A model generated the notes under the pieces. That model was not told the DNA's origin. It searched no databases and saw only the letters and a list, made by a program, of their open reading frames with translations. Below, piece by piece: positions 1-64,000 of a stretch of 64,000 nt of DNA (position 1 is the first letter of the stretch; each line of letters begins with the position of its first letter). The position numbers and the translations under genes were made by a program. The DNA is from Halalkalibacillus sediminis (lineage in GTDB: Bacteria > Bacillota > Bacilli > Bacillales > Alkalibacillaceae): positions 558,001 through 622,000 of the forward strand of contig NZ_PJNH01000001.1 of assembly GCF_002844535.1 (NCBI RefSeq). Direction: 5' to 3'.

Positions 1-1
1 C

Positions 2-1060
2 AACTATAGTACTCTCGAATATGATCAGTCGAGAGGGAAGCGAGGTTCCAGACATCGTCTTGTTGAGGATTATATTTGTGAATTGACTGGTGCTGAAGCA
101 GCGATCGTCGTGAATAACAACGCTGCTAGTGTATATATGGTTTTATCAGCTTTTTCAAAAGGGTATGAAGCAATCGTATCTAGAGGAGAATTAGTAGAGA
201 TTGGTGGAAGTTTCAGAGTTTCATCGATCATGGAAGAGAGCGGCACAAGTTTAAGAGAAGTAGGTACAACAAATAAAACGCACCTTTCTGATTATGAGCA
301 AGCAATCAGTGATAAGACGAAGATGTTAATGAAAGTCCATACAAGTAATTTTCACATGATAGGTTTCACAGAAGAAGTCGATCGAAAAGAATTGTCTGCC
401 TTAGCCAAACGTGAAGGAATTCTATATTTTGAAGACCTCGGTAGTGGTATGCTTTATGACCTAACTTCTTGCGGCATTGGTAGTGAACCATTAGTAAAAG
501 AAGTAGCGGAGCATGCGGATCTTGTTTCGTTTAGTGCTGATAAACTTCTGGGAGGTCCACAAGCGGGGATCATTGCAGGAAAAAAGCACCTTATTGATCA
601 ATTGAAAAAACACCAGTTAGCTCGTGTACTCCGGATTGATAAGATGAGTTATGCAGCCTTAGAAGAGACACTTAAATTAACATTAAAAGACAGTGAAACA
701 TCTAAAAAAGAGATTCCGACATTGCGTGATATTTTGCAGACTCAAGCACAAATCAAGAATCGTGTGGAAATATTCTTAAATGATCTACCATCTAGTACAG
801 ATATGGAGGTAACTCCGGTTGAACTTCAGTCGCAAGTAGGTGGAGGGACTTTGCCAGAAGTTGTCCTTGATTCTTACGGTGTATCTTTACGTGTGAAGAA
901 TAAGATTGCAGAAAAATTGGCAACTGAATTGCGTAGTGCGCATATACCCATTGTTTCACGTATTGATCACGAATCTGTCTTGCTGGACTTTCGTACAATT
1001 GATATTTCGGAAGAAAGAGATTTGAAACAAGCTATAAAAACAATAATGGAAACCTTATAA
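2..1060 (+). CDS. selA: L-seryl-tRNA(Sec) selenium transferase (SelA), 5' end missing
   Basis: SelA is a PLP enzyme that converts seryl-tRNA(Sec) to selenocysteinyl-tRNA(Sec) using selenophosphate. The frame is open from base 2 and runs off the left edge; the readable part (352 residues) begins with a YSTLEYD segment and has the N-terminal small-domain motif SRGKRGSRH followed by TGAEA and VVNNNAA. The PLP-lysine region reads SADKLLGGPQAG. No start codon lies in the window, so the internal TTG at 83 is not the start. It is followed after 150 bp by acnA. Its presence predicts a selenoprotein in this genome; a good candidate lies at 39605-40363. Identification is firm. Confidence 0.93.
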   Translation, partial: NYSTLEYDQSRGKRGSRHRLVEDYICELTGAEAAIVVNNNAASVYMVLSAFSKGYEAIVSRGELVEIGGSFRVSSIMEESGTSLREVGTTNKTHLSDYEQAISDKTKMLMKVHTSNFHMIGFTEEVDRKELSALAKREGILYFEDLGSGMLYDLTSCGIGSEPLVKEVAEHADLVSFSADKLLGGPQAGIIAGKKHLIDQLKKHQLARVLRIDKMSYAALEETLKLTLKDSETSKKEIPTLRDILQTQAQIKNRVEIFLNDLPSSTDMEVTPVELQSQVGGGTLPEVVLDSYGVSLRVKNKIAEKLATELRSAHIPIVSRIDHESVLLDFRTIDISEERDLKQAIKTIMETL

Positions 1061-1210
1061 ATAGATTTCATGGCAAAAAGTCGTTCAATCGTTTTACTTA
1101 TAAGGCTTTTTCATATAAAATATATAAGGGCAGAAAATAGTATATGTTTCTGTATAAACCGACAATTTGAAGAAACATAAACGTACATATTCCATGAGGG
1201 GGTAAATCTA

Positions 1211-3919
1211 ATGACAGCTAAAAATGCTTTTAACGCCAAGAAACAGTTTGAGCAAAATGGCAAAACGTACAATTATTATCACCTGAAAGCATTAGAAGAG
1301 CAGGGAATCGGTAAAATTTCTCGTTTACCTTATTCTATCCGTGTGCTTTTAGAATCAGTCTTACGTCAACATGACGGACATGTCATCAAAGATGAACACA
1401 TTGAAAAATTAGCGAAGTGGGGCCAAGGGGATAGCACTGACGTTCCTTTCAAACCTTCAAGAGTAATCTTACAAGACTTCACAGGGGTTCCAGCAGTAGT
1501 AGACTTAGCTTCTTTAAGAAAAGCTATGGTTGATATGGGCGGTACTCCAGAATCTATTAATCCAGAAGTACCTGTAGACTTGGTTATCGACCACTCTGTA
1601 CAGGTAGATAAATATGGTACTCCTGATGCTTTACGTCTAAACATGGAAATGGAATTCGAACGTAATAAAGAGCGTTATGAATTTCTACATTGGGCACAAA
1701 AAGCGTTCAATAACTACCAAGCGGTTCCACCTGCAACAGGTATCGTTCACCAGGTAAACTTAGAGTACCTAGCGAACGTGGTACATGCAGTTGAAAACGA
1801 CGAAGGCACTTACGATGCTTTCCCAGATACTCTAGTTGGTACTGACTCTCATACGACCATGATCAACGGTCTTGGTGTACTTGGTTGGGGTGTTGGTGGT
1901 ATCGAAGCTGAAGCAGGTATGCTAGGTCAGCCTTCTTACTTCCCAGCTCCAGAAGTTATCGGTGTCAAATTAGTAGGTAGCTTCCCAGAAGCGACAACAG
2001 CTACTGACTTAGCACTGAAAGTTACTCAAGTACTACGTCAGAAAAACGTGGTAGGTAAGTTCGTTGAGTTCTTCGGACCAGGACTTACAGAAATGCCACT
2101 TGCTGACCGTGCGACGATTTCTAACATGGCTCCTGAATATGGTGCTACATGTGGTTTCTTCCCGGTAGATAATGAATCTCTTGAATATATGCGCTTGACA
2201 GGACGTTCTGAAGAGCACGTCGAAATGGTTAAAGAATATCTACAGAAGAATGATTTATTCTATACACCAGATCAAGAAGATCCAGAGTTCTCTGAGTTGG
2301 TAGAAATCAATCTTGAAGAACTTGAGCCAAACTTGTCAGGACCAAAACGTCCACAAGACTTAATTCCTTTATCTGCAATGAAGAAATCTTTCAACGAAGC
2401 GATTACTGCACCAGCAGGTAACCAAGGTTTCGGCTTAACAGAAAAAGAGAAAGAAAAAGAAGCTGTCGTTAAGTTCAATAACGGTTCTCAAACAACAATG
2501 AAAACTGGCGCGGTTGCGATTGCTGCAATTACGTCATGTACAAATACTTCAAATCCACACGTAATGCTAGGTGCTGGACTATTAGCTAAAAATGCTGTTG
2601 AAAAAGGATTAACTGTACCTGATTACGTTAAAACTTCATTAGCACCAGGTTCGAAAGTAGTTACTAACTATTTAGAAGCCGCTGGATTAATGGATTACTT
2701 GAACAAATTAGGATTTAACTTAGTTGGTTATGGTTGTACGACTTGTATTGGTAACTCAGGTCCGTTGCTTCCAGAAATCGAAGAAGCAATCGCTGAAAAC
2801 GATCTGACAGTATCATCCGTACTATCAGGAAACCGTAACTTCGAAGGACGTATCCACCCGCTAGTTCGTGCCAACTACTTGGCATCACCTCCATTGGTGG
2901 TAGCTTACGCACTTGCTGGAACAGTGGATGTTGATATCTATAACGAACCACTTGGAAAAGATAAAGATGGAAATGATGTATTCTTTAAAGACATCTGGCC
3001 TTCATCTCAAGAGATCAAAGATGAAATCTCTAAAGTTGTAACACCTGAAATCTTCCGTAAAGAATACGAAGGTGTGTTCAACAACAACGAAGAGTGGAAT
3101 AAAATCGAAACAACTGATGAGCCTTTATATGAGTTCGATGACGAATCAACTTATATTCAGAACCCTCCATTCTTTGAAGAGATGTCTAAAGACCCGAAAG
3201 AAGTTACTGCATTGAATGGTATGCGTGTAATCGGTAAATTCGGTGACTCCGTCACGACTGACCACATTTCACCAGCCGGCGCTATTCCAAAGGATATGCC
3301 TGCAGGTCGTTACTTGATGGATAAAGATGTATCTCCACGTAACTTCAACTCATATGGTTCTCGTCGTGGTAACCACGAAGTGATGATGAGAGGTACGTTC
3401 GGTAACATCCGTATCCGTAACGAAATTGCTCAAGGTAAAGAAGGCGGGTACACAACTTACTGGCCTACTGAAGAAATCATGCCGATTTATGACGCTGCTA
3501 TGAAATACAAAGAAGACAACACGGATCTATGTATTATAGCTGGTCAAGATTATGGTATGGGAAGCTCTCGTGACTGGGCTGCAAAAGGTACTGACTTATT
3601 AGGTATCAAAACAGTCATCGCTGAAAGCTTTGAGCGTATCCACCGTTCAAACTTAGTAATGATGGGTGTTCTACCTCTACAGTTCAAACAAGAGGACAGC
3701 ATTGAATCACTAGGATTGACTGGACGCGAAACATTCGACGTACAAATCGGAGAAGACGTTAAACCTCACGATCTAGTACAAGTAACTGCAACTGACGAAG
3801 ACGGTAAACAAACTGTATTCGAAGTTGTAGCACGCTTTGATAGTGATGTGGAAGTTGATTACTACCGTCACGGTGGTATCCTTCAAATGGTACTACGCCA
3901 GAAACTCCAAACAATATAA
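1211..3919 (+). CDS. acnA: Aconitate hydratase (AcnA/CitB type)
   Basis: This cytosolic TCA-cycle enzyme interconverts citrate and isocitrate with a [4Fe-4S] cluster; the Gram-positive protein also binds RNA when the cluster is lost (family knowledge). The 902-residue length is normal. Cluster ligands are Cys443 in SCTNTSNP and Cys509/Cys512 in [10 protein letters not shown], and the C-terminal swivel domain is present. The ATG follows a strong GAGGGGG ribosome site. It ends in its own terminator, so it is probably monocistronic. The order aconitase, thioredoxin-like protein, Tlp, YneP matches the citB region of B. subtilis. Confidence 0.98.
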
Positions 3920-3930
3920 TTTATTAAGGA

Positions 3931-3961
3931 GAGCACTTGCTGAGGCAAGTGCTCTTTTTTT
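3931..3961 (+). terminator. Intrinsic terminator of acnA
   Basis: A perfect 10-bp stem (GAGCACTTGC with GCAAGTGCTC) and a 4-nt loop are followed by seven T residues, 11 bp after the acnA stop. Confidence 0.95.
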
Positions 3962-4052
3962 CTATAATTTAAATATTGAATTAGTGAGTGTAGAGTGTGG
4001 AGGTATTTGAACTGAACAGAAGGAAAAGACTACATAGGGAGAGTTTCTTTAT

Positions 4053-4130
4053 ATATTTAGCTCTGTCAAAGTTTGTTGTTGATACTAACGAATCACTTAT
4101 AGGTGAATGAATGTTAACAGAGCTAAATAT
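4053..4130. repeat. MITE-like imperfect palindrome
   Basis: A perfect 14-bp inverted repeat (ATATTTAGCTCTGT at 4053-4066, its complement at 4117-4130) bounds 78 bp. Similarity between the arms continues inward for about 20 bp, and the centre (AATCACTTATAGGTGAAT) is itself a near palindrome, so the whole unit can fold as one hairpin. No T-run follows and no ORF is inside. It looks like a small non-autonomous insertion; no clear target duplication was seen. Confidence 0.5.
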
Positions 4131-4228
4131 TTAAAACACTGTTCATCAATTTGTAAGACAAGTTTTCACTAGCATCTAATCATTTCTGTTATAGTAAAAA
4201 TGAAATCTAAGTTATTGGAGCTAAGAAT

Positions 4229-4885
4229 ATGTTAGGTATGTGGCAACTAGGCCCATTTAATATTTATATTCCTCATTTAATCATCATTTTTTCAATTTTA
4301 ATATCAGGGTTTTTGGCCAGTGGTTTAGCGAAACGACATCAGTTGTCCATAACCCCCAAACAGGCATTTGACCTGATAACGGAAGCATGGATCGTATTCT
4401 TCATTGTATGGAAACTTAGCTATTTCTTTTACCATCCTGCTGACCTGGCGGAGAACCCAATTGTAATTCTTTATTTTTTCGGTGGGGAATGGGGGATGTT
4501 GCTTGCTGGAGTATCGGCAGGAATTTATTCTTATTTTCATGCTAAAAAATATGGGTTGCCTCTTACAGATAATTTGATTCTTGTATTAACCAGTGGGGTT
4601 TTCATTAAAAGTATTGATGTTTTGATTGATTATAATCAATTAAAGGAGTACATATTTTTAATTGAAGGGTTCATATATATTAGTGTTCTAGTATATTTTG
4701 CTGTCTTCAATAGATATACACTTATAATGTTCTTCCGTTTATTAAGATGGATTTTAATTGTATGGGTTATATTCCGCGTGGCGACTGAAGAACTGCAGTT
4801 ATATTTTGAATGGACAATCTTTGCGATAATAGTCTCATTAATTTTATTATTTTCTGAGTGGAAGTTCGGGAAGGAGAAAGTCTAA
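4229..4885 (+). CDS. Polytopic membrane protein, Lgt-like
   Basis: The 218-residue protein has about six or seven hydrophobic segments. The first third (LGPFNIYIPHLIII, then a short cytoplasmic stretch and FGGEWGMLLAG) resembles the N-terminal half of prolipoprotein diacylglyceryl transferase, but the conserved HGG-type catalytic segment of Lgt is not present, so transferase activity should not be assumed. The stop overlaps the start of the next gene by one base (TAATG), so it is translationally coupled to a membrane-anchored thioredoxin. It may act with that protein in an envelope thiol or lipoprotein process (inference). Confidence 0.65.
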   Translation: MLGMWQLGPFNIYIPHLIIIFSILISGFLASGLAKRHQLSITPKQAFDLITEAWIVFFIVWKLSYFFYHPADLAENPIVILYFFGGEWGMLLAGVSAGIYSYFHAKKYGLPLTDNLILVLTSGVFIKSIDVLIDYNQLKEYIFLIEGFIYISVLVYFAVFNRYTLIMFFRLLRWILIVWVIFRVATEELQLYFEWTIFAIIVSLILLFSEWKFGKEKV

Positions 4886-5469
4886 TGCTTTTCAAACGTT
4901 TAATTGCTTTAGGAATCATATTAACACTTGGTGGTATTATCGTATACAACGTAATGGCCGGAGATCAAGAGCAGGAAGAAGAGGGTTCTGAAAGTGGCGC
5001 TGTCTTTGTTGTACCTGAAGGAATGGAAGATGTTAATAAAAAGATTGAGATCGGAGAAGCTGCTCCTAATTTTCAGTTGACGAATATGGATGGTGATCAA
5101 GTGGAGCTTAATGATTTCAAAGGAAAAAAGGTTTTACTCAACTTCTGGGCAAGTTGGTGTGGTCCTTGTAGAGCTGAAATGCCACATATGCAAGACATCC
5201 ATGAAAAATATGGTGATGAAGTTGCAATCGTAGGCGTAAATGTAACTGGTTCAGAAACTTCAAAGAAAGACGCAGTAAAATTTGTCGGCGAATACGATTT
5301 AACTTTCCCAATTTTATTTGATGAGACGAATGAAGTCAGTTTGCGATACAAAGCACTATCACTCCCAACTACACACTTCATCAATACTGAAGGAGTCGTG
5401 CAACTGCCACCGAAATCTGGGGCAATGAGTTATGAAGAGATGGAAAAGAAGATAGAACAATTGGATTAA
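4885..5469 (+). CDS. Membrane-anchored TlpA/ResA-type thiol-disulfide oxidoreductase
   Basis: An N-terminal transmembrane anchor (about residues 4-22) and an acidic linker precede an AhpC/TSA-type redoxin domain with the active site WASWCGPCR and the cis-proline segment SLPTTHF. The family acts outside the membrane in cytochrome c maturation or cell-wall/spore redox reactions. The ATG at 4885 was chosen because it overlaps the upstream stop and follows AAGGAG; a longer reading from 4858 lacks a ribosome site. Position next to aconitase corresponds to B. subtilis yneN. Length is 194 residues. Confidence 0.88.
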   Translation: MLFKRLIALGIILTLGGIIVYNVMAGDQEQEEEGSESGAVFVVPEGMEDVNKKIEIGEAAPNFQLTNMDGDQVELNDFKGKKVLLNFWASWCGPCRAEMPHMQDIHEKYGDEVAIVGVNVTGSETSKKDAVKFVGEYDLTFPILFDETNEVSLRYKALSLPTTHFINTEGVVQLPPKSGAMSYEEMEKKIEQLD

Positions 5470-5490
5470 ATTAGTATAATATTTCAAAAA

Positions 5491-5525
5491 GTTGGTCATC
5501 CTTTAAGAAAAAAGGAGCGACCAAC
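5491..5525 (+). promoter_or_regulatory. Leader hairpin that covers the fbpB ribosome site
   Basis: GTTGGTC (5491-5497) pairs with GACCAAC (5519-5525), and CCTTT inside pairs with AAAGG, which is the Shine-Dalgarno core (AAAAGGAG) of the next small gene. The GTG start follows one base after the hairpin. There is no T-run, so this looks like a translation-controlling structure rather than a terminator. This is structural inference only. Confidence 0.5.
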
Positions 5526-5526
5526 C

Positions 5527-5670
5527 GTGAGAAAAAGAAATCAACAATCATTTACAGCACTTTTTGAATCAGAAAAACAAAGAATTTTGAATGATCCTCG
5601 TTCGATTGAACAGATCTATGAAAAGTTGGATCGTCGTATGGAAGTCATCAAACCTAAGAAACACGCATAA
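5527..5670 (+). CDS. fbpB: FbpB-family small basic protein
   Basis: This short gene encodes 47 residues beginning VRKRNQQSFTALFE and ending in the basic tail VIKPKKHA. The pattern of a basic N-terminus, an NDP segment and YEKLD matches Fur-regulated basic proteins of Bacillus, which act with the FsrA small RNA in iron sparing (family knowledge). It has a GTG start with AAAGGAG 8 nt upstream, partly hidden in a hairpin. No full Fur box was seen upstream, so iron control here is only inferred. Confidence 0.7.
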   Translation: MRKRNQQSFTALFESEKQRILNDPRSIEQIYEKLDRRMEVIKPKKHA

Positions 5671-5719
5671 TATTCTCACTTTTCCCTATAATAAGCATGA
5701 TAATGATTGGAAGGAGTCG

Positions 5720-5953
5720 ATGAACATGCGTGGTTATCCTAGAAAAAACGCTAAACCTGATGATCGATCAGACAATGTGGACAAGCTTCAACAAAACATT
5801 GAAAACACATTGGAAAATATCCAAGAAGCTGAGCATTCAGCTGAACGGTCTAATGAGGAACAATCTCAAGCTATCAAAGAGAAAAATGATCGAAGACGTC
5901 AGTCTATTGACGGTATGCGAGAAGAAATCAAAGATGAATTTCACGACCAATAA
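5720..5953 (+). CDS. tlp: Small acid-soluble spore protein Tlp
   Basis: The 77-residue product matches Tlp: KPDDRSDNVDKLQ near the N-terminus, an ENTLENIQEAE helix and KNDRRRQSIDGMREEIKDE at the end. Tlp is a thioredoxin-like-named minor spore core protein made in the forespore, so this marks a spore former. The start is the ATG at 5720 after GGAAGGAG; the frame stays open upstream to 5591, but that part overlaps fbpB and lacks a ribosome site. A strong terminator follows directly. Confidence 0.92.
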   Translation: MNMRGYPRKNAKPDDRSDNVDKLQQNIENTLENIQEAEHSAERSNEEQSQAIKEKNDRRRQSIDGMREEIKDEFHDQ

Positions 5954-5983
5954 GAGCTGGATAATCTCCAGCTCTTTTCTTTT
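5954..5983 (+). terminator. Intrinsic terminator after tlp
   Basis: GAGCTGGA pairs with TCCAGCTC across a 5-nt loop and is followed by TTTTCTTTT, starting right after the tlp stop. Confidence 0.93.
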
Positions 5984-6025
5984 GTGATAAAATGACTGTG
6001 TATTATGAAAAAGGGAGAGTCCTAT

Positions 6026-6445
6026 ATGCTAATAAATGAAACTGACGTTAAAGTAAGGTATCAAGAAACCGACCAAATGGGAGTCGTTTATCACGCTAAT
6101 TATCTTGTATGGTTTGAGATCGGGAGAACTAACCTGATTGAGGATCTAGGCTTCAACTATGCAGATATGGAAGCTGAAGGTGTAGTTTCCCCTGTAACTG
6201 ACCTGGATGTGAAGTATAAGCGCCCGTTACGTTATGGACAAACAGCTACGGTAAAAACAGTGATTCAGGAATATACAGGATTTAGAGTCGTTTACAGATA
6301 TGAAGTCTATAATGAAGAAGGGGAGCTTGCTGTTTCAGGCACCACTTCACATGTTTGTGTTAAAAAATCGAATTTCAGACCAATTTCTATAAAAAAACAT
6401 TTCCCCGATTGGCATGAAGCCTACCAAAAAGCAATGGAGGATTAA
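6026..6445 (+). CDS. yneP: Acyl-CoA thioesterase, YneP/YbgC hotdog family
   Basis: This 139-residue 4HBT hotdog-fold protein carries the signature RYQETDQMGVVYHANYLVWFE, in which the aspartate and histidine belong to the thioesterase active site. It should hydrolyse acyl-CoA thioesters in the cytosol. The ATG at 6026 is preferred over 6005 because AAGGGAG lies between them at correct spacing. It is followed by yneQ after 2 bp, as in B. subtilis. Confidence 0.9.
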   Translation: MLINETDVKVRYQETDQMGVVYHANYLVWFEIGRTNLIEDLGFNYADMEAEGVVSPVTDLDVKYKRPLRYGQTATVKTVIQEYTGFRVVYRYEVYNEEGELAVSGTTSHVCVKKSNFRPISIKKHFPDWHEAYQKAMED

Positions 6446-6447
6446 AG

Positions 6448-6771
6448 ATGGCTTTCGGAATAAAGCGAGATGAACTGAGGGAATGGAAAAGAGAGGCGGA
6501 AGAAGGAAGAATCGCTTTCATCACACATTTCTGGAAAACAGAGAAATTTCCTGGTATGACAACCGTTACCAAGGTTGGTTGTTGTGATAGGCAAAAACTG
6601 ATTGAGTGGGGAAAAAAGTACGGTTTGAAACCAGGATGGATTGATGAAAATGAAAAGTATCCACACTTCGACCTGATCGGTTCATTTCAACAAGATATAT
6701 TAAAGGCTGAAAATAAACTATGGCAGTTAGAGCGATTAAAAAAACCAAACAAGAAGAACCAGAACTCTTAA
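6448..6771 (+). CDS. yneQ: Conserved hypothetical protein YneQ
   Basis: The 107-residue soluble protein begins [13 protein letters not shown] and contains [14 protein letters not shown] and YGLKPGWID segments typical of YneQ. Function is unknown. It is coupled to yneP, with a GGAGG ribosome site inside the 3' end of that gene. Its stop overlaps the stop of the convergent yidD by two bases, and both genes end within a shared terminator hairpin. Confidence 0.85.
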
Positions 6772-6797
6772 TGAGAATTCTGGTTCTTCTTTTTTTC
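6751..6797. terminator. Bidirectional terminator shared by yneQ and yidD
   Basis: A perfect 14-bp inverted repeat (AAGAAGAACCAGAA with its complement at 6778-6791) lies over the 3' ends of both convergent coding regions, with a T-run on the plus side. Confidence 0.88.
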
Positions 6798-7004
6798 TGG
6801 CACTGGATCGAATCCCCCAGGATGGAAGGGGTGACATTTTAATATCCTTTTAATACTCAAATATAGACCTTTGAATACTCCAAAACGCTCAAATGAAGTG
6901 AGACTGTATTGCGAGCATGTCGGATGAAAGCGGCACGAAGGTCCAAGCATAGGCGATATGAATTTTTGATATCCTCTAATCAAGAGGATGAATATCTTTT
7001 TCAT
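6768..7004 (-). CDS. yidD: Membrane protein insertion efficiency factor YidD
   Basis: The 78-residue protein has the complete YidD signature: [20 protein letters not shown], a Tyr-rich turn, and [14 protein letters not shown] near the end. It is thought to assist YidC-dependent membrane insertion at the inner face of the membrane. It has a short amphipathic N-terminus and three conserved cysteines. It lies 12 bp downstream of folE2 and is convergent with yneQ. Confidence 0.95.
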
Positions 7005-7016
7005 AAGAAACCAACT

Positions 7017-7940
7017 TTACTTGTCCGACATCTTGTCGTAAGTGATGGAAGCTACCGCATCATGCAAATGGATCGATTCTTCATTGACGCATTCTACATA
7101 AAATTTTTCTACAAATTCCATCTCATACAAATCTGCAGCTACTAGGCGAACCATATCTTCAACAAAACGTGGATTTTCAAAAGCTTGCTCCGTCACCATT
7201 TTTTCATCAGGACGTTTAAGGACAGGGTGGATACGGGCACTTGCATTGGATTCAGCCGCTTCTAACAACACTTCTTTCCAATCAACCTTAGAATCATCAA
7301 AGGTTTCATCAAGTTTGACTTCCATCGTTAAATTTCCACGTTGGTTATGCGCACTATATTCACTGATCTCTTTAGAACAAGGGCATAAGGTTGTTACCTT
7401 ACCTGTGAGCCCAACAGTTATATCATAGCCTGTGTCTTGATCATATCGTACATCCATCCATGCCTCTGCATGGTTCATACCTGATTGCCCAGTGTATGGT
7501 GCCTTTCTTTCGAAAAACCAAGGAAATGAAACCGACAATTCGGCATCTCTTTGGTTCAAACGAGTGTGTAATTCATATACAAACTTCTTAAGAGTTGGTA
7601 TATTCACTTCGAATTCATTCTGACTATAAGACTGAAGCTGCTCAGTGAACCTACTCATATTCGTACCTTTACTATCTTGTGAAATCGTAGAGGCGAAGTA
7701 AAAGGTTCCGATCGTTGATTGCTTATTGGGAGCAATTCCACTCTGGATGCTTACTGGGTGCTTAACATTGGATATACCAACAGCATCAAGCTCGAATAAG
7801 AAGTCTTTCTTTGTATTTTGCAGATCAACCATTTCACTTTTTTCTTCTGGTTTTGTACGTGGCCCAGGATCGACTGAACCGAACAATTTATGGCGATCTG
7901 ATTTGGTAGGTAGTTGTTTTTTCGTTGAAACTTCGTTCAT
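7017..7940 (-). CDS. folE2: GTP cyclohydrolase FolE2 (type IB)
   Basis: This enzyme converts GTP to 7,8-dihydroneopterin triphosphate, the first step of folate and queuosine synthesis, and can use metals other than zinc. The product (307 residues from the chosen start) has the T-fold segments EVNIPTLKKFVYEL, SMHFG-type turn and TTLCPCSKEIS, which holds the conserved metal-site cysteine, plus HNQRG. The start at 7940 follows AAAGGAG; an in-frame ATG at 7958 lacks spacing. Zur control is known for homologues, but no Zur-like operator was visible. Confidence 0.93.
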   Translation of the reverse strand: MNEVSTKKQLPTKSDRHKLFGSVDPGPRTKPEEKSEMVDLQNTKKDFLFELDAVGISNVKHPVSIQSGIAPNKQSTIGTFYFASTISQDSKGTNMSRFTEQLQSYSQNEFEVNIPTLKKFVYELHTRLNQRDAELSVSFPWFFERKAPYTGQSGMNHAEAWMDVRYDQDTGYDITVGLTGKVTTLCPCSKEISEYSAHNQRGNLTMEVKLDETFDDSKVDWKEVLLEAAESNASARIHPVLKRPDEKMVTEQAFENPRFVEDMVRLVAADLYEMEFVEKFYVECVNEESIHLHDAVASITYDKMSDK

Positions 7941-8036
7941 ATCTGTATCTCCTTTCATAAGAAGAATAATCTTGATTTCTTTTATTCTACATTCATAGTA
8001 TACATGATGCTGTTTTTGTCATTCAATTCATTGAAC

Positions 8037-9215
8037 TTACTCAAGGTAAGGAACTACGTCTATATCATCTGTAAAAGTTTTAATTAATTCTTCTGTATCT
8101 TCATACCAAGAGTTTGCCCCTTCAAGTTGATCGTCTGTTATGTCAGCCAACGGAACGATACGGAAATTGGTTTCTGAGTCATGCAGGTTGTATGTTGGCA
8201 TTAATTTTGCATTTGAAACCTTCGTTTTGACAGAACCATCTTCTATTGTTTTTGTCAGTTCAACTTGCGAGATTGCTCCGATTAACCTTTCAGTTCCTTC
8301 TTGTGCGGATAAGAAGTTTCCAAGGGAATAATAAACGACTTTATCCCCGTCTTCGGAAGATATCCAATCCACAGGCTGTAATACATGTGGGTGGTGCCCC
8401 AATATGACATCTGCACCTTCAGAAATTAAAAGCTCTGATAAAAATTCCTGTTCTTCATTTGGTAGAGGTTGGTATTGTTGACCAAAGTGCATACTGACAA
8501 CAACAAAGTCAGTTTCGGATTTTATCTCCTCAAGGTCTTCTAACATTGTGTCAACGTCTATCAGATTGACTAGATAATCTTTTCCTTCAGGGACGGGTAT
8601 ACCGTTTGTCCCATAAGTGTAAGAGAGAAAACCGACAGAAATACCTTTTCTATTGAGTATTCTATGCGTGTTACGATCTTCCTCACTACGGTATCCGCCA
8701 ACATATTCAAGGCCGATATCATTCAAATGGCCAGTGGCATTCATAATAGCTTTTTCTCCACGGTCTAACGTATGGTTGTTTGCAATCGAAACGATATCAA
8801 CCCCGACCTCTTTTAGTGCATCACCTAATTCAAACGGCGAGTTAAAGGATGGGTAGGTGGATAAACCGATTTCAGTTCCCCCAAGAATCGTTTCTTGGTT
8901 AGCGATTGTTATATCGGCATTTTTTAAATATTTCTCAATTGGTTCGAACATTGGAGTGAAATCATAACTACCATTGGTTTCAGCGTCCTCATACACAGGT
9001 GAATGAATTAATAAGTCGCCGATTCCGTTCAACTTGATTGATGCTTGATAGGATTTCGTTTCCATGGCAAAATTCGATATTTTATTATGTTGTTCTGCTG
9101 TTCTGTTATTATTTATATCGCTTTGCTCATTATTAAATAAGAAAAATAAAAGCAATGATAATAACACTACACTTATACTAGCTGAGATGATCAATAATTT
9201 CTTTGACAAAATCAT
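8037..9215 (-). CDS. CapA-family metallophosphatase-like membrane protein
   Basis: After an N-terminal membrane anchor (around residues 7-28) comes a PGA_cap/CapA domain with GDLLIHSP, NQETILGG, SIANNHTLDRG, SMHFGQQY and LGHHPHVLQP, the metal-binding motifs of the calcineurin-like fold. Relatives take part in poly-gamma-glutamate or capsule assembly, but no other capsule genes are adjacent, so the role here is open. The TTG at 9251 is an alternative start that would overlap plsY; ATG 9215 has a GGAGGG site that sits unusually close. About 392 residues. Confidence 0.85.
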   Translation of the reverse strand: MILSKKLLIISASISVVLLSLLLFFLFNNEQSDINNNRTAEQHNKISNFAMETKSYQASIKLNGIGDLLIHSPVYEDAETNGSYDFTPMFEPIEKYLKNADITIANQETILGGTEIGLSTYPSFNSPFELGDALKEVGVDIVSIANNHTLDRGEKAIMNATGHLNDIGLEYVGGYRSEEDRNTHRILNRKGISVGFLSYTYGTNGIPVPEGKDYLVNLIDVDTMLEDLEEIKSETDFVVVSMHFGQQYQPLPNEEQEFLSELLISEGADVILGHHPHVLQPVDWISSEDGDKVVYYSLGNFLSAQEGTERLIGAISQVELTKTIEDGSVKTKVSNAKLMPTYNLHDSETNFRIVPLADITDDQLEGANSWYEDTEELIKTFTDDIDVVPYLE

Positions 9216-9241
9216 CCCTCCGTTCCTGGGTGTTTTGTTGC

Positions 9242-9823
9242 TTATAGCCAAGTTATTTTCGGTTCTGTTTTGTTCTTGATTCTTTTGATATTGTCGGTAT
9301 GTCTGTAAATGACAAAAGAAGCAAGTAGAACAGTGATGATTGTTAATCCAACTTCCTGAAAGGCAATAGATGAAATAACAGCAGTTATGGCTGTCAATAT
9401 TGAAGCAAGAGAAACATACTTAAACAATTTTAAGAAAAGGAAGAATGCAGCTAATGCAATGAAAAAGACGAAAGGATTGACTGCAAGAATCACACCGCCT
9501 GAGGTAGCAACGGCTTTTCCTCCTTTGAACTTGGCGAAAATGGGATATGTATGACCAATAACTGCGAAAATTCCAATGATTAAAGGATGCGTCGAAGGAG
9601 CAAAGGAAATTGCTAGCAGGACAGGGATTACACCTTTAATGATGTCCATCAAGGAAACAATTATTCCCGCTTTAATACCTAACACACGAAAAGTGTTAGT
9701 TCCTCCTAAGTTCCCACTCCCATGTTCACGTATATCAATCTGGTAAAATGTTTTTCCGATGATGAGAGCTGATGGCGTCGAGCCGATTAAATAAGCAATG
9801 ATTGCGAAAATTAGATAATCCAT
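9242..9823 (-). CDS. plsY: Acyl-phosphate:glycerol-3-phosphate acyltransferase PlsY
   Basis: PlsY is an integral membrane enzyme that acylates glycerol-3-phosphate from acyl-phosphate, the first committed step of phospholipid synthesis. The 193-residue protein has the usual topology and the three family motifs: GSGNLGGTNTFR, the KGGKAVATSGG segment and the C-terminal RHTDNIKR. AAAGGAG precedes the ATG. It is divergent from the GH18 gene and followed by the CapA-like gene. Confidence 0.97.
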   Translation of the reverse strand: MDYLIFAIIAYLIGSTPSALIIGKTFYQIDIREHGSGNLGGTNTFRVLGIKAGIIVSLMDIIKGVIPVLLAISFAPSTHPLIIGIFAVIGHTYPIFAKFKGGKAVATSGGVILAVNPFVFFIALAAFFLFLKLFKYVSLASILTAITAVISSIAFQEVGLTIITVLLASFVIYRHTDNIKRIKNKTEPKITWL

Positions 9824-9994
9824 AATGTACTCCTTTAATAGTATAATTTCTTTTATTTTATCAAAATAAGTCGATTAAAAGAAGGCTTTTCACTTGTTCC
9901 AGGAGAGACGAGAGCGATTCTTCTACTTATATTTCTATGTTCAATCCAATGAATCTAGTATAAAATGTTGTTAGATAGGGGGTAGGTCAGAAGT

Positions 9995-11707
9995 ATGAGC
10001 ACAAAATCACGATCAACCACCAGTAACACCCCAAATTTGAAAACCTCTTTATTGATTATTAGTTTGTTGGCAGGGGCATTGGTCGTTGCCTTTTATTTCT
10101 ATTTACAACCTTCCGATCAATTCAATGAATATATCAACGAACAAAATTCCATCATGATTGACCAGGAAACCATTGAAGAAAACTTCATTTTTCATCAGGA
10201 TAAAATATATATTCCTGTAGTCACAGCCCAACAACATATTGATGATCGAATATATTATAACGAGCGAGATGCTGCTGTTATTTTAACCACTGGAACAAAA
10301 GTGATCGAATTTCCATTGAATGATTTCAGTCGTTCGGTTAATCGTGAAAAAGAAGAATCGGATTACTCTCCGGCCATTCTTGATAGAGAAGAAGCGTTTA
10401 TCTCAGTTGAACAGTTGCAGGATATTTATGGTCTAGCATTTGAATATCTTCCTCAACAAGAACAACTTTATCTCGTTACAGCAGGGAACGAATTAATTTC
10501 AGCTCAACTTTCAGAAGATACAGATTTAGATGATAGAAGAGTACGCCATTCACCCAACTACCAATCTTCTTACTTTAAAGAAGTTGAAGATGATGAGTTC
10601 TGGGTGATTGAACAAGCAAACGATTTTTACCGGATACTATTACAATCTGGAGAGATCGGGCATTTACCTGAAGAATCTGTATCTATTTTAAAAACAAGTC
10701 TGATTGAACCTTTGAATGATCCTTTTGAACCTGTTGAACATAATATTGATAAACCTTTACACATGAGTTGGGATGCCATGTATCAATCCGCTTCAACTCC
10801 AGACAATGCTCCATCATTACCCGGAGTTGATGTAATTTCACCTACGTGGTTTCACTTAACTGATTCGGAAGGTAACATTAGAGATTACGGCAAAAAAAGC
10901 TATGTCGAATCAGCTCAAGAGCAAGGTAAAGAAGTATGGGCCCTATTTTCAAACGATTTTGACCCTGATCGGACGTCAGCAGTCTTCAAAAGCTTTGAAA
11001 AACGTTCACGTGTCATCGATCAACTTCTTGAAAAAGCGGAAACTTATCAGTTAGATGGGCTGAATATAGATATTGAAAATGTGAATTACCAAGACCAAGA
11101 TTTAGTCACCCAATTTATACGAGAGCTTGTGCCGTTAGCTCATAATAAGGGGCTCGTCGTTTCGATGGATATCACATTTTTATCGATGAGTGGTAATTGG
11201 TCCCTTTTCTATGACCGAGAAGAACTCGTCCAGTTAGTCGATTACCTTGTCGTTATGGCATATGATCAACATCCTGCACGATCAACAGTAGCTGGAAGTG
11301 TGGCTGAACTTGACTGGGTGGACCGGGAATTAGATGAACTACTTCAAGTTGTACCAAACGACCAACTCATTCTAGGCGTTCCGTTGTATACTAGGTTATG
11401 GACAGAAACAGATTCAGAAGTGTCCTCTGAAGTGTTTTCCATGGACGAGGCAAAACAGTGGACGGAAAATCAAGAAGAAGAGGTAGCTTTTGACGAGGAT
11501 GCCGGCCAAGATTATTTATTTGTGGAAGAATCTAATGAATCGTACAAGTTGTGGTTAGAAAACTCACAGTCGATATCGAGTAGAATTGAACTTGTTAAAA
11601 AGTATGATTTACCTGGCATCGCTACTTGGGAAGAATCCTTCGCGAATGAATCGATCTGGCCATTGATTAAAGAGAAACTGGATCAATATCGTGAAAGTGA
11701 TGAATAG
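9995..11707 (+). CDS. Membrane-anchored glycoside hydrolase family 18 protein
   Basis: The 570-residue protein has one N-terminal transmembrane helix (about 18-37), a copper-amine-oxidase-N/SH3-like region to about residue 230, and a GH18 barrel. The catalytic motif is DGLNIDIEN, with Glu361 as the expected acid. Related Bacillus proteins cleave N-acetylglucosaminyl bonds in peptidoglycan or spore cortex. A full DxxDxDxE chitinase motif is not present, as is common in the spore and cell-wall branch. Substrate remains inferred. Confidence 0.85.
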   Translation: MSTKSRSTTSNTPNLKTSLLIISLLAGALVVAFYFYLQPSDQFNEYINEQNSIMIDQETIEENFIFHQDKIYIPVVTAQQHIDDRIYYNERDAAVILTTGTKVIEFPLNDFSRSVNREKEESDYSPAILDREEAFISVEQLQDIYGLAFEYLPQQEQLYLVTAGNELISAQLSEDTDLDDRRVRHSPNYQSSYFKEVEDDEFWVIEQANDFYRILLQSGEIGHLPEESVSILKTSLIEPLNDPFEPVEHNIDKPLHMSWDAMYQSASTPDNAPSLPGVDVISPTWFHLTDSEGNIRDYGKKSYVESAQEQGKEVWALFSNDFDPDRTSAVFKSFEKRSRVIDQLLEKAETYQLDGLNIDIENVNYQDQDLVTQFIRELVPLAHNKGLVVSMDITFLSMSGNWSLFYDREELVQLVDYLVVMAYDQHPARSTVAGSVAELDWVDRELDELLQVVPNDQLILGVPLYTRLWTETDSEVSSEVFSMDEAKQWTENQEEEVAFDEDAGQDYLFVEESNESYKLWLENSQSISSRIELVKKYDLPGIATWEESFANESIWPLIKEKLDQYRESDE

Positions 11708-11776
11708 CCAAGTGTTGAGAATTAAAATGAAACAAGCTATTCTATAACCTAAGATTAATTGAAAGGGTGACTCTAA

Positions 11777-12190
11777 ATGCAAAATCCATCAAACGATCAA
11801 ATTAAAAAAGTTTTAGAAGAAGCGAAAACGATTGCGGTGGTCGGTTTATCTGATAAACAGCATCGTACGTCTTATCAAATATCACAGATTATGCAGGAAA
11901 ATGGATATAAGATCATCCCGGTAAACCCTAATGTTAATGAGGTTCTAGGTGAAAAAAGTTATTCATCTCTTAAAGAAATTCCAGAACAGATCGATATCAT
12001 TAATGTATTCAGAAGATCTGAATTTTTGGAGGATGTTGCCAAAGAAGCTGTCCAAACAGATTGTAAAGTTTTCTGGGCTCAACAGGGTGTTTATGACGAA
12101 AAAGCTTACGAGATATTGAAAGAGAAGGACTTTACAGTCATAATGGACTTATGCATAAAGGTAGCTCATGCCGTAACGATGGGCAAATAA
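11777..12190 (+). CDS. yneT: CoA-binding protein YneT
   Basis: This 137-residue single-domain Rossmann protein of the CoA_binding_2 family has AVVGLSDKQHRTSY near the N-terminus, IPVNPNV, and the VFRRSEF and WAQQGV segments. It resembles the N-terminal domain of succinyl-CoA synthetase alpha but lacks the catalytic part. Its role is unknown. The order yneT, parE, parC is the same as in B. subtilis. Confidence 0.88.
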   Translation: MQNPSNDQIKKVLEEAKTIAVVGLSDKQHRTSYQISQIMQENGYKIIPVNPNVNEVLGEKSYSSLKEIPEQIDIINVFRRSEFLEDVAKEAVQTDCKVFWAQQGVYDEKAYEILKEKDFTVIMDLCIKVAHAVTMGK

Positions 12191-12205
12191 TCAAAGTTGT
12201 CACAT

Positions 12206-12233
12206 GAAAATCTCTGCGTAAGCAGAGGTTTTC
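12206..12233 (+). terminator. Intrinsic terminator after yneT
   Basis: CTCTGC pairs with GCAGAG across GTAA; with flanking A/T pairing it gives an A-rich left side and GGTTTTC on the right. Confidence 0.75.
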
Positions 12234-12280
12234 TATTCACATAAAATAACTGGACGATGGTAGAGAAAGGAGTCGTACGA

Positions 12281-14239
12281 TTGACTCAGACAAATCAATA
12301 TAACGATGACTCGATACAGGTATTAGAAGGATTAGATGCTGTAAGAAAGCGCCCAGGAATGTACATAGGAAGCACCGATCACCGAGGTTTACACCATTTA
12401 GTTTTTGAAATCGTCGATAATGCGGTGGATGAAGCTTTAGCTGGATTCGGTGAAACGATCAAAGTAATTATCCATAAAGATGAATCGATCTCTGTGATTG
12501 ATGAAGGAAGAGGTATGCCAACAGGGATGCATAAATCTGGCAAACCAACTCCTGAAGTTATTTTCACCGTTCTACACGCAGGAGGTAAATTCGGGCAAGG
12601 TGGCTACAAAACAAGTGGTGGTCTTCACGGGGTAGGTGCCTCGGTTGTTAATGCTCTCTCTGAGTGGGTTGAAGTTCATATTTTCAGAGATGGTAAGAAG
12701 TTTTACCAGCGCTTTGAGGACGGGGGTAAACCGGCTACTACGTTAGAAGATCGAGGGAATACGAAGAAATCGGGTACGACAATCCGGTTCAAGCCAGACC
12801 CATCGATGTTTACGACGATCCATTATCAATATGATTTGCTATCTGAACGTTTGAGAGAAGCGGCGTTTCTTTTAAAAGGAATTCAAATTGTCTTGATCGA
12901 TGAACGTGATGAACAACCCCAGCAAGACGAATTCCTATATCCAGATGGTCTTGAATCGTTTGTGGCTTACCTGAATGAAGAGAAGGATGGGCTACATGAT
13001 CAGATCATTTCTTTTGAGGGTGAGCTAAAAGGAATTGAAGTAGATTTTGCCTTTCAATACAATGACGGTTACTCAGAGAACATTCTTTCGTTCGTAAATA
13101 ATGTGCGAACAAAAGATGGTGGTACTCATGAGTCCGGAGCGAGAACAGCAATCACACGTGCTTTTAATGAGTACGCTAGAAAAATGCAATTATTAAAAGA
13201 AAAAGAGAAAAACTTGGATGGAAACGATATTCGAGAAGGGCTTACTGCGATTGTTTCTACTAGGATTCCAGAAGAATTATTACAGTTCGAAGGTCAAACG
13301 AAGAGTAAACTGGGAACACCTGAAGCACGTAGTGTAGTTGAAGGCATCGTCAGTGAACAGCTTTCTTACTTTTTAGAAGAGAACCCTGAAGTATCTAAGA
13401 TGCTGATCAAAAAAGCTATTAAAGCAAGAGAGGCAAGAGAAGCGGCTCGTAAAGCAAGAGAGGACGCGCGTAATGGTAAGAAGCGTAAGCGTAGAGACTC
13501 ACTATTAAGCGGGAAGCTAACTCCTGCTCAGTCCAAGAATCCTCAAAAGAATGAATTGTTCTTAGTAGAGGGTGATTCTGCAGGTGGTTCTGCGAAACAA
13601 GGTCGCGACCGTAGATTCCAAGCTGTGTTGCCACTTCGAGGGAAGGTAATCAATACAGAAAAAGCGAAAATCGATGATATTTTCAAAAACGAGGAAATCG
13701 CTACAATTGTGCATACAATCAATGCAGGTGTAGGTGCCGATTTCAATATAGAAGATTGCCAGTACGATAAAGTTATCATCATGACAGATGCAGATACCGA
13801 TGGTGCACACATCCAAGTCTTACTTCTGACATTCTTCTACAGATATATGCGCGAACTGCTTGAAGAAGGTAAAGTATATATCGCTCTTCCACCATTGTTC
13901 AAAGTGAGCAAAGGGAAAGGGAAGAAGAAAAAAGAAGACTATGCCTGGGATGAAGAGAAATTAGAAGATTTATTAAAAGAGTTTAAGAATGGTTATAACA
14001 TTCAACGATATAAAGGTCTCGGTGAAATGAACGCAGATCAACTTTGGGAAACAACGATGGACCCTGAAACTAGAACATTGATCCGAGTGACAATTGAGGA
14101 TGTAGCTCGAGTTGAACGTCGCGTGACTACGCTGATGGGAGACAAAGTAGAACCTCGAAGAAAATGGATTGAAAGTAATGTCGCCTTTACGATGGGTGAC
14201 GGAGATACCATTTTAGATAATGAGAAATTGCATAATTAG
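12281..14239 (+). CDS. parE: DNA topoisomerase IV subunit B (ParE)
   Basis: This is the ATPase subunit of the type IIA topoisomerase that unlinks daughter chromosomes. GHKL ATPase motifs are present ([33 protein letters not shown]), as are the TOPRIM residues [14 protein letters not shown] and [11 protein letters not shown], and the C-terminal [17 protein letters not shown] 12281 is taken as the start because AAAGGAG lies 8 nt upstream and the family begins a few residues before the [18 protein letters not shown] segment; ATG 12257 lacks a ribosome site. About 652 residues. Confidence 0.97.
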
Positions 14240-14250
14240 GAGGAAGACAG

Positions 14251-16695
14251 TTGCCTGAGGAAGCGAAGTATTTAGATTTACCATTAGAAGAAGTAATAGG
14301 TGATCGTTTCGGACGATACAGTAAATATATTATTCAAGACCGAGCTCTTCCAGATGTACGAGATGGATTGAAGCCTGTTCAAAGACGTATTCTTTATGCG
14401 ATGCATGAAGAGCGTAATACGCACGACAAACCTTTCCGTAAGTCTGCCAAAACGGTCGGTACGGTTATTGGTAATTATCACCCGCATGGTGATTCATCTG
14501 TATATGAAGCATTGGTTCGAATGAGCCAAACGTGGAAACTTAGACAAGAACTTGTTGAAATGCACGGAAACAACGGGAGTGTCGATGGAGATCCACCTGC
14601 TGCCATGCGTTATACAGAAGCTAGACTTTCAGGCATATCTTCCGAATTACTTCAAGATATTGATAAAGACACCGTAGATTTCATTTCTAACTTTGACGAC
14701 ACAGATCATGAGCCAGTAGTACTTCCTGCAAAGTTTCCGAGTCTATTAGTTAATGGATCTACTGGAATTTCTTCAGGTTATGCAACAGATATTCCACCGC
14801 ATAACTTAAAGGAAGTCATCGACGCGGTCATTTATAAAATGAGTCATCCAGAAGCTTCGACAGATCAATTGATGAAGAAAATGCCTGGTCCTGATTTTCC
14901 AACAGGAGGCATTATTCAGGGTGTCGATGGAATCAAAAAAGCATACGAAACAGGTAAGGGCAAAGTTGTAGTGCGTGGTTTAGCAAAAGTCGAGCCGTTG
15001 CGTGGTGGAAAAGAACAAATCGTTATCACTGAGTTGCCATATGAAATCAATAAAGCCAACTTAGTGAAAAAGATGGATGAACTTCGTCTGGATCGTAAAG
15101 TAGAAGGTATTTCAGAAGTCCGCGATGAAACCGACCGAACCGGCCTTCAAATTGTGGTTGAATTGAAGAAAGATACGGATAGTAAAGGTGTTTTGAACTA
15201 CTTATATAAAAACACAGATTTACAAATTACTTATCACTTTAATATGGTCGCAATCTCGAATAAAACACCTAAAGTGATGACACTACATGAAATTCTTGAT
15301 GCATACATTTCCCACCAAAAAGAAGTAGTCGAACGTCAATCCAAACATGATTTGAAAAAAGCTGAAGATCGTGCTCACATAGTTGAAGGTCTAATTTATG
15401 CTATTTCGATATTGGATGAAGTGATTGCAACGATCAGAGCATCGAAAAATAAACAAAATGCAAAAGAGCGTTTAATCGAGGCGTATGACTTCACCGAGAG
15501 ACAAGCTGAAGCGATTGTCATGTTACAGCTTTACCGTTTGACGAACACAGACATAACCGACCTAGAAACTGAAGCAGATCGTTTAAAAGAAATCATTGCA
15601 GAACTAAAAGCGATTCTAGCTGACGAAAATAAATTATTGGATGTCATTAAGCAAGATTTGAAGAGAGTTCAAAAGACATATAAATCAGACAGAAGAACAC
15701 AAATTGAATCTGAGATTGAAGACATTAAAATCAATCTAGAAGTTATCGTACCACCTGAAGACGTGATATTTTCAATCACAAATGAAGGTTACATCAAAAG
15801 AACAAGCATCCGTTCATTTAATGCTTCTAAGATTGAAGACGTGCAAATGAAAGATAACGACCGATTAAACCATTTATTTGAAATCAACACGACCAATACG
15901 CTATTGCTTTTTACTAATAAAGGGAACTTCTTATACATTCCTGTCCATGAACTACCCGATATCAAGTGGAAAGACATGGGGCAGCATATAGCCAATATCA
16001 TACCGATCGAACGAGACGAAAATATTATCCAAGCAATTCCAATCAGAGAATTTAATGAAGAGCAATATGTCTTATCGATTTCAAGAAATGGAATGATTAA
16101 GAAAACGAAGTTAAGTGATTACAAAGTACAGCGTTATTCACGAGCAATTACTGGAATGAAACTAAAAGGTTCAGATGAAGTAGTTAATGTTCAATTAACG
16201 AACGGTCACAACGAAATTTTCTTAGCATCAAATACTGGATATGGCTTATGGTTCCACGAATCAGAAGTCAGTGCAGTCGGTCAAAAAGCAGCTGGTGTGA
16301 AATCTATGTCACTTAAAGAAGGCGAATATATCGTCAATGGTGAAGTATTTGATGACTTAAGCTATCCGTCCTTGTTTATCATTACCAACCGAGGCGCATG
16401 TAAGAGAATGAGTATTTCCGAATTTGAACAGGGTACCCGTGCGCGAAGAGGGTTAGTCATGTTAAGAGAGCTCAAACGGAACCCACACCGTATTGTCGGA
16501 TTCTATATAGCTAAAGACGATGCAACTATAAGGTTGTTTACTGAAGACCAGCAGGTTAAAACGGTAATGCCTATCGAATTCAAACAAAGCGACCGCTATA
16601 GTAACGGATCTTTTGTAGTCGATACTGATGAACATGGACCAGTCATCGAAACGACGATCGAACCAAATGGAAATAAATATTTCGAAGAAGAATAG
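14251..16695 (+). CDS. parC: DNA topoisomerase IV subunit A (ParC)
   Basis: This is the DNA-cleaving subunit that partners ParE, 814 residues long. The active-site tyrosine is Tyr121 in AMRYTEARL, and the quinolone-resistance region reads [10 protein letters not shown], which is wild type in appearance. The C-terminal beta-pinwheel carries repeated blades. The TTG start has AGGAGG 8 nt upstream, 11 bp after the parE stop, so the two genes form an operon ended by the hairpin at 16756. Confidence 0.97.
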
Positions 16696-16755
16696 ACGGT
16701 TCGGGGTTACTTTCTAAAAGATTCAATACATTAGAAACTAAAATAACTATTTTAT

Positions 16756-16817
16756 CAAGCAGTTCATTTTTGGAGTACAAACATGCAATTTGTACCCTTA
16801 ATTGAGCTGCTTTTTTT
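16756..16817 (+). terminator. Two-stem terminator after parC
   Basis: AAGCAGTTCA pairs with TTGAGCTGCT (one wobble) around an inner GTACAAA/TTTGTAC hairpin, followed by seven T residues. Confidence 0.8.
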
Positions 16818-16954
16818 AGGTTAACCGCAATAAAACTGAACAAGTAATTGAATTAATCAAAAAACATAAAGTTAATTTATGGTAAAATAGGATAAAGAAA
16901 GTTAATCATTTTCATAGTCAAAATAATTTAGAGATTATTTAGGGGGAAACATTA

Positions 16955-17524
16955 ATGAAGGTTATAAGTTTCGTTGGCATTCTTTTACTATCATTATTGC
17001 TCGCTTGTTCACCAAATGATGAGGAAGACTATACAGACGCTGAAGAAAAATTAAGTGAAGCATTTGATTTCGATATACATATTGTCGACCCTGAAGGTCA
17101 TTCATTAAGTTATGTAAAGCATTATAACAAAGGCAACTACGTTGAAAATGAACAAAAAGCAACTCTTGGTTATTCAGTTTTCGAAGAGGAAAAAGAAGTA
17201 TCTAAAACTGAAGAGCAAATTAAAAGTGAAGAAGATTCATTGAATATGGAATATATTTATGGACCTTATAGCGAAAGTGCAGAATACCAAATCACGATCA
17301 GCTTTGAGGACTCAGAATTTTTAACTGATCCAAATTTAGAATATGAAAGTGAAGAAATTGATGAGCAGACTGTTCATTATATGGAAAAGGATTCCGGCGA
17401 ATTTAGTGCGGTAACATTCTTTGATGAGGTAATGTTCGAGTTTGAAATCTCTCTAGATAATGACCTTACACAACAGGATGCTTTTGACTATATCGGAAAT
17501 GTAATTACAGAGCATGGCAATTAA
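16955..17524 (+). CDS. Putative lipoprotein of unknown function
   Basis: The 189-residue product has a lipoprotein signal peptide with lipobox LLLAC (Cys18) followed by an acidic DEEDYTDAEE stretch. The rest is a small soluble domain rich in Glu and Tyr with no motif I recognise. AGGGGG precedes the ATG. It is followed by a tiny membrane-protein gene. The strongly acidic composition suits an extracellular protein of a salt-tolerant organism (inference). Confidence 0.75.
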   Translation: MKVISFVGILLLSLLLACSPNDEEDYTDAEEKLSEAFDFDIHIVDPEGHSLSYVKHYNKGNYVENEQKATLGYSVFEEEKEVSKTEEQIKSEEDSLNMEYIYGPYSESAEYQITISFEDSEFLTDPNLEYESEEIDEQTVHYMEKDSGEFSAVTFFDEVMFEFEISLDNDLTQQDAFDYIGNVITEHGN

Positions 17525-17565
17525 ATTCACTCAACGATTGGCTCTAGTTGAGCAAGGAGAGAAAA

Positions 17566-17721
17566 ATGCGTTCTACTAAAATTATGTTACTAGGAATAGC
17601 AATAATGCTTTTAGCTTTATATATACCTGAATTTGTTAGAACAGGCGGTTATGAGGTTTATCTTTTAAGTTTAGGATTCATAGTTGTTATGATTGGCTTC
17701 TTCAAAAAAGATGAGAAATAG
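17566..17721 (+). CDS. Small membrane protein (51 residues)
   Basis: The product has two hydrophobic segments (IMLLGIAIMLLALYI and VYLLSLGFIVVMIGFF) joined by PEFVRTGGYE and ending KKDEK. AAGGAGAG lies 6 nt before the ATG. The unknown short protein probably sits in the membrane as a hairpin. It may be co-transcribed with the upstream lipoprotein, 41 bp away. Confidence 0.6.
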   Translation: MRSTKIMLLGIAIMLLALYIPEFVRTGGYEVYLLSLGFIVVMIGFFKKDEK

Positions 17722-17831
17722 AAATAGTGAAATTTTCAGGTAATGATTGATATCGAAATGTCTAAACATTCAGTATTGGACACTTTTCTAAATTGTGATA
17801 AAATATTGACAAAAGGAAGTAGGAGGGGGCT

Positions 17832-18455
17832 ATGAGTGAACTAAAGGAAAAAATCATACAATCTTCGCTCGTTCTTTTCTCTGAAAAAGGGTTCCATGGG
17901 GTTTCAGTGAAAGACTTGGTTGAGTCGTGTAATACTTCTAAAGGTGGCTTTTATCACCATTTCACTTCAAAAGACGAATTATTATACGTTATTCATGACT
18001 TGTTCATTACATATGTTCTCAACGAAGCAAGCCTTGCCAGAAGAAAATACGAGCAACCAATGTACCAATTACATGAAATCTTGAAATCTTTCGTAAGAGT
18101 CTTCGATTTATACAATGAACACATATCTGTTTTCTACCAAGAAAACAAATATCTCAAGAAAGAGTATGAAGAACAAATCAAGAAAAAAAGGGATGACTTT
18201 AAACGAATCATTCAAGAGGTAATTGAAGATGGTCAAGAAAGTGGCGAGTTTCGTAAAGAACTGCCGACGATCATTACCGGGATGTCGATTCTTGGCATGG
18301 TCAACTGGACTTACCAATGGTACAGGAAAGACGGAGAATATTCGATTGATGAGATCGCTTCGATTTACATCGATATTTTGTTCAGAGGAGTTCTCACAGA
18401 TCAAGCATTAGATGATTACAAGCACTCAAAATTGTATAAGGAAATCAGTTATTAA
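17832..18455 (+). CDS. TetR-family regulator, probable repressor of the acyl-CoA operon
   Basis: The N-terminal helix-turn-helix (residues about 24-43, with GVSVKDLVESCNTSKGGFYHHF) is typical of TetR. The 207-residue length is normal and the C-terminal domain is of the fatty-acid regulator kind. It lies just upstream of and in line with the acyl-CoA dehydrogenase operon, whose promoter contains an 18-bp palindrome of the TetR-operator type. By analogy with FadR and LiuR-like regulators it probably responds to acyl-CoA esters (inference). Confidence 0.88.
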   Translation: MSELKEKIIQSSLVLFSEKGFHGVSVKDLVESCNTSKGGFYHHFTSKDELLYVIHDLFITYVLNEASLARRKYEQPMYQLHEILKSFVRVFDLYNEHISVFYQENKYLKKEYEEQIKKKRDDFKRIIQEVIEDGQESGEFRKELPTIITGMSILGMVNWTYQWYRKDGEYSIDEIASIYIDILFRGVLTDQALDDYKHSKLYKEISY

Positions 18456-18464
18456 AATTTTTTA

Positions 18465-18484
18465 TCGCTTTTAGAAAGCGTTTT
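18465..18484 (+). terminator. Weak terminator of the tetR gene
   Basis: CGCTTT (18466-18471) pairs with AAAGCG (18475-18480) across a 3-nt loop and is followed by TTTTC. It overlaps the cre-like site, so one sequence may serve two roles. Confidence 0.5.
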
Positions 18485-18486
18485 CA
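18473..18486 (+). promoter_or_regulatory. cre-like CcpA site
   Basis: AGAAAGCGTTTTCA matches the catabolite-response consensus TGWAANCGNTNWCA at 13 of 14 positions and lies 6 bp upstream of the -35 of the acyl-CoA operon. This is consistent with glucose control of amino-acid/acyl-CoA catabolism (inference). Confidence 0.55.
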
Positions 18487-18492
18487 TTTCGT

Positions 18493-18522
18493 TTGTTACA
18501 GACCAACCAGTCGGTCTATTAT
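18493..18522 (+). promoter_or_regulatory. Promoter of acyl-CoA operon with TetR operator in its spacer
   Basis: TTGTTA (18493-18498) and TATTAT (18517-18522) are separated by 18 bp. Between them, at 18500-18517, lies the imperfect palindrome AGACCaaCcaGtcGGTCT, a form usual for TetR operators. A bound repressor would cover the promoter core. The start codon follows 17 bp after the -10. Confidence 0.75.
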
Positions 18523-18539
18523 AGAAGGGGGAAACTTAA

Positions 18540-19682
18540 ATGAATTTCGAATTGACGAAAGAACAAGAAATGACAAGAAAGATGGTACGTGATTTTGCGG
18601 AAGCGAAAATTGCACCACGTGCGATTGATATTGATGTGAATGCTGAATTTCCAGAAGATATTTTTAAAGAGATTGGGGAGCTAGGATTACTAGGGATTCC
18701 TTTTCCAGAAGAGTACGGTGGATCAGGTGGAGACACGATCACTTATGCATTAGCAGTAGAAGAAATCGGTCGAGTATGTGGTAGTACTGGATTAAGTTAT
18801 GCAGCAGCCGTATCTCTAGGCGCTAGCCCAATTTACTACTTCGGAACAGAAGAGCAAAAAGAAGAATTCTTAAAGCCTTTAGCTGAAGGTAAGGCACTTG
18901 GTTCATTCGGTTTGACTGAACCTAACGCTGGCTCGGATGCAGGTGGTACGAAAACTACTGCCAAAAAAGACGGAGATGATTTCATCATCAATGGTGAGAA
19001 ATGCTACATCACCAATGCATCTTTTGCTAAGCACATTATTGTAACTGCAGTTACAGGAAAGAACGATCGTGGTAACAATATTATTTCAGCAATCATCGTA
19101 CCTACTGACACACCTGGTCTTACAATCAACAGTAATTACGATAAAATGGGTGTAAGAGGTTCAGATACAGCTGAGATCGTTTTAGAAGATGTTCGAGTTC
19201 CTCAGAAGAATTTATTAGGTGATCCTGATAAAGGATTCAAGCAATTCCTTCACACACTTGACGGTGGACGCATTTCAATTGCTGCCCTTGGTCTAGGAAT
19301 TGCACAAGCCTCACTTGATAAGGCATTGGCTTACGCAAAAGAACGTAAGCAATTCGGTCAACCAATATCCAGCTTCCAAGCAATTCAGTTTAAACTTGCT
19401 GATATGGCAATGGAAGTTGATCTTGCACGTAACGCGATCATGAAAGCTGCTTGGTTAAAGGACCAAGGAAAGAACTTCACAAAAGAAGCTGCAGTTGCTA
19501 AATTATACGCTACGGAAACAGCATTCCGCGCTGCTAACCAAGCAATTCAGATCCATGGTGGATATGGGTACATGAGAGAGTATGAAGTCGAGAGATATTT
19601 AAGAGATGCTAAGCTATTAGAAATCGGAGAAGGAACTTCAGAAATTCAACGATTAATCATCGCTAGACAACTAGGATGCTAG
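18540..19682 (+). CDS. Acyl-CoA dehydrogenase (isovaleryl-CoA dehydrogenase-like, YngJ type)
   Basis: This 380-residue FAD enzyme of the short/branched-chain acyl-CoA dehydrogenase family has the FAD and substrate motifs [16 protein letters not shown] and [21 protein letters not shown], and the C-terminal [20 protein letters not shown], where the last helix carries the catalytic glutamate region [11 protein letters not shown]. With biotin-dependent carboxylase, hydratase and HMG-CoA lyase genes downstream, isovaleryl-CoA is the likely substrate (leucine breakdown). It is the first gene of the operon. Confidence 0.93.
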
Positions 19683-19768
19683 TTTGTTGAATAGGAAGTA
19701 CCATGATTGAAGAAGGATAATCGCTGGCTGAGGAAGAAGTAAGAGAGAGGAAGTAGGGAGGCGTTACT

Positions 19769-20080
19769 ATGATGCAACAGTACGGAAATGAAGTGGATCC
19801 CTATCAGTTAGAACTTCTATTGTCACAACACAGTAAAATTAAAGAAGCTAAAGTCGTTAACATCCCGGATCCACAGTCAGGTGAAATCATTATAGCTTGG
19901 GTGATCAGAGAGTCCTCAGATTTATCAGAGGCTGAGGTGCTCCATTATTGCAGAGAAGAAGTCAGTTCTTCAGAAGTACCTCAAGCTGTTTATTTTACAG
20001 AAGAATTTCCTATGACTGCTAGTGGAAAAATACAAAAAGTCAAATTAAGAGACGATGCCATTAAACGATATAGTAAATAA
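19769..20080 (+). CDS. Free-standing C-terminal domain of an AMP-forming acyl-CoA ligase (YngI remnant)
   Basis: The 103 residues match only the AMP-binding C-terminal domain: DPYQLELLLSQHSKIKEAKVV, IPDPQSGEII and the A10 motif TASGKIQKVKLR with the adenylation lysine. The 400-plus residue N-terminal adenylation domain of YngI-type acetoacetyl/acyl-CoA synthetases is absent, although the gene holds the yngI position between yngJ and yngH. The 86 bp before it are GAAG-rich and carry no open remnant. A good AGGGAGG site precedes the ATG, so a short protein may be made. This is most likely an internal-deletion relic; a stand-alone helper domain is possible. Confidence 0.8.
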   Translation: MMQQYGNEVDPYQLELLLSQHSKIKEAKVVNIPDPQSGEIIIAWVIRESSDLSEAEVLHYCREEVSSSEVPQAVYFTEEFPMTASGKIQKVKLRDDAIKRYSK

Positions 20081-20093
20081 TGGGGGTAGAAGT

Positions 20094-21434
20094 ATGTTTC
20101 AAAAAGTATTAATCGCTAACCGCGGAGAAATAGCATCAAGAGTCATTCGTACATGTAAGCGCATGAATATAAAAAGTGTTGCTGTATACTCAGAGGCTGA
20201 TGCAGAGGCTCCTTTTGTAAGTGAAGCTGATGAAGCACACCTGATTGGACCAGCAAGAGTCAATGAAAGCTACTTACAAGTGGAAAAGATCATTAATGTA
20301 GCAAAAGAAACAGGTGCAGAAGCGATCCATCCTGGTTATGGATTGCTAAGTGAAAATGTAGACTTCGCACGTCGTTGTCGTGAGGAGAATATCGTCTTCA
20401 TTGGTCCAGATGCAGATGTTATCGAAAAAATGGGTAGTAAACTTGCGGCTAGAAAAAGTATGGAAGCTGCAGGTGTACCAATTATTCCAGGAACGAATGA
20501 ACCGCTTGAAACGCCTGAGGAAGGTATAAAATTAGCGAATGAAATGGGTTACCCTGTCATGCTTAAAGCTTCTGCTGGTGGTGGAGGTATTGGGATGCAA
20601 ATCGTTCATTCAGATGATGAATTGACGAAAGCGTTCGAAGGAAATTCTCGCCGAGCAGAGCAATTTTTTGGTGATGGCACGATGTTTATGGAAAAAGTGG
20701 TTGAAAATGCTCACCATATCGAGATTCAGGTGTTGGCTGATCATGATGGAAACACTTTACACTTATTCGAGCGCGAATGTTCCATCCAACGTCGTCACCA
20801 GAAAGTGGTTGAAGAAGCTTCTTCACCATTATTAACAGAACAAACCCGTTCTGAAATGGGTGATGCTGCTGTTCGCGCTGCCAAATCGATTAACTACAAA
20901 AATGCTGGAACGATTGAATTTCTAGCAGATGAAGACCAGAACTTCTATTTCTTAGAAATGAACACTCGTCTTCAAGTAGAACATCCAGTTACCGAAGAAA
21001 TCACAGGGGTGGACTTAGTTGAACAGCAGTTACGAATCGCAAATGGAGAAAGCTTATCTTTTAAACAAGAAGATTTGAAGATCGATGGACATGCGATTGA
21101 GGTTAGAATTTATTCTGAAGATCCAGAGACTTTCTTCCCTTCACCAGGCACCATTACTGCATTTGAAGCTCCAACAGGTGATCATGTGCGAAATGAAGTT
21201 GCCGTAAAAGCGAACTATCAAGTGACGCCTTATTATGATCCGATGATTGCTAAGCTGATCGTCAAAGGCAATAATAGAGATGAAGCAATTGGACATTTGA
21301 AAGAAGCATTATCTGCTTATAAGGTGGAAGGTATTAAAACGAATATCCCACTTTTACAAAAGATTGTAGAAAATCAAAGTTTCAAAGATGGTCAAACCAG
21401 AACATCATTTATTGATGAACACATTAAAAAATAA
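20094..21434 (+). CDS. Biotin carboxylase subunit of an acyl-CoA carboxylase
   Basis: The 446-residue ATP-grasp biotin carboxylase has an ANRGEIASR N-terminus, the glycine loop KASAGGGGIGMQ, HHIEIQVLAD, ECSIQRRHQK and the catalytic EMNTRLQVEHPVTE. It carboxylates the biotin on the next gene's product. In the YngH-type split arrangement it serves the methylcrotonoyl-CoA carboxylase step. The ATG at 20094 follows GGGGG; the frame is open further upstream inside the preceding gene. Confidence 0.95.
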   Translation: MFQKVLIANRGEIASRVIRTCKRMNIKSVAVYSEADAEAPFVSEADEAHLIGPARVNESYLQVEKIINVAKETGAEAIHPGYGLLSENVDFARRCREENIVFIGPDADVIEKMGSKLAARKSMEAAGVPIIPGTNEPLETPEEGIKLANEMGYPVMLKASAGGGGIGMQIVHSDDELTKAFEGNSRRAEQFFGDGTMFMEKVVENAHHIEIQVLADHDGNTLHLFERECSIQRRHQKVVEEASSPLLTEQTRSEMGDAAVRAAKSINYKNAGTIEFLADEDQNFYFLEMNTRLQVEHPVTEEITGVDLVEQQLRIANGESLSFKQEDLKIDGHAIEVRIYSEDPETFFPSPGTITAFEAPTGDHVRNEVAVKANYQVTPYYDPMIAKLIVKGNNRDEAIGHLKEALSAYKVEGIKTNIPLLQKIVENQSFKDGQTRTSFIDEHIKK

Positions 21435-21449
21435 CTGGAGGAATTTAAA

Positions 21450-21662
21450 ATGAGTGAAGTAATCGCAAATATGGCAGGAAACGTTTGGAAAGTAGTTGTT
21501 AAAGAAGGAGATAGCATCGATTCAGGGCAAGATGTAGTCATCCTTGAGTCCATGAAAATGGAAATCCCTATTGCTGCAGAAGCATCTGGTTCAATTAAAG
21601 AGTTGAAAGTTAACGAAGGTGATTTCGTTAACGAAGGTGATGTAATCGCAGTTATTGAATAA
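21450..21662 (+). CDS. Biotin carboxyl carrier protein, single-domain
   Basis: The 70-residue biotinyl domain has the biotin motif ESMKMEIP with Lys36 as the modified residue, and a mirror-image repeat (KVNEGDFVNEGD) typical of the flattened barrel. It lies 15 bp after the biotin carboxylase gene with GGAGG before the ATG. It carries the carboxyl group between the biotin carboxylase and the carboxyltransferase encoded three genes downstream. Confidence 0.95.
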   Translation: MSEVIANMAGNVWKVVVKEGDSIDSGQDVVILESMKMEIPIAAEASGSIKELKVNEGDFVNEGDVIAVIE

Positions 21663-21684
21663 GTCATAAAAGGAGCGTTTCGAC

Positions 21685-22584
21685 ATGGAGTTGCCTTTAG
21701 ATGTAACCATCAAAGAAGTAGGACCGAGAGACGGCTTACAAAACGAGTCGGATCAGATACCTACTGAAAATAAAATCGAATGGATCAATCAGCTTTCAAA
21801 GACAGGCCTACCCTATATCGAAATCACTTCATTCGTTCATCCGAAATGGATTCCACAGCTGAAGGATGCTGTGGAAGTTTCCAAACAGATTGAACGAAAT
21901 CCTGATGTGACCTATGCTGCATTGGTACCAAATATGAAAGGTCTCGAACGTGCAATTGAGGCAGACGTAGACGAAGTGTCAATTTTCATGTCTGCGAGCG
22001 AGACACACAATAAGAAGAATATTAATAAATCAATTGATGAAACGTACCCTGTCCTTCAAGAGGTGGTAGAAGCTGCAAGAAAAGAAGGAAAATCAGTGAG
22101 AGGCTATGTTTCCACTGTTTTCGGTTGCCCTTACGAGGGTGCGGTCGATGAAAATCAGGTCATTTCGGTTTGCCAAAATCTATTCGACATGGGCATCGAT
22201 GAACTATCTCTGGGAGATACGATTGGCGTTGCTAACCCGCTACAGGTTGATGCTTTCCTGAAAAAGCTGGAACGTTATTTCATGAAAGATCACATCGCCC
22301 TTCATTTCCATGACACTAGAGGTATGGCGTTAGCTAACACGGTGGCAGCTCTGCAGCTTGGCTACCATATTTTTGATGGATCTGCTGGTGGCCTTGGTGG
22401 TTGCCCTTATGCTAAAGGAGCTACCGGGAATGTCTCTACCGATGATTTGAATTACATGCTACAAGAAATGAACATAAAGACTGGAATTGATCAATCTGAA
22501 TTATTGAAAGCTACCTCATATATTCAGGATTATGTAGAAAATCAATTGCCAAGTAAACAGATGAATATTTTCAAAAAGCAATAA
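21685..22584 (+). CDS. Hydroxymethylglutaryl-CoA lyase (YngG type)
   Basis: HMG-CoA lyase splits 3-hydroxy-3-methylglutaryl-CoA into acetyl-CoA and acetoacetate, the last step of leucine breakdown. The 299-residue TIM-barrel protein has EVGPRDGLQNE at the N-terminus, LSLGDTIGVANP, the metal ligands in LHFHDTRGMA, and the loop GGLGGCPYAKGATGN with the conserved active-site cysteine. It is in the middle of the operon. Confidence 0.95.
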   Translation: MELPLDVTIKEVGPRDGLQNESDQIPTENKIEWINQLSKTGLPYIEITSFVHPKWIPQLKDAVEVSKQIERNPDVTYAALVPNMKGLERAIEADVDEVSIFMSASETHNKKNINKSIDETYPVLQEVVEAARKEGKSVRGYVSTVFGCPYEGAVDENQVISVCQNLFDMGIDELSLGDTIGVANPLQVDAFLKKLERYFMKDHIALHFHDTRGMALANTVAALQLGYHIFDGSAGGLGGCPYAKGATGNVSTDDLNYMLQEMNIKTGIDQSELLKATSYIQDYVENQLPSKQMNIFKKQ

Positions 22585-22599
22585 AGGTGTGGTTAATAC

Positions 22600-23379
22600 A
22601 TGTCGACAGTTACATTTGAATTATATAACGACGAAATCGGGATATTAACACTGAATCGACCGGAAGCCGCTAACTCTTTTTCAAAACAGTTGATGAAAGA
22701 TTTCAATGATCAACTGGATCAAATTGAAATGAATGACCAATTAAGAGCATTAGTCATCACAGCAGAAGGTGAGAAAGCTTTTTGCGCTGGTGCAGATCTT
22801 AAAGAACGTTCTGGCATGAGTGAAGAAGAAGTGGTGCAAACGGTCGGTCAGATCGGCCGATTGGTTACTAGAGTTGAAAGACTTTCCATCCCAACAATTG
22901 CTGCGATTAATGGTGCCGCGTTTGGGGGCGGCCTCGAACTTACCTTAGGTTGTGACATCCGAATCGCTAGTAAGAAAGCAAAAATGGGATTGACTGAAAC
23001 TTCCCTGGCTATAATTCCTGGGGCAGGTGGTACCCAACGCCTTGCGAGACTGATCGGACTCGCGAGTGCTAAATATTATATACTTACAGCACAACGTTTC
23101 GACAGTATTGAAGGGAAAGATATCGGCTTGATCCAAGAGGTAGTAGACCCTGCTGACTTGAAAGAACGTGCCATTTCTTTAGCTTCTGACATTGCTTCGA
23201 ACGGTCCTGTTGGGGTTCAAATGGCTAAAAAAGCGATTGATCAAGGCTTTGATCATGACATCGATACCGGATTGTCGATTGAAAGAAAATGCTATTTGAA
23301 CACGATACCGACGAAAGATCGACTAGAAGCTCTTGAAGCATTCAAAGAAAAGAGAAAACCAAGATTTGAAGGGAAATAA
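22600..23379 (+). CDS. Enoyl-CoA hydratase (probable methylglutaconyl-CoA hydratase, YngF type)
   Basis: This 259-residue crotonase-fold protein has the CoA/oxyanion loop AFCAGADLKER, the second oxyanion segment AAINGAAFGGGLELTLGCDIRIA and the catalytic-glutamate region LTETSLAIIPGAGGTQRL. The family length is exact. Between HMG-CoA lyase and the carboxyltransferase, hydration of 3-methylglutaconyl-CoA is the most probable reaction (inference from context). Confidence 0.92.
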   Translation: MSTVTFELYNDEIGILTLNRPEAANSFSKQLMKDFNDQLDQIEMNDQLRALVITAEGEKAFCAGADLKERSGMSEEEVVQTVGQIGRLVTRVERLSIPTIAAINGAAFGGGLELTLGCDIRIASKKAKMGLTETSLAIIPGAGGTQRLARLIGLASAKYYILTAQRFDSIEGKDIGLIQEVVDPADLKERAISLASDIASNGPVGVQMAKKAIDQGFDHDIDTGLSIERKCYLNTIPTKDRLEALEAFKEKRKPRFEGK

Positions 23380-23397
23380 ATGAAAGGGTGAGACACT

Positions 23398-24927
23398 TTG
23401 TCTATGGAAATCAATCATGAAGAATTGCGTGCTCAAATAGAAAAGGGTGGCGCGGATAAATATCACGAAAAGAATGCAGAAAAAGGTAAAATGTTCGTAC
23501 GTGATCGCTTGAAATTATTATTGGACGACGATTTAGATGTCGAAGATGCGTTTTTCGCTAATGCGATGGATGGATCGTTACCGGCAGATGGTGTTGTAAC
23601 GGGAATAGGAAAATTGAATGGCCAAAGCGTATGTGTCATGGCCAACGATTCTACTGTAAAAGCTGGTTCTTGGGGAAAAAGAACGGTTGAGAAAATTATC
23701 CGCATTCAAGAAACCGCGTTAAAATTAGAGATTCCTATGTTGTACCTTGTAGACTCAGCAGGTGCACGTATAACGGACCAAATCGACATGTTCCCGAACC
23801 GTCGTGGAGCAGGAAAAATCTTTCATAACCAAGTGAAGATGTCCGGTCGAGTGCCACAGGTTTGTTTATTATTCGGACCTTCAGCTGCAGGCGGAGCATA
23901 CATACCCGCTTTCTGTGACATTGTCGTTATGGTCGACGGAAACGCTTCAATGTATCTAGGATCACCGCGTATGGCTGAAAAGGTTATTGGTGAAAAAGTT
24001 ACTTTAGAAGAAATGGGCGGAGCTCGCATGCACTGTTCAGTTTCTGGTTGCGGTGATGTCCTTGCTAAGGACGAAAAAGAGGCTATTGCCTATGTACAAA
24101 AATATATGACTTACTTCCCGGAGAATTTCAGAAGCAAACCACCGGTCGAAAAAGCTTTAGATACAGCTTCTTTCGAGAAATCAATTGAAGAACTGATTCC
24201 TGAAAATCAGAACGCTCCGTTCGATATGTATGAGTTAATCAATCGTTTGATTGACGAAGATTCTTTCTGTGAAATCAAGCGTGAGTTCGCTAAAGAACTG
24301 ATTACAGGACTGGCTCGCATCAACGGACAAGTAGTTGGTCTTATTGCTAACCAACCTAGAATGAAAGGCGGCGTATTATTCCATGATTCTGCGGATAAAG
24401 CTGCTAAATTCATTCAATTATGTGACGCGTACAACATCCCACTTATTTTCCTAGCGGATATTCCTGGTTTCATGATTGGAACAAGAGTAGAACGTGCTGG
24501 TATCATCCGTCACGGTGCGAAGATGATCTCAGCTATGAGTGAAGCAACCGTACCGAAAATTTCAGTGGTTGTTAGAAAAGCATATGGTGCTGGTTTATAC
24601 GCGATGGCAGGTCCAGCTTTCGACCCTGATGTAACGATCGCTTTACCTACAGCGCAAATTGCCGTTATGGGACCAGAAGCTGCAGTAAATGCTGTTTATG
24701 CGAACAAAATTGCTGAACTTCCAGAAGAAGAACGTCCAGCATTCATTAAGGAGAAACAAGAGGAATATAAAGAAAACATCGATATTTATCGATTAGCATC
24801 TGAAATGGTAATCGATGATATTGTGGAACCGAATGATTTGCGATCAGCATTAACGAAGAGACTAGATGCTTACAAATCTAAAAATGTACAATTCACTGAA
24901 CGTAAACACGGTGTTTACCCAGTATAA
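23398..24927 (+). CDS. Acyl-CoA carboxylase carboxyltransferase subunit (YngE type)
   Basis: The 509-residue carboxyltransferase, fused alpha-beta type, moves CO2 from carboxybiotin to methylcrotonoyl-CoA or a related acyl-CoA. Two crotonase-like halves are seen: FGPSAAGGAYIPAFCD in the first and LADIPGFMIGTRVERAGIIRHGAKM plus VVVRKAYGAGLYAM in the second. The TTG start at 23398 fits the AAAGGGTG site; ATG 23404 is an alternative. This is the last gene of the operon before a strong terminator. Confidence 0.94.
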   Translation: MSMEINHEELRAQIEKGGADKYHEKNAEKGKMFVRDRLKLLLDDDLDVEDAFFANAMDGSLPADGVVTGIGKLNGQSVCVMANDSTVKAGSWGKRTVEKIIRIQETALKLEIPMLYLVDSAGARITDQIDMFPNRRGAGKIFHNQVKMSGRVPQVCLLFGPSAAGGAYIPAFCDIVVMVDGNASMYLGSPRMAEKVIGEKVTLEEMGGARMHCSVSGCGDVLAKDEKEAIAYVQKYMTYFPENFRSKPPVEKALDTASFEKSIEELIPENQNAPFDMYELINRLIDEDSFCEIKREFAKELITGLARINGQVVGLIANQPRMKGGVLFHDSADKAAKFIQLCDAYNIPLIFLADIPGFMIGTRVERAGIIRHGAKMISAMSEATVPKISVVVRKAYGAGLYAMAGPAFDPDVTIALPTAQIAVMGPEAAVNAVYANKIAELPEEERPAFIKEKQEEYKENIDIYRLASEMVIDDIVEPNDLRSALTKRLDAYKSKNVQFTERKHGVYPV

Positions 24928-24936
24928 TTCACTGAC

Positions 24937-24974
24937 CTCGCTTAGATGACACTTCATTTAAGCGAGCTTTTTTT
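24937..24974 (+). terminator. Terminator of the acyl-CoA degradation operon
   Basis: CTCGCTTA pairs with TAAGCGAG across a 14-nt loop and is followed by CTTTTTTT. Confidence 0.92.
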
Positions 24975-24996
24975 ATCTATCGGAGGTGTTGAAGAG

Positions 24997-26646
24997 ATGA
25001 ATGATGATGCAATTGTAATTGGAGCAGGACTTGCTGGATTGGTCGCCACTGCAGAAATCGCTGATAGAGGTAAAAATGTATTACTAGTCGATCAAGAACC
25101 TGAGGCTTCTCTTGGAGGGCAGGCTTGGTGGTCTTTTGGTGGCCTTTTTTTGATTGATTCACCTGAACAAAGAAGGATGAAAATTAAAGATTCCTTTGAG
25201 CTTGCTAAACAAGATTGGTATGGGTCAGCTCAATTCGATCGTTTAGAAGATGAAGACTATTGGGCAAAACAGTGGGCGGATGCTTACCTTAAGTTTGCTG
25301 CAGGAGAAAAGCGTAAGTGGCTTTACGATAAGGGTGTCCGATTCTTTCCAGTCGTAGGTTGGGCAGAAAGAGGTGGCTATTTAGCAGAAGGTCATGGGAA
25401 TTCTGTTCCTAGATTCCATATCGTGTGGGGAACAGGGCCAGGAATTGTAGCTCCTTTCGAAAAAAGAGTAAAGGATCACATCATCAATGATCGAGTGACA
25501 TATTTGCCTAGACACCAGGTAGATGCGTTAATAGTCAATAATGACAGGGTTTCAGGCATAAAAGGGTCTGTATTAGAAGATAGTCAGGTGGAAAGAGGAG
25601 AGAAAAGCTCTAGAACAGTTGTTGGTGAGTTTGAATACACTGCCGATCATGTGGTCGTTTCCAGTGGGGGAATCGGAGCTAATTTTGATGTCATCAGAAA
25701 TAACTGGCCTTCGAGGTTAGGTGAAGCTCCCGAAAACATGATTTCAGGTGTTCCCGATCACGTTGATGGGCGGATGCTTTCGATTGCTGAAAGTTCTGGG
25801 GCAAATATCGTCAATCGAGATCGCATGTGGCACTATACTGAGGGAATCAAAAATTACGATCCTGTTTGGACGAACCACGGCATTCGTATTCTACCTGGAC
25901 CTTCTTCCATATGGTTGGACGCTGAAGGCAATCGCTTTCCAGTTCCTTATCTTCCAGGGTTTGATACGTTAGGTACATTAGAAGCCATTTCTAAGACGGG
26001 ATACGATTATTCCTGGTTCATTCTCAGTCAGGAAATCATAGAAAAGGAGTTCGCTTTATCAGGTTCTGAACAAAATCCTGATTTGACGGGTAAAAGTATA
26101 AGAAAGCTATTAGAACGTTTGAAAAAGGGAGCACCAGGACCTGTACAAGCCTTCATGGATAAAGGGGAAGACTTTATTGTATCTAAAGATTTAAGTGAGC
26201 TCGTAGAGAAGATGAATGAGCTTACTGGGAAGGATCTTTTAAACTATGAACATATTAAAAGACAACTAGAGGCTAGAGACCGTGAAATAGATAATAAGTT
26301 TACAAAAGATTTGCAAATAACCGCTATTAGAGGCTCTAGAAATTACTTAGGTGATAAACTGATTCGTACAGCAAAACCTCATAAAATCTTAGACCCTGCG
26401 AAAGGCCCGCTGATTGCAGTAAAATTGAACATTATCAGTCGTAAAACACTAGGAGGCTTGCAAACTAATTTATCAGGGCAAGTAATCAACCAAAATGGAC
26501 AAGTTTTGCAAGGTTTGTATGCAGCAGGTGAAGCAGCAGGATTTGGTGGCGGAGGTTTACATGGTTACCGTGCACTTGAAGGAACTTTTTTAGGAGGATG
26601 TTTGTTTACGGGAAAAGTCGTTGGAGAATCGATAGGGAACAATTAG
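24997..26646 (+). CDS. FAD-binding dehydrogenase (3-ketosteroid dehydrogenase/fumarate reductase-like)
   Basis: This 549-residue flavoprotein has an N-terminal dinucleotide-binding GAGLAGL motif with acidic end VDQEP, followed by GGQAWWSFGGLF, and a C-terminal FAD segment GLYAAGEAAGFGGGGLHGYRALEGTFLGG. It matches the FAD_binding_2 proteins annotated as KstD-like or tricarballylate-type dehydrogenases; the substrate cannot be read from sequence. ATG 24997 after CGGAGG is preferred; the longer frame to 24946 runs through the preceding terminator. Confidence 0.88.
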   Translation: MNDDAIVIGAGLAGLVATAEIADRGKNVLLVDQEPEASLGGQAWWSFGGLFLIDSPEQRRMKIKDSFELAKQDWYGSAQFDRLEDEDYWAKQWADAYLKFAAGEKRKWLYDKGVRFFPVVGWAERGGYLAEGHGNSVPRFHIVWGTGPGIVAPFEKRVKDHIINDRVTYLPRHQVDALIVNNDRVSGIKGSVLEDSQVERGEKSSRTVVGEFEYTADHVVVSSGGIGANFDVIRNNWPSRLGEAPENMISGVPDHVDGRMLSIAESSGANIVNRDRMWHYTEGIKNYDPVWTNHGIRILPGPSSIWLDAEGNRFPVPYLPGFDTLGTLEAISKTGYDYSWFILSQEIIEKEFALSGSEQNPDLTGKSIRKLLERLKKGAPGPVQAFMDKGEDFIVSKDLSELVEKMNELTGKDLLNYEHIKRQLEARDREIDNKFTKDLQITAIRGSRNYLGDKLIRTAKPHKILDPAKGPLIAVKLNIISRKTLGGLQTNLSGQVINQNGQVLQGLYAAGEAAGFGGGGLHGYRALEGTFLGGCLFTGKVVGESIGNN

Positions 26647-26788
26647 ATAACCATAAATATAATATGTAAACTTATAGATCAGGCATTAAAAATTATGGCT
26701 TGGTGAAATAGATACTTCCCTAAAAAGGAAACATTTTCTTTCTAAATTCGTATTAAAGGTACAATGACAAATCGGGAGGAGATCAACA

Positions 26789-27049
26789 GTGAAAAAGTAT
26801 ATTCTTTTTGCCATTATTTTTATATTATTATTTTCAATAACGCAAGTATTGTCTGGAGTGCTTCTTACATTCTTATATACTCCGGATCTTAAAGAGGTTT
26901 GGAATATGAGTGATAACTCTCCTCGTGAGACTGTTATTACCAGTAGTTCTACTTCATTTATGCTAACTTTATTTATTGCCTTTTTGTCTGCTACTATTTC
27001 GTATTTTATCACGAATAAAATCACAAACTTCAAGAACAATGTTAAATAA
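26789..27049 (+). CDS. Small two-helix membrane protein
   Basis: The 86-residue protein has hydrophobic segments at about 4-30 and 56-78 separated by an outward-looking loop (TPDLKEVWNMSDNSPRE). GTG start after GGGAGGAG. No family recognised. It is isolated between the FAD dehydrogenase and a convergent acyl-CoA synthetase gene. Confidence 0.65.
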   Translation: MKKYILFAIIFILLFSITQVLSGVLLTFLYTPDLKEVWNMSDNSPRETVITSSSTSFMLTLFIAFLSATISYFITNKITNFKNNVK

Positions 27050-27094
27050 GATCTAATACTCAAGGGATTTCTTGTTGGATTTATTTGGATTTTA

Positions 27095-27138
27095 CAATTA
27101 AAAATGGGCATTGAAATGTTTTGCATTTCAATGCCCAT
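27095..27138 (-). terminator. Terminator of the acyl-CoA synthetase gene
   Basis: A perfect 15-bp stem (ATGGGCATTGAAATG at 27104-27118 and its complement at 27124-27138) is followed on the minus strand by TTTTTAATTG. Confidence 0.92.
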
Positions 27139-27167
27139 GGACTGATAACTTATCCTTATTGTTACCT

Positions 27168-29105
27168 TTATTTCTTCCCGAGTTTACGAATGTCTTCAAC
27201 GACTTCCGGATTCTCTAAAGCAGATAAGTCTCCAGCATCCTTATTCAGATAAGCCGCTTTTATTGCTCTACGCATTACTTTAGCATTCCGGGTCTTTGGT
27301 AAGTCATCAACAATGAACACAGTACGTGGAGCGATCGCCTTACCAAGACGTTCAATAGCATGATTAATTAAATCCTCTTTGAATTTCTCTTCGTCAGATG
27401 GTTGATTTTTTACAACTACAAAGGCGATCGGATTCTCACCTTTAACTTCATGTGGAACTCCGATCACACCAGCTTCAATTACTTGATCGAACTCGACAAA
27501 GATTGATTCAAGCTCAGCAGGACCAAGACGTTTACCTGCAACGTTCAACGTGTCATCAGAACGGCCAGTGATTGTATAGAATCCTTCATCATCATGAACG
27601 ACCCAGTCACCATGGACCCATGTATCTTTATAACGGTTCCAGTAAGTATTTTCGTAACGCTCATTTTCTTTATAGAAACCGTTCGTCATGCCTACCCAAG
27701 GTTGCTTAAGCACGAGTTCTCCAACTTCGTTTTTAACAGGTTGTCCTTCGTCGTCAAAGACGTCTACATCCATACCAGGAAGTGCTGCATTAAAAGCAAC
27801 CGGAGCTATTGGTTTAACTAATACGTTACCAAAGATCCCACCAGATATTTCAGTTCCACCAGAGTAGTTAAAGATAGGAATCTCTTTATTACAGATTTTA
27901 TCGAATAACCATAACCATGGTTCTTCATTCCAAGGTTCACCAGTGGAACCTATCATTTTTAATGAAGATAAATCATTTTGAGTAAAATATGATTCATCCA
28001 AATTCATGATGGACCGTATCAATGTAGGGGAAATCCCAAGGTGAGTCACTTTATGTTGTTCTACCATTTCCCAAATTCGACTTGGGGTAGGGTAATCAGG
28101 GGTTCCTTCGAACATTACGATGGAAGCACCATTCAACAATCCTCCGTAAACAAGAAATGGTCCCATCATCCAACCCATATCTGTGTACCAAAATAGCGTA
28201 TCTTTTTTACAGACATCCATACAAATACCTGCATCGTATGCTGACTTGATTGGGAAGCCATTATGCGTGTGTAAGGCACCTTTAGGCTTTCCAGTAGTCC
28301 CAGAGGTATAAATGATCATATAAGGGTCATTTCCGTTCGTCTTTTCAGTTTCAAAAGAAGTGTCGTCACTCTTTACCTCGTTCCAGGAAACGTCACGATC
28401 TTGCCACTGAACTTTTTCTTTTGTACGTTCTACGACGACTACATGATCAATTGAAGAAGACGATTCCGCAGCAAGATCAGCTTCGTCTTTCAAATTCACC
28501 GTTTTACCTCTTCTGAAAAAGCCATCAGAAGTTATCAGAAAGCGAGCTTCAGCTGCCTGGATACGTTTTGCTACAGCTTCTGATTTATAGCCTGAGAAAG
28601 CCGGAGAGAAAATAGCACCAAGCTTTGAAATAGCAAGCATCGCTATGGTCGTTTCGGGAATCATGGCCATGTAAATAGTAGCAACATCATTCTTCTTCAT
28701 GCCTAGATCACGAAAACCGTTCGCAACACGATTCACTTCTTCTTGTAATTCTTTAAAGGTATAAGTGATTACTTCACCATCATCACTTTCCCAAATTAAA
28801 GCGTTTTCATTTTTCATGGAAGAATCTTCAGCCCATTTATCTAGTGCGTTGTGAGCAACATTCATCTTGCCGTCCACAAACCATTCAGGGTACATGATCC
28901 CTTTATCTAGATTCTGTACTTCTTTATAGTCTTCATACCATTCAATCCCAAGTGCATTCACTGCATGTTCCCAAAAAGCCGAGGTATCTTGGACTGTATA
29001 TTCCAAATACTTATCATACTCATCAAATCCAGCTTCCTGCATCATTTGATATAAACGCGTATTCTCTTTATAAGATTGAGTTGGATTCCAAACTGCTTTT
29101 GACAC
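27168..29105 (-). CDS. AMP-forming acyl-CoA synthetase, acetyl-CoA synthetase family
   Basis: The 645-residue ANL-family ligase has the P-loop IYTSGTTGKPKGALHTH, the adenylate motif YSGGTEISGG, the hinge TGRSDDTLNVAGKRLGPAELE and the C-terminal catalytic lysine segment LPKTRNAKVMRR. An N-terminal ACS-type cap (WEHAVNALGIEWYEDY) is present. It activates a short carboxylic acid with ATP and CoA; the exact acid, whether acetate, propionate or acetoacetate, is uncertain. It could make up for the loss of the ligase inside the neighbouring operon (inference). Confidence 0.88.
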   Translation of the reverse strand: MSKAVWNPTQSYKENTRLYQMMQEAGFDEYDKYLEYTVQDTSAFWEHAVNALGIEWYEDYKEVQNLDKGIMYPEWFVDGKMNVAHNALDKWAEDSSMKNENALIWESDDGEVITYTFKELQEEVNRVANGFRDLGMKKNDVATIYMAMIPETTIAMLAISKLGAIFSPAFSGYKSEAVAKRIQAAEARFLITSDGFFRRGKTVNLKDEADLAAESSSSIDHVVVVERTKEKVQWQDRDVSWNEVKSDDTSFETEKTNGNDPYMIIYTSGTTGKPKGALHTHNGFPIKSAYDAGICMDVCKKDTLFWYTDMGWMMGPFLVYGGLLNGASIVMFEGTPDYPTPSRIWEMVEQHKVTHLGISPTLIRSIMNLDESYFTQNDLSSLKMIGSTGEPWNEEPWLWLFDKICNKEIPIFNYSGGTEISGGIFGNVLVKPIAPVAFNAALPGMDVDVFDDEGQPVKNEVGELVLKQPWVGMTNGFYKENERYENTYWNRYKDTWVHGDWVVHDDEGFYTITGRSDDTLNVAGKRLGPAELESIFVEFDQVIEAGVIGVPHEVKGENPIAFVVVKNQPSDEEKFKEDLINHAIERLGKAIAPRTVFIVDDLPKTRNAKVMRRAIKAAYLNKDAGDLSALENPEVVEDIRKLGKK

Positions 29106-29193
29106 AAAATCACTCCTAGTTCGATTGATTCTACGAATTTTCTGAATTATTCCGTGTCTATTATATCGTACTTAGTGGGCCTTGAGAAGGATA

Positions 29194-29224
29194 AGAAAAA
29201 GAGTCTGCAATAATTACAGACTCT
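29194..29224 (-). terminator. Terminator of the nitric oxide synthase gene
   Basis: AGAGTCTG (29200-29207) pairs with CAGACTCT (29217-29224); on the minus strand the stem is followed by TTTTTC. It overlaps the stop codon of nos. Confidence 0.85.
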
Positions 29225-30296
29225 AATAAGGTGGGTTTTGATAGAAGAAGTTCGGACATTTCACTTCATTCTTGTATTCTTTGTGGAAAATATGAGTAGT
29301 GGCGCCAGCTGTAGGGGGGACTAACCAAGTCCAGTCACCCGTTGGGCACCTTCCTAGTTTCTGTTCTTTATTTTCGAATTGTTTGAACTGCTTCGCAGCC
29401 GCATGGTGATCGACCATAGTAACTCCAGCTTTATTAAAGGAGTGAAGGACTGCTTCATTTAAAACTAGTAAAGTATGATCCTTCCAAAAACTTAAGTTAC
29501 TAGACACATCTAGCCCCAACTGCTCCGCTATAACAGGCAAGAGGTTGTATCTATCGACGTCAGCAAGGTTCCTTGAGCCGATTTCAGTAACCATATACCA
29601 ACCGTTAAACGGAGCAGCATTATATTGAATGCCACCGATCTCGAGTTCCATATCTGATAAAAAAGGAACTGCATACCACTTCAATTCCAGGTCCTTAAAC
29701 CATTCATACCGAGGGTGTTCTAACTCAACTTCTTTAACGATATCCCTAGGAAGCTCAAACAACTTTGGCTCCTGGTCGTTAATCTGAATGACAATTGGCA
29801 ATAAATCAAATGAACCCATATTCGGAGTCCAACCCAACTGAATACACTCTTTGGTAAACGGGACAGAGTGAGGATCTCCAATAACACCTTCATCAGTCTC
29901 GTAACCAGCATATCGAATGAGTTGATGGTTCCAAATTCGTACTTCATGATTGTTATATTTAGGAGAAAAGATAGTTGCTGTTGATCGGATTTTTCCACCA
30001 TTTGTTGCAAACTTAATGTGGTTAATCAGTGACTGAAAGATTTCTTCTTCAGTAGTTAAGTTTCTTTCATCGAAAACGTGTAGGGAATCCCAAAACAATC
30101 TGCCAATACATTTGTTACTATTTCGCCAAGCAAGTTTTGCACCATAGTTGAGTTCTTCTTCTGTATGTTTATAGGTGTTAAAGTTATTAATTTCATTCGT
30201 TACATCCATAATACGCTTCTCTAGGGAGGAGGGGGCGTAACCCAACTCATTATGGTATTGCGCTATGAATTCATGTGCACGAACTATCAGATCCAA
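29223..30296 (-). CDS. nos: Bacterial nitric oxide synthase, oxygenase domain
   Basis: bNOS makes NO and citrulline from arginine using heme and a pterin, with reductase supplied in trans. The heme-ligand cysteine is Cys63 in WRNSNKCIGR; the substrate/heme segments PFNGWYMVTEIGSRNL and the C-terminal TGDWTWLVPP are intact. Length is about 357 residues, the bacterial norm. TTG 30296 has AAAGGAAG upstream and fits homologues; an earlier in-frame TTG at 30344 gives a longer N-terminus. The gene is monocistronic with its own terminator. Confidence 0.95.
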   Translation of the reverse strand: MDLIVRAHEFIAQYHNELGYAPSSLEKRIMDVTNEINNFNTYKHTEEELNYGAKLAWRNSNKCIGRLFWDSLHVFDERNLTTEEEIFQSLINHIKFATNGGKIRSTATIFSPKYNNHEVRIWNHQLIRYAGYETDEGVIGDPHSVPFTKECIQLGWTPNMGSFDLLPIVIQINDQEPKLFELPRDIVKEVELEHPRYEWFKDLELKWYAVPFLSDMELEIGGIQYNAAPFNGWYMVTEIGSRNLADVDRYNLLPVIAEQLGLDVSSNLSFWKDHTLLVLNEAVLHSFNKAGVTMVDHHAAAKQFKQFENKEQKLGRCPTGDWTWLVPPTAGATTHIFHKEYKNEVKCPNFFYQNPPY

Positions 30297-30344
30297 TGTG
30301 TTCACTTCCTTTGGTGAAGTAAGGTAGTACTTAGCTGAATTCAA

Positions 30345-31178
<834 letters not shown>

Positions 31179-31209
31179 AATAAGAATATTAAGAATTAAT
31201 ATTCTTATT
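31179..31209 (-). terminator. AT-rich palindrome at the end of the 31189 gene
   Basis: Perfect 13-bp arms (AATAAGAATATTA and its complement) flank a 5-nt loop and overlap the stop codon of the minus-strand gene. It could be a weak terminator, as no long T-run follows. Confidence 0.4.
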
Positions 31210-31683
31210 TCTTAATGAGCTAATTACATACCTTAAAATTGATAAAGAAATTAATGCAATCATTGCATATACATTTATTCTGAGGATTAACTGGTAAGGT
31301 TGATAACGCTCACTATAAATTGATGTCCCAGACTGAAGGTTATTGTAATCAAAAACAGATACTTTTTCATTCATATAGGTAACATCTAAATTAAATGAGT
31401 GAGGAAATATAAAGGAAACTAAGAACAGTGAAATAAAAAACATTGCTGGAAATATTAATGCTTTTTTTAACAAAGAAGCTAATTTATTCTCACCTTTTTG
31501 CCATAAAAGCATAATGACGCAAAAAAAAGTAACAACAGTGATAGTTCCGCTCAAAATTAAGTAATTATATATTTCCATTAAAAGCAGCTTATTTAGGTTT
31601 ACATTAACATAAAGCCCAATACTTAATGAGATAATTATAAAAACTGTTACAAATATAATAAAAATGAAATTTAATTTTTTCAC
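31189..31683 (-). CDS. Hypothetical membrane protein
   Basis: The 164-residue protein has four hydrophobic segments: two N-terminal (about 7-27 and 38-61), one near 75-96 and one near 135-155. The third loop is extracytoplasmic by hydrophobicity and rich in Tyr/Ser. GTG start preceded by GGAGGAG. No family recognised. It follows, on the same strand, a short gene remnant and a cassette-type repeat. Confidence 0.65.
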   Translation of the reverse strand: MKKLNFIFIIFVTVFIIISLSIGLYVNVNLNKLLLMEIYNYLILSGTITVVTFFCVIMLLWQKGENKLASLLKKALIFPAMFFISLFLVSFIFPHSFNLDVTYMNEKVSVFDYNNLQSGTSIYSERYQPYQLILRINVYAMIALISLSILRYVISSLRNKNINS

Positions 31684-31698
31684 TTTTTTGCTCCTCCC

Positions 31699-31730
31699 TT
31701 CTTCAACTCTCGCCCCAGTTTATTGAAGAA
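31699..31730 (-). repeat. Cassette-type palindromic repeat R1
   Basis: TTCTTCAA (31699-31706) and TTGAAGAA (31723-31730) flank a centre with CGCCCC. It lies 6 bp after the stop of the 31737 remnant. Read on the gene strand it shows the array consensus: left arm, GGGGC centre, then GTTGAAGAAG. Confidence 0.7.
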
Positions 31731-31736
31731 TACACT

Positions 31737-31946
31737 TTAGAAATTATCATCAAAAGCTCCCAATCCACCAGATATTCCAAATTGAATTTCTATTTTTTCA
31801 TCTTTAACATATCCCTTTAACTCAATGCTGGGGTTTTCAAATTCAAGTGAATCCGTATTGGCAAATACATCTTTTAAAGGTGCAAAAATTGAAAAGGTTA
31901 TTGTCTCCCCAATATTAACATAATATTCCAAGAAATTTAGCGTCAA
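31737..31946 (-). pseudogene. Short ORF, probably a 5'-truncated gene remnant
   Basis: The 69-codon frame encodes YYVNIGETITFSIFAPLKDVF and ends GISGGLGAFDDNF. Its first codons lie in the repeated terminator/promoter segment shared with 54.06-54.16 kb, and no ribosome site precedes the TTG start, so the 5' part of an older gene appears to have been replaced. No family recognised. It is followed by repeat R1. Confidence 0.45.
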
Positions 31947-31976
31947 AATAAAAAGACGATCAATTTTATGATCGCC
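31945..31976 (-). terminator. Terminator after the 32051 lipoprotein gene and repeat R2
   Basis: On the minus strand GGCGATCA pairs with TGATCGTC and is followed by TTTTTATTTT. The same hairpin recurs at 54090-54123. Confidence 0.85.
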
Positions 31977-32007
31977 TGTTCAACTATTGCCCCTGATAGT
32001 TTAATAA
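31977..32007 (-). repeat. Cassette-type palindromic repeat R2
   Basis: AACTAT and ATAGTT arms flank TGCCCCTG. It lies 43 bp downstream of the 32051 gene and directly before its terminator. Confidence 0.75.
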
Positions 32008-32050
32008 TAAAAAATATGATATAAATTAATTTTTAATATTGGAATAAAGA

Positions 32051-32731
32051 TTATTGACTAAGTGAATCAAAATATTCTTCCTTGTACATTTCCTTATTGA
32101 TCACCTCAATAAAATCTTCGTTACTAAAAAGTTTATCTGAGGACCATATTTTATGCTCTGGATTGGGATTGCTACTTACTTCCACTTTGTTATAATACGG
32201 AGCTATGTTTTTAGAAAAGGAATATTCGTTATGTAAATGAACGGCTATTGTATAATTTTTGGATTGCGTCATATAGATATAGAAATTTGGTTTGTTGACC
32301 GGTACTTTTTGTGGATCCACAGGCAATTGAATGTTTTGTGCAATCTCCTTATTTAACAACGACTCTAGTTCGCTCATATCTTCAAAAGGAGGGCCATCTC
32401 CAGTCGTATAATTTAGTTGTTCATCAGTAGCAATAAACGTATATTTCTGTTGCTCACTACCATTAGCTAAAGGGTATTGGCCTGTTATCATCTTATATTC
32501 CTCAAGATAATTTACTATTTCATACAAGTGATGCACCCTAACAATATCTGCATCATGTTGGTACCTTTCACTTGTTCCTGACTCTTCATATTTTTCTTTA
32601 GTTGCTTCCTGTTGCGTTGGTTCTTTTTCTAATTTACCTTCTGTATTATGTTGGTCATCACTAGTATCATTGGAGCAACCGCTTATTATGACCAACATTG
32701 AGAATAAAATAATTATCATCTTATACTTCAT
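32051..32731 (-). CDS. Putative lipoprotein with pseudopilin-like segment
   Basis: The 226-residue product has a signal peptide with lipobox IISGC (Cys19) and a Glu/Thr/Gln-rich linker (20-55). The soluble part contains VNYLEEYKMITGQYPL and a later NFYIYMTQSKNYTIAVHL, a pattern reminiscent of the globular domain of type II pseudopilins, without the N-terminal pilin helix. That similarity is by eye and weak. It is followed by repeat R2 and a terminator, as in other cassette-like genes in this window. Confidence 0.7.
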   Translation of the reverse strand: MKYKMIIILFSMLVIISGCSNDTSDDQHNTEGKLEKEPTQQEATKEKYEESGTSERYQHDADIVRVHHLYEIVNYLEEYKMITGQYPLANGSEQQKYTFIATDEQLNYTTGDGPPFEDMSELESLLNKEIAQNIQLPVDPQKVPVNKPNFYIYMTQSKNYTIAVHLHNEYSFSKNIAPYYNKVEVSSNPNPEHKIWSSDKLFSNEDFIEVINKEMYKEEYFDSLSQ

Positions 32732-32891
32732 TAAATTTCTCCCCTATGTAATAAAAATAATGCTCACAAGAAAATGTGATTTTAAATTCGGCAATACCAT
32801 AATAACCCGCTCTACCGAACCAGTAATTATTGGGACTAAACGATGAGACAGAGAAATGGAAGGCTATCAAAACAGACAGCCTCTCCTTTTC

Positions 32892-33062
32892 TTATTTTCT
32901 CTTCCTTTTATTTTGTTTCCCGTTTAAATTAAGAAACTCACTGTCTTTAGCAAATTCAGCATCATTTGCTGACTCTTTATTTCGTTTCGGCTCTGTATTG
33001 TACTTAATAACATTTCGTTGCTTACCTTTGTCTTTGTTTTGATTCTTGTTTTCTTCTGACAT
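32892..33062 (-). CDS. Small highly charged protein (56 residues)
   Basis: The product is lysine/asparagine rich (SEENKNQNKDKGKQR at the start, NGKQNKRKRK at the end) with DAEFAKDSEF in the middle, a layout like small sporulation-associated proteins such as YfhD. AAGGAGG lies 8 nt before the ATG, a strong site for so short a gene. The exact family is not recognised. Confidence 0.6.
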   Translation of the reverse strand: MSEENKNQNKDKGKQRNVIKYNTEPKRNKESANDAEFAKDSEFLNLNGKQNKRKRK

Positions 33063-33258
33063 ATCTATACCTCCTTAAATACCTTAAATATAGTATGTCC
33101 GTGTGAAGAGTTCTTATTAAAATCCTCAAACTTTCATTTTAAACAAGATTAAACCTAGCTCAGACATATTTATTTATCTCTAAACGGATGCACTCCATTC
33201 AAATTAGCACTTGATGTGGATACTACCTAACCTAAATGAATTGTATTTAAACAATAAC

Positions 33259-33732
33259 CTATCTCTTATATTTACTTAATATTTCTTCTGGAATATGACA
33301 ATAATCATCTGGGCATCTAGTTAACCGATCTTGATGCTCTTCTGCACTTCTCACATAGTTTGTAAGAGGTAATACTTCTACAACTATACGATCATAATCA
33401 TTTCTCTTATTAAGAAAAACCTTCGCCTCTTTCAAGTGTTCAGGCTTCTCGCTGTACACTCCTGTTCTGTATTTCTCGCCAACATCTTGCCCTTGTTTAT
33501 TCAAGCTGTAAGGATCAATGATTTCAAAAAAATATCCCATTAATTCACTGAGCGAAACAACTGTTGGATCAAACTCTGTTTTTACACATTCTGCATAGCC
33601 ATCATAATCACCATTAAGTGTATGACTTGTTCCATTAGCTCTACCTGCTTCTGTAAGCGTAACTCCTGGTAATGTTTTTATAAAAGCTTGTACTCCCCAC
33701 AAACATCCACCTGCAAAATATACTACTTCCAT
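33259..33732 (-). CDS. msrA: Peptide-methionine (S)-S-oxide reductase (MsrA), variant
   Basis: MsrA reduces S-methionine sulfoxide in proteins. The 157-residue product has the active-site Cys10 in AGGCLWG, where most MsrA proteins have GCFW, and EFDPTVVSLSEL, DPYSLNKQGQDVG and a C-terminal CPDDYC that may supply resolving cysteines. It is shorter than the usual 170-plus residues. A second, canonical msrA begins at 63672. The ATG has AAGGGGG upstream. Confidence 0.88.
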   Translation of the reverse strand: MEVVYFAGGCLWGVQAFIKTLPGVTLTEAGRANGTSHTLNGDYDGYAECVKTEFDPTVVSLSELMGYFFEIIDPYSLNKQGQDVGEKYRTGVYSEKPEHLKEAKVFLNKRNDYDRIVVEVLPLTNYVRSAEEHQDRLTRCPDDYCHIPEEILSKYKR

Positions 33733-33759
33733 GTTGAAACTCCCCCTTGCTTAAAATTT

Positions 33760-34317
33760 CTATTTTCCAGACAACTGAAATCTTTTAAGAAGATTAACAT
33801 TTATATCCTCGCTTGATTTTCTGTCCAGAGTGTAAACTGATAATGCATCAATGATGAATTCCTCTTCTATTTCCTTTGATAATAATTCATCAGTTTCTAC
33901 TTTGTTTAAGGATGAATTGTTGCATAGAGTACAATGAGGATTGAAAGGGAATGAGCTTTCCGAATAATTAATATTCGATTTTACAAGTTGTTGGTGAATT
34001 TCACGGATTGGATTTTCATCTTGGAGCGTAAAAAAGAAAATGTCGGTATTGTTAAACCTACGAACTTTATCAAAATGAGTAATAATTGGTTTTGTCCCCG
34101 AAGTAATATCTCTAAGAGTTTGAAAAACCTTATGGGGATTTTGTTCATACTGCAATGCCCCTAATCCACTTGATCCAGCAATCGTTATTTCAACAGGTAG
34201 TGACATTGTATAATCATATTCGGACCTTATATCCTTTACTTTATCAGCGATATTTTCTGGTATATCTAATACTATGTATGTTGCATTGTTAAAGTTTCCA
34301 CTTGACCACCCCCACAA
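33760..34317 (-). CDS. 2'-5' RNA ligase-like (2H phosphoesterase) protein
   Basis: The second 2H motif is clear: FPFNPHCTLCNN. The first HxT is replaced by VEITIAGSSG, so the histidine that normally completes the catalytic pair is not visible. The protein may be inactive or belong to a variant subfamily. The start is uncertain: the TTG at 34317 has no ribosome site, whereas a G-rich GGGGGTGG lies just inside. About 185 residues at most. Confidence 0.7.
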   Translation of the reverse strand: MWGWSSGNFNNATYIVLDIPENIADKVKDIRSEYDYTMSLPVEITIAGSSGLGALQYEQNPHKVFQTLRDITSGTKPIITHFDKVRRFNNTDIFFFTLQDENPIREIHQQLVKSNINYSESSFPFNPHCTLCNNSSLNKVETDELLSKEIEEEFIIDALSVYTLDRKSSEDINVNLLKRFQLSGK

Positions 34318-34405
34318 CTTATAGAACTAACCTTCCCCGGATCAAGGACAACTGTACCTGTTTAACTATTGAGCAGAGAGTGAAATAGCGATAAACAATC
34401 TACAT

Positions 34406-34870
34406 TTACAAATTTTTAGCCATAATTAAACATGGGTTTTCTTTGCCCCAAATCTCTTTTATTTCTTCTAGTGGATAAAAACCAGTCTTAAAATAGAATT
34501 CTCTCGTATTCTTGTAATATTTATCTGGGTGGGAGTCACCCAAAGTCTTGACCATAAGAAATTTAATATTTTTATTTTTTAAATCATCTTCAACTGAATC
34601 TAATAATTCTTTACCAATACCACGGTTTTGATATTCTTTTAAGATTGCCATTACATAAACCTCAGAAGTATATTTATTATTAGATTGTACACCAATAAGT
34701 CCAACTGGTTGTTCTGAAATGTTATACACGTAAAACTCTGTATTTACTACGTTATTTACGTAATTGACAATTGCTTCTTCAATACCAAACCATTCTGGAA
34801 GTTGCCTTAGTATATAGTTTGTAACTCTTGACTTTTCTTCTTGATTTAAAACTTGTTTAATCTCTGTCAC
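34406..34870 (-). CDS. GNAT-family N-acetyltransferase
   Basis: The protein (154 residues from GTG 34870, which follows GGGGGG) has the GNAT core: VYVMAILKEYQNRGIGKELL with the acetyl-CoA loop (Q/R-x-x-G-x-G) and the C-terminal FYFKTGFYPLEE. Substrate unknown. The longer reading to 34885 lacks a ribosome site. It sits among unrelated small accessory genes on the same strand. Confidence 0.85.
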   Translation of the reverse strand: MTEIKQVLNQEEKSRVTNYILRQLPEWFGIEEAIVNYVNNVVNTEFYVYNISEQPVGLIGVQSNNKYTSEVYVMAILKEYQNRGIGKELLDSVEDDLKNKNIKFLMVKTLGDSHPDKYYKNTREFYFKTGFYPLEEIKEIWGKENPCLIMAKNL

Positions 34871-34931
34871 TCTAAAACCCCCCAACTAATTAACTACAAT
34901 TTATTTCTCTGACTTTTTACATGAAATCTTC

Positions 34932-35693
34932 TTAAAATATATCAATTACTGAATTCCACGCTGTGGAGGAAGGATCAATGATTTTGAAATGTTCTATTTC
35001 TGGCAGCACAACTAATTTCACATGATCCTGTTGTTCTATTGCTTTGTTATAGTAATCCTTACTTAATTCAACCGAAACATGTTGATCTAATTCTCCATGA
35101 ACTAATACCTGTTCTACATCCATGGGTAATAATTCAATCGGGGAGGCTAATTTATAACGTTCAGGAACTTCTCTTGGTGTCCCACCCATTAGTTCAGTTA
35201 CAGGACTTTTAATACCTTTTTCATCATGTATTTCTAACATCTTTTTCAAGTCAGTTACTCCGGCTAAACTGATGACTTTTCGAATCGGTACCTCTAGATC
35301 TTTGAAAATATTGTCCGTATTTCTATGTAAAGCTCTTGAAGCTAACCAAAGTGCTAGATGTCCTCCAGCTGAGTGACCAATAATAATTACATTAGTTAAG
35401 TCTAAACGATGTGTTTCTTTTATGTTTGTTAGATGATTTACTGCATCGATCACATCATCGAAAGTACCTGGCCAACCTCCTCCTCTTTCACCTAATCTAC
35501 GATACTCAATATTCCAAGTGGCATATCCCTTTCGAGTTAAGTCTTCTGCAATAGGATTATTTTCTTTCTCCTGCCAAAATCCACCGTGAATTGTAACGAT
35601 TACTGGTGAAGGACTTTTACTCTGAGGTACCCGTAAGACTCCAAATTGAGAGTGATTTTCCCCATAAAATATTTTGATTTTATTAGACATCAT
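34932..35693 (-). CDS. Alpha/beta hydrolase
   Basis: The 253-residue protein has the oxyanion HGG (VTIHGGFWQE), the nucleophile elbow IIGHSAGGHLALW, the acid in HGELDQHVSV and the histidine in EIEHFKIIDP, so the triad is intact. It resembles the kynurenine formamidase/esterase branch. Substrate unknown. No signal peptide, so cytosolic. Confidence 0.88.
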   Translation of the reverse strand: MMSNKIKIFYGENHSQFGVLRVPQSKSPSPVIVTIHGGFWQEKENNPIAEDLTRKGYATWNIEYRRLGERGGGWPGTFDDVIDAVNHLTNIKETHRLDLTNVIIIGHSAGGHLALWLASRALHRNTDNIFKDLEVPIRKVISLAGVTDLKKMLEIHDEKGIKSPVTELMGGTPREVPERYKLASPIELLPMDVEQVLVHGELDQHVSVELSKDYYNKAIEQQDHVKLVVLPEIEHFKIIDPSSTAWNSVIDIF

Positions 35694-35720
35694 TTCCTCC
35701 TCGATAATGTAAAGGTATTA

Positions 35721-36233
35721 TTACACAATATTGCCAAGTATTTTCATTGCAAAAAAGCCTATCATCGTACCTAATGTATTCAATATAATATCATCAATAT
35801 CAAAAGCTCTTATTGGTAGCGAAAGTTGGATTAGCTCGATTACTGTGGAAATAAGTAAACCCACTGATCCAATTCTTATTAAACTATTTAATTTACTGAA
35901 TTTTAATGCAAGCATAAACCCTAGCGGTACAAACAATATAATATTACCGGCAATATTTCTTAATGGAACCATGGAATAGGAGTGGCTCAATAAGTCTTTA
36001 ATACTTGAAAATGGTACGAAGTTATTTGATGGACGACTATATCTGTCAGGCATACCAATCTCAAGTGGGAAAATGGTCATTCCAATTATCCATAGAATAC
36101 TCCCCAGTAAAAGTAAATTGATGATCTCTTGCCTTAAAACTATTTGTTTCTTCCTATAAAATGAGTGAACACCTATAATAATCACCCATAAAACTATGAT
36201 TACTAATGCTGGTAAGAGAAAGTTTATCCTCAA
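35721..36233 (-). CDS. VanZ-family membrane protein
   Basis: The 170-residue protein has four or five membrane segments and the VanZ signature: NFVPFSSI, RNIAGNIILFVPLGFML and IELIQLSLPIRAFDIDDIILNTLG. VanZ proteins give low-level teicoplanin resistance in vancomycin operons, but the wider family is of unknown function, and no van genes are near. Located 27 bp upstream of the hydrolase gene on the same strand. Confidence 0.9.
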   Translation of the reverse strand: MRINFLLPALVIIVLWVIIIGVHSFYRKKQIVLRQEIINLLLLGSILWIIGMTIFPLEIGMPDRYSRPSNNFVPFSSIKDLLSHSYSMVPLRNIAGNIILFVPLGFMLALKFSKLNSLIRIGSVGLLISTVIELIQLSLPIRAFDIDDIILNTLGTMIGFFAMKILGNIV

Positions 36234-36284
36234 AATTACACACCCTAGATAACAGTCTTCTACAAAGAAAAAGATTTTGTATAA

Positions 36285-36848
36285 TTAGATTGTTCCAGTA
36301 GCTTTATTAAATAACCAGACAATACCTTTGCTACCGAAAAATAGTACAAACCCTAATGCTAATCGCAGTAACTTTTCTAAAAAGGAAAACAAAAGCTCCC
36401 CTTTAACTTTTTCATTCGCATACTCCATGCCTACTTCTTGAAAACTTAACCAACTTTGTGCCAAAGGAAGAAACGTCGGAAGTGTATGTACAATAAAAGC
36501 AAGGCCTACAACCGAAACTGCTGCTACCTGAAACTGATGTGCTGTCAATGAAGGTTGGTTTTGATCCGGGTCACCTTGATTTACTGAATTCTCTTGTTTA
36601 GGAAGAAAAAATCGACTTAATTTTCCGGCATATAACCAGATTACTATACTCATTCCTAACTGAACCAGAAAAGGCCCGAGCTGTAGTAATATATTAATAA
36701 CATCCTTTTGAACCATTCCTTGTAGATTTTCATAAAAAATAGGTAAGATAAAAAAATTAGCAATATGTGATAAATCCATTAATGATTGAATTAAAATATA
36801 AACAGCAAGAATTCGTAACGCTATAAATGTAAAGTCTTTTGTGTTCAT
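36285..36848 (-). CDS. Hypothetical membrane protein
   Basis: The 187-residue protein has four hydrophobic segments (about 8-30, 52-75, 105-125 and 155-180) and a charged central loop (QENSVNQGDPDQNQ). GGGGG precedes the ATG. No family recognised. Confidence 0.65.
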   Translation of the reverse strand: MNTKDFTFIALRILAVYILIQSLMDLSHIANFFILPIFYENLQGMVQKDVINILLQLGPFLVQLGMSIVIWLYAGKLSRFFLPKQENSVNQGDPDQNQPSLTAHQFQVAAVSVVGLAFIVHTLPTFLPLAQSWLSFQEVGMEYANEKVKGELLFSFLEKLLRLALGFVLFFGSKGIVWLFNKATGTI

Positions 36849-36916
36849 ATATACCCCCCTATGAAGTGTGTTTTAATGAAAGCGTACTTACGCACTGTCA
36901 CGCGTTATAATACACC

Positions 36917-37081
36917 TTATCGATTGCTCCTATCCCTATTCTTAGGAATAATTTGAATAGCTATATAAGTTATAACTACTAATATTCCACCCAATAAAGC
37001 TGGAACAATACCATTTGGATCTATAAAAGATAGAGCATAACCAATACTCATTCCTAAAATAATCAATAATAACAATAACAT
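36917..37081 (-). CDS. Small membrane protein (54 residues)
   Basis: Starts MLLLLLIILGMSIGYAL and has a second hydrophobic stretch (VPALLGGILVVITYIAIQII) before a basic tail (PKNRDRSNR). AAAGGAG lies 6 nt before the ATG. No family recognised. Confidence 0.6.
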   Translation of the reverse strand: MLLLLLIILGMSIGYALSFIDPNGIVPALLGGILVVITYIAIQIIPKNRDRSNR

Positions 37082-37144
37082 TTTTGTCTCCTTTCTTCTC
37101 TTTCAGCTTTTTTTACCATAACGACGGTGTTTACCAACATCAAT

Positions 37145-37684
37145 CTATTTACCCTGGTGTTTCTCAAGCATTTCCTTCAAATATTCTTCGGATTTCCCTT
37201 TTGGGATACTGAGACTCTTCCAGTCATCACCTTTTATTTGCTTACCTATATATACCATTTGACCAACGTGAGATGCGTAATGTGCCATTTGCCTTTCAAT
37301 AGCATCTAACACCAAATGTTTTTCTCCCCGGATGTATACTTCTTTTAATAAGTCTTGTTCACTTAAATCTGAGATAGTTTCATTTAATACTTTCCATCCC
37401 CTATCCCATACACTCATCATCGCGGCTTTAGAGTTTATATCATCGATGAATTCTGCATCTCGATTCCTATAGTCTTTTTCGCCATCTGATGTTAAGAAGT
37501 CACTCCACCTTGAGATCATATTTCCACTCAAATGCTTGACTATTATTGCTACGCTATTGGACTCACTATTATAATTCCAGTGTATTTCTTCATCCGAAAG
37601 TTGTTTTAATGTCTTATCTCCAAGGCTTTTTACACTATTAAATCTTTCTATTATGATTCTTAAATATTCTTGCCCAATCTTCAT
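37145..37684 (-). CDS. DinB-superfamily protein (DUF1572)
   Basis: The 179-residue four-helix-bundle protein has VKHLSGNMISRWSDFL near residue 50 and MAHYASHVGQMVYIGKQIKG near 145, giving the histidines that bind metal in DinB/YfiT-type proteins. The enzymatic role is unknown; some relatives are thiol-dependent transferases. GGGGAGAATTG precedes the ATG. Confidence 0.85.
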   Translation of the reverse strand: MKIGQEYLRIIIERFNSVKSLGDKTLKQLSDEEIHWNYNSESNSVAIIVKHLSGNMISRWSDFLTSDGEKDYRNRDAEFIDDINSKAAMMSVWDRGWKVLNETISDLSEQDLLKEVYIRGEKHLVLDAIERQMAHYASHVGQMVYIGKQIKGDDWKSLSIPKGKSEEYLKEMLEKHQGK

Positions 37685-37798
37685 CTCAATTCTCCCCCCT
37701 CTAAAATGGGTATACTCAAATCTTCTTAACCAATATTAACATAATATTACAAAAAATTCAGATTATTAACTATAGATATTTTTCTAAAAAATTCTCGC

Positions 37799-37991
37799 TT
37801 ATATATCTCTAAGCAAGCCAAACGGAAGTTCTGTAGCTGAGGGATTTGCTGCAAAGAAAGATGTACATTGATCTATTGTTGATCTTAAGTGAATCATAAG
37901 CCCAATCGTAGATTATCTGAATAATTTATAGCTGTTAAGCAGCCTCTATTCCTGATGGTCCGTCTCCAATTATCAATATATCTGTTTTCAA
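37799..37991 (-). pseudogene. Decayed FAD/NAD(P)-dependent oxidoreductase fragments
   Basis: On the minus strand 37991-37935 reads LKTDILIIGDGPSGIEAA before a stop, which is a dinucleotide-binding N-terminus of an FAD oxidoreductase. A second frame, 37897-37799, reads QCTSFFAANPSATELPFGLLRDI to its stop. Neither is a complete gene. They may be two pieces of one inactivated gene or of two; the rest of 37685-38169 holds nothing readable. Confidence 0.45.
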
Positions 37992-38169
37992 AGCTTATTA
38001 CTAAATTTATTTTATCTATCCATCTTATATAGCCAAAAACAATCAGTCTTTTTGATATAATCTACACATTAATCAGTTTCCATAAAAAACAACATTGTCC
38101 CAGTCAAAGACGATTTTTTTTTCATAAATTGATAGTATAATAAAATTTTAATAGATTGGAGTTTATTAA

Positions 38170-39516
38170 ATGAAACTTTATTTAGACCCAGGGCATGGCG
38201 GAGTAGATTCCGGTGCTCAAGGGAATGGCTTATTAGAAAAAAATATGAACTTAGATATAGCATTAAGAATACGCTCTATCTTGCAAAATGGTTATGAAAA
38301 TGTTGAAGTTTTGATGAGTCGAACTGATGATAGGACTAAAAACTTGACCGAGAGGACCGATGAGGCTAATACATGGGGCGCTGATCATTATTTATCCATC
38401 CATTGTAATGCGTTTGATGGTAGTGCAAAAGGATTTGAGAATTTTATTCATGATAGTTTATCTGATTCTTCAATTACTGCACAATACCAAGATATCCTTC
38501 ACGAAGAAGTAATGAAGGTTAATGGGCTAAAAGACCGTGGACAAAAAATGGCCAATTTCCATGTATTGCGTGAATCAATTATGCCAGCGCTCATAACTGA
38601 GAATGGGTTTATTGATAATGTGGAAGATGCTAACTTAATACAAATGGCATCATGGCGTGAAAAAGTTGCCCAAGGCCATGTTAATGGATTAGTGAAGGCA
38701 TTTAATCTTCAGCCTAAATCTGGAGATAACGATTCAACTTATAGGGTAATTGCAGGATCGTTCAGTTTAAGGGAAAATGCTGAAAAGCGTGTGGCCCACC
38801 TTGAATTAAATGGCATTGAAGCGTTTATTGTTCCGATTATTATGGCTGGTCAACAATGGTATCGTGTGCAAGCTGGAGCATTTTCTATTCTAGAAAATGC
38901 AGAGGCACGTTTAGAGAAAGTAAAACAAGCAGAAATTGAAGATGCTTATATTCTAACCGAAGATGGTATATCTGAACCAATGGGTTACCCAATCTTAGGA
39001 AAGACACTAATATCCCCAATACAAATGAATCAATTTGTCAAAAGCATAAATCCTAATGCTAAGGAACTAGGTGCGTATTATCTAAAATTTGGTCAGTATT
39101 ATGGAATCAGAGGAGACATAGCTTTCGCACAGGCAATGCATGAAACAAACTATCTTCGTTTTACTGGAGTAGTACAGCCAGAGCAAAACAATTTTAGTGG
39201 ACTTGGAGCAACAGGATCAGATAATCCAGGGGCTAGTTTTGATACCCCAGAAGAGAGTGCACTAGCACATATACAACATTTATATGCATATGCTTCAACT
39301 GAACCATTACCAGATAAATATCCATTAGTAGATCCTCGCTTTAACCTAGTAACAAGAGGCTCAGCAACCACATGGCAAGCACTAAATGGTAAATGGGCTG
39401 TTCCGGGTGAGAATTACGGACAATCTATCTTACAAATATATGAAAAAGCGTTAGAAAACTCTATACAAAATTTAGAAAAAACACTGCAAGAAGTAAAAGA
39501 AAATAGTTCAAACTAA
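38170..39516 (+). CDS. Modular peptidoglycan hydrolase: amidase_3, SPOR repeats, glucosaminidase
   Basis: Residues 1-175 form a zinc N-acetylmuramoyl-L-alanine amidase (LDPGHGGVDSGA, LSIHCNAF, ALITENGFIDN). Residues 190-265 hold two SPOR repeats (YRVIAGSFSLRENAEKRV and YRVQAGAFSILENAEARL), which bind glycan strands. Residues 280-435 are a LytG/Bax-type glucosaminidase (AFAQAMHETNYLRF with the catalytic glutamate). There is no signal peptide, so release may need lysis, a holin or mother-cell lysis. A spore mother-cell or phage-like lysin role is possible. 448 residues. Confidence 0.9.
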   Translation: MKLYLDPGHGGVDSGAQGNGLLEKNMNLDIALRIRSILQNGYENVEVLMSRTDDRTKNLTERTDEANTWGADHYLSIHCNAFDGSAKGFENFIHDSLSDSSITAQYQDILHEEVMKVNGLKDRGQKMANFHVLRESIMPALITENGFIDNVEDANLIQMASWREKVAQGHVNGLVKAFNLQPKSGDNDSTYRVIAGSFSLRENAEKRVAHLELNGIEAFIVPIIMAGQQWYRVQAGAFSILENAEARLEKVKQAEIEDAYILTEDGISEPMGYPILGKTLISPIQMNQFVKSINPNAKELGAYYLKFGQYYGIRGDIAFAQAMHETNYLRFTGVVQPEQNNFSGLGATGSDNPGASFDTPEESALAHIQHLYAYASTEPLPDKYPLVDPRFNLVTRGSATTWQALNGKWAVPGENYGQSILQIYEKALENSIQNLEKTLQEVKENSSN

Positions 39517-39532
39517 AAATTATTAACATTTA

Positions 39533-39570
39533 AAAAAGAGGGTCACAATTAATGGTGAACCCTCTTCTTT
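39533..39570. terminator. Bidirectional terminator
   Basis: AAGAGGGT (39536-39543) pairs with ACCCTCTT (39559-39566), with T-rich sequence on both strands. It serves the hydrolase gene and the convergent selenoprotein gene. Confidence 0.88.
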
Positions 39571-39604
39571 AGATTTCTTTGTACCTAAATAATCTAAGCT
39601 ATAT

Positions 39605-40363
39605 TCATTTATCTTGAGGAATGAAACAACCATCTGGCCCACAAACTAACCCTTGGTTTCTTTGTTGTTCTTCTTTCTTTAGCTCTTTATTTAATTGTTC
39701 TTTTTGCCAATCAAAATCTATATCTTGACCGAATTTTTCTGGATAACGAATATACCATCTTTGTTTTCGAATCGTAAAATTATCAGGATCCAACAGAATA
39801 GCGTCATCCAATTCTTTTAAGGCTTCTTCATCTCTATTTTGTTTAGCATATTCCATTCCAAGTTTAAATTTTGTTTGTGCAAGTTGAAGCTGAAGATCCG
39901 TTTGTTCATTTCTGGTCTGTCCTTCATCAAACTCAACTTTTTCTACCTCTTTGTTAATTAATTGTTCCACAGCCTCAACATGTTCATAGTTATCAACTGA
40001 AAAACCTTCTTTAATCAAACGTATGGTCCCTTCTTCATCAATAAAAATTCCATTTGGTACCATCTTAAAATTAAACATGTTAACTAGTGTATTGTTTTCA
40101 TCTACAACAGTTGTAAAGGTAGTTCCCTCTAAATGGGGCTTAACTACTTCTGAGCCTTGACCGTCCACAGCAACTGAAAGAATTTCAAAATTTTTGTCCT
40201 TGTTTTGATCGTAAACCTTCTGCCAACCTGGCAGTTGTTCGCGGCAGCGTCACCAAGAAGCCCACATAAATATTAATGTGTTTTTTCCATTAAAATCTCT
40301 AATCGAAACTTCTTTTCCATCAACATTTTTTAGCCTAAGATCTTGCACTTTCTCCATTATCAT
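39605..40363 (-). CDS. Probable selenoprotein: TlpA/redoxin-like protein with in-frame UGA and TPR-like tail
   Basis: Reading from the ATG at 40363 (AAGGAGG 7 nt upstream), the frame continues to 39605 apart from one TGA at codon 38 (40252-40250). The sequence around it is LIFMWASW-U-RCREQLPGW, so the TGA takes the place of the N-terminal redox cysteine of a TlpA-like thioredoxin fold. After the redoxin domain (to about residue 145) come a TPR-like helical pair (FKLGMEYAKQNRDEEALKEL, LDPDNF) and a C-terminal CGPDGCF. A stem-loop with a GGU loop follows the UGA at SECIS distance, and selA is in the window. Without recoding, only a 37-residue stub would be made. 252 residues. Confidence 0.85.
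40220..40252 (-). promoter_or_regulatory. Predicted bacterial SECIS element
   Basis: On the mRNA, UGA (40252-40250) is followed after 15 nt by CUGCCA-GGU-UGGCAG (40234-40220): a perfect 6-bp stem with a 3-nt loop starting with G. Known bacterial SECIS elements are short hairpins soon after the UGA, with a G or GU in the loop that SelB reads. Confidence 0.75.
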
Positions 40364-40403
40364 CAATATTCCTCCTTTGATAAAACATCTCATTACTTAT
40401 CAA

Positions 40404-40422
40404 TAGTATAGATTCTATACTA
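40404..40422 (-). promoter_or_regulatory. Operator-like palindrome upstream of the selenoprotein gene
   Basis: TAGTATAGATTCTATACTA is a perfect 19-bp palindrome about 40 bp before the start codon. The form is like operators of MarR/DUF24-type redox regulators (for example the YodB box), but the regulator is unknown. Confidence 0.5.
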
Positions 40423-40551
40423 GTAAAAATAAAATATTTATTTTTAATAGCGTAAAATCGTTTGTGTAGAATTCTTGAGATAAAATAAATAGGATATATA
40501 TCCTCGACGTTAATGACTGTATAAAAATTTAATCTGAAGTGAATTCCTAAT

Positions 40552-40589
40552 TTAAAAAACCTTACCCCGATTGAGAACGAAGTAAGGTT
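40552..40589 (-). terminator. Terminator of the subtilase gene
   Basis: AACCTTAC and GTAAGGTT pair across a 16-nt loop; on the minus strand six T residues follow. Confidence 0.9.
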
Positions 40590-40624
40590 GAAATAGTATC
40601 AATATATCAAACTAAGAATTCTAA

Positions 40625-43063
40625 TTAGTCTTTTGTCACTAAATATGCTTTGTATTCAGAAACTCCATTGCTTTCAACATATACACCTAGTACATAGTCT
40701 CCATTTGGAAGTTCACCAGTTCCATCTACACTACCATCCCAAGAAAACTCATGAATAGGAGCAGGTACATTAGTAAATTCACCGATAGTACCTATAAAGT
40801 CTCCGATAGTACCGTTAGCGTTGAAAACATAGACATCATATGCTAAAACTTCAGCTCCAGCTGGTAAATATGAACCTACAACATATTCCTCTCCGACATT
40901 TGCAAAATATGCTCCTGTTACACGAGGGTAATCTGGTTCACCAACGAATAAAATTGTTGGGACATCGACAATCTGTTTCCCATCGCTGATTTCAATGCTT
41001 CCTTCATAGTAGCCTGGATCTAGTTTTGAGGTATCCACCTGAACTTTGAGGTTCACATCTTCTGACTCTCCTGCATTAACATTCAAGTTTTTACTCGTCG
41101 TAACTTTTATCCCTTTAGGGTTTCCTTCAAATTTAACATCGAAGCTGTAAAGAACTTCTTTATCTGAAAGATTCTTTAATTCAAAGCTTTGTTTCTCAAC
41201 CTGTTTACCACTATCTTTTATAAACTTACCAAATGAGTGGCTACCCGGAACTGCAAGTGTGTCAGTATTTATCGCATCTAATATACGGATACTTCCAGCT
41301 CCTTGTGAGTTATGAGGGTAGGATTCCCCTGTAGCAGGGTCGATTAAATCTACTGAAGTATTCATTAACGATGCCTTCACTTCATCCACACCCCAAGTTG
41401 GGTTTGCTTCTAAAATCAACGCAGCAGTTCCAGCTACATGAGGTGCTGACATACTTGTACCTTGATAAGCAGCATAACCGTGTGGATTTGCAGGGTCATG
41501 TGTAGGAATCGTGCTTGTGATATTCACTCCAGGTGCGGATACATCAGGCTTAATCATCCAAGTATCTGTCACTGGTCCACGTGAAGAAAAGTCAGCCATA
41601 ATTTCTGGCAAAGTTTCACTGAAGTTGATGTCGAAAGTAACTTCATTATTACCTTCTGCTAGCTCAGCCAATATTTTTGCTCCGTCTGAATCAGACAATT
41701 TAATTGTAGGTAAAGCCATTCCTGGGATTTCAAAAGGAATATCTCCCTCTACATGGTTATATATTATTGCTCCTACTGCTCCTTTGGCCTTTGCATTTGT
41801 GGCCTTTTCAACGAAAGCGATAGCCCCACGACTGATAAGTGCAACTTTTCCATCCAGGTCAAGGTTCTCCATGTCTTCAACTGTCCCAATGCCAGCGTCA
41901 ACATATTCTAACGTTTCACCATCTAATGCTTCTACATTTTCTTTAAAGCTATATCCCATCAATTCTGCAGACGAGTAGGTTACGTCACCAGATGTTGAGA
42001 TGGATGTTTCATATCTATCATAAGGTAACTGAGTAGCTCCTACTGAAATGGCCTCGCGCGAAGTTCCTGGTGAACCAACTGTCCAATTATCAGGACCAGA
42101 GTTTCCATTAGAAGTAACCGCAACTACCCCTTCTGCCATTGCCCAATCAAGAGCAATACTTGTCGCCCAGTCAGGGTTATTCAGTGTATTACCTAAAGAT
42201 AAGTTCATGACATCTGCACCATCTTGGACAGCTCTTTCAATACCAGCTACTACATTTTCAGTAGTACCACTTCCTCCTGGTCCAAGAACACGATAAGCTA
42301 AAAGTTTAGCATCTGGTGCTATACCTGTTACTGTATCGCCTTTGGCTGCAATGGTCCCAGATACGTGTGTACCATGAGCAGTAGAACCTCCCGCAGGATT
42401 ACCTACTTGTGTTTCTTGAGGATCGTCGTCATTATCTACTAAGTCCCATCCTTTATAATCTCCAAAAGCGTGGGCAAGGTCCGGGTGAGTGTAATCAACA
42501 CCCGTATCAATGACTGCCACAGTGATTCCTTCACCTGTAAAGCCAGCATCCCATGCATCATCTGCTCCTATATATGGAGCACTATGCATCATTTCAGGAT
42601 AGTAAGCATCCGGATCGATGACTTCACTGCTAACCGCATCGACCTTATATTCAACATTAGGGTAAACTGCTTTTACACCTTCAATAGTCGCCAATTTTGT
42701 AATTTCATTAGCTGGTAATTCTACTGAGAATCCTGAAAAGACATAGTCATATTCCCGATTCACTTTAGCATTTTCAGACTTGCTTTTTAAATCTGAAATT
42801 ACTTTACCTCGTTCTAATTTCAATTTAGCTTTGGTTTGTTGCTTTCCTTTGTGTTTCGCTTCAACGATAGACTCTTCTTGGAGCTCTACAATAACTGAAG
42901 TCGGGGCATCTGAAGCAAGTTCAAGGTCACCGAAAATTTCGGCGGTTTTCAATCCTTCTTTAGCTTGCGGCTTGCTCTCACCGAAAGCGCTCATACTAAA
43001 AGAAGACAATATTAGTGCTAGTGCCATCAAAAAGATAAACGGTTTTGAAAATCTTTTATACAT
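40625..43063 (-). CDS. Secreted subtilisin-like serine protease, Vpr type with PA domain
   Basis: The 812-residue S8 protease has a signal peptide (about 1-29), an I9 inhibitor propeptide (to about 150), and a catalytic domain with Asp in VAVIDTGVDYTHPDL, His in STAHGTHVSGTIA and Ser in YQGTSMSAPHVAGTAALI. A protease-associated domain is inserted (around 380-470, with ISRGAIAFVEKATNAKAKGA). The C-terminal part has Ig/Fn3-like and FlgD-like segments (FSWDGSVDGTGELPNGDYVL). It is likely a major extracellular protease. GGAGAGG precedes the ATG. Confidence 0.95.
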   Translation of the reverse strand: MYKRFSKPFIFLMALALILSSFSMSAFGESKPQAKEGLKTAEIFGDLELASDAPTSVIVELQEESIVEAKHKGKQQTKAKLKLERGKVISDLKSKSENAKVNREYDYVFSGFSVELPANEITKLATIEGVKAVYPNVEYKVDAVSSEVIDPDAYYPEMMHSAPYIGADDAWDAGFTGEGITVAVIDTGVDYTHPDLAHAFGDYKGWDLVDNDDDPQETQVGNPAGGSTAHGTHVSGTIAAKGDTVTGIAPDAKLLAYRVLGPGGSGTTENVVAGIERAVQDGADVMNLSLGNTLNNPDWATSIALDWAMAEGVVAVTSNGNSGPDNWTVGSPGTSREAISVGATQLPYDRYETSISTSGDVTYSSAELMGYSFKENVEALDGETLEYVDAGIGTVEDMENLDLDGKVALISRGAIAFVEKATNAKAKGAVGAIIYNHVEGDIPFEIPGMALPTIKLSDSDGAKILAELAEGNNEVTFDINFSETLPEIMADFSSRGPVTDTWMIKPDVSAPGVNITSTIPTHDPANPHGYAAYQGTSMSAPHVAGTAALILEANPTWGVDEVKASLMNTSVDLIDPATGESYPHNSQGAGSIRILDAINTDTLAVPGSHSFGKFIKDSGKQVEKQSFELKNLSDKEVLYSFDVKFEGNPKGIKVTTSKNLNVNAGESEDVNLKVQVDTSKLDPGYYEGSIEISDGKQIVDVPTILFVGEPDYPRVTGAYFANVGEEYVVGSYLPAGAEVLAYDVYVFNANGTIGDFIGTIGEFTNVPAPIHEFSWDGSVDGTGELPNGDYVLGVYVESNGVSEYKAYLVTKD

Positions 43064-43341
43064 ACTTTCACCTCTCCAGTTTTTATATTCAATTTTTGTA
43101 CATTTTCCTACTGATCCACCTCCACCTTTTGTACAAAAATACTTTCATTAGACTTTATATAAATTTGACACTTCTACACGAACAACCTGCTAGACTTATT
43201 CCTTATTCCTTCGACTAAATAATGAAGGATTCCCTAAAAATTTCTTTTAATCGTGACAAATATATTTAAGTTCTTACATAATCTTATAACCATGAACAAT
43301 AATCGCCTTTTAGATTAAGGACTTTGGAACGGTTTTGTAGA
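43064..43341. other. Upstream region of the subtilase gene, no gene seen
   Basis: About 280 bp between the subtilase start and the tandem terminators contain no supported ORF. The promoter of the protease gene should lie here, but no clear -35/-10 pair or operator was identified. Confidence 0.5.
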
Positions 43342-43375
43342 CAAAAAAAGCACATTACCTTTTGGGTAACGTGCT
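43342..43375 (-). terminator. Distal of two tandem terminators after the 43464 gene
   Basis: On the minus strand AGCACGTTACC pairs with GGTAATGTGCT (one G-U) and is followed by TTTTTTTG. Confidence 0.88.
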
Positions 43376-43403
43376 AATAACTTTGAAAATATTATATTTT
43401 CGG

Positions 43404-43436
43404 TCAAAACAAAACCACCCTATTGGCTAGGGTGGT
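43404..43436 (-). terminator. Proximal terminator after the 43464 gene
   Basis: ACCACCCTA pairs perfectly with TAGGGTGGT; the minus-strand tail is TTTGTTTTG. Confidence 0.88.
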
Positions 43437-43463
43437 CCTGGTTGAAAATGTATTTTACCGTGT

Positions 43464-43766
43464 TTATTTAACGCCGACTTTTAATTGTTCGATCAATTTA
43501 CAAACTGCATCTTTCATTTCGTCGCTGATCCAATCTACATCTCTTACAAAAACAACTTTGTTTTGAATGTCTTCGTCATCTACTACGACATCATCATGGT
43601 TTAATTCTCTACCTCTTTTTAACTTGAAATGACCTATATTTTCTTCTGCTTTATTCCCGTAATTCGTCACTTTTGCAATAACCATCTGTTTTTCTATATT
43701 CTCAGTGATTTGGGTGACCTTATAGCTATGTTCGTTAGTGTAATGCTGAACATTCAAATTGTTCAT
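43464..43766 (-). CDS. Conserved hypothetical protein (100 residues)
   Basis: This soluble protein (NNLNVQHYTNEHSYKV at the start, WISDEMKDAVCKLIEQLK near the end) has beta-strand-like alternation and no signal peptide. No family recognised. GGAGGTTAC precedes the ATG and two strong terminators follow, so it is probably expressed as a single gene. Confidence 0.7.
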   Translation of the reverse strand: MNNLNVQHYTNEHSYKVTQITENIEKQMVIAKVTNYGNKAEENIGHFKLKRGRELNHDDVVVDDEDIQNKVVFVRDVDWISDEMKDAVCKLIEQLKVGVK

Positions 43767-43884
43767 ATTATGTAACCTCCACTTAGTCTTTCATAATTTT
43801 TAATCAGTGAATCATGTTATTCAGTAAATTTACTTAGAAAAAACCCTCTAATTAAAAGAGTATTCAACAGACTGGCACTATATT

Positions 43885-44553
43885 CTAATTTCCGAAAACT
43901 GGCCATCCTTTCTGCTGAGCCAACTTTTCCATATTTTCATCTGGGTTTACTACTACAGGGTAGTCCACCATTTCTAATAATGGTTCATCGCTTTTACTAT
44001 CTGCATAGGCCCATAAAGTAACATCTACATCGGCCACATTTTGAGAAGATAGCCAGTTGCGAACTACTACTGCTTTTCGATCCCCGTTTACAATCTCACC
44101 CATACGACCAGTGCAATAACCTTGTCCATCGTACTTGAGCTCGGTTCCAATTATATCGACATCTGTTAACTCGATAACTTCTGTGAATGCATTTAAAAAG
44201 GGCATCAAAGCACCGGAGACAATCAAAATTCGATCTCCTTCAGATTGATGTTTTTTAACCTTCTCAACAAGTGGGCGGTTTACTTTTTCTAAATCTCCAC
44301 CTGCTAACTGGTCAAAAAAACCTTTTAATTCCTGATGTGATTTTCCCTTGAACGACTTTACAAATCCACGAAAAAACGTATGTTTCGCTTTTTCTTTTCC
44401 GCTAGTCGCTAAAGCAATTAGAGCTTTCAAGATACTACTACCTACTACTAACCATTGTTTGAATTTGAATTCTTTCTTTGCTACATCAAACATGACTTTG
44501 AACGAGTTACCTTGATACAATGTTCCATCAAAATCCACTGTAATGACTCTCAA
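43885..44553 (-). CDS. HAD-superfamily phosphatase (SerB/HAD-IB type)
   Basis: The 222-residue protein has HAD motif I VDFDGTLYQG, motif II IVSGALMPF (the Ser), and motif IV YADSKSDEPLLE. A helical cap lies between motifs I and II. It probably dephosphorylates a small phosphoester such as a phosphoserine-like compound; the substrate is not known. Divergent from the secreted protein at 44726. Confidence 0.88.
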   Translation of the reverse strand: MRVITVDFDGTLYQGNSFKVMFDVAKKEFKFKQWLVVGSSILKALIALATSGKEKAKHTFFRGFVKSFKGKSHQELKGFFDQLAGGDLEKVNRPLVEKVKKHQSEGDRILIVSGALMPFLNAFTEVIELTDVDIIGTELKYDGQGYCTGRMGEIVNGDRKAVVVRNWLSSQNVADVDVTLWAYADSKSDEPLLEMVDYPVVVNPDENMEKLAQQKGWPVFGN

Positions 44554-44725
44554 ATTAACACCTCTTTGAAAATTACTGCATCCTTTATTCTATTTTAGCA
44601 TAGTATTGGGAAAAAATCCTTCTTATAATTGTTTACATAATGTTTTTATGATAAACATAATTAATTCATATTCAATTTCATATGAATCCCGGCTATAGGA
44701 AAGACTAGTCGTGAGGTGATCAGTC

Positions 44726-45151
44726 ATGATTCGAGTGTTAACTATACTTTTTTTAGTACCGTTATTTATACAACACGTTGTGTATGCAGAAGAGCTTCCA
44801 GATATTGAAGTCTTCGATATTCAAAATGAAGAAGTTGTTCAAACAATCCCGAACAGTGATGAGCTACAATCTTATGTGGCGGGTTATGTAGAAACGATTG
44901 ACGGAGTTTGCACGATGATCAACCCTATTCCGAGGGAAGGATTTATGATAAAAACACTGTTCCCCTCCCCTCTTCATGTTACAAATCAGTGGATCGACGA
45001 TCAGATCGAAACAGTTATCATTATTCTTCCTACAAGTGATGAACCTTATTTATTGATGCTTAACGGTGAAGGACGACCGTATGTATTTAGTTTCAACGCA
45101 GATATCCAAGACTTTTTAGATAAAATCGACTTTGATCCCTATAACCAATAA
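44726..45151 (+). CDS. Secreted protein of unknown function
   Basis: The 141-residue product has an N-terminal signal peptide (VLTILFLVPLFIQHVVYAEE, likely cleaved after VYA). The mature part is acidic and includes GYVETIDGVCTMINPIPREGFMIKTLFPSP and a single cysteine. GAGGTGAT precedes the ATG. No domain recognised. Confidence 0.7.
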   Translation: MIRVLTILFLVPLFIQHVVYAEELPDIEVFDIQNEEVVQTIPNSDELQSYVAGYVETIDGVCTMINPIPREGFMIKTLFPSPLHVTNQWIDDQIETVIIILPTSDEPYLLMLNGEGRPYVFSFNADIQDFLDKIDFDPYNQ

Positions 45152-45157
45152 TTAGAA

Positions 45158-45183
45158 GGCCCTTACAATAATATGTAAGGGCC
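45158..45183. terminator. Hairpin between convergent genes
   Basis: A perfect 10-bp inverted repeat (GGCCCTTACA/TGTAAGGGCC) lies just after the 44726 gene; T-runs are poor on both sides. Confidence 0.55.
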
Positions 45184-45248
45184 AGTTACTTAATTGAAGC
45201 TCTGCTTTTAATCCTCAGATGAACTAAGGATTATTAAACAGGGTTTTA

Positions 45249-45428
45249 TTAGTTCTGACGCTTCCTTGCTCTCTCCTCTGCAGCACGACTTCTTTCTTGA
45301 GCCTCTTGATCGTCTAGATTTGCTAGTTCATCAGAAAACTCAACGTCTACGCCATCAGAAACCTGATTTTTTGGGGTTTGGCGAAGTGGATCGTTCCTCT
45401 TTCCGTTCTTATGCTCATCTCTTCCCAT
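45249..45428 (-). CDS. yfhD: YfhD-family small protein
   Basis: The 59-residue protein begins MGRDEHKNGKRNDPLRQ, continues TPKNQVSDGVDVEFSDELA and ends in a charged helix (QERSRAAEERARKRQN). The central DGVDVEFSxELA motif identifies the YfhD family found in spore formers. GAGGTG precedes the ATG. Function unknown; it probably belongs to sporulation. Confidence 0.82.
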   Translation of the reverse strand: MGRDEHKNGKRNDPLRQTPKNQVSDGVDVEFSDELANLDDQEAQERSRAAEERARKRQN

Positions 45429-45554
45429 GGATTTTCACCTCAAATCTATTGGTTTGCTTTTATTATGTGCAGTAAGTGTAATCATAATCATGTAACGTAT
45501 GAATAAATATCTTCAATCATAAGGTTTAGTAATAAAGTGATTGGAGTGTCGTAT

Positions 45555-45953
45555 ATGAGTGAAAATAAGGTTGAAACAAGCTCTATGGAAGAATCAGTTG
45601 CAAGGTTCTACTCCCTTAAACAAGAAAAGAAAGCAATTGATGAACAGTTAAAAGAATTGAGGAAAGAAATTGTAGCGTTTCTAGATGACCAAAAAGGTGA
45701 AAATACAGAATGTCGCCAACAAATCGGGGAGTATCAAGTTCGGCGCCAAATTAGAAAACAAGAAAAATTCGATGACGAAGCTACTGTGGAGAGGCTTAAA
45801 GACTTAGGACTCGAAGAATTTATTGAAGTGGTTGAAGCTCCTGATATTGATAAAATCAAATCAGCGCTAGAATTGAGCTTTATTAAATCAGAAGATCTTG
45901 ACCAATGTCTCTTCACCAAATTCACACCGATCATCTCTGTTGATAAAAAATGA
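45555..45953 (+). CDS. Coiled-coil hypothetical protein
   Basis: The 132-residue soluble protein has a coiled-coil N-terminal half (EESVARFYSLKQEKKAIDEQLKEL style heptads), a basic QVRRQIRKQEK segment and an acidic second half. ATG 45555 is chosen over 45537 because of TTGGAGTG upstream. No family recognised. A strong hairpin follows. Confidence 0.7.
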   Translation: MSENKVETSSMEESVARFYSLKQEKKAIDEQLKELRKEIVAFLDDQKGENTECRQQIGEYQVRRQIRKQEKFDDEATVERLKDLGLEEFIEVVEAPDIDKIKSALELSFIKSEDLDQCLFTKFTPIISVDKK

Positions 45954-45991
45954 TCCACCCTCACTTTAGAAAAATTAAAGTGGGATGGATC
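45952..45991. terminator. Terminator between convergent genes
   Basis: GATCCAcCCTCACTTT pairs with AAAGTGGGATGGATC with a small bulge; it lies between the stop codons of the 45555 gene and the DUF3307 gene. Confidence 0.8.
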
Positions 45992-45996
45992 GTTTA

Positions 45997-46839
45997 TTAA
46001 CTATTGATTAGAAGTTTTGCTGCATAGCCGATCGTTACAGCAATGATGATGCTTAATAAAGTTCCGATCAAATAATATTCTGAAAAACGCTTGTCTTCGA
46101 ATTGTTTGAAGCGGGTAATCGACTTGATCGCAAGTACAATAGTAATACCCATGAACGAGTTGCTGAACACAAGAATCATGATCAACAGTCGTTCTAGCAT
46201 TCCTATATATCGGCCTGTCTGATCCGTATTGTCCGGATAAGAGGTGGTTGATTTTGTCTTGATTCTTTGAGAAGACTTCTCTTTGTCGGTCTCCTTTACT
46301 TCCACCTCTTCTTCTGTAATCTGTGTCATCGAATTAGGCGGCGTTAATTTACTCAGTATGATATTCATAAAGTATGAAGCTACACTTGTGTTCAAAATAA
46401 TTAAAATGGCTAAACCAATTAATTTATCAAAAGTACTGAATTGTATGGTTAGTTCTACATCTGTTATGAATGGCACAGCAATAAAGATGACAGCTATATG
46501 CAACAACTGATCCCCTATAAAAATAAGCGACTTCAACTTTTGGGAATGGACAAGCTGTTTGATATGGTACTTGGCCCAGTCGATTACATAATGCGAAAGT
46601 GACACTAATACTATTACCAATAGTGTCATCCATATTGAAGGATGTTCTATTCTATTGTCGATCCATAACCAGGATAGGATGAATAGTGATGATAAAATAA
46701 AATGAATGATTGCATGCTGCAATAAAGCTTTATGTCTGATTGAACTGGAAATATCATTCCGCTCCCTGACTTGTCTATTTGTTTGAAGGACAAAGTCAGC
46801 GAGTAAATGTGCCAAGATTAACAAAAGTAATATAGACAA
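45997..46839 (-). CDS. DUF3307 membrane protein
   Basis: The 280-residue protein has an N-terminal DUF3307 domain (ILAHLLADFVLQTNRQVRERN, then HYVIDWAKY), with three or four helices, a charged cytoplasmic loop (about 165-205) and a C-terminal pair of helices. Function unknown. It lies 19 bp downstream of the SatD gene, a pairing frequent in Firmicutes, so the two probably work together. Confidence 0.85.
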   Translation of the reverse strand: MSILLLLILAHLLADFVLQTNRQVRERNDISSSIRHKALLQHAIIHFILSSLFILSWLWIDNRIEHPSIWMTLLVIVLVSLSHYVIDWAKYHIKQLVHSQKLKSLIFIGDQLLHIAVIFIAVPFITDVELTIQFSTFDKLIGLAILIILNTSVASYFMNIILSKLTPPNSMTQITEEEVEVKETDKEKSSQRIKTKSTTSYPDNTDQTGRYIGMLERLLIMILVFSNSFMGITIVLAIKSITRFKQFEDKRFSEYYLIGTLLSIIIAVTIGYAAKLLINS

Positions 46840-46858
46840 GGTATCCCCCCTACTCTAG

Positions 46859-47539
46859 TTATTTCTCCAGTACCTTTTGATGATAGCTCAATAATTCAGT
46901 CAATGCGTGCTCTGACTGGTTGACAATTTCAAAATTTGCAGCTTTCAAATGATTCGAAACGCTCGTTTTAGGTGATTTGTAACCTAATCGTTCACCGATA
47001 TCTTCATACGTACTTTCAGGATACTCTTCGACTAAGTCAACAATTTTCTGTTGTTTTTCACTTCTCTTGATAGAATAATGCTGAATCAAATGATAGAGGC
47101 TATTGACCGATTGATAAGGAAACTCATCACTGTAGAAAAATGTTTTATTTGAATCAGAAATTTGCCAGATCTTTGCTTCTTGATCTCCTTCTTTAACAAA
47201 ATCATCTCTTGCTTCAATCGCATTGACTATCGCACTTCCATTAGAAACATTTATGTTCTGTTTATCTTCAGTGTCGATCCGACCAAAGCCACAACCGATA
47301 TAGAAAGATAATTCCGTGTTCTTGTGTATTTGTTTGATAATCATATAGGCATCTGCAAAAGACCTACATACACCGAGCAGTTCGTCGCCCATTCTGATAT
47401 CGAAAGGAATACTTAAGCTTTCTTTGAATTGTTCATTAAGCTCTCTTTTAAGCTTATTTAATGACTTTTCTACCTGCTGAAGCGGGTATTCCCTAGACTT
47501 TTGAACATCCAATGCTATACAAGCATAACGTTCGCCCAT
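46859..47539 (-). CDS. SatD-family protein with C-terminal winged helix
   Basis: The N-terminal domain (ACIALDVQKSREYP, IRMGDELLGV, YIGCGFGRIDT) belongs to the SatD family, which has a nucleotide-cyclase-like fold. The C-terminal part (YPESTYEDIGERLGYKSPKTSVSNHLKAA) is a helix-turn-helix. The start is ATG 47539 after AAAGGAGG. It may regulate itself through the large dyad just upstream at 47567-47621 (inference). 226 residues. Confidence 0.85.
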   Translation of the reverse strand: MGERYACIALDVQKSREYPLQQVEKSLNKLKRELNEQFKESLSIPFDIRMGDELLGVCRSFADAYMIIKQIHKNTELSFYIGCGFGRIDTEDKQNINVSNGSAIVNAIEARDDFVKEGDQEAKIWQISDSNKTFFYSDEFPYQSVNSLYHLIQHYSIKRSEKQQKIVDLVEEYPESTYEDIGERLGYKSPKTSVSNHLKAANFEIVNQSEHALTELLSYHQKVLEK

Positions 47540-47566
47540 CGGTATTTCGCCTCCTTTCAACTCATA

Positions 47567-47621
47567 ATGTACATGTAAAAATCATGGACTCAACATAAGT
47601 ACATGTTTTTTACGTGTACAT
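47567..47621 (-). promoter_or_regulatory. TGTACATG-type dyad upstream of satD
   Basis: ATGTACATGTAAAAA (47567-47581) is repeated inverted at 47607-47621 with one mismatch, and a third TACATGT lies between at about 47600. Such spacing suits a DNA-looping or dimer-of-dimers operator. A related perfect palindrome is at 62671-62690. Confidence 0.55.
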
Positions 47622-47651
47622 AAATAATAACATACTAGGAGTAAATTACAA

Positions 47652-47685
47652 ATTAGACGCCGACATTATATTGTCGACGCCTAAT
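47652..47685 (-). terminator. Terminator-like hairpin after the CDGSH gene
   Basis: ATTAGACGCCGACA and TGTCGACGCCTAAT pair with two wobbles; the minus-strand tail is only moderately T-rich. Confidence 0.65.
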
Positions 47686-47716
47686 GTTAGTGTAAATATG
47701 TAGATCTAGCTTTAAA

Positions 47717-47923
47717 TTAGACTCTACTTTGGTCTGTGAATTCAATCTGCTTATGGGCTCCGTCGCAGAAAGGTTTATTTTTAGACGCTCCACAACGACA
47801 TAAAGAAAAAGCTGGTTTTGTCTCGTATTCATTGCCTTCAGCATCTAATAATTGAACGTCACCTTTTACTAGTATTGAACCGTTATCTCTGACTTGAATA
47901 ATTGGTTTGTTTTGTTCAGTCAT
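47717..47923 (-). CDS. CDGSH iron-sulfur domain protein
   Basis: This 68-residue protein has the [2Fe-2S] ligand pattern C-x-C...C-x-x-x-H in LCRCGASKNKPFCDGAHKQ. Single-domain CDGSH proteins are thought to carry or sense redox-labile clusters. It is cytosolic, with no signal peptide. GGGAGGAAT precedes the ATG. Confidence 0.92.
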   Translation of the reverse strand: MTEQNKPIIQVRDNGSILVKGDVQLLDAEGNEYETKPAFSLCRCGASKNKPFCDGAHKQIEFTDQSRV

Positions 47924-48030
47924 AATGATTCCTCCCTTTAAATTATGTAGGATAGCTTGTATTATTATAACGTAAAACAGTTCAAATGTATGTGCGATAA
48001 CTGTAATTTTCTAAAAGGAGAATTAAGACG

Positions 48031-49056
48031 ATGATTATACGAATGTTGATTCAAAGAGTATCAAGGATACAAAACAGGCATATATACTCTGCTTTATTAG
48101 TGTTATTTATTTTCTTTTCAGCATATCTTATGCGCTTGATCGAACCAGAAACATTCGATTCTTATTTCAACTCACTCTGGTGGGTGATGACAACTGTGAC
48201 TACTGTAGGATATGGAGATGTATCTCCCACAACCACTGCAGGTCAAATTTACGCGATGACAGCTGTTTACATAGTAGGTATTGGATTGATGGGGTTAGTG
48301 ATAGGTTACATTGTTGACGCATTTCAAGTGTACCGTAAAAAGAAGGAGGAAGGTAAATTGGCTTACAAAAGTGAAGGACATTATATAATCGTAAATTATA
48401 CAAAGCGCTCTAAAGAAACGATTGAAGAATTATTACACATTCATGATGACAAAGAAATCGTGATTATTGATGAGGATCTTGATAAAAAACCTTCAACAGA
48501 CGATCGCATCCATTTTGTATCAGGAAATCCAGCTGAACACCGCACATTACACCAATCCAACATTAAGAAATCTCATGCCGTATTGATATTCGCCCCTGAT
48601 AATATGAAAAATTATAGTTTAGCTGACGGGCAAACGTTATTAATAGCGACTACTATTGAAGGTTTAGGAAAAGAAGAAAATTTTGAAGTATATACAATCG
48701 CTGAAATTTTAAATGACCAACATATAAATGCGTTTCAACACGCGGATGTAGATGAATTCGTCACCCCTTATCATATGAGTGCTCGTTTAATTGCTAAAAG
48801 TGCGAGCTATAGAAGTGCCAGTGAAGTATTTCGACAACTCACTTCTTCAAGGTATGGAAATGATATTTACTCCATTCGAAAGAAGAAACACTGGAAAACA
48901 TATAGAGATGCTTATCAAGACCTTCTTGAATCGGGGGCCACTCTTTTGGCTAACGGAAAGGAAGTTGGGATCGCTAAAAAACTGAACGAGCCTATCCCAG
49001 AACAATCAGAGTTGTTGATCGTTTGCGACCAAGAGACATATGAGGCGATAAAATAA
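48031..49056 (+). CDS. Two-helix potassium channel with TrkA-N (RCK) domain
   Basis: The N-terminus has two transmembrane helices flanking the pore with selectivity filter TVGYGD (residues 58-63). Residues 110 onward form an RCK/TrkA-N Rossmann domain (GHYIIVNYTKRSKETIEELL) and a C-terminal TrkA-C-like part. It is like B. subtilis YugO, a potassium channel with roles in biofilm signalling. AAAGGAG precedes the ATG. 341 residues. Confidence 0.93.
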   Translation: MIIRMLIQRVSRIQNRHIYSALLVLFIFFSAYLMRLIEPETFDSYFNSLWWVMTTVTTVGYGDVSPTTTAGQIYAMTAVYIVGIGLMGLVIGYIVDAFQVYRKKKEEGKLAYKSEGHYIIVNYTKRSKETIEELLHIHDDKEIVIIDEDLDKKPSTDDRIHFVSGNPAEHRTLHQSNIKKSHAVLIFAPDNMKNYSLADGQTLLIATTIEGLGKEENFEVYTIAEILNDQHINAFQHADVDEFVTPYHMSARLIAKSASYRSASEVFRQLTSSRYGNDIYSIRKKKHWKTYRDAYQDLLESGATLLANGKEVGIAKKLNEPIPEQSELLIVCDQETYEAIK

Positions 49057-49132
49057 AGGTATTTTTGCGTAAGTAGTTACAGTAAATCAGTTTTCGTGGA
49101 GAGTCGAGTAGTATTATTAATTGGAAGGTGGT

Positions 49133-50179
49133 ATGTGGAAGCTAATGGATACTAAAAAATGTGATAAAATCTTTAATCAAGCTATAAAATCAAAGCAAGT
49201 TCATGAATTCGTACTATTTGTTGAAAATTCAAATGGAGACTTTTCGTACAAGAATGAATATGGAGATAAAAGTATAGATTCTCCATTACTTATGGCTAGT
49301 ATCACAAAGATGTTTACAACCACTTGCATTTTGATATTGTTGGAACAAGATAAGTTGTCACTAGATGATAAGGTATCAAGGTTTGTCGACAAAAAGAAAT
49401 TGAGTGAACTTCATATGTATAATGGACAGGAATATTCTTTTGATTTGACCATTTCTAGTTTATTATTCCAAACTAGTGGCCTCCCAGATATCTTTGAAGA
49501 AAGAAAAGATAGCCTTAAAAAACGCGTCCTTCAAGAAGATTTTAATATTAATTTTGATGAAATCATAAAGTTGACCAAACAATTGAAACCACACTTCGCA
49601 CCCGACGCGATTAAGAGAGCATATTATGCAGATGTCAATTTTGAAATACTCGGAGAGATTATCGAAACCATTACTGCTTCCTCACTAGAAGATGCTTTCC
49701 AGTCCTTTATTTTTAAACCATTGGGACTTGAGAAAACATATTTACCTCAAAACGAACATGATTTTATTCCCAGTATTTATTATAAAGAAAGATACATTTC
49801 CCGTCCGAAATTTATTAAAAGCTCACGTGCTAGCGGTGGAGGTATTAGCACAGCACGTGAATTAATGATTTTTCTCAAAGCCTTCTTTCGAGGGAAATTT
49901 TTTAAAAAAGAGGTTTTTCATCAACTAAATAAATATAAAAAGTTACAAACTTCCATGTATCCTATTCAATATGGAGGTGGCTACATGCGAATACCATTAA
50001 ATGGCCTTTCAACAGTTTTTGTTGGAAAAGGAGAGTTAGTTGGGCACTCTGGTTCAACAGGATCATTTGCTTTTTATTATCCTCATAAGGATTTGTTCTT
50101 AGTAGGAGATGTAAATCAGTTTGCTAACCCTGCATTACCAATACGATTGGCAATGCGGATTGCTCTATCGATTAAATAA
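49133..50179 (+). CDS. Serine hydrolase of the beta-lactamase/PBP family
   Basis: Motifs of the class C beta-lactamase/DD-peptidase fold are present: MASITKM (SxxK), YADVNFEIL (YxN) and LVGHSGSTGS (HxG). There is no signal peptide, so it may be a cytosolic esterase or peptidase. The start is set at ATG 49133, 5 nt after GGAAGG; an earlier in-frame codon at 49121 is less likely. 348 residues. Confidence 0.85.
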   Translation: MWKLMDTKKCDKIFNQAIKSKQVHEFVLFVENSNGDFSYKNEYGDKSIDSPLLMASITKMFTTTCILILLEQDKLSLDDKVSRFVDKKKLSELHMYNGQEYSFDLTISSLLFQTSGLPDIFEERKDSLKKRVLQEDFNINFDEIIKLTKQLKPHFAPDAIKRAYYADVNFEILGEIIETITASSLEDAFQSFIFKPLGLEKTYLPQNEHDFIPSIYYKERYISRPKFIKSSRASGGGISTARELMIFLKAFFRGKFFKKEVFHQLNKYKKLQTSMYPIQYGGGYMRIPLNGLSTVFVGKGELVGHSGSTGSFAFYYPHKDLFLVGDVNQFANPALPIRLAMRIALSIK

Positions 50180-50216
50180 TGATTTGGGTAAGCTGATGTT
50201 GATATCTCCTACCTTT

Positions 50217-51290
50217 TTACCTTCTAACAAACATTTGTGTCCAATACGTTCTGTAAGGCCCACCTTGTGTGTAACCTACTCCAATGTGCGTCAAATCTTC
50301 ATGTAGAATATTCGCCCTGTGGCCATCACTATTCATCCAGCCTTCCATCACTTCTTCAGGTGTACGCTGCCCTGCAGCGATATTTTCCGCTGACCCTGAA
50401 TTAGGAATGTCAAACTGGTTGATCATTTCATGTGGTGGTCCATAATTGGGAGACTCATGAGCAAAATATTCACTATCACGCATATCTCTCGACTTCTCTC
50501 GAGCAACATTCGCCAACTCGAAATCGTACTTCAGAGGTTCCAATCCGTGTTCTTCACGTCTCTCATTCACTAAATGAAAAACTTCTTTTTCAAAAGATTG
50601 AATGTTTTCCTCTGGTTGATGTTCAATGAAATAGACAGTCCAATAATGGCCATATTCTCCTCCCTCTTCATAACCAACTCCTACATGAGTGTAATTTTCA
50701 TTAACCACATAGTCAGAGAAATCTTTGGACATCAATTCTTCAAAGACTTCATCTACACCCTCTTCTCCAGCAGAAATACTCCCGGCAACAGAGTGGTACG
50801 GTATCCCGAAGCGGTCCATCAATTCTTTGGTGCCTCCGTATTCCTCCGATTCCAATGAGACATAATCATTGTCGACCATGTCGCTTGATTTGGTTCTAGC
50901 AGCGACGGTAAGCTCGTCAAGCTGTTCAAACTCTTCCAGTGATTCTTCTTCTCGTTTTTGATTAATTTTGGCCACCAATTCTTCCTCACGGTCGACGGTT
51001 TGTATTTCACCATTATAATCCGCTTGAGTCATCGGATTCGCCTTATCACCGAACGGTAAATAATACGAAATCATTTCTAATTCTTGCTTCAATCTTGAAT
51101 ACAAGTTTTCATACGTTTCAGCCTCTGTCAGAGGATCCAATGTTTCTAAGATCTTTGCGCCTTCCTCTTCAAAATTTTGAGGAATCTCTTCTGTTGAAAA
51201 CTCATCAAAAGCCTCTGTCTCAGTATATAAATAATAAACCGAACCGATTAGGACGGTCATAACCAATAATAGTCTAAACAATTTGTTCAC
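50217..51290 (-). CDS. Extracytoplasmic CAP (SCP/PR-1) domain protein
   Basis: The 357-residue protein has an N-terminal membrane anchor/signal. A degenerate first CAP-like repeat (INQKREEESLEEFEQLDELTVAARTKSSDM) is followed by a clear C-terminal CAP domain (LVNERREEHGLEPLKY, YFAHESPNYG, AENIAAGQRTPEEVMEGWMNSDGHRANIL, HIGVGY). It is similar to YlbC/YkwD-type proteins of bacilli. It is very acidic. GTG/ATG start with AGGTGAAC upstream. Confidence 0.88.
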   Translation of the reverse strand: MNKLFRLLLVMTVLIGSVYYLYTETEAFDEFSTEEIPQNFEEEGAKILETLDPLTEAETYENLYSRLKQELEMISYYLPFGDKANPMTQADYNGEIQTVDREEELVAKINQKREEESLEEFEQLDELTVAARTKSSDMVDNDYVSLESEEYGGTKELMDRFGIPYHSVAGSISAGEEGVDEVFEELMSKDFSDYVVNENYTHVGVGYEEGGEYGHYWTVYFIEHQPEENIQSFEKEVFHLVNERREEHGLEPLKYDFELANVAREKSRDMRDSEYFAHESPNYGPPHEMINQFDIPNSGSAENIAAGQRTPEEVMEGWMNSDGHRANILHEDLTHIGVGYTQGGPYRTYWTQMFVRR

Positions 51291-51430
51291 CTACTTCTCC
51301 ACTCTCTTACCTTTATTCTACTACGCTTAATTACGAATAAAAAAGTCATAGGGCCTAAACAGTATGTATATTTTTTGACGATTAATCAACGATAATAGAA
51401 GAACATATTGATGAGGTGAGCAAATTGGAA

Positions 51431-51799
51431 ATGAATCATGAAGAACCAAAGAATTTTTTTGATCAATCCGTCTTAGATTATAAAGAAGGTACGAACTATC
51501 TGAAAGAAAAGTTACCGAAGATGACACAAGGATACTTTGACTTTACGAAAGCTTGTTTTGAACCAGGAAACCTTGATGAGAAAACAAAACAGCTCATGGC
51601 GATCGGGATTAGCATTTATGCCCAGGATGAGTACTGTATCATTTACCACACGAAAGGTGCTGTAGAGCACGGCGCTGAAGAGCAAGAAATTTTAGAGACA
51701 ATTGCTATAAGTGCTGCTCTTGGTGGCGGCGCTGCTTTCGCCCAAGGTGTTACACTTGCTATGGATACTTTCCACCACTATTCTAACCAACAACATTAA
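51431..51799 (+). CDS. Carboxymuconolactone decarboxylase (AhpD-like) family protein
   Basis: The 122-residue CMD-fold protein has MAIGISIYAQDEYCIIYHTKGAVEHGA, with a single active-site cysteine and a histidine three residues later in place of the CxxCxxxH of AhpD, and the helical SAALGGGAAFAQG tail. It probably acts as a small peroxidase or decarboxylase-like protein. ATG 51431 fits GAGGTGAG; TTG 51425 is an alternative. Confidence 0.85.
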   Translation: MNHEEPKNFFDQSVLDYKEGTNYLKEKLPKMTQGYFDFTKACFEPGNLDEKTKQLMAIGISIYAQDEYCIIYHTKGAVEHGAEEQEILETIAISAALGGGAAFAQGVTLAMDTFHHYSNQQH

Positions 51800-51812
51800 A
51801 TTTAAGAAGCGT

Positions 51813-51830
51813 CCCTTATTTTAGTAAGGG
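51813..51830 (+). terminator. Weak terminator after the CMD gene
   Basis: CCCTTA pairs with TAAGGG across TTTTAG; the tail is TTCCGTTG. Confidence 0.45.
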
Positions 51831-51912
51831 TTCCGTTGTGAGGTGCAAAATGTTAAATCGCAGTTAAAATCGTAATGCAATTCACAAAGGAATTCACAAT
51901 AGAGATCACATC

Positions 51913-51947
51913 AAAAAGGGCTTAGAAAATTTTCTAAGTCCCTTTTT
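51913..51947. terminator. Long hairpin closing the cassette array at its left end
   Basis: AAAAAGGG-CTTAGAAAA pairs with TTTTCTAAG-(T)-CCCTTTTT, a 17-bp stem with one bulge and T-runs on both strands. It lies after repeat R3 as seen from the minus-strand lipoprotein gene, the same order as at 54.1 and 63.4 kb. Confidence 0.85.
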
Positions 51948-51960
51948 GGTGCGATTTTTC

Positions 51961-51991
51961 TTCTTCAACTAACGTCTCCATTAGTTTAATA
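51961..51991 (-). repeat. Cassette-type palindromic repeat R3
   Basis: TTCTTCAACTAACG and TTAGTTTAATA flank TCTCCA, 1 bp after the stop of the 51993 gene. Confidence 0.8.
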
Positions 51992-51992
51992 A

Positions 51993-52535
51993 CTATTTTC
52001 CATTATAATTTAATAAATGAATATCATTAATTTCGAAAGTCCATTCTTCACTTTCCTTAAGGGCTTCTTTAGTTAACCTATAATGGACATATTGCCCAAA
52101 TTGTTCACCTCCACCTCCACCTCCACCTCGAACAAAACCAACCTCTTCTCCTTTATCGTTGTAAGTTTTTAGTTCGTATGTACTAGAATAAGAATTTTCG
52201 TTATTCAATCGAAAAAGGCTAAGCATTGTTCCACCTTCTGGATTAAAATTACCTTCAACCCCAACTATTACAAATATCTCATCTTCCTTTTCTCTTAATT
52301 CACTTAAATAAACTTCAGTATCTTCAATTTGGGTGACCTTTTTGGGTTCTTTAAGTCCATTTAAAATGTCATCAGATTTTAGTGTGAATGTAATTTTATC
52401 TTGAAAAGGAACCGTTTTAGCTTGAAAGTCATCTAAACTCTTCCGTATATCCGAAATATCTTTTTCAACATCACTTACTGTTGAGCACGCGGTTGTTATG
52501 AATAATATTAATAGAACAAATAAAAATCGCATCAA
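51993..52535 (-). CDS. Putative lipoprotein with polyglycine tract
   Basis: The 180-residue product has a lipoprotein signal (FITTACS, Cys17), then a helical segment (VEKDISDIRKSLDDFQAK) and a beta-rich domain. A run of eight glycines (around residues 137-144) is coded by a GGAGGT hexanucleotide repeat at about 52107-52131, which could vary in length by slippage. Function unknown. It is flanked by repeat R3 downstream and R4a upstream. Confidence 0.72.
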   Translation of the reverse strand: MMRFLFVLLILFITTACSTVSDVEKDISDIRKSLDDFQAKTVPFQDKITFTLKSDDILNGLKEPKKVTQIEDTEVYLSELREKEDEIFVIVGVEGNFNPEGGTMLSLFRLNNENSYSSTYELKTYNDKGEEVGFVRGGGGGGGEQFGQYVHYRLTKEALKESEEWTFEINDIHLLNYNGK

Positions 52536-52569
52536 TATACCCCTAAAAATAATGCCAAAAAATTCCTCT

Positions 52570-52603
52570 CTTACTCAAACTAAACTGCCTCTTTACCTCA
52601 ATA
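52570..52603 (-). repeat. Cassette-type palindromic repeat R4a
   Basis: Variant copy (CTTACTCAAACTAAACTGCC then CTTTACCTCAATA) about 35 bp upstream of the 51993 gene start. It is paired with R4b, 4 bp away. Confidence 0.6.
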
Positions 52604-52607
52604 TCGC

Positions 52608-52640
52608 TCTTAAACTAACGCCCCCTTTAGCTTAATAAGA
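52608..52640 (-). repeat. Cassette-type palindromic repeat R4b
   Basis: TCTTAAACTAACG, CCCCC, TTTAGCTTAATAAGA; 2 bp after the stop of the metallophosphoesterase gene. Confidence 0.75.
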
Positions 52641-52642
52641 GC

Positions 52643-53380
52643 TTAGATATATTGTAAGTGTTGTTCACCATAAAAGTTTTTCAAAATAAACTCCTTAGCG
52701 GGAACATTTAGCTTTTCGTACGTTAGTAAAAATTCTTTGTTATCATAAGGCACTTCAATAAATATAGTGTCTATTTGACCTGATTTACCCATATGTAATT
52801 TAGCATATGGTGCAAAAGGTTTATGATTACACCCTAATGAACTTGGATTAAGATAAAGTCTATTTTTCGACTTAAAGTGATGAACTATATGGTGATGCCC
52901 AAAACAGACAACATCTGCATTAACGGTTTTATAAATTTCATCTAGTTTTTCCAAGGTGGGTTGTGTATCAATTGATTCAAATTCATTTTTATCATTTAAG
53001 TGATAATGAACAAACAAAAAATCTAATTCATTTATTTTTTTGTGTTGTTTTTTTGGAAGGCTTCGTAATTTAGGAATATATTTATCATCTAACCCTGTTG
53101 CAATCCATTTATGGTGCTCTTTTTCTTCACCAACACTTTCTGGTTCTTTCCCCTCAAGTATATGAAGTACAGCTTCATCATGATTTCCCTTTACAAATGA
53201 TATATCCTTACGAGAAAACAACATTTCAAGAACTTCATTAGTTTCATGACCAATACCTATTAAATCACCAAGACAATAAATATGTTTAATTTGCTTATCT
53301 TTGTCGATATCATTTAATACAGCCCTTAACGCTGCACTATTACCATGAATATCAGTTATAATTGCAATTTTACTTTCCAT
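52643..53380 (-). CDS. Metallophosphoesterase (calcineurin-like, YfcE-like)
   Basis: The 245-residue cytosolic phosphoesterase has all metal motifs: IITDIHGN, CLGDLIGIG, VKGNHDEA and VCFGHHHIVHH. The C-terminal part (YLNPSSLGCN) is typical of phosphodiesterases of the Metallophos_2 group. Substrate unknown. It lies between repeats R4b (downstream) and R5a (upstream), in the cassette-like array. Confidence 0.9.
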   Translation of the reverse strand: MESKIAIITDIHGNSAALRAVLNDIDKDKQIKHIYCLGDLIGIGHETNEVLEMLFSRKDISFVKGNHDEAVLHILEGKEPESVGEEKEHHKWIATGLDDKYIPKLRSLPKKQHKKINELDFLFVHYHLNDKNEFESIDTQPTLEKLDEIYKTVNADVVCFGHHHIVHHFKSKNRLYLNPSSLGCNHKPFAPYAKLHMGKSGQIDTIFIEVPYDNKEFLLTYEKLNVPAKEFILKNFYGEQHLQYI

Positions 53381-53410
53381 TAAACCACACCTATTTTTGT
53401 CTTATTATAA

Positions 53411-53444
53411 TATTCTTCAACTAAACTACCCTTTAATTGATCAA
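53411..53444 (-). repeat. Cassette-type palindromic repeat R5a
   Basis: TATTCTTCAACTAAACTACC then CTTTAATTGATCAA, about 30 bp upstream of the metallophosphoesterase start; same subtype as R4a and R9. Confidence 0.65.
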
Positions 53445-53454
53445 CGCGAAAATT

Positions 53455-53490
53455 CCTTCTTCAACTATTGCCCCCGTTTGTTTAAGTACA
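53455..53490 (-). repeat. Cassette-type palindromic repeat R5b
   Basis: CCTTCTTCAACTATTG, CCCCC, GTTTGTTTAAGTACA; 74 bp downstream of the 53565 lipoprotein stop. Confidence 0.72.
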
Positions 53491-53564
53491 CTATTTCACA
53501 AACTTTTTAATCTAAACACCTTTTTAATGCAACCATTCGTTCTGCTCGAACAAGTTATTTGTGT

Positions 53565-53942
53565 TTACTTAGATACTACTTTTAATTCTTCATCTATAAC
53601 TTTAGTAGCTTCGTAAATTATACCATCGTCGTAATTCTTTATATTAAAATAACCATTGTAATAAGCCCATATTTCTTGATGATTAGAGTATTCCTTAAAT
53701 CTATCCAGTATTTCATTAAACAAGATGTTTGCTTCCTCTTCTGTTGGGGTTCCTTCAACCATAATTCTGAACTTAACGTCTTTTTTACCATCAAATGCTG
53801 ATGCAGTTGTTTCTATTTCCTCTAATTGTCTAAAGTAATCTTCAGATTTCCCTATGGTTGAACTAATGTCAATGTCAGGCTGTTGACTACAACCCACAAT
53901 TAAAAATAAAAGAATAATAGAAACAAGGCTTATTTTCCCCAT
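53565..53942 (-). CDS. Putative small lipoprotein
   Basis: The 125-residue product has signal peptide and lipobox LIVGCS (Cys18). The remaining roughly 105 residues contain an alternating alpha/beta pattern (VKFRIMVEGTPTEEEANILFNEILDRF), somewhat like a ferredoxin-fold domain; no family recognised. GGGGGAGG precedes the ATG. Confidence 0.7.
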   Translation of the reverse strand: MGKISLVSIILLFLIVGCSQQPDIDISSTIGKSEDYFRQLEEIETTASAFDGKKDVKFRIMVEGTPTEEEANILFNEILDRFKEYSNHQEIWAYYNGYFNIKNYDDGIIYEATKVIDEELKVVSK

Positions 53943-54089
53943 AAAATACCTCCCCCTACATAATCATCATCAAAAAGTACATTCTAACATTTTTTTGGTA
54001 TATTTTTCTTTACTTATCTTGTATGAACTTGCTAGTTAGTTCAAGATCTTCTAAATCAATGTTAACATAATATTCCAACTATTTATCAC

Positions 54090-54123
54090 ATAAAATAAAA
54101 AGACGATCAACTTGTGGATCGCC
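54090..54123 (-). terminator. Terminator after the 54164 gene and repeat R6
   Basis: On the minus strand GGCGATC pairs with GATCGTC and is followed by TTTTTATTTTATG; nearly identical to the terminator at 31945-31976. Confidence 0.85.
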
Positions 54124-54157
54124 TTGTTCAACTATTGCCCCCATATAGTTTAAGTAT
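54122..54157 (-). repeat. Cassette-type palindromic repeat R6
   Basis: CCTTGTTCAACTATTG, CCCCC, ATATAGTTTAAGTAT; 6 bp from the stop of the 54164 gene. With the terminator and flanking sequence it forms a segment of about 90 bp shared with 31915-32005. Confidence 0.78.
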
Positions 54158-54163
54158 ATCGTT

Positions 54164-54721
54164 TCACAAACTCCTGTTTTTCCTGCGTTCCATTGATTTA
54201 GAATATCCAAAACAATCTCTAAATAGTTTCCTCCCTATATATTGCTGAAATTTATTGTATTTAAATCTGTAATATTCGTTCCAATAGCTAATCATTCTGT
54301 TATAGCTTTTGCAAAACGAATCATTATTTTGAAGACAAAACTTTTTGATCCGTTCTGTGTCCTGGTCTTTTAAGATTTCATAGGTCATTTCTAATATTTC
54401 TAAGACATATTCATCACATATTTTTACGATGTATGGAATTGACCAATCTTCATAATCCATCAAAAGCAATGAATTCATATGTTTTTGTCGTACAAAACCG
54501 TCACAACTTCTTGAGTAAATGCAATGCACAATCATTTTTTGTTGTTCATTTAAACTGTCTATAAATTCATCTGAATTATCAATGTAATAAGTACGATAAG
54601 GAAATTTAATCACGTTATTGTCTTGAAAATACTCAACAGTATCCTCTGATACTCCAATAGTGACATTATTATTGGTCTTTTGCGAAATGAGTTTAACTAT
54701 TTTAGTCACATCATCTCTCAA
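54164..54721 (-). CDS. Hypothetical protein (185 residues)
   Basis: The predicted cytosolic protein is rich in Tyr, Asn and Cys (IVHCIYSRSCDGFVRQKH; SYNRMISYWNEYYRF) and helical by composition. No family recognised. It is a member of the minus-strand cassette-like series, followed by repeat R6 and a terminator, with repeat R7a upstream. Confidence 0.6.
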   Translation of the reverse strand: MRDDVTKIVKLISQKTNNNVTIGVSEDTVEYFQDNNVIKFPYRTYYIDNSDEFIDSLNEQQKMIVHCIYSRSCDGFVRQKHMNSLLLMDYEDWSIPYIVKICDEYVLEILEMTYEILKDQDTERIKKFCLQNNDSFCKSYNRMISYWNEYYRFKYNKFQQYIGRKLFRDCFGYSKSMERRKNRSL

Positions 54722-54780
54722 ATTGATTGGAAACCCATCGTGAAAAATACAATCACATCCCTGCTTTGGACTTCATTTGT

Positions 54781-54816
54781 GTTGTTCAAATATCCTGCCC
54801 CATTAGTGAATCAAGG
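54781..54816 (-). repeat. Cassette-type palindromic repeat R7a (degenerate)
   Basis: GTTGTTCAAATATCCTGCCC then CATTAGTGAATCAAGG, 60 bp upstream of the 54164 gene start. Confidence 0.55.
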
Positions 54817-54824
54817 AGCAATAT

Positions 54825-54859
54825 CCTTATTCAACTAATGCCCCTATTAGTTGAATAAG
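54825..54859 (-). repeat. Cassette-type palindromic repeat R7b (perfect arms)
   Basis: CTTATTCAACTAAT (54826-54839) and ATTAGTTGAATAAG (54846-54859) are perfectly complementary around GCCCCT; 7 bp after the Imm30 gene stop. This is the best preserved copy. Confidence 0.88.
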
Positions 54860-54866
54860 AAATTTC

Positions 54867-55340
54867 TTATATTGAACTTAAAAACCTATCTGCTGATTCT
54901 TCAAACCTTGAAGGATTTTTATGTTTTATTTCAGTTACAATTTCTGCAATTAAATTCTTGGTAGTTGTTTCACTCCTTGATACAACATCTATATATACTT
55001 CAAGCGTGGGTTTATGATTTAAAATTCGTTTATGTAAAGTTTTAGCCCATTCTTTTGCGTGAGGAAACATAAGTGGTACTGATTTAGCTAATTCCTTTAA
55101 GGTGTCGTATAAGGGATAATTTTGGTCGAATGATTCAATTGCATGGATTAAACCAAACATAATCTCATCATGTTCTGTACCATCATGAAAACGAGCACAT
55201 AGGTATTTAATACAGTTTATATCTCCAACACCTACAATGCGTGTAATGGCTTCTTCAAAATCATTAATATCCTTATCACTTTTGAGTAAATTACTATTTT
55301 TTAGCTTTTCTATCTCTTGGTGAATATTCAAACCATACAT
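54867..55340 (-). CDS. Orphan Imm30-family immunity protein
   Basis: The 157-residue helical protein shows the Imm30 pattern: ITRIVGVGDINCIKYLCARFHDGTEHDEIMFGLIHAIESF followed by MFPHAKEWAKTLHKRILN. Imm30 proteins neutralise polymorphic toxins; no toxin gene is adjacent, so this is a solitary immunity gene. AAGGGAGATGT precedes the ATG. Flanked by R7b downstream and with R8 upstream. Confidence 0.75.
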   Translation of the reverse strand: MYGLNIHQEIEKLKNSNLLKSDKDINDFEEAITRIVGVGDINCIKYLCARFHDGTEHDEIMFGLIHAIESFDQNYPLYDTLKELAKSVPLMFPHAKEWAKTLHKRILNHKPTLEVYIDVVSRSETTTKNLIAEIVTEIKHKNPSRFEESADRFLSSI

Positions 55341-55403
55341 CTCCCTTTTACTTCAATCATTGACTCTTATAATTACAGTAAGTTTAAAGTGTATTTGGCT
55401 TTT

Positions 55404-55439
55404 CTTGTTCAACTAATTGCCGCCATTAGTGCAACAACG
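55404..55439 (-). repeat. Cassette-type palindromic repeat R8
   Basis: CTTGTTCAACTAATTG, CCGCC, ATTAGTGCAACAACG; 3 bp after the stop of the DUF4272 pseudogene. Confidence 0.78.
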
Positions 55440-55442
55440 ATG

Positions 55443-56086
55443 TTATGTACTTAAAGCTATTTCATCCCATTCTTCTTCAGGTGTAATAACCCAGTCAAGT
55501 GCCTTTCTTCTTTCCATAATTGTACTTTCATCAAACTTACTGAAGTTTACCCCCCTTTAACCTAGTATCTACACAATACCAATGGACTCGATAATAAAAA
55601 TCAGCTTGTTGATAAATTTCCTTCTCGTTTAGTATTAAAGTTTTGGCTTTTAATGTAGTAAAATTCTGTGTTTTCCTTACGTCAGGAACCATTTGTATTA
55701 AATCATCGCCTACTGGTTCATCAACTTTAAAGTTCTTGTTTATACCTAGCACCCAAACTAAAGCCCAAAGGCTTTCCACGTACCATTTAATCTTCAAAAT
55801 CTCTTCTGAAGGTTACTTCTTCTTCATTCTTATCTAAAATACCCCTTTCAAACTCTGTGACATATGAATATATACCCTGTTCTACAATCCATTCACTAAC
55901 AACGGATGTTGGAGCTTGATGTGCGATATACACCATACCAGCCATTATAGTTCCTCTTTTAATAATTTCATCGTTACTTCGTACACCCCGGTATTCAAGT
56001 ATAGGTAAGTATTGGTTAATATTTGCTCCATATTTTTTAATTCTTTCTTCTGACCTTTTCTTTATTTGGTTAAATTGGAGTTCCAC
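55443..56086 (-). pseudogene. DUF4272 gene broken by two frameshifts
   Basis: Three successive minus-strand frames together give one DUF4272 protein: SEERIKKYGANINQYLPI from a GTG start at 56086 (AAGGGGG upstream), then after a shift near 55793 ILKIKWYVESLWALVWVLG, then after a shift at the run of six G (about 55550-55556) FDESTIMERRKALDWV and EEEWDEIALST to the stop at 55443. Removing one G restores the second junction and adding one base restores the first. Sequencing error, recent decay or slippage-based switching are all possible. Confidence 0.8.
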
Positions 56087-56110
56087 AAACTTCCCCCTTA
56101 ATAACATTTT

Positions 56111-56145
56111 CTTATTCAACTAAACTGCCCCGTTACTTTAAGTAC
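56111..56145 (-). repeat. Cassette-type palindromic repeat R9
   Basis: CTTATTCAACTAAACTGCCC then CGTTACTTTAAGTACA, about 25 bp upstream of the DUF4272 start. No gene follows on its far side before the CHY gene, so its own cassette gene may have been lost. Confidence 0.7.
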
Positions 56146-56332
56146 AATTGTTCACAAACTTTTATATTCTCAAATTTATTTTAACATAATTTTCTATTTA
56201 ACCTTGACGTAAAATAAAAATCACAATGGATTCTCACCTACTACAATATTTATTTCAGTCCTGTGAATAGGAATGTGATTTAGAGTGTGTTTATAATAGC
56301 TAAACTCTATAAAAACCTGATATTACAACAAA

Positions 56333-56365
56333 ATAAAAGACGTGAATTCAAATGCGAATTCACGT
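56333..56365 (-). terminator. Terminator of the CHY zinc-finger gene
   Basis: CGTGAATTC and GAATTCACG form a 9-bp stem followed on the minus strand by TCTTTTATTTTG. Confidence 0.8.
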
Positions 56366-56437
56366 GTGAAATAATATGTGTTTCCGTCTGTGTGCATCTC
56401 TGAACGGAACCCGATATTTTAGGACGCTTTTATTTTT

Positions 56438-56770
56438 TCAATCGATATTAAAATACAAATGATGATGCAACTGACAATTCGGGTTGAATGAGGTACCACA
56501 CTGATGACACTTCGTAGGATCTTTTAAATACGAACTGATAGTCAACTCTTCCCCGCAAGTTCCACATAATATGGCCTTTTCATTCAAATCTTCTTCATTC
56601 CACTTATCGATTGAATGGTCGGCTTCTTCTTCATGGCAATAGTAGCATGGATAGTAAGTATCGCAACATTTGAACCTGATTGCGATGATATCAAGTTCAC
56701 TATGATAATGAGCACATCTTGTATGTTGATCAATTATCTTACCTTTCACTTCAGTTCCTTTTACCTTCAT
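56438..56770 (-). CDS. CHY-type zinc finger protein
   Basis: The 110-residue protein has the CHY pattern: TRCAHYHSELDIIAIRFKCCDTYYPCYYCHEE, then LCGTCGEELTI and KCHQCGTSFNP, with about twelve Cys/His ligands for several zinc ions. Bacterial CHY proteins are of unknown function; eukaryotic relatives include Hot13 and the N-terminus of PIRH2. Compact cytosolic protein. Confidence 0.88.
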   Translation of the reverse strand: MKVKGTEVKGKIIDQHTRCAHYHSELDIIAIRFKCCDTYYPCYYCHEEEADHSIDKWNEEDLNEKAILCGTCGEELTISSYLKDPTKCHQCGTSFNPNCQLHHHLYFNID

Positions 56771-56878
56771 GTCATATCACCTCATATTCTTAACTATACA
56801 CGAACCATTCATTGCAAAAAACCTAATTTTTCTCAAGAGTGGCTATGGTAAAATAACTATGAGAAAAGAGGTGAATAA

Positions 56879-57793
56879 ATGGAGAATAATAAAATCAAAA
56901 AATGGAATAAGATTGGGTTATCCACCCTAACAATCTTGGGGATTTTATACATAGTGTTGAATTGGTTACCATTACATTCTGTCGAGGTTAAGCCTTTTTT
57001 CGATCAAGAGGATCCGTTAGTAATTGCTCATCAAGGAGGCGAGCATTTAGCGCCTTCGAGTACGATGGAAGCCTTTGAGAATGCAGTTGAATTAGGAGTT
57101 GATGTTCTAGAAACAGACCTCCATATTAGCAAAGATGGCTATTTAGTAGCTATCCATGACCCGACTGTTGATCGCACTACTGATAGTTCTGGTTTAGTGG
57201 CAGAGATGACATTAGATGAGTTGAAGTCATTAGACGCAGGTTATTATTTTAAGGATGAACAAGAACAATTCCCATTTAGGGACCAAGATGTTCAGCTGAT
57301 AACTGTGGAAGAATTATTTGAAGCATTTCCCGATATGAAATTTGAGTTCGAAATAAAAGATACAAACCCTTATGATCGTATGGAGGAAATTTCTGAACGA
57401 CTAGCATCGTTGATTACAGAACATCAAATGAAGGACCAAGTCTTAATAGCATCGTTCGACCAAGAAATATTAGATACCTTCAAAGAGTATGCACCTGGGG
57501 TGGCTTTAGTAGGTGGGCGCCAAGAAGTTACTAAATTCGTCGTTTTTCATAAGTTTTTTGTAAGGAATTTATACCGGCCCGATGTCGATGCAGTTCAAGT
57601 TCCTTTAGAGGAAAGTGGTTTTGACCTGACATCTGAAAATATAATAGATGGTGCTGATCGTATTGATCTTCAGCTGCATTATTGGACAATTAACGACCAG
57701 GATCAAATGAGAGACTTACTTGAAGCTGGTGCTGATGGAATATTGACGGACCGACCTGATCTTCTTTTAGAAGTAATAGAAGAATTAAAATAA
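56879..57793 (+). CDS. Glycerophosphodiester phosphodiesterase, membrane-anchored
   Basis: After one N-terminal transmembrane helix (about 12-30) comes a GDPD TIM barrel with VIAHQGGEHLAPSSTMEAF, DVLETDLHISKDGYLVAIHDPTVDRTT and the C-terminal ADGILTDRPDLL. The catalytic HxG/E-x-D/H set is intact; note HQGG where many have HRG. It releases glycerol-3-phosphate from glycerophosphodiesters or teichoic acid fragments outside the membrane. AAAGAGGTG precedes the ATG. 304 residues. Confidence 0.93.
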   Translation: MENNKIKKWNKIGLSTLTILGILYIVLNWLPLHSVEVKPFFDQEDPLVIAHQGGEHLAPSSTMEAFENAVELGVDVLETDLHISKDGYLVAIHDPTVDRTTDSSGLVAEMTLDELKSLDAGYYFKDEQEQFPFRDQDVQLITVEELFEAFPDMKFEFEIKDTNPYDRMEEISERLASLITEHQMKDQVLIASFDQEILDTFKEYAPGVALVGGRQEVTKFVVFHKFFVRNLYRPDVDAVQVPLEESGFDLTSENIIDGADRIDLQLHYWTINDQDQMRDLLEAGADGILTDRPDLLLEVIEELK

Positions 57794-57827
57794 GACACAG
57801 CCTCATCTTGGAAGCTGTGTCTTTTTG
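57794..57827. terminator. Bidirectional terminator
   Basis: GACACAGC and GCTGTGTC form an 8-bp stem followed by TTTTT; the complement also ends T-rich, serving the convergent PBP gene. Confidence 0.92.
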
Positions 57828-57831
57828 TGAC

Positions 57832-59883
57832 TTAATTGTTTTGTGACTCATAAAACTCTTTGACTAAATCCACGGTATGTGCACTTCCGCCGCGATCTTC
57901 AACTCCTTCAATCACCATTGAAAGAACGAATTCTGGATTCTCCTGATCATAGCTAACAAAAATTCCGTTTTGGACTCCTGAAGTGTCCTCAAAACTTGTT
58001 TTCAATTCCGCTGTACCTGTTTTACCTGCGATCGATCTTCCTTCTAAATTAACACCTGTAGCACTTCCATCAGTTACTACCTTCCTCAAATTATTTTGTA
58101 ATAAGGAAGCTTGATCTGCTGTAATCATTTCATCCATCCATACTTTTGACTCTTGGTCGAGTAAGAGTGTTGGACTCATAAGAACGCCGTCGTTTACTAT
58201 GCCACCATAGAGAGATGATAAATGAACAAAATTAATCAACATTTGTCCCTGACCGTATGAAGTGTCAGCTAATAAGACTTCATTATCCAACTCTCCATCA
58301 TTTGAAATCTGAGATGTCGTAACAGGGTATTCAAAAGGTAACGATTCTGAGAAGCCTAATTCAGTCATTTGTTCCTCAAAGGTATCTGCACCAATATCTA
58401 CTCCTAACATTGCAAAGTAAATGTTGTCTGAGTAAGTGATGGCACGTTCTAAATTGATTTCTGAATGGGGGTTACTGACTCTCGTTACTTCGTAATTCCC
58501 CCATGAATCGTTGTTTTGCCATTTATCAGATTCGATTGTTTTCATCTCATCCGGATCCAATTTACCGGTACGGAAACCAATTGTTGATGTAATCAATTTC
58601 ATTGCTGATCCTGGTGAATAAGTAGAAGAAAAACGATTGATCAAGGGGCTTCCTTCATCTTCTGAAATCTCTTGGTATCTCGAACTAGTCATTCCAAGCA
58701 CGAACTCATTAGGATCAAAAGCTGGAAAACTAAGTAAGGACATCACTTGACCGTTTGTAGGATTCAAAGAAACAGCTGTACCTCTTTCCTCTTGTACCAA
58801 GTTATAGAGACGTTCTTGTAACCCCATATCAATGGTGATTTGTATAGATTCACCAGAAGTAGAATCGTCTGCAACTACAGTTTCTTCAGCCCCATCAGGC
58901 TTTATCAAGAAAATTTCAGCGCCCTCTTCCCCTCTTAATTGGTCTTCGTAGAGTTGCTCTAGTCCTCTCTTACCAATAACATCGTCCGAATCATACCCTT
59001 CTCCTTCTAAATCTTCCAACTCTTCTTGTGAAACCGGGCCGACATAGCCAGTCAAATGACCCGCAACTTTACCGTAAGGATAGACCCGACCAACTGAGAC
59101 CTGTGAAGTAACCCCACTAATACTTGTGGCATCATCTACAACAGATTCATCTTCCAGCATGAGTTTTTTGATTGGTACGAAATAATGATCTTGAACCCAG
59201 CTTTGGTTGTACTTATTTTGAATGTATTCCTCTGAAACACCCAAAATTGAAGCTAATTCAGGCAATGTACTCTCATCGAAGTTTTCTAATACGACACCAA
59301 CTTCAAACACTTCCCCGTTAGTCGCTAGTAAGTTCCCATTTCTGTCTATAATTTCACCGCGTTGTGCTTCATTAATTCTGTACCTCACTTCATCTTCATC
59401 CTGTAGGTTAGGTAAAATGAATGAAGTATCCCATTCTAACTTCCATATCGCATCTTCTGGTGAAGGTTCCCCTCCATCTTCAGTACTTGGAAAGACTTTT
59501 TCCAAATCGATATGTTTTTGATAGTCAATTGGGCCTGCAAGAGTTTCAAATGAAATTTGGATTGGGATTTCATACGATTCCATCGTTTCTAACGTTTCTT
59601 GATCCAACTCTTCTCTATTATTAATAGAGATATCCAACTTATCTACTTCAAGGACTTCATAGAGGTGTTCATACCTTTCAACAAAATCCTCACGCGAAAA
59701 ATCGGATAATGTCCTATTTGTTAAATGATCTTCAAACATTGTCTCAAATTTTTGTTCTTCCCAAAGCGAAATATACTCTTCGGTTTTATCATATGGATTT
59801 GCAAACTCTGGTTCGTCCTCCTCCTCAGGAGAACAAGCAACAAACAATATTGAAATAAGAACCAATACTAAAATTTTCTTCAA
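57832..59883 (-). CDS. Class B penicillin-binding protein, MecA-N/PBP3 type lipoprotein
   Basis: The 683-residue transpeptidase has lipobox FVACS (Cys17), an NTF2-like MecA N-terminal domain (about 30-160), a dimerisation domain (EAQRGEIIDRNGNLLA) and the transpeptidase with Ser426 in SPGSAMK, SDN (TYSDNIYF) and KTGTAE. It cross-links peptidoglycan outside the membrane. B. subtilis PbpC and staphylococcal PBP2a share this architecture, so low beta-lactam affinity is conceivable but not shown. Confidence 0.94.
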   Translation of the reverse strand: MKKILVLVLISILFVACSPEEEDEPEFANPYDKTEEYISLWEEQKFETMFEDHLTNRTLSDFSREDFVERYEHLYEVLEVDKLDISINNREELDQETLETMESYEIPIQISFETLAGPIDYQKHIDLEKVFPSTEDGGEPSPEDAIWKLEWDTSFILPNLQDEDEVRYRINEAQRGEIIDRNGNLLATNGEVFEVGVVLENFDESTLPELASILGVSEEYIQNKYNQSWVQDHYFVPIKKLMLEDESVVDDATSISGVTSQVSVGRVYPYGKVAGHLTGYVGPVSQEELEDLEGEGYDSDDVIGKRGLEQLYEDQLRGEEGAEIFLIKPDGAEETVVADDSTSGESIQITIDMGLQERLYNLVQEERGTAVSLNPTNGQVMSLLSFPAFDPNEFVLGMTSSRYQEISEDEGSPLINRFSSTYSPGSAMKLITSTIGFRTGKLDPDEMKTIESDKWQNNDSWGNYEVTRVSNPHSEINLERAITYSDNIYFAMLGVDIGADTFEEQMTELGFSESLPFEYPVTTSQISNDGELDNEVLLADTSYGQGQMLINFVHLSSLYGGIVNDGVLMSPTLLLDQESKVWMDEMITADQASLLQNNLRKVVTDGSATGVNLEGRSIAGKTGTAELKTSFEDTSGVQNGIFVSYDQENPEFVLSMVIEGVEDRGGSAHTVDLVKEFYESQNN

Positions 59884-59902
59884 AAATATTCCCCCCTAGA
59901 GA

Positions 59903-61864
59903 TTAACCAGTTATATCCATTGTACTATATTTTCTCTTTAGATAAACAATGAAAAACACTAGCAATCCAATACCAACAACATTACTAATTACATGAGGGT
60001 AAATTAATAATAATCCTATTACGATAGAGGCAAGTCTTTCTTTACTACTAAATTCAACCTTATAATAACCGACTGCCCCGATACATAATGCGGTCAATCC
60101 GACAATAACTGTCAGTAATACCCATAGAATTGATAAAGGATTCGCTGGTTCTATGAATAATAATTCAGGATAAATAATGAACAGATAAGGAATTGTTAAT
60201 GCCGGTAGTACAATTTTTGACGCAAATATACTGGTCTGGGTCGGTGTCGCCCCTGAGATCCTCGCAGATGTATATGATGCAAGTGCAGCTGGGGACATGA
60301 TGTCTGAATATAAAGCAAAGTAGAAAACAAATAAGTGTGCTCCAATACTCGGTTCCCCAGTCAAAGTAATAATGGGAGCTGCCAAAGCAGCGACTAATAC
60401 GTATTTAGCTGCAGCGGGCATCCCCATACCTAAAATAATGGAAAGAACCATCGTAATGAACAAGGTGAGTAAAGTAAGATCTTGAGTAATAAAAGAAATA
60501 CCATTACTCAACTTGTTAGCTAAACCAGTTTGTACAGTAATACCTACGATGATGCCTACGACAGCAAGCGCAATTATTACAGTCAATGCGTTCCTAGCAC
60601 CGTCAATGCATGCAACGACCATTTCCTTTAAACCGAATGCACGATTATGATCGACCAAATCATTGATGAAACCAACTATTATAGTAGCAAAAATAGAAAT
60701 CATCATCACTTCTACTATAGGTTGTTCTAGTAAGAGTAGTATGAAAAATACTATTAAAGGTGCTAAAACATATGATTTTTTCAATAACTGCATAGAACCC
60801 ATTGCGTCATGTTCTCCAGTATCACTTACACCCATTTTTTTAACTTGGAGATGGATAATGATGAAGACACTTAAAAAGAATAACAAGGATGGGATCAGAC
60901 TTGCTTTGAATACTTCTGCCAGAGTCACCCCACCTATCCATTCAACAATTATGAATGCACTTGCCCCGAGGACAGGTGGCATGATTTGAGAACCCGTAGA
61001 AGCAGCAGCTTCCACAGAACTTGCAAATTCTCTTTTATAGCCTTTCTTAATCATTGACGGGATGGAATGAGATCCAGACTTAATTACATTGGAAGTAGAG
61101 CTCCAACTCAACGTACCCATGAACATACTTGATAAGATAGCAGATTTCGCTTCTCCTCCAGTAGTTCTACTTGTGATTGTATCTGCAAGACGAATGAAAT
61201 AATCGCCTACTCCAACTTTCAGAAGAAACGCAGTAAAAATAAAGAATAAAAATATATCGGTGGATGCCACCTTGATTGGTAATCCCAACATACCATCAGT
61301 TGTAAAAAACATGATCCTAATCAATGTATCGACATTGAGCCCACCATGGTGAAAAATACCCGGTAAGTAATCACCGATAATGGCATAGATCAAGAATGCC
61401 GTTACGACATAAACCATCGTCCACCCAAAAATTCTACGACTTGCTTCTATGACCAGCAGTACTGCAATGCCTCCGATTAACAAATCCAGAGACTCTAAAA
61501 ATATACCTTTACTGATCAACTCTTTATAATAAATCGCCCAATAAATTCCCACCACGACACTAAGGCCAGCTAATGCTATGTTTAAAAGCACTATGGAAGC
61601 TTTTAAAGAGAATTTTTGTTGATGATAAAATTTGACCGGTATCAATAAATAGATTAAAAAGAGAGCGAACCCTAAATGAAGAGAACGCTGTATGTGCGGT
61701 GGTGGCGGTAAAAATATGGTCGAATAAATTTGATACAATGTAAAAATTCCAAGAACAAATGCGATTAATAAACGTAAGGACCCTGTAGGCTTTTCAAATT
61801 CTGAATCATTAGCTTCTAACGGTTTTCTTGGAATGTGATGAGTATTATTTATCAATAAACTCAT
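59903..61864 (-). CDS. TRAP transporter permease, fused small and large subunits (TAXI type)
   Basis: The 653-residue protein has an N-terminal 4-helix DctQ-like part (to about 170) fused to a 12-helix DctM domain, with the signatures AAASTGSQIMPPVLGASAFIIVEW and LGMGMPAAAKYVLVAALAAP. TRAP permeases use ion gradients to import carboxylates or amino acids with an extracellular TAXI or DctP binding protein; none is encoded adjacent in this window. It lies 21 bp downstream of an SCP2-domain gene on the same strand. Confidence 0.93.
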   Translation of the reverse strand: MSLLINNTHHIPRKPLEANDSEFEKPTGSLRLLIAFVLGIFTLYQIYSTIFLPPPPHIQRSLHLGFALFLIYLLIPVKFYHQQKFSLKASIVLLNIALAGLSVVVGIYWAIYYKELISKGIFLESLDLLIGGIAVLLVIEASRRIFGWTMVYVVTAFLIYAIIGDYLPGIFHHGGLNVDTLIRIMFFTTDGMLGLPIKVASTDIFLFFIFTAFLLKVGVGDYFIRLADTITSRTTGGEAKSAILSSMFMGTLSWSSTSNVIKSGSHSIPSMIKKGYKREFASSVEAAASTGSQIMPPVLGASAFIIVEWIGGVTLAEVFKASLIPSLLFFLSVFIIIHLQVKKMGVSDTGEHDAMGSMQLLKKSYVLAPLIVFFILLLLEQPIVEVMMISIFATIIVGFINDLVDHNRAFGLKEMVVACIDGARNALTVIIALAVVGIIVGITVQTGLANKLSNGISFITQDLTLLTLFITMVLSIILGMGMPAAAKYVLVAALAAPIITLTGEPSIGAHLFVFYFALYSDIMSPAALASYTSARISGATPTQTSIFASKIVLPALTIPYLFIIYPELLFIEPANPLSILWVLLTVIVGLTALCIGAVGYYKVEFSSKERLASIVIGLLLIYPHVISNVVGIGLLVFFIVYLKRKYSTMDITG

Positions 61865-61885
61865 CCCCTTTTTGAAATTGTTTTC

Positions 61886-62215
61886 TTACTGTCTATATTC
61901 CTTTAAAATATTTTGGAGTTTAAGAGCAAGAGTTAAATCTCCATCAACTTTGATCTTACCCATCATAAAAGCTGAAGTAGCATTTAGTGTTCCATCAATC
62001 AGCTCTTCAAGGTGTTTACCCTTCAATCTCAATGTGCAATCAGTATTTTCAATTAATTCCTCCAAAAGTTCTACACGATTTTGTTCGAATTTAACACTAT
62101 AGTTTTCTTCTTGATCTTTAATTTCAAATCCATAAAACGCATTTAGACTTGATAAGTGTGTAGGATTTGAATTCATAGCTTCTACTAAACGTGTTAGTTT
62201 TTCATGAATGGACAT
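61886..62215 (-). CDS. SCP2 sterol-carrier domain protein
   Basis: The 109-residue protein matches the SCP2 fold: helical start, YSVKFEQNRVELLEELIENTDCTLRLKGKHLEELIDGTLNATSAFMMGKIKVDGDLTLALKL. The MxGK(I/L)K(V/I)xGD motif is diagnostic. SCP2 proteins bind hydrophobic ligands such as fatty acyl groups. Pairing with a TRAP permease suggests a lipid-like or acyl substrate (inference). AGGGGGAG precedes the ATG. Confidence 0.88.
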   Translation of the reverse strand: MSIHEKLTRLVEAMNSNPTHLSSLNAFYGFEIKDQEENYSVKFEQNRVELLEELIENTDCTLRLKGKHLEELIDGTLNATSAFMMGKIKVDGDLTLALKLQNILKEYRQ

Positions 62216-62279
62216 ATCTCTCCCCCTAAAAATAAATACTTATTCTAATATATCAAAAATCCTCTGCATTGTACGAAAT

Positions 62280-62305
62280 GTTTTCTTTAAAGAATTCAAG
62301 GGTAT
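62280..62305 (+). promoter_or_regulatory. Sigma-B-type promoter
   Basis: GTTTTC (62280-62285) and GGGTAT (62300-62305) are 14 bp apart, close to the sigma-B consensus GTTT..GGGTAT, 40 bp before the small stress-type membrane protein gene. Confidence 0.7.
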
Positions 62306-62345
62306 AATATTTTTATTATCAGTAATTTCAAGAGAGGTGATATCA

Positions 62346-62492
62346 ATGCTTTGGACGATTGTAGCCATTATATTAGTAATTTGGTTAATTGGGTTTTTAT
62401 TAGACGTTGCAGGAGGTCTAATTCACTTACTATTACTCATCGCTGGTATTGTATTTATCTTCCAATTAATTAGTGGTAAACGAAAACTTTAG
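62346..62492 (+). CDS. Lmo0937-family small membrane protein
   Basis: The 48-residue protein consists of MLWTIVAIILVIWLIGFLLD, VAGGLIHLLLLIAGIVFIF and a KRKL tail, which is the Lmo0937 pattern; the family is stress-associated in Listeria. The ATG at 62346 follows GAGAGGTG. A sigma-B-like promoter upstream supports general stress expression. The longer open frame from 62208 has no support. Confidence 0.85.
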   Translation: MLWTIVAIILVIWLIGFLLDVAGGLIHLLLLIAGIVFIFQLISGKRKL

Positions 62493-62497
62493 ATGAA

Positions 62498-62542
62498 AGG
62501 TCCCTAGTTCGCTGTAACGGGTTCAGTAACGGGAGAGAAAAC
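62498..62542. repeat. Left terminal inverted repeat of a 1.1-kb element
   Basis: Shares GTCCC, AACGGGTTCAGT and GGGAGAGAAAAC, in the same order and spacing, with the complement of 63540-63583. The 9-bp block AGTTCGCTG between the matches is inverted relative to the other end. Confidence 0.65.
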
Positions 62543-62557
62543 AATAAATAACACACT

Positions 62558-62600
62558 AAAAAGGAGTGCAATTCGCATAGCGTTTCGTACTCCTTTTTTT
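62558..62600 (+). terminator. Terminator downstream of the Lmo0937-type gene
   Basis: AAAAAGGAGT pairs with ACTCCTTTTT, with eight T residues after the stem. Confidence 0.85.
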
Positions 62601-62670
62601 ATTGATATAACAACATTTATCTGTTTTTAACACCCAGATTGACACAGTAATTAGCAACCCTTTTAACAGA

Positions 62671-62690
62671 TGTACATAAATTTATGTACA
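62671..62690. promoter_or_regulatory. TGTACATAAA-type perfect palindrome
   Basis: The 20-bp sequence TGTACATAAATTTATGTACA is a perfect palindrome, followed by a further TGTACATTTA at 62692-62701. The half-site is like that in front of satD (47567-47621). Possible operator for the 62943 gene. Confidence 0.5.
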
Positions 62691-62830
62691 GTGTACATTT
62701 AAGGTGTGAAAACAAGTGTTAAAAGCTATGTTAATTCAAATATGATATGGGATGCCAATAATGAGTTGTTCTATTTTTTTGGAAAGGTTTTCTGAAATTT
62801 CATGTTAAAATATAGATAGAAAAACAGAAT

Positions 62831-62867
62831 GTGCTTATTCAACTAACGAAGCAGTTTAGTTCAACAG
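62831..62867 (+). repeat. Cassette-type palindromic repeat R10
   Basis: GTGCTTATTCAACTAACG then AAGCAGTTTAGTTCAACAG, 76 bp upstream of the 62943 gene and oriented along it. Confidence 0.72.
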
Positions 62868-62942
62868 CAATATTTTGAAACTAATAAAGTTTTAACTCGT
62901 CTAATTCGATAAACAGATTTAAATTATGGAGGGGGTAAAATT

Positions 62943-63350
62943 GTGAGGGGATATTTAATACTCGTATTTATAATACTTTTACCAATGTTAATTGCCTGTC
63001 AACAAGTGAGAGAAGGAGATGTCACGGTCAATCAAGGTGGAGAAATAAGCAATTTAAATGAATTTAATAACTTCATTGAAAATGTTGAAAATGAAGATAA
63101 AGACACAGTACGCATAGTAAGATATACTACTGAAGGGGACCCTATATTCCTTACTTTAGAGTATAACGGAGAAGATATTAAATACACTTATGATAATTCA
63201 CAAGATGAATATGCAGGTTCTGATAAAGGAGAAAAAAGCACAACTTGTGCAAATCTTGAAAGTAGCAACACTGAAGATGGAATTGAGTACCATTTAAGCG
63301 ACTGCTCCTCTGATTTTGGAAATTACTTTAACTTTAAAATCCCAAAATAA
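62943..63350 (+). CDS. DUF4362-family lipoprotein
   Basis: The 135-residue product has a signal peptide with lipobox LIACQ (Cys19), then GDVTVNQGGEISNLNEFNNFIENVEN, IVRYTTEGDPIF and YTYDNSQDEYA, the DUF4362 pattern. It has a GTG start with GGAGGGGG upstream. Function unknown. Flanked by cassette-type repeats R10 and R11 and inside a larger segment with inverted ends, so it is probably mobile cargo. Confidence 0.8.
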   Translation: MRGYLILVFIILLPMLIACQQVREGDVTVNQGGEISNLNEFNNFIENVENEDKDTVRIVRYTTEGDPIFLTLEYNGEDIKYTYDNSQDEYAGSDKGEKSTTCANLESSNTEDGIEYHLSDCSSDFGNYFNFKIPK

Positions 63351-63376
63351 ATTTCTCGCTATATTAAAAACAAAAA

Positions 63377-63413
63377 GTGTTTACTCCACTAACGGGTGCT
63401 TTAGTTGAAGAAG
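63377..63413 (+). repeat. Cassette-type palindromic repeat R11
   Basis: GTGTTTACTCCACTAACG, GGTGC, TTTAGTTGAAGAAGG; 26 bp after the DUF4362 stop and before a terminator. Confidence 0.78.
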
Positions 63414-63434
63414 GAAATTAAATATCACGTTAAA

Positions 63435-63464
63435 AAAACGCTCAGAATATTTTCTGAGCGTTTT
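63435..63464 (+). terminator. Terminator of the DUF4362 gene
   Basis: AAAACGCTCAGAA pairs perfectly with TTCTGAGCGTTTT across a 4-nt loop. Confidence 0.88.
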
Positions 63465-63539
63465 AGTTTGCTATTTATAATGCGAAATGGGGTGCGAAAT
63501 GTACACAAATTATTGTGTTATTTCTAATGTTATTAGCAG

Positions 63540-63583
63540 TTTTCTCTCCCAAAACTGAACCCGTTAAGTTCGCTGGGGACTCT
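63540..63583. repeat. Right terminal inverted repeat of a 1.1-kb element
   Basis: The complement carries GTCCC, AACGGGTTCAGT and GGGAGAGAAAAC as in 62498-62542. No transposase lies between the two ends. Confidence 0.65.
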
Positions 63584-63671
63584 TTTTAATTTGAGTGCTC
63601 TTTCATTTATTATTGATAGAAAGATTGATATAATACGATTTCAATCTTATACATATAAAGAGGTGTATCCC

Positions 63672-64000
63672 ATGACAAATAACAATAAATCTGTTGCGAC
63701 CTTTGCAGGAGGGTGCTTTTGGTGTATGGTCAAACCATTCGACCAGTGGGAAGGCGTGTACTCTGTAATTTCAGGCTATACTGGTGGTGAAATAAAAAAT
63801 CCATCTTATGAACAGATAAAAACAGGAAATACTGGACACCGTGAATCCGTACAAATCACTTACGACCCTGAAAGAATCAGTTATGAAACAATCCTTGATC
63901 TATATTGGACGCAAATAGACCCGACCGATCCAGATGGTCAGTTCCAAGACCGAGGTCCACAATATCAAACAGCCATTTTTTATCATGATGAAGATCAGAG
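63672..64000 (+). CDS. msrA: Peptide-methionine (S)-S-oxide reductase MsrA, 3' end cut by window
   Basis: The first 109 residues show canonical MsrA: AGGCFWCM with catalytic Cys15, VISGYTGG, GHRESVQITYDP and IDPTDPDGQFQDRGPQYQTAIFYHD. It reduces S-methionine sulfoxide and may be fused to MsrB beyond the edge. AAAGAGGTG precedes the ATG. It is distinct from the shorter msrA variant at 33259-33732. Confidence 0.93.
   Translation, partial: MTNNNKSVATFAGGCFWCMVKPFDQWEGVYSVISGYTGGEIKNPSYEQIKTGNTGHRESVQITYDPERISYETILDLYWTQIDPTDPDGQFQDRGPQYQTAIFYHDEDQ

Follow-up and report, generated by a model that had tools for sequence, protein, structure and literature searches.

A predicted selenocysteine-containing U-x-C redoxin with an in-gene SECIS hairpin in Halalkalibacillus sediminis and related Bacillaceae

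The gene at 39605..40363 on the minus strand of the window (the whole stretch of Halalkalibacillus sediminis DNA analysed here, 64,000 nucleotides in length, contig C1:558001-622000) almost certainly encodes a selenoprotein, judging from its sequence and that of its relatives. The predicted product is a redoxin of 252 residues with selenocysteine (Sec) at position 38, referred to here as the U-R-C redoxin. From the ATG at 40363 to 39605 the frame contains one internal TGA, codon 38 (40250..40252, minus strand), followed only by the terminal TGA, and the internal codon lies in the context LIFMWASW-U-RCREQLPGW. A Shine-Dalgarno sequence, AGGAGG, can be read 7 nt before the start codon (40371..40376, minus strand). 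The start and the TGA are shared by 44 orthologues; the start position is identical across them, and a similar upstream Shine-Dalgarno motif is found in most. An earlier note on this DNA had described the single TGA in an otherwise open frame and had stated that ORF calling recovers only the downstream part, and both statements hold: mechanical calling of the locus returns 39605-40168 alone, with a GTG start. Gene callers that treat UGA as a stop split the gene and lose the active site, so that the function is missed. Downstream of the gene, inspection by eye shows a hairpin that resembles a terminator, with a run of T after it (39537..39565, minus strand; AGAGGGTTCAC...GTGACCCTCTTTTTT); this hairpin is absent from the list returned by a pattern scan.

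Codon 38 is TGA in all 44 distinct orthologues from Bacillaceae-like genomes, duplicates removed, and Cys in none. A full-length orthologue is present in ten of 61 genomes (H. sediminis and 60 relatives), each with exactly one TGA, and full-length matches occur in 30 of 397 genomes of the order, all with TGA; 398 genomes drawn from the phylum contribute no additional orthologue. In a scan of named genomes, orthologues were found in Paenisporosarcina, Terrihalobacillus, Bacillus, Gracilibacillus, Pontibacillus, Cytobacillus, Virgibacillus, Evansella and others. Filobacillus milosensis JCM 12288 and Piscibacillus halophilus DSM 21633 are also among the carriers. The hosts are salt- and soil-dwelling Bacillus-like bacteria. 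All orthologues in the scan of named genomes that span codon 38 carry a TGA at this position, one further locus (L065) being cut by a contig end. Searches for a Cys orthologue found none, either in the order (397 genomes, E-value 1e-30) or in the phylum (398 genomes, E-value 1e-20), where the sole other match is a ResA-like CxxC protein. Plasmid records contain no match. The alignment at codon 38 proposed in the earlier note, with an eye to exchange between Cys and Sec, comes out in favour of the selenoprotein reading: all 44 orthologues carry UGA at this codon and none Cys, while more distant ResA/TlpA proteins have a CxxC at the equivalent place. On both sides of the TGA the protein is under purifying selection: for most pairs dN is roughly one tenth of dS, short or saturated comparisons being rough.

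Several loci depart from the full-length form. In Neobacillus terrae (L053, 4001-5000), the orthologue stops after 139 residues and the remainder occupies a separate frame nearby, which reflects either a lesion or an assembly error. One genome that has kept its tRNA-Sec (G067; L098, 1272-1616) encodes a lone C-terminal half, comprising the TPR-like part and CGPEGCVIP without the redoxin domain, which suggests either a relic of the gene or a domain that works by itself. A diverged second copy in another genome (L099; G327 C1:689654-690325) has WGSW-U-RC and the hairpin CTGCCCGTGTGGCAG, and lacks the C-terminal CxxxxC tail.

The TGA in H. sediminis is followed, beginning exactly 15 nt past it, by the hairpin CTGCCA-GGT-TGGCAG (40220..40234, minus strand), with the perfect 6-bp stem and GGU loop that had been described beforehand as SECIS-like. 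Bacterial SECIS elements have an apical loop of 3-9 nt, a stem of 4-16 bp, a G at loop position 1 or 2, a distance of 16-37 nt between UGA and loop, and a minimum free energy of at most -7.5 (PMC13188914). This hairpin, with a 3-nt loop whose first base is G, a UGA-to-loop spacing of 21 nt and a minimum free energy of -12.1 kcal/mol, lies within all of these bounds. The peptide encoded by the stem, Leu-Pro-Gly-Trp-Gln, could be written in many synonymous ways. The five core stem pairs are intact in 44 of 44 orthologues against 7.4 expected under synonymous choice with the codon usage of these genes, a contrast for which a formal probability would be too strong, the orthologues being related; 14 of the 44 lack the sixth pair. 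The Leu and Gln codons at the two sides of the stem occur as CTG/CAG in 36 orthologues, TTG/CAA in five, TTG/CAG in two and CTT/GAG (Glu) in one, and never as the non-pairing CTG/CAA. Pair counts over 30 sequences also reveal compensatory changes, with both sides altered at two pairs, above the level seen in shuffles. The hairpin region has no match to any Rfam family; models of this type represent bacterial SECIS elements poorly.

The machinery for Sec insertion is complete in the genome. A tRNA-Sec (61 bits, above the cut-off; anticodon TCA according to ARAGORN) lies about 5 kb left of the window; after it come selB, selD and the whole of selA, genes whose products score 379 bits (TIGR00475), 399 bits (TIGR00476) and 549 bits (TIGR00474), all above the curated cut-offs. 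The selA recognized beforehand at the left edge of the window is therefore real; the window holds its 3' part (2..1060, plus strand) and the genome the whole gene, of 468 codons for amino acids. The remaining components, absence of which would have spoken against a selenoprotein, had been suggested as a check and are all present. The selD gene has its own in-frame TGA, in SSKAG-U-GCKLAA (L009 11137-12195, on contig C1 to the left of the window), so that the genome supplies its own positive control for the use of Sec; SelD is itself a UGA-containing selenoprotein that automatic ORF calling would truncate. A formate dehydrogenase alpha subunit, as a further selenoprotein, was not found in this genome. 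The U-R-C redoxin gene is solitary here, about 40 kb from the sel cluster. Of the genomes in which whole-genome searches detect the full-length gene, all 30 have tRNA-Sec, versus 27 of 51 relatives without the gene; for the first ten genomes, the hypergeometric chance of such co-occurrence is 0.004, kinship being ignored.

On this basis SelB, with a Sec-tRNA(UCA), would read UGA38 as Sec, directed by the in-gene hairpin 15 nt downstream. A stop or frame lesion at UGA38, whether a pseudogene, a sequencing error or a 37-residue peptide followed by a separate 187-residue protein, would explain why mechanical ORF calling yields the downstream part alone, but it is at odds with the TGA in every orthologue, the conservation of the protein on both sides, the synonymous constraint on the hairpin and the co-occurrence with tRNA-Sec, and is vanishingly improbable. 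The invariant TGA and the conserved flanking protein rule out a pseudogene or sequencing error in particular, and a TGT or TGC misread as TGA, the possibility that the earlier note wished to see settled by resequencing, is excluded because the TGA recurs in dozens of independent genomes. It may also be imagined that UGA38 is read through as another residue without SelB, as near-cognate UGA read-through exists in bacteria. This is very unlikely, since the full-length gene is found only in genomes with tRNA-Sec (30 of 30), lies beside selA/selB in some genomes and contains a SECIS element under selection. The selenoprotein reading put forward at the outset is thus supported by the conserved TGA, the full set of Sec genes and the conserved hairpin.

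The protein has a redoxin domain at residues 4-124 (39992..40354, minus strand) of the AhpC-TSA/ResA-TlpA fold, recognized by Pfam PF00578 and PF08534 and by comparison of an AlphaFold2 model with ResA and TlpA; PF00578 (AhpC-TSA) is the best Pfam match, at 61.1 bits against a gathering cut-off of 26. The model, built with 26 sequences, has a pLDDT of 88 and a pTM of 0.84, and a Foldseek search with it places ResA at the top (E 2.5e-11), with DsbE-like and TlpA structures also matched, at sequence identities to ResA/TlpA of only about 20-30%. The TlpA-like redox position assigned to codon 38 in the earlier note stands, with one refinement: the active site, W-A-S-W-U-R-C-R, is of the type U-x-C, with a single residue inside the redox pair where the C-x-x-C of ResA and TlpA has two. 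A TPR-like helical part at residues 163-195 (39779..39877, minus strand) gives a weak Pfam TPR_2 match (22.8 bits, below the cut-off of 27), and helices in the model extend to about residue 236. Near the C-terminus, CGPDGC (Cys241-Cys246; 39626..39643, minus strand) is a possible second redox pair. Both Cys residues are invariant in the 26-sequence alignment, and the CGP[D/E]GC motif is conserved with rare losses, namely RGPDGC in L090 and the missing tail of the L099 paralogue. No signal peptide is recognizable in this soluble protein of the ResA/TlpA fold, which is therefore probably cytosolic.

In most genomes sampled the gene is not adjacent to sel genes. In four genomes, however, those of Paenisporosarcina (L040), Terrihalobacillus (L041), Gracilibacillus (L043) and one further relative (G192, L119), it comes immediately 3' of selB-selA and is read in the same direction; in the last of these it is followed, on the opposite strand, by tRNA-Sec, a glycosyltransferase gene, selD and a gene for a PhnD-type binding protein. 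In Bacillus fonticola, selD is about 1.5 kb from the gene, and in genome G220 tRNA-Sec is about 5 kb from it. The association of selD with family 4 glycosyltransferase and PhnD-type transporter genes in relatives (L119 12302-15768; L042 577-3660; L120 13350-18001) was noted separately. The nearest NCBIfam model to the glycosyltransferase is NF038229, at 291 of 400 bits, whereas SenB, the selenosugar synthase, reaches 83 of 300. The PhnD-type binding protein also resembles the putative selenate-binding family TIGR04553 (178 of 250). A selenium uptake and selenosugar island is possible in this region; H. sediminis has no close copy of the glycosyltransferase.

Taken as a whole, a Sec-decoded cytosolic U-x-C disulfide oxidoreductase is very probably the best explanation of the gene. 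With regard to activity, for which homology gives no anchor in the absence of a Cys form, the motif and fold point, somewhat more strongly than to anything else, to a selenol/thiol-disulfide oxidoreductase that would reduce (or isomerise) disulfide-type substrates in the cytosol. Sec38 would attack as the nucleophile and Cys40 would resolve, giving a Se-S bond across the shortened U-x-C; the C-terminal CxxxxC pair probably passes electrons to this bond, while partner binding is the probable role of the TPR-like helices. A Sec-dependent, Prx-like peroxidase may be entertained tentatively, with Sec38 as the residue that reacts with peroxide and either Cys40 or the C-terminal pair as the resolver of the selenenic acid. 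AhpC-TSA is the best Pfam match, and the chemistry of Sec lends itself well to reactions with peroxide. Where the GOS survey deals with UGC-containing relatives, it classes them as 'Prx-like' (PMC2398784). However, the peroxidatic motif PxxxTxx(C/U) is absent, the sequence FMWASWU corresponding instead to the WAxW-C position of TlpA/thioredoxin, and the nearest structures are ResA, DsbE-like proteins and TlpA. It is less likely that the protein handles selenium in the service of the Sec pathway, for example by reducing or delivering it for SelD. The position immediately after selB-selA in four relatives would suit such a role, as would the proximity of selD and a PhnD-type substrate-binding gene in G192 and B. 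fonticola, but in most of the genomes sampled the gene is apart from the sel genes, and the tRNA-Sec retained by 27 of 51 relatives lacking the gene indicates that Sec use does not require it.

Among named families, NCBIfam NF041054, the ResA-like WAxxUGC motif-containing proteins (WAxxUGC_long), comes nearest to the U-R-C redoxin. Membership is ruled out by the score (118 bits, where the cut-off is 300) and by architecture, and NF041054 is retained as a sister family. The two have in common the redoxin, the WAxxU-x-C motif and a TPR-like C-terminal part, and an NF041054 member that passes the cut-off (L097, 304 bits) has a hairpin of the same type after its UGA, CTGCCA-GTT-TGGCAG. In contrast, NF041054 proteins have U-G-C and an extra 80-100 residues or so at the N-terminus (with a CxxxxC of their own, CTKDTC, in L097), whereas the U-R-C redoxin has U-R-C, a C-terminal CGPDGC and no such extension, the match aligning protein residue 6, its first, with profile position 84. 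The genome of L097, G003, carries members of both families. In L097 (1284-2372), the N-terminal CTKDTCIPL resembles the C-terminal CGPDGCFIP of the U-R-C redoxins, as if the CxxxxC had moved ends.

ResA, StoA and TlpA are CxxC proteins, membrane-anchored and located outside the cytoplasm. The U-R-C redoxin shares their fold and W-A-x-W-(C/U) site, with a TM-score to ResA of about 0.8 by target length, but differs in having U-x-C in all orthologues, no signal peptide and extra C-terminal parts. An ordinary Cys relative, a ResA-like thioredoxin with a normal WCGPC, is encoded in the window at 4858-5469. The bacilliredoxins BrxA and BrxB of bacillithiol-using Firmicutes have a CGC motif, which is C-x-C in type and so like U-x-C; they are a different family, and the likeness seen here is one of motif. 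The UGC-containing Prx-like/TlpA disulfide reductase selenoproteins likewise combine a PF00578-type domain with U-x-C (PMC2398784; PMC13188914), but their motif is UGC rather than URC, and no Cys form of the URC protein has been found; for the UGC family the GOS table gives 46 and 855, the latter presumably Cys homologues (PMC2398784). A 2026 review of 119 selenoprotein families includes the UGC-containing TlpA family, and none of its family descriptions contains the URC motif or the domain combination seen here (PMC13188914). The U-R-C redoxins are a distinct and, it appears, uncatalogued selenoprotein subfamily.

The earlier note did not foresee a Sec-only family, the U-x-C motif, the selB-selA operon in relatives or the WAxxUGC sister family. 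A broader and rather speculative view is that the U-R-C redoxin is a chief client of the Sec machinery in these Bacillaceae, travelling in some lineages within a portable selenium cassette (selB-selA, tRNA-Sec, selD and a PhnD-type, perhaps selenium, transporter), and that the C-terminal CxxxxC of the redoxin recharges its Sec-x-Cys centre. We know of no described bacterial selenoprotein with a centre recharged in this way. The Bacillaceae receive little attention in the selenoprotein literature compared here, and the finding adds to their selenoproteome a well-supported and apparently Sec-only subfamily, which in some members is part of the sel operon. Because no Cys version was found, the U-R-C redoxin lends itself to a clean test of what keeps a lineage from exchanging Sec for Cys, and likewise to one of U-x-C redox chemistry.
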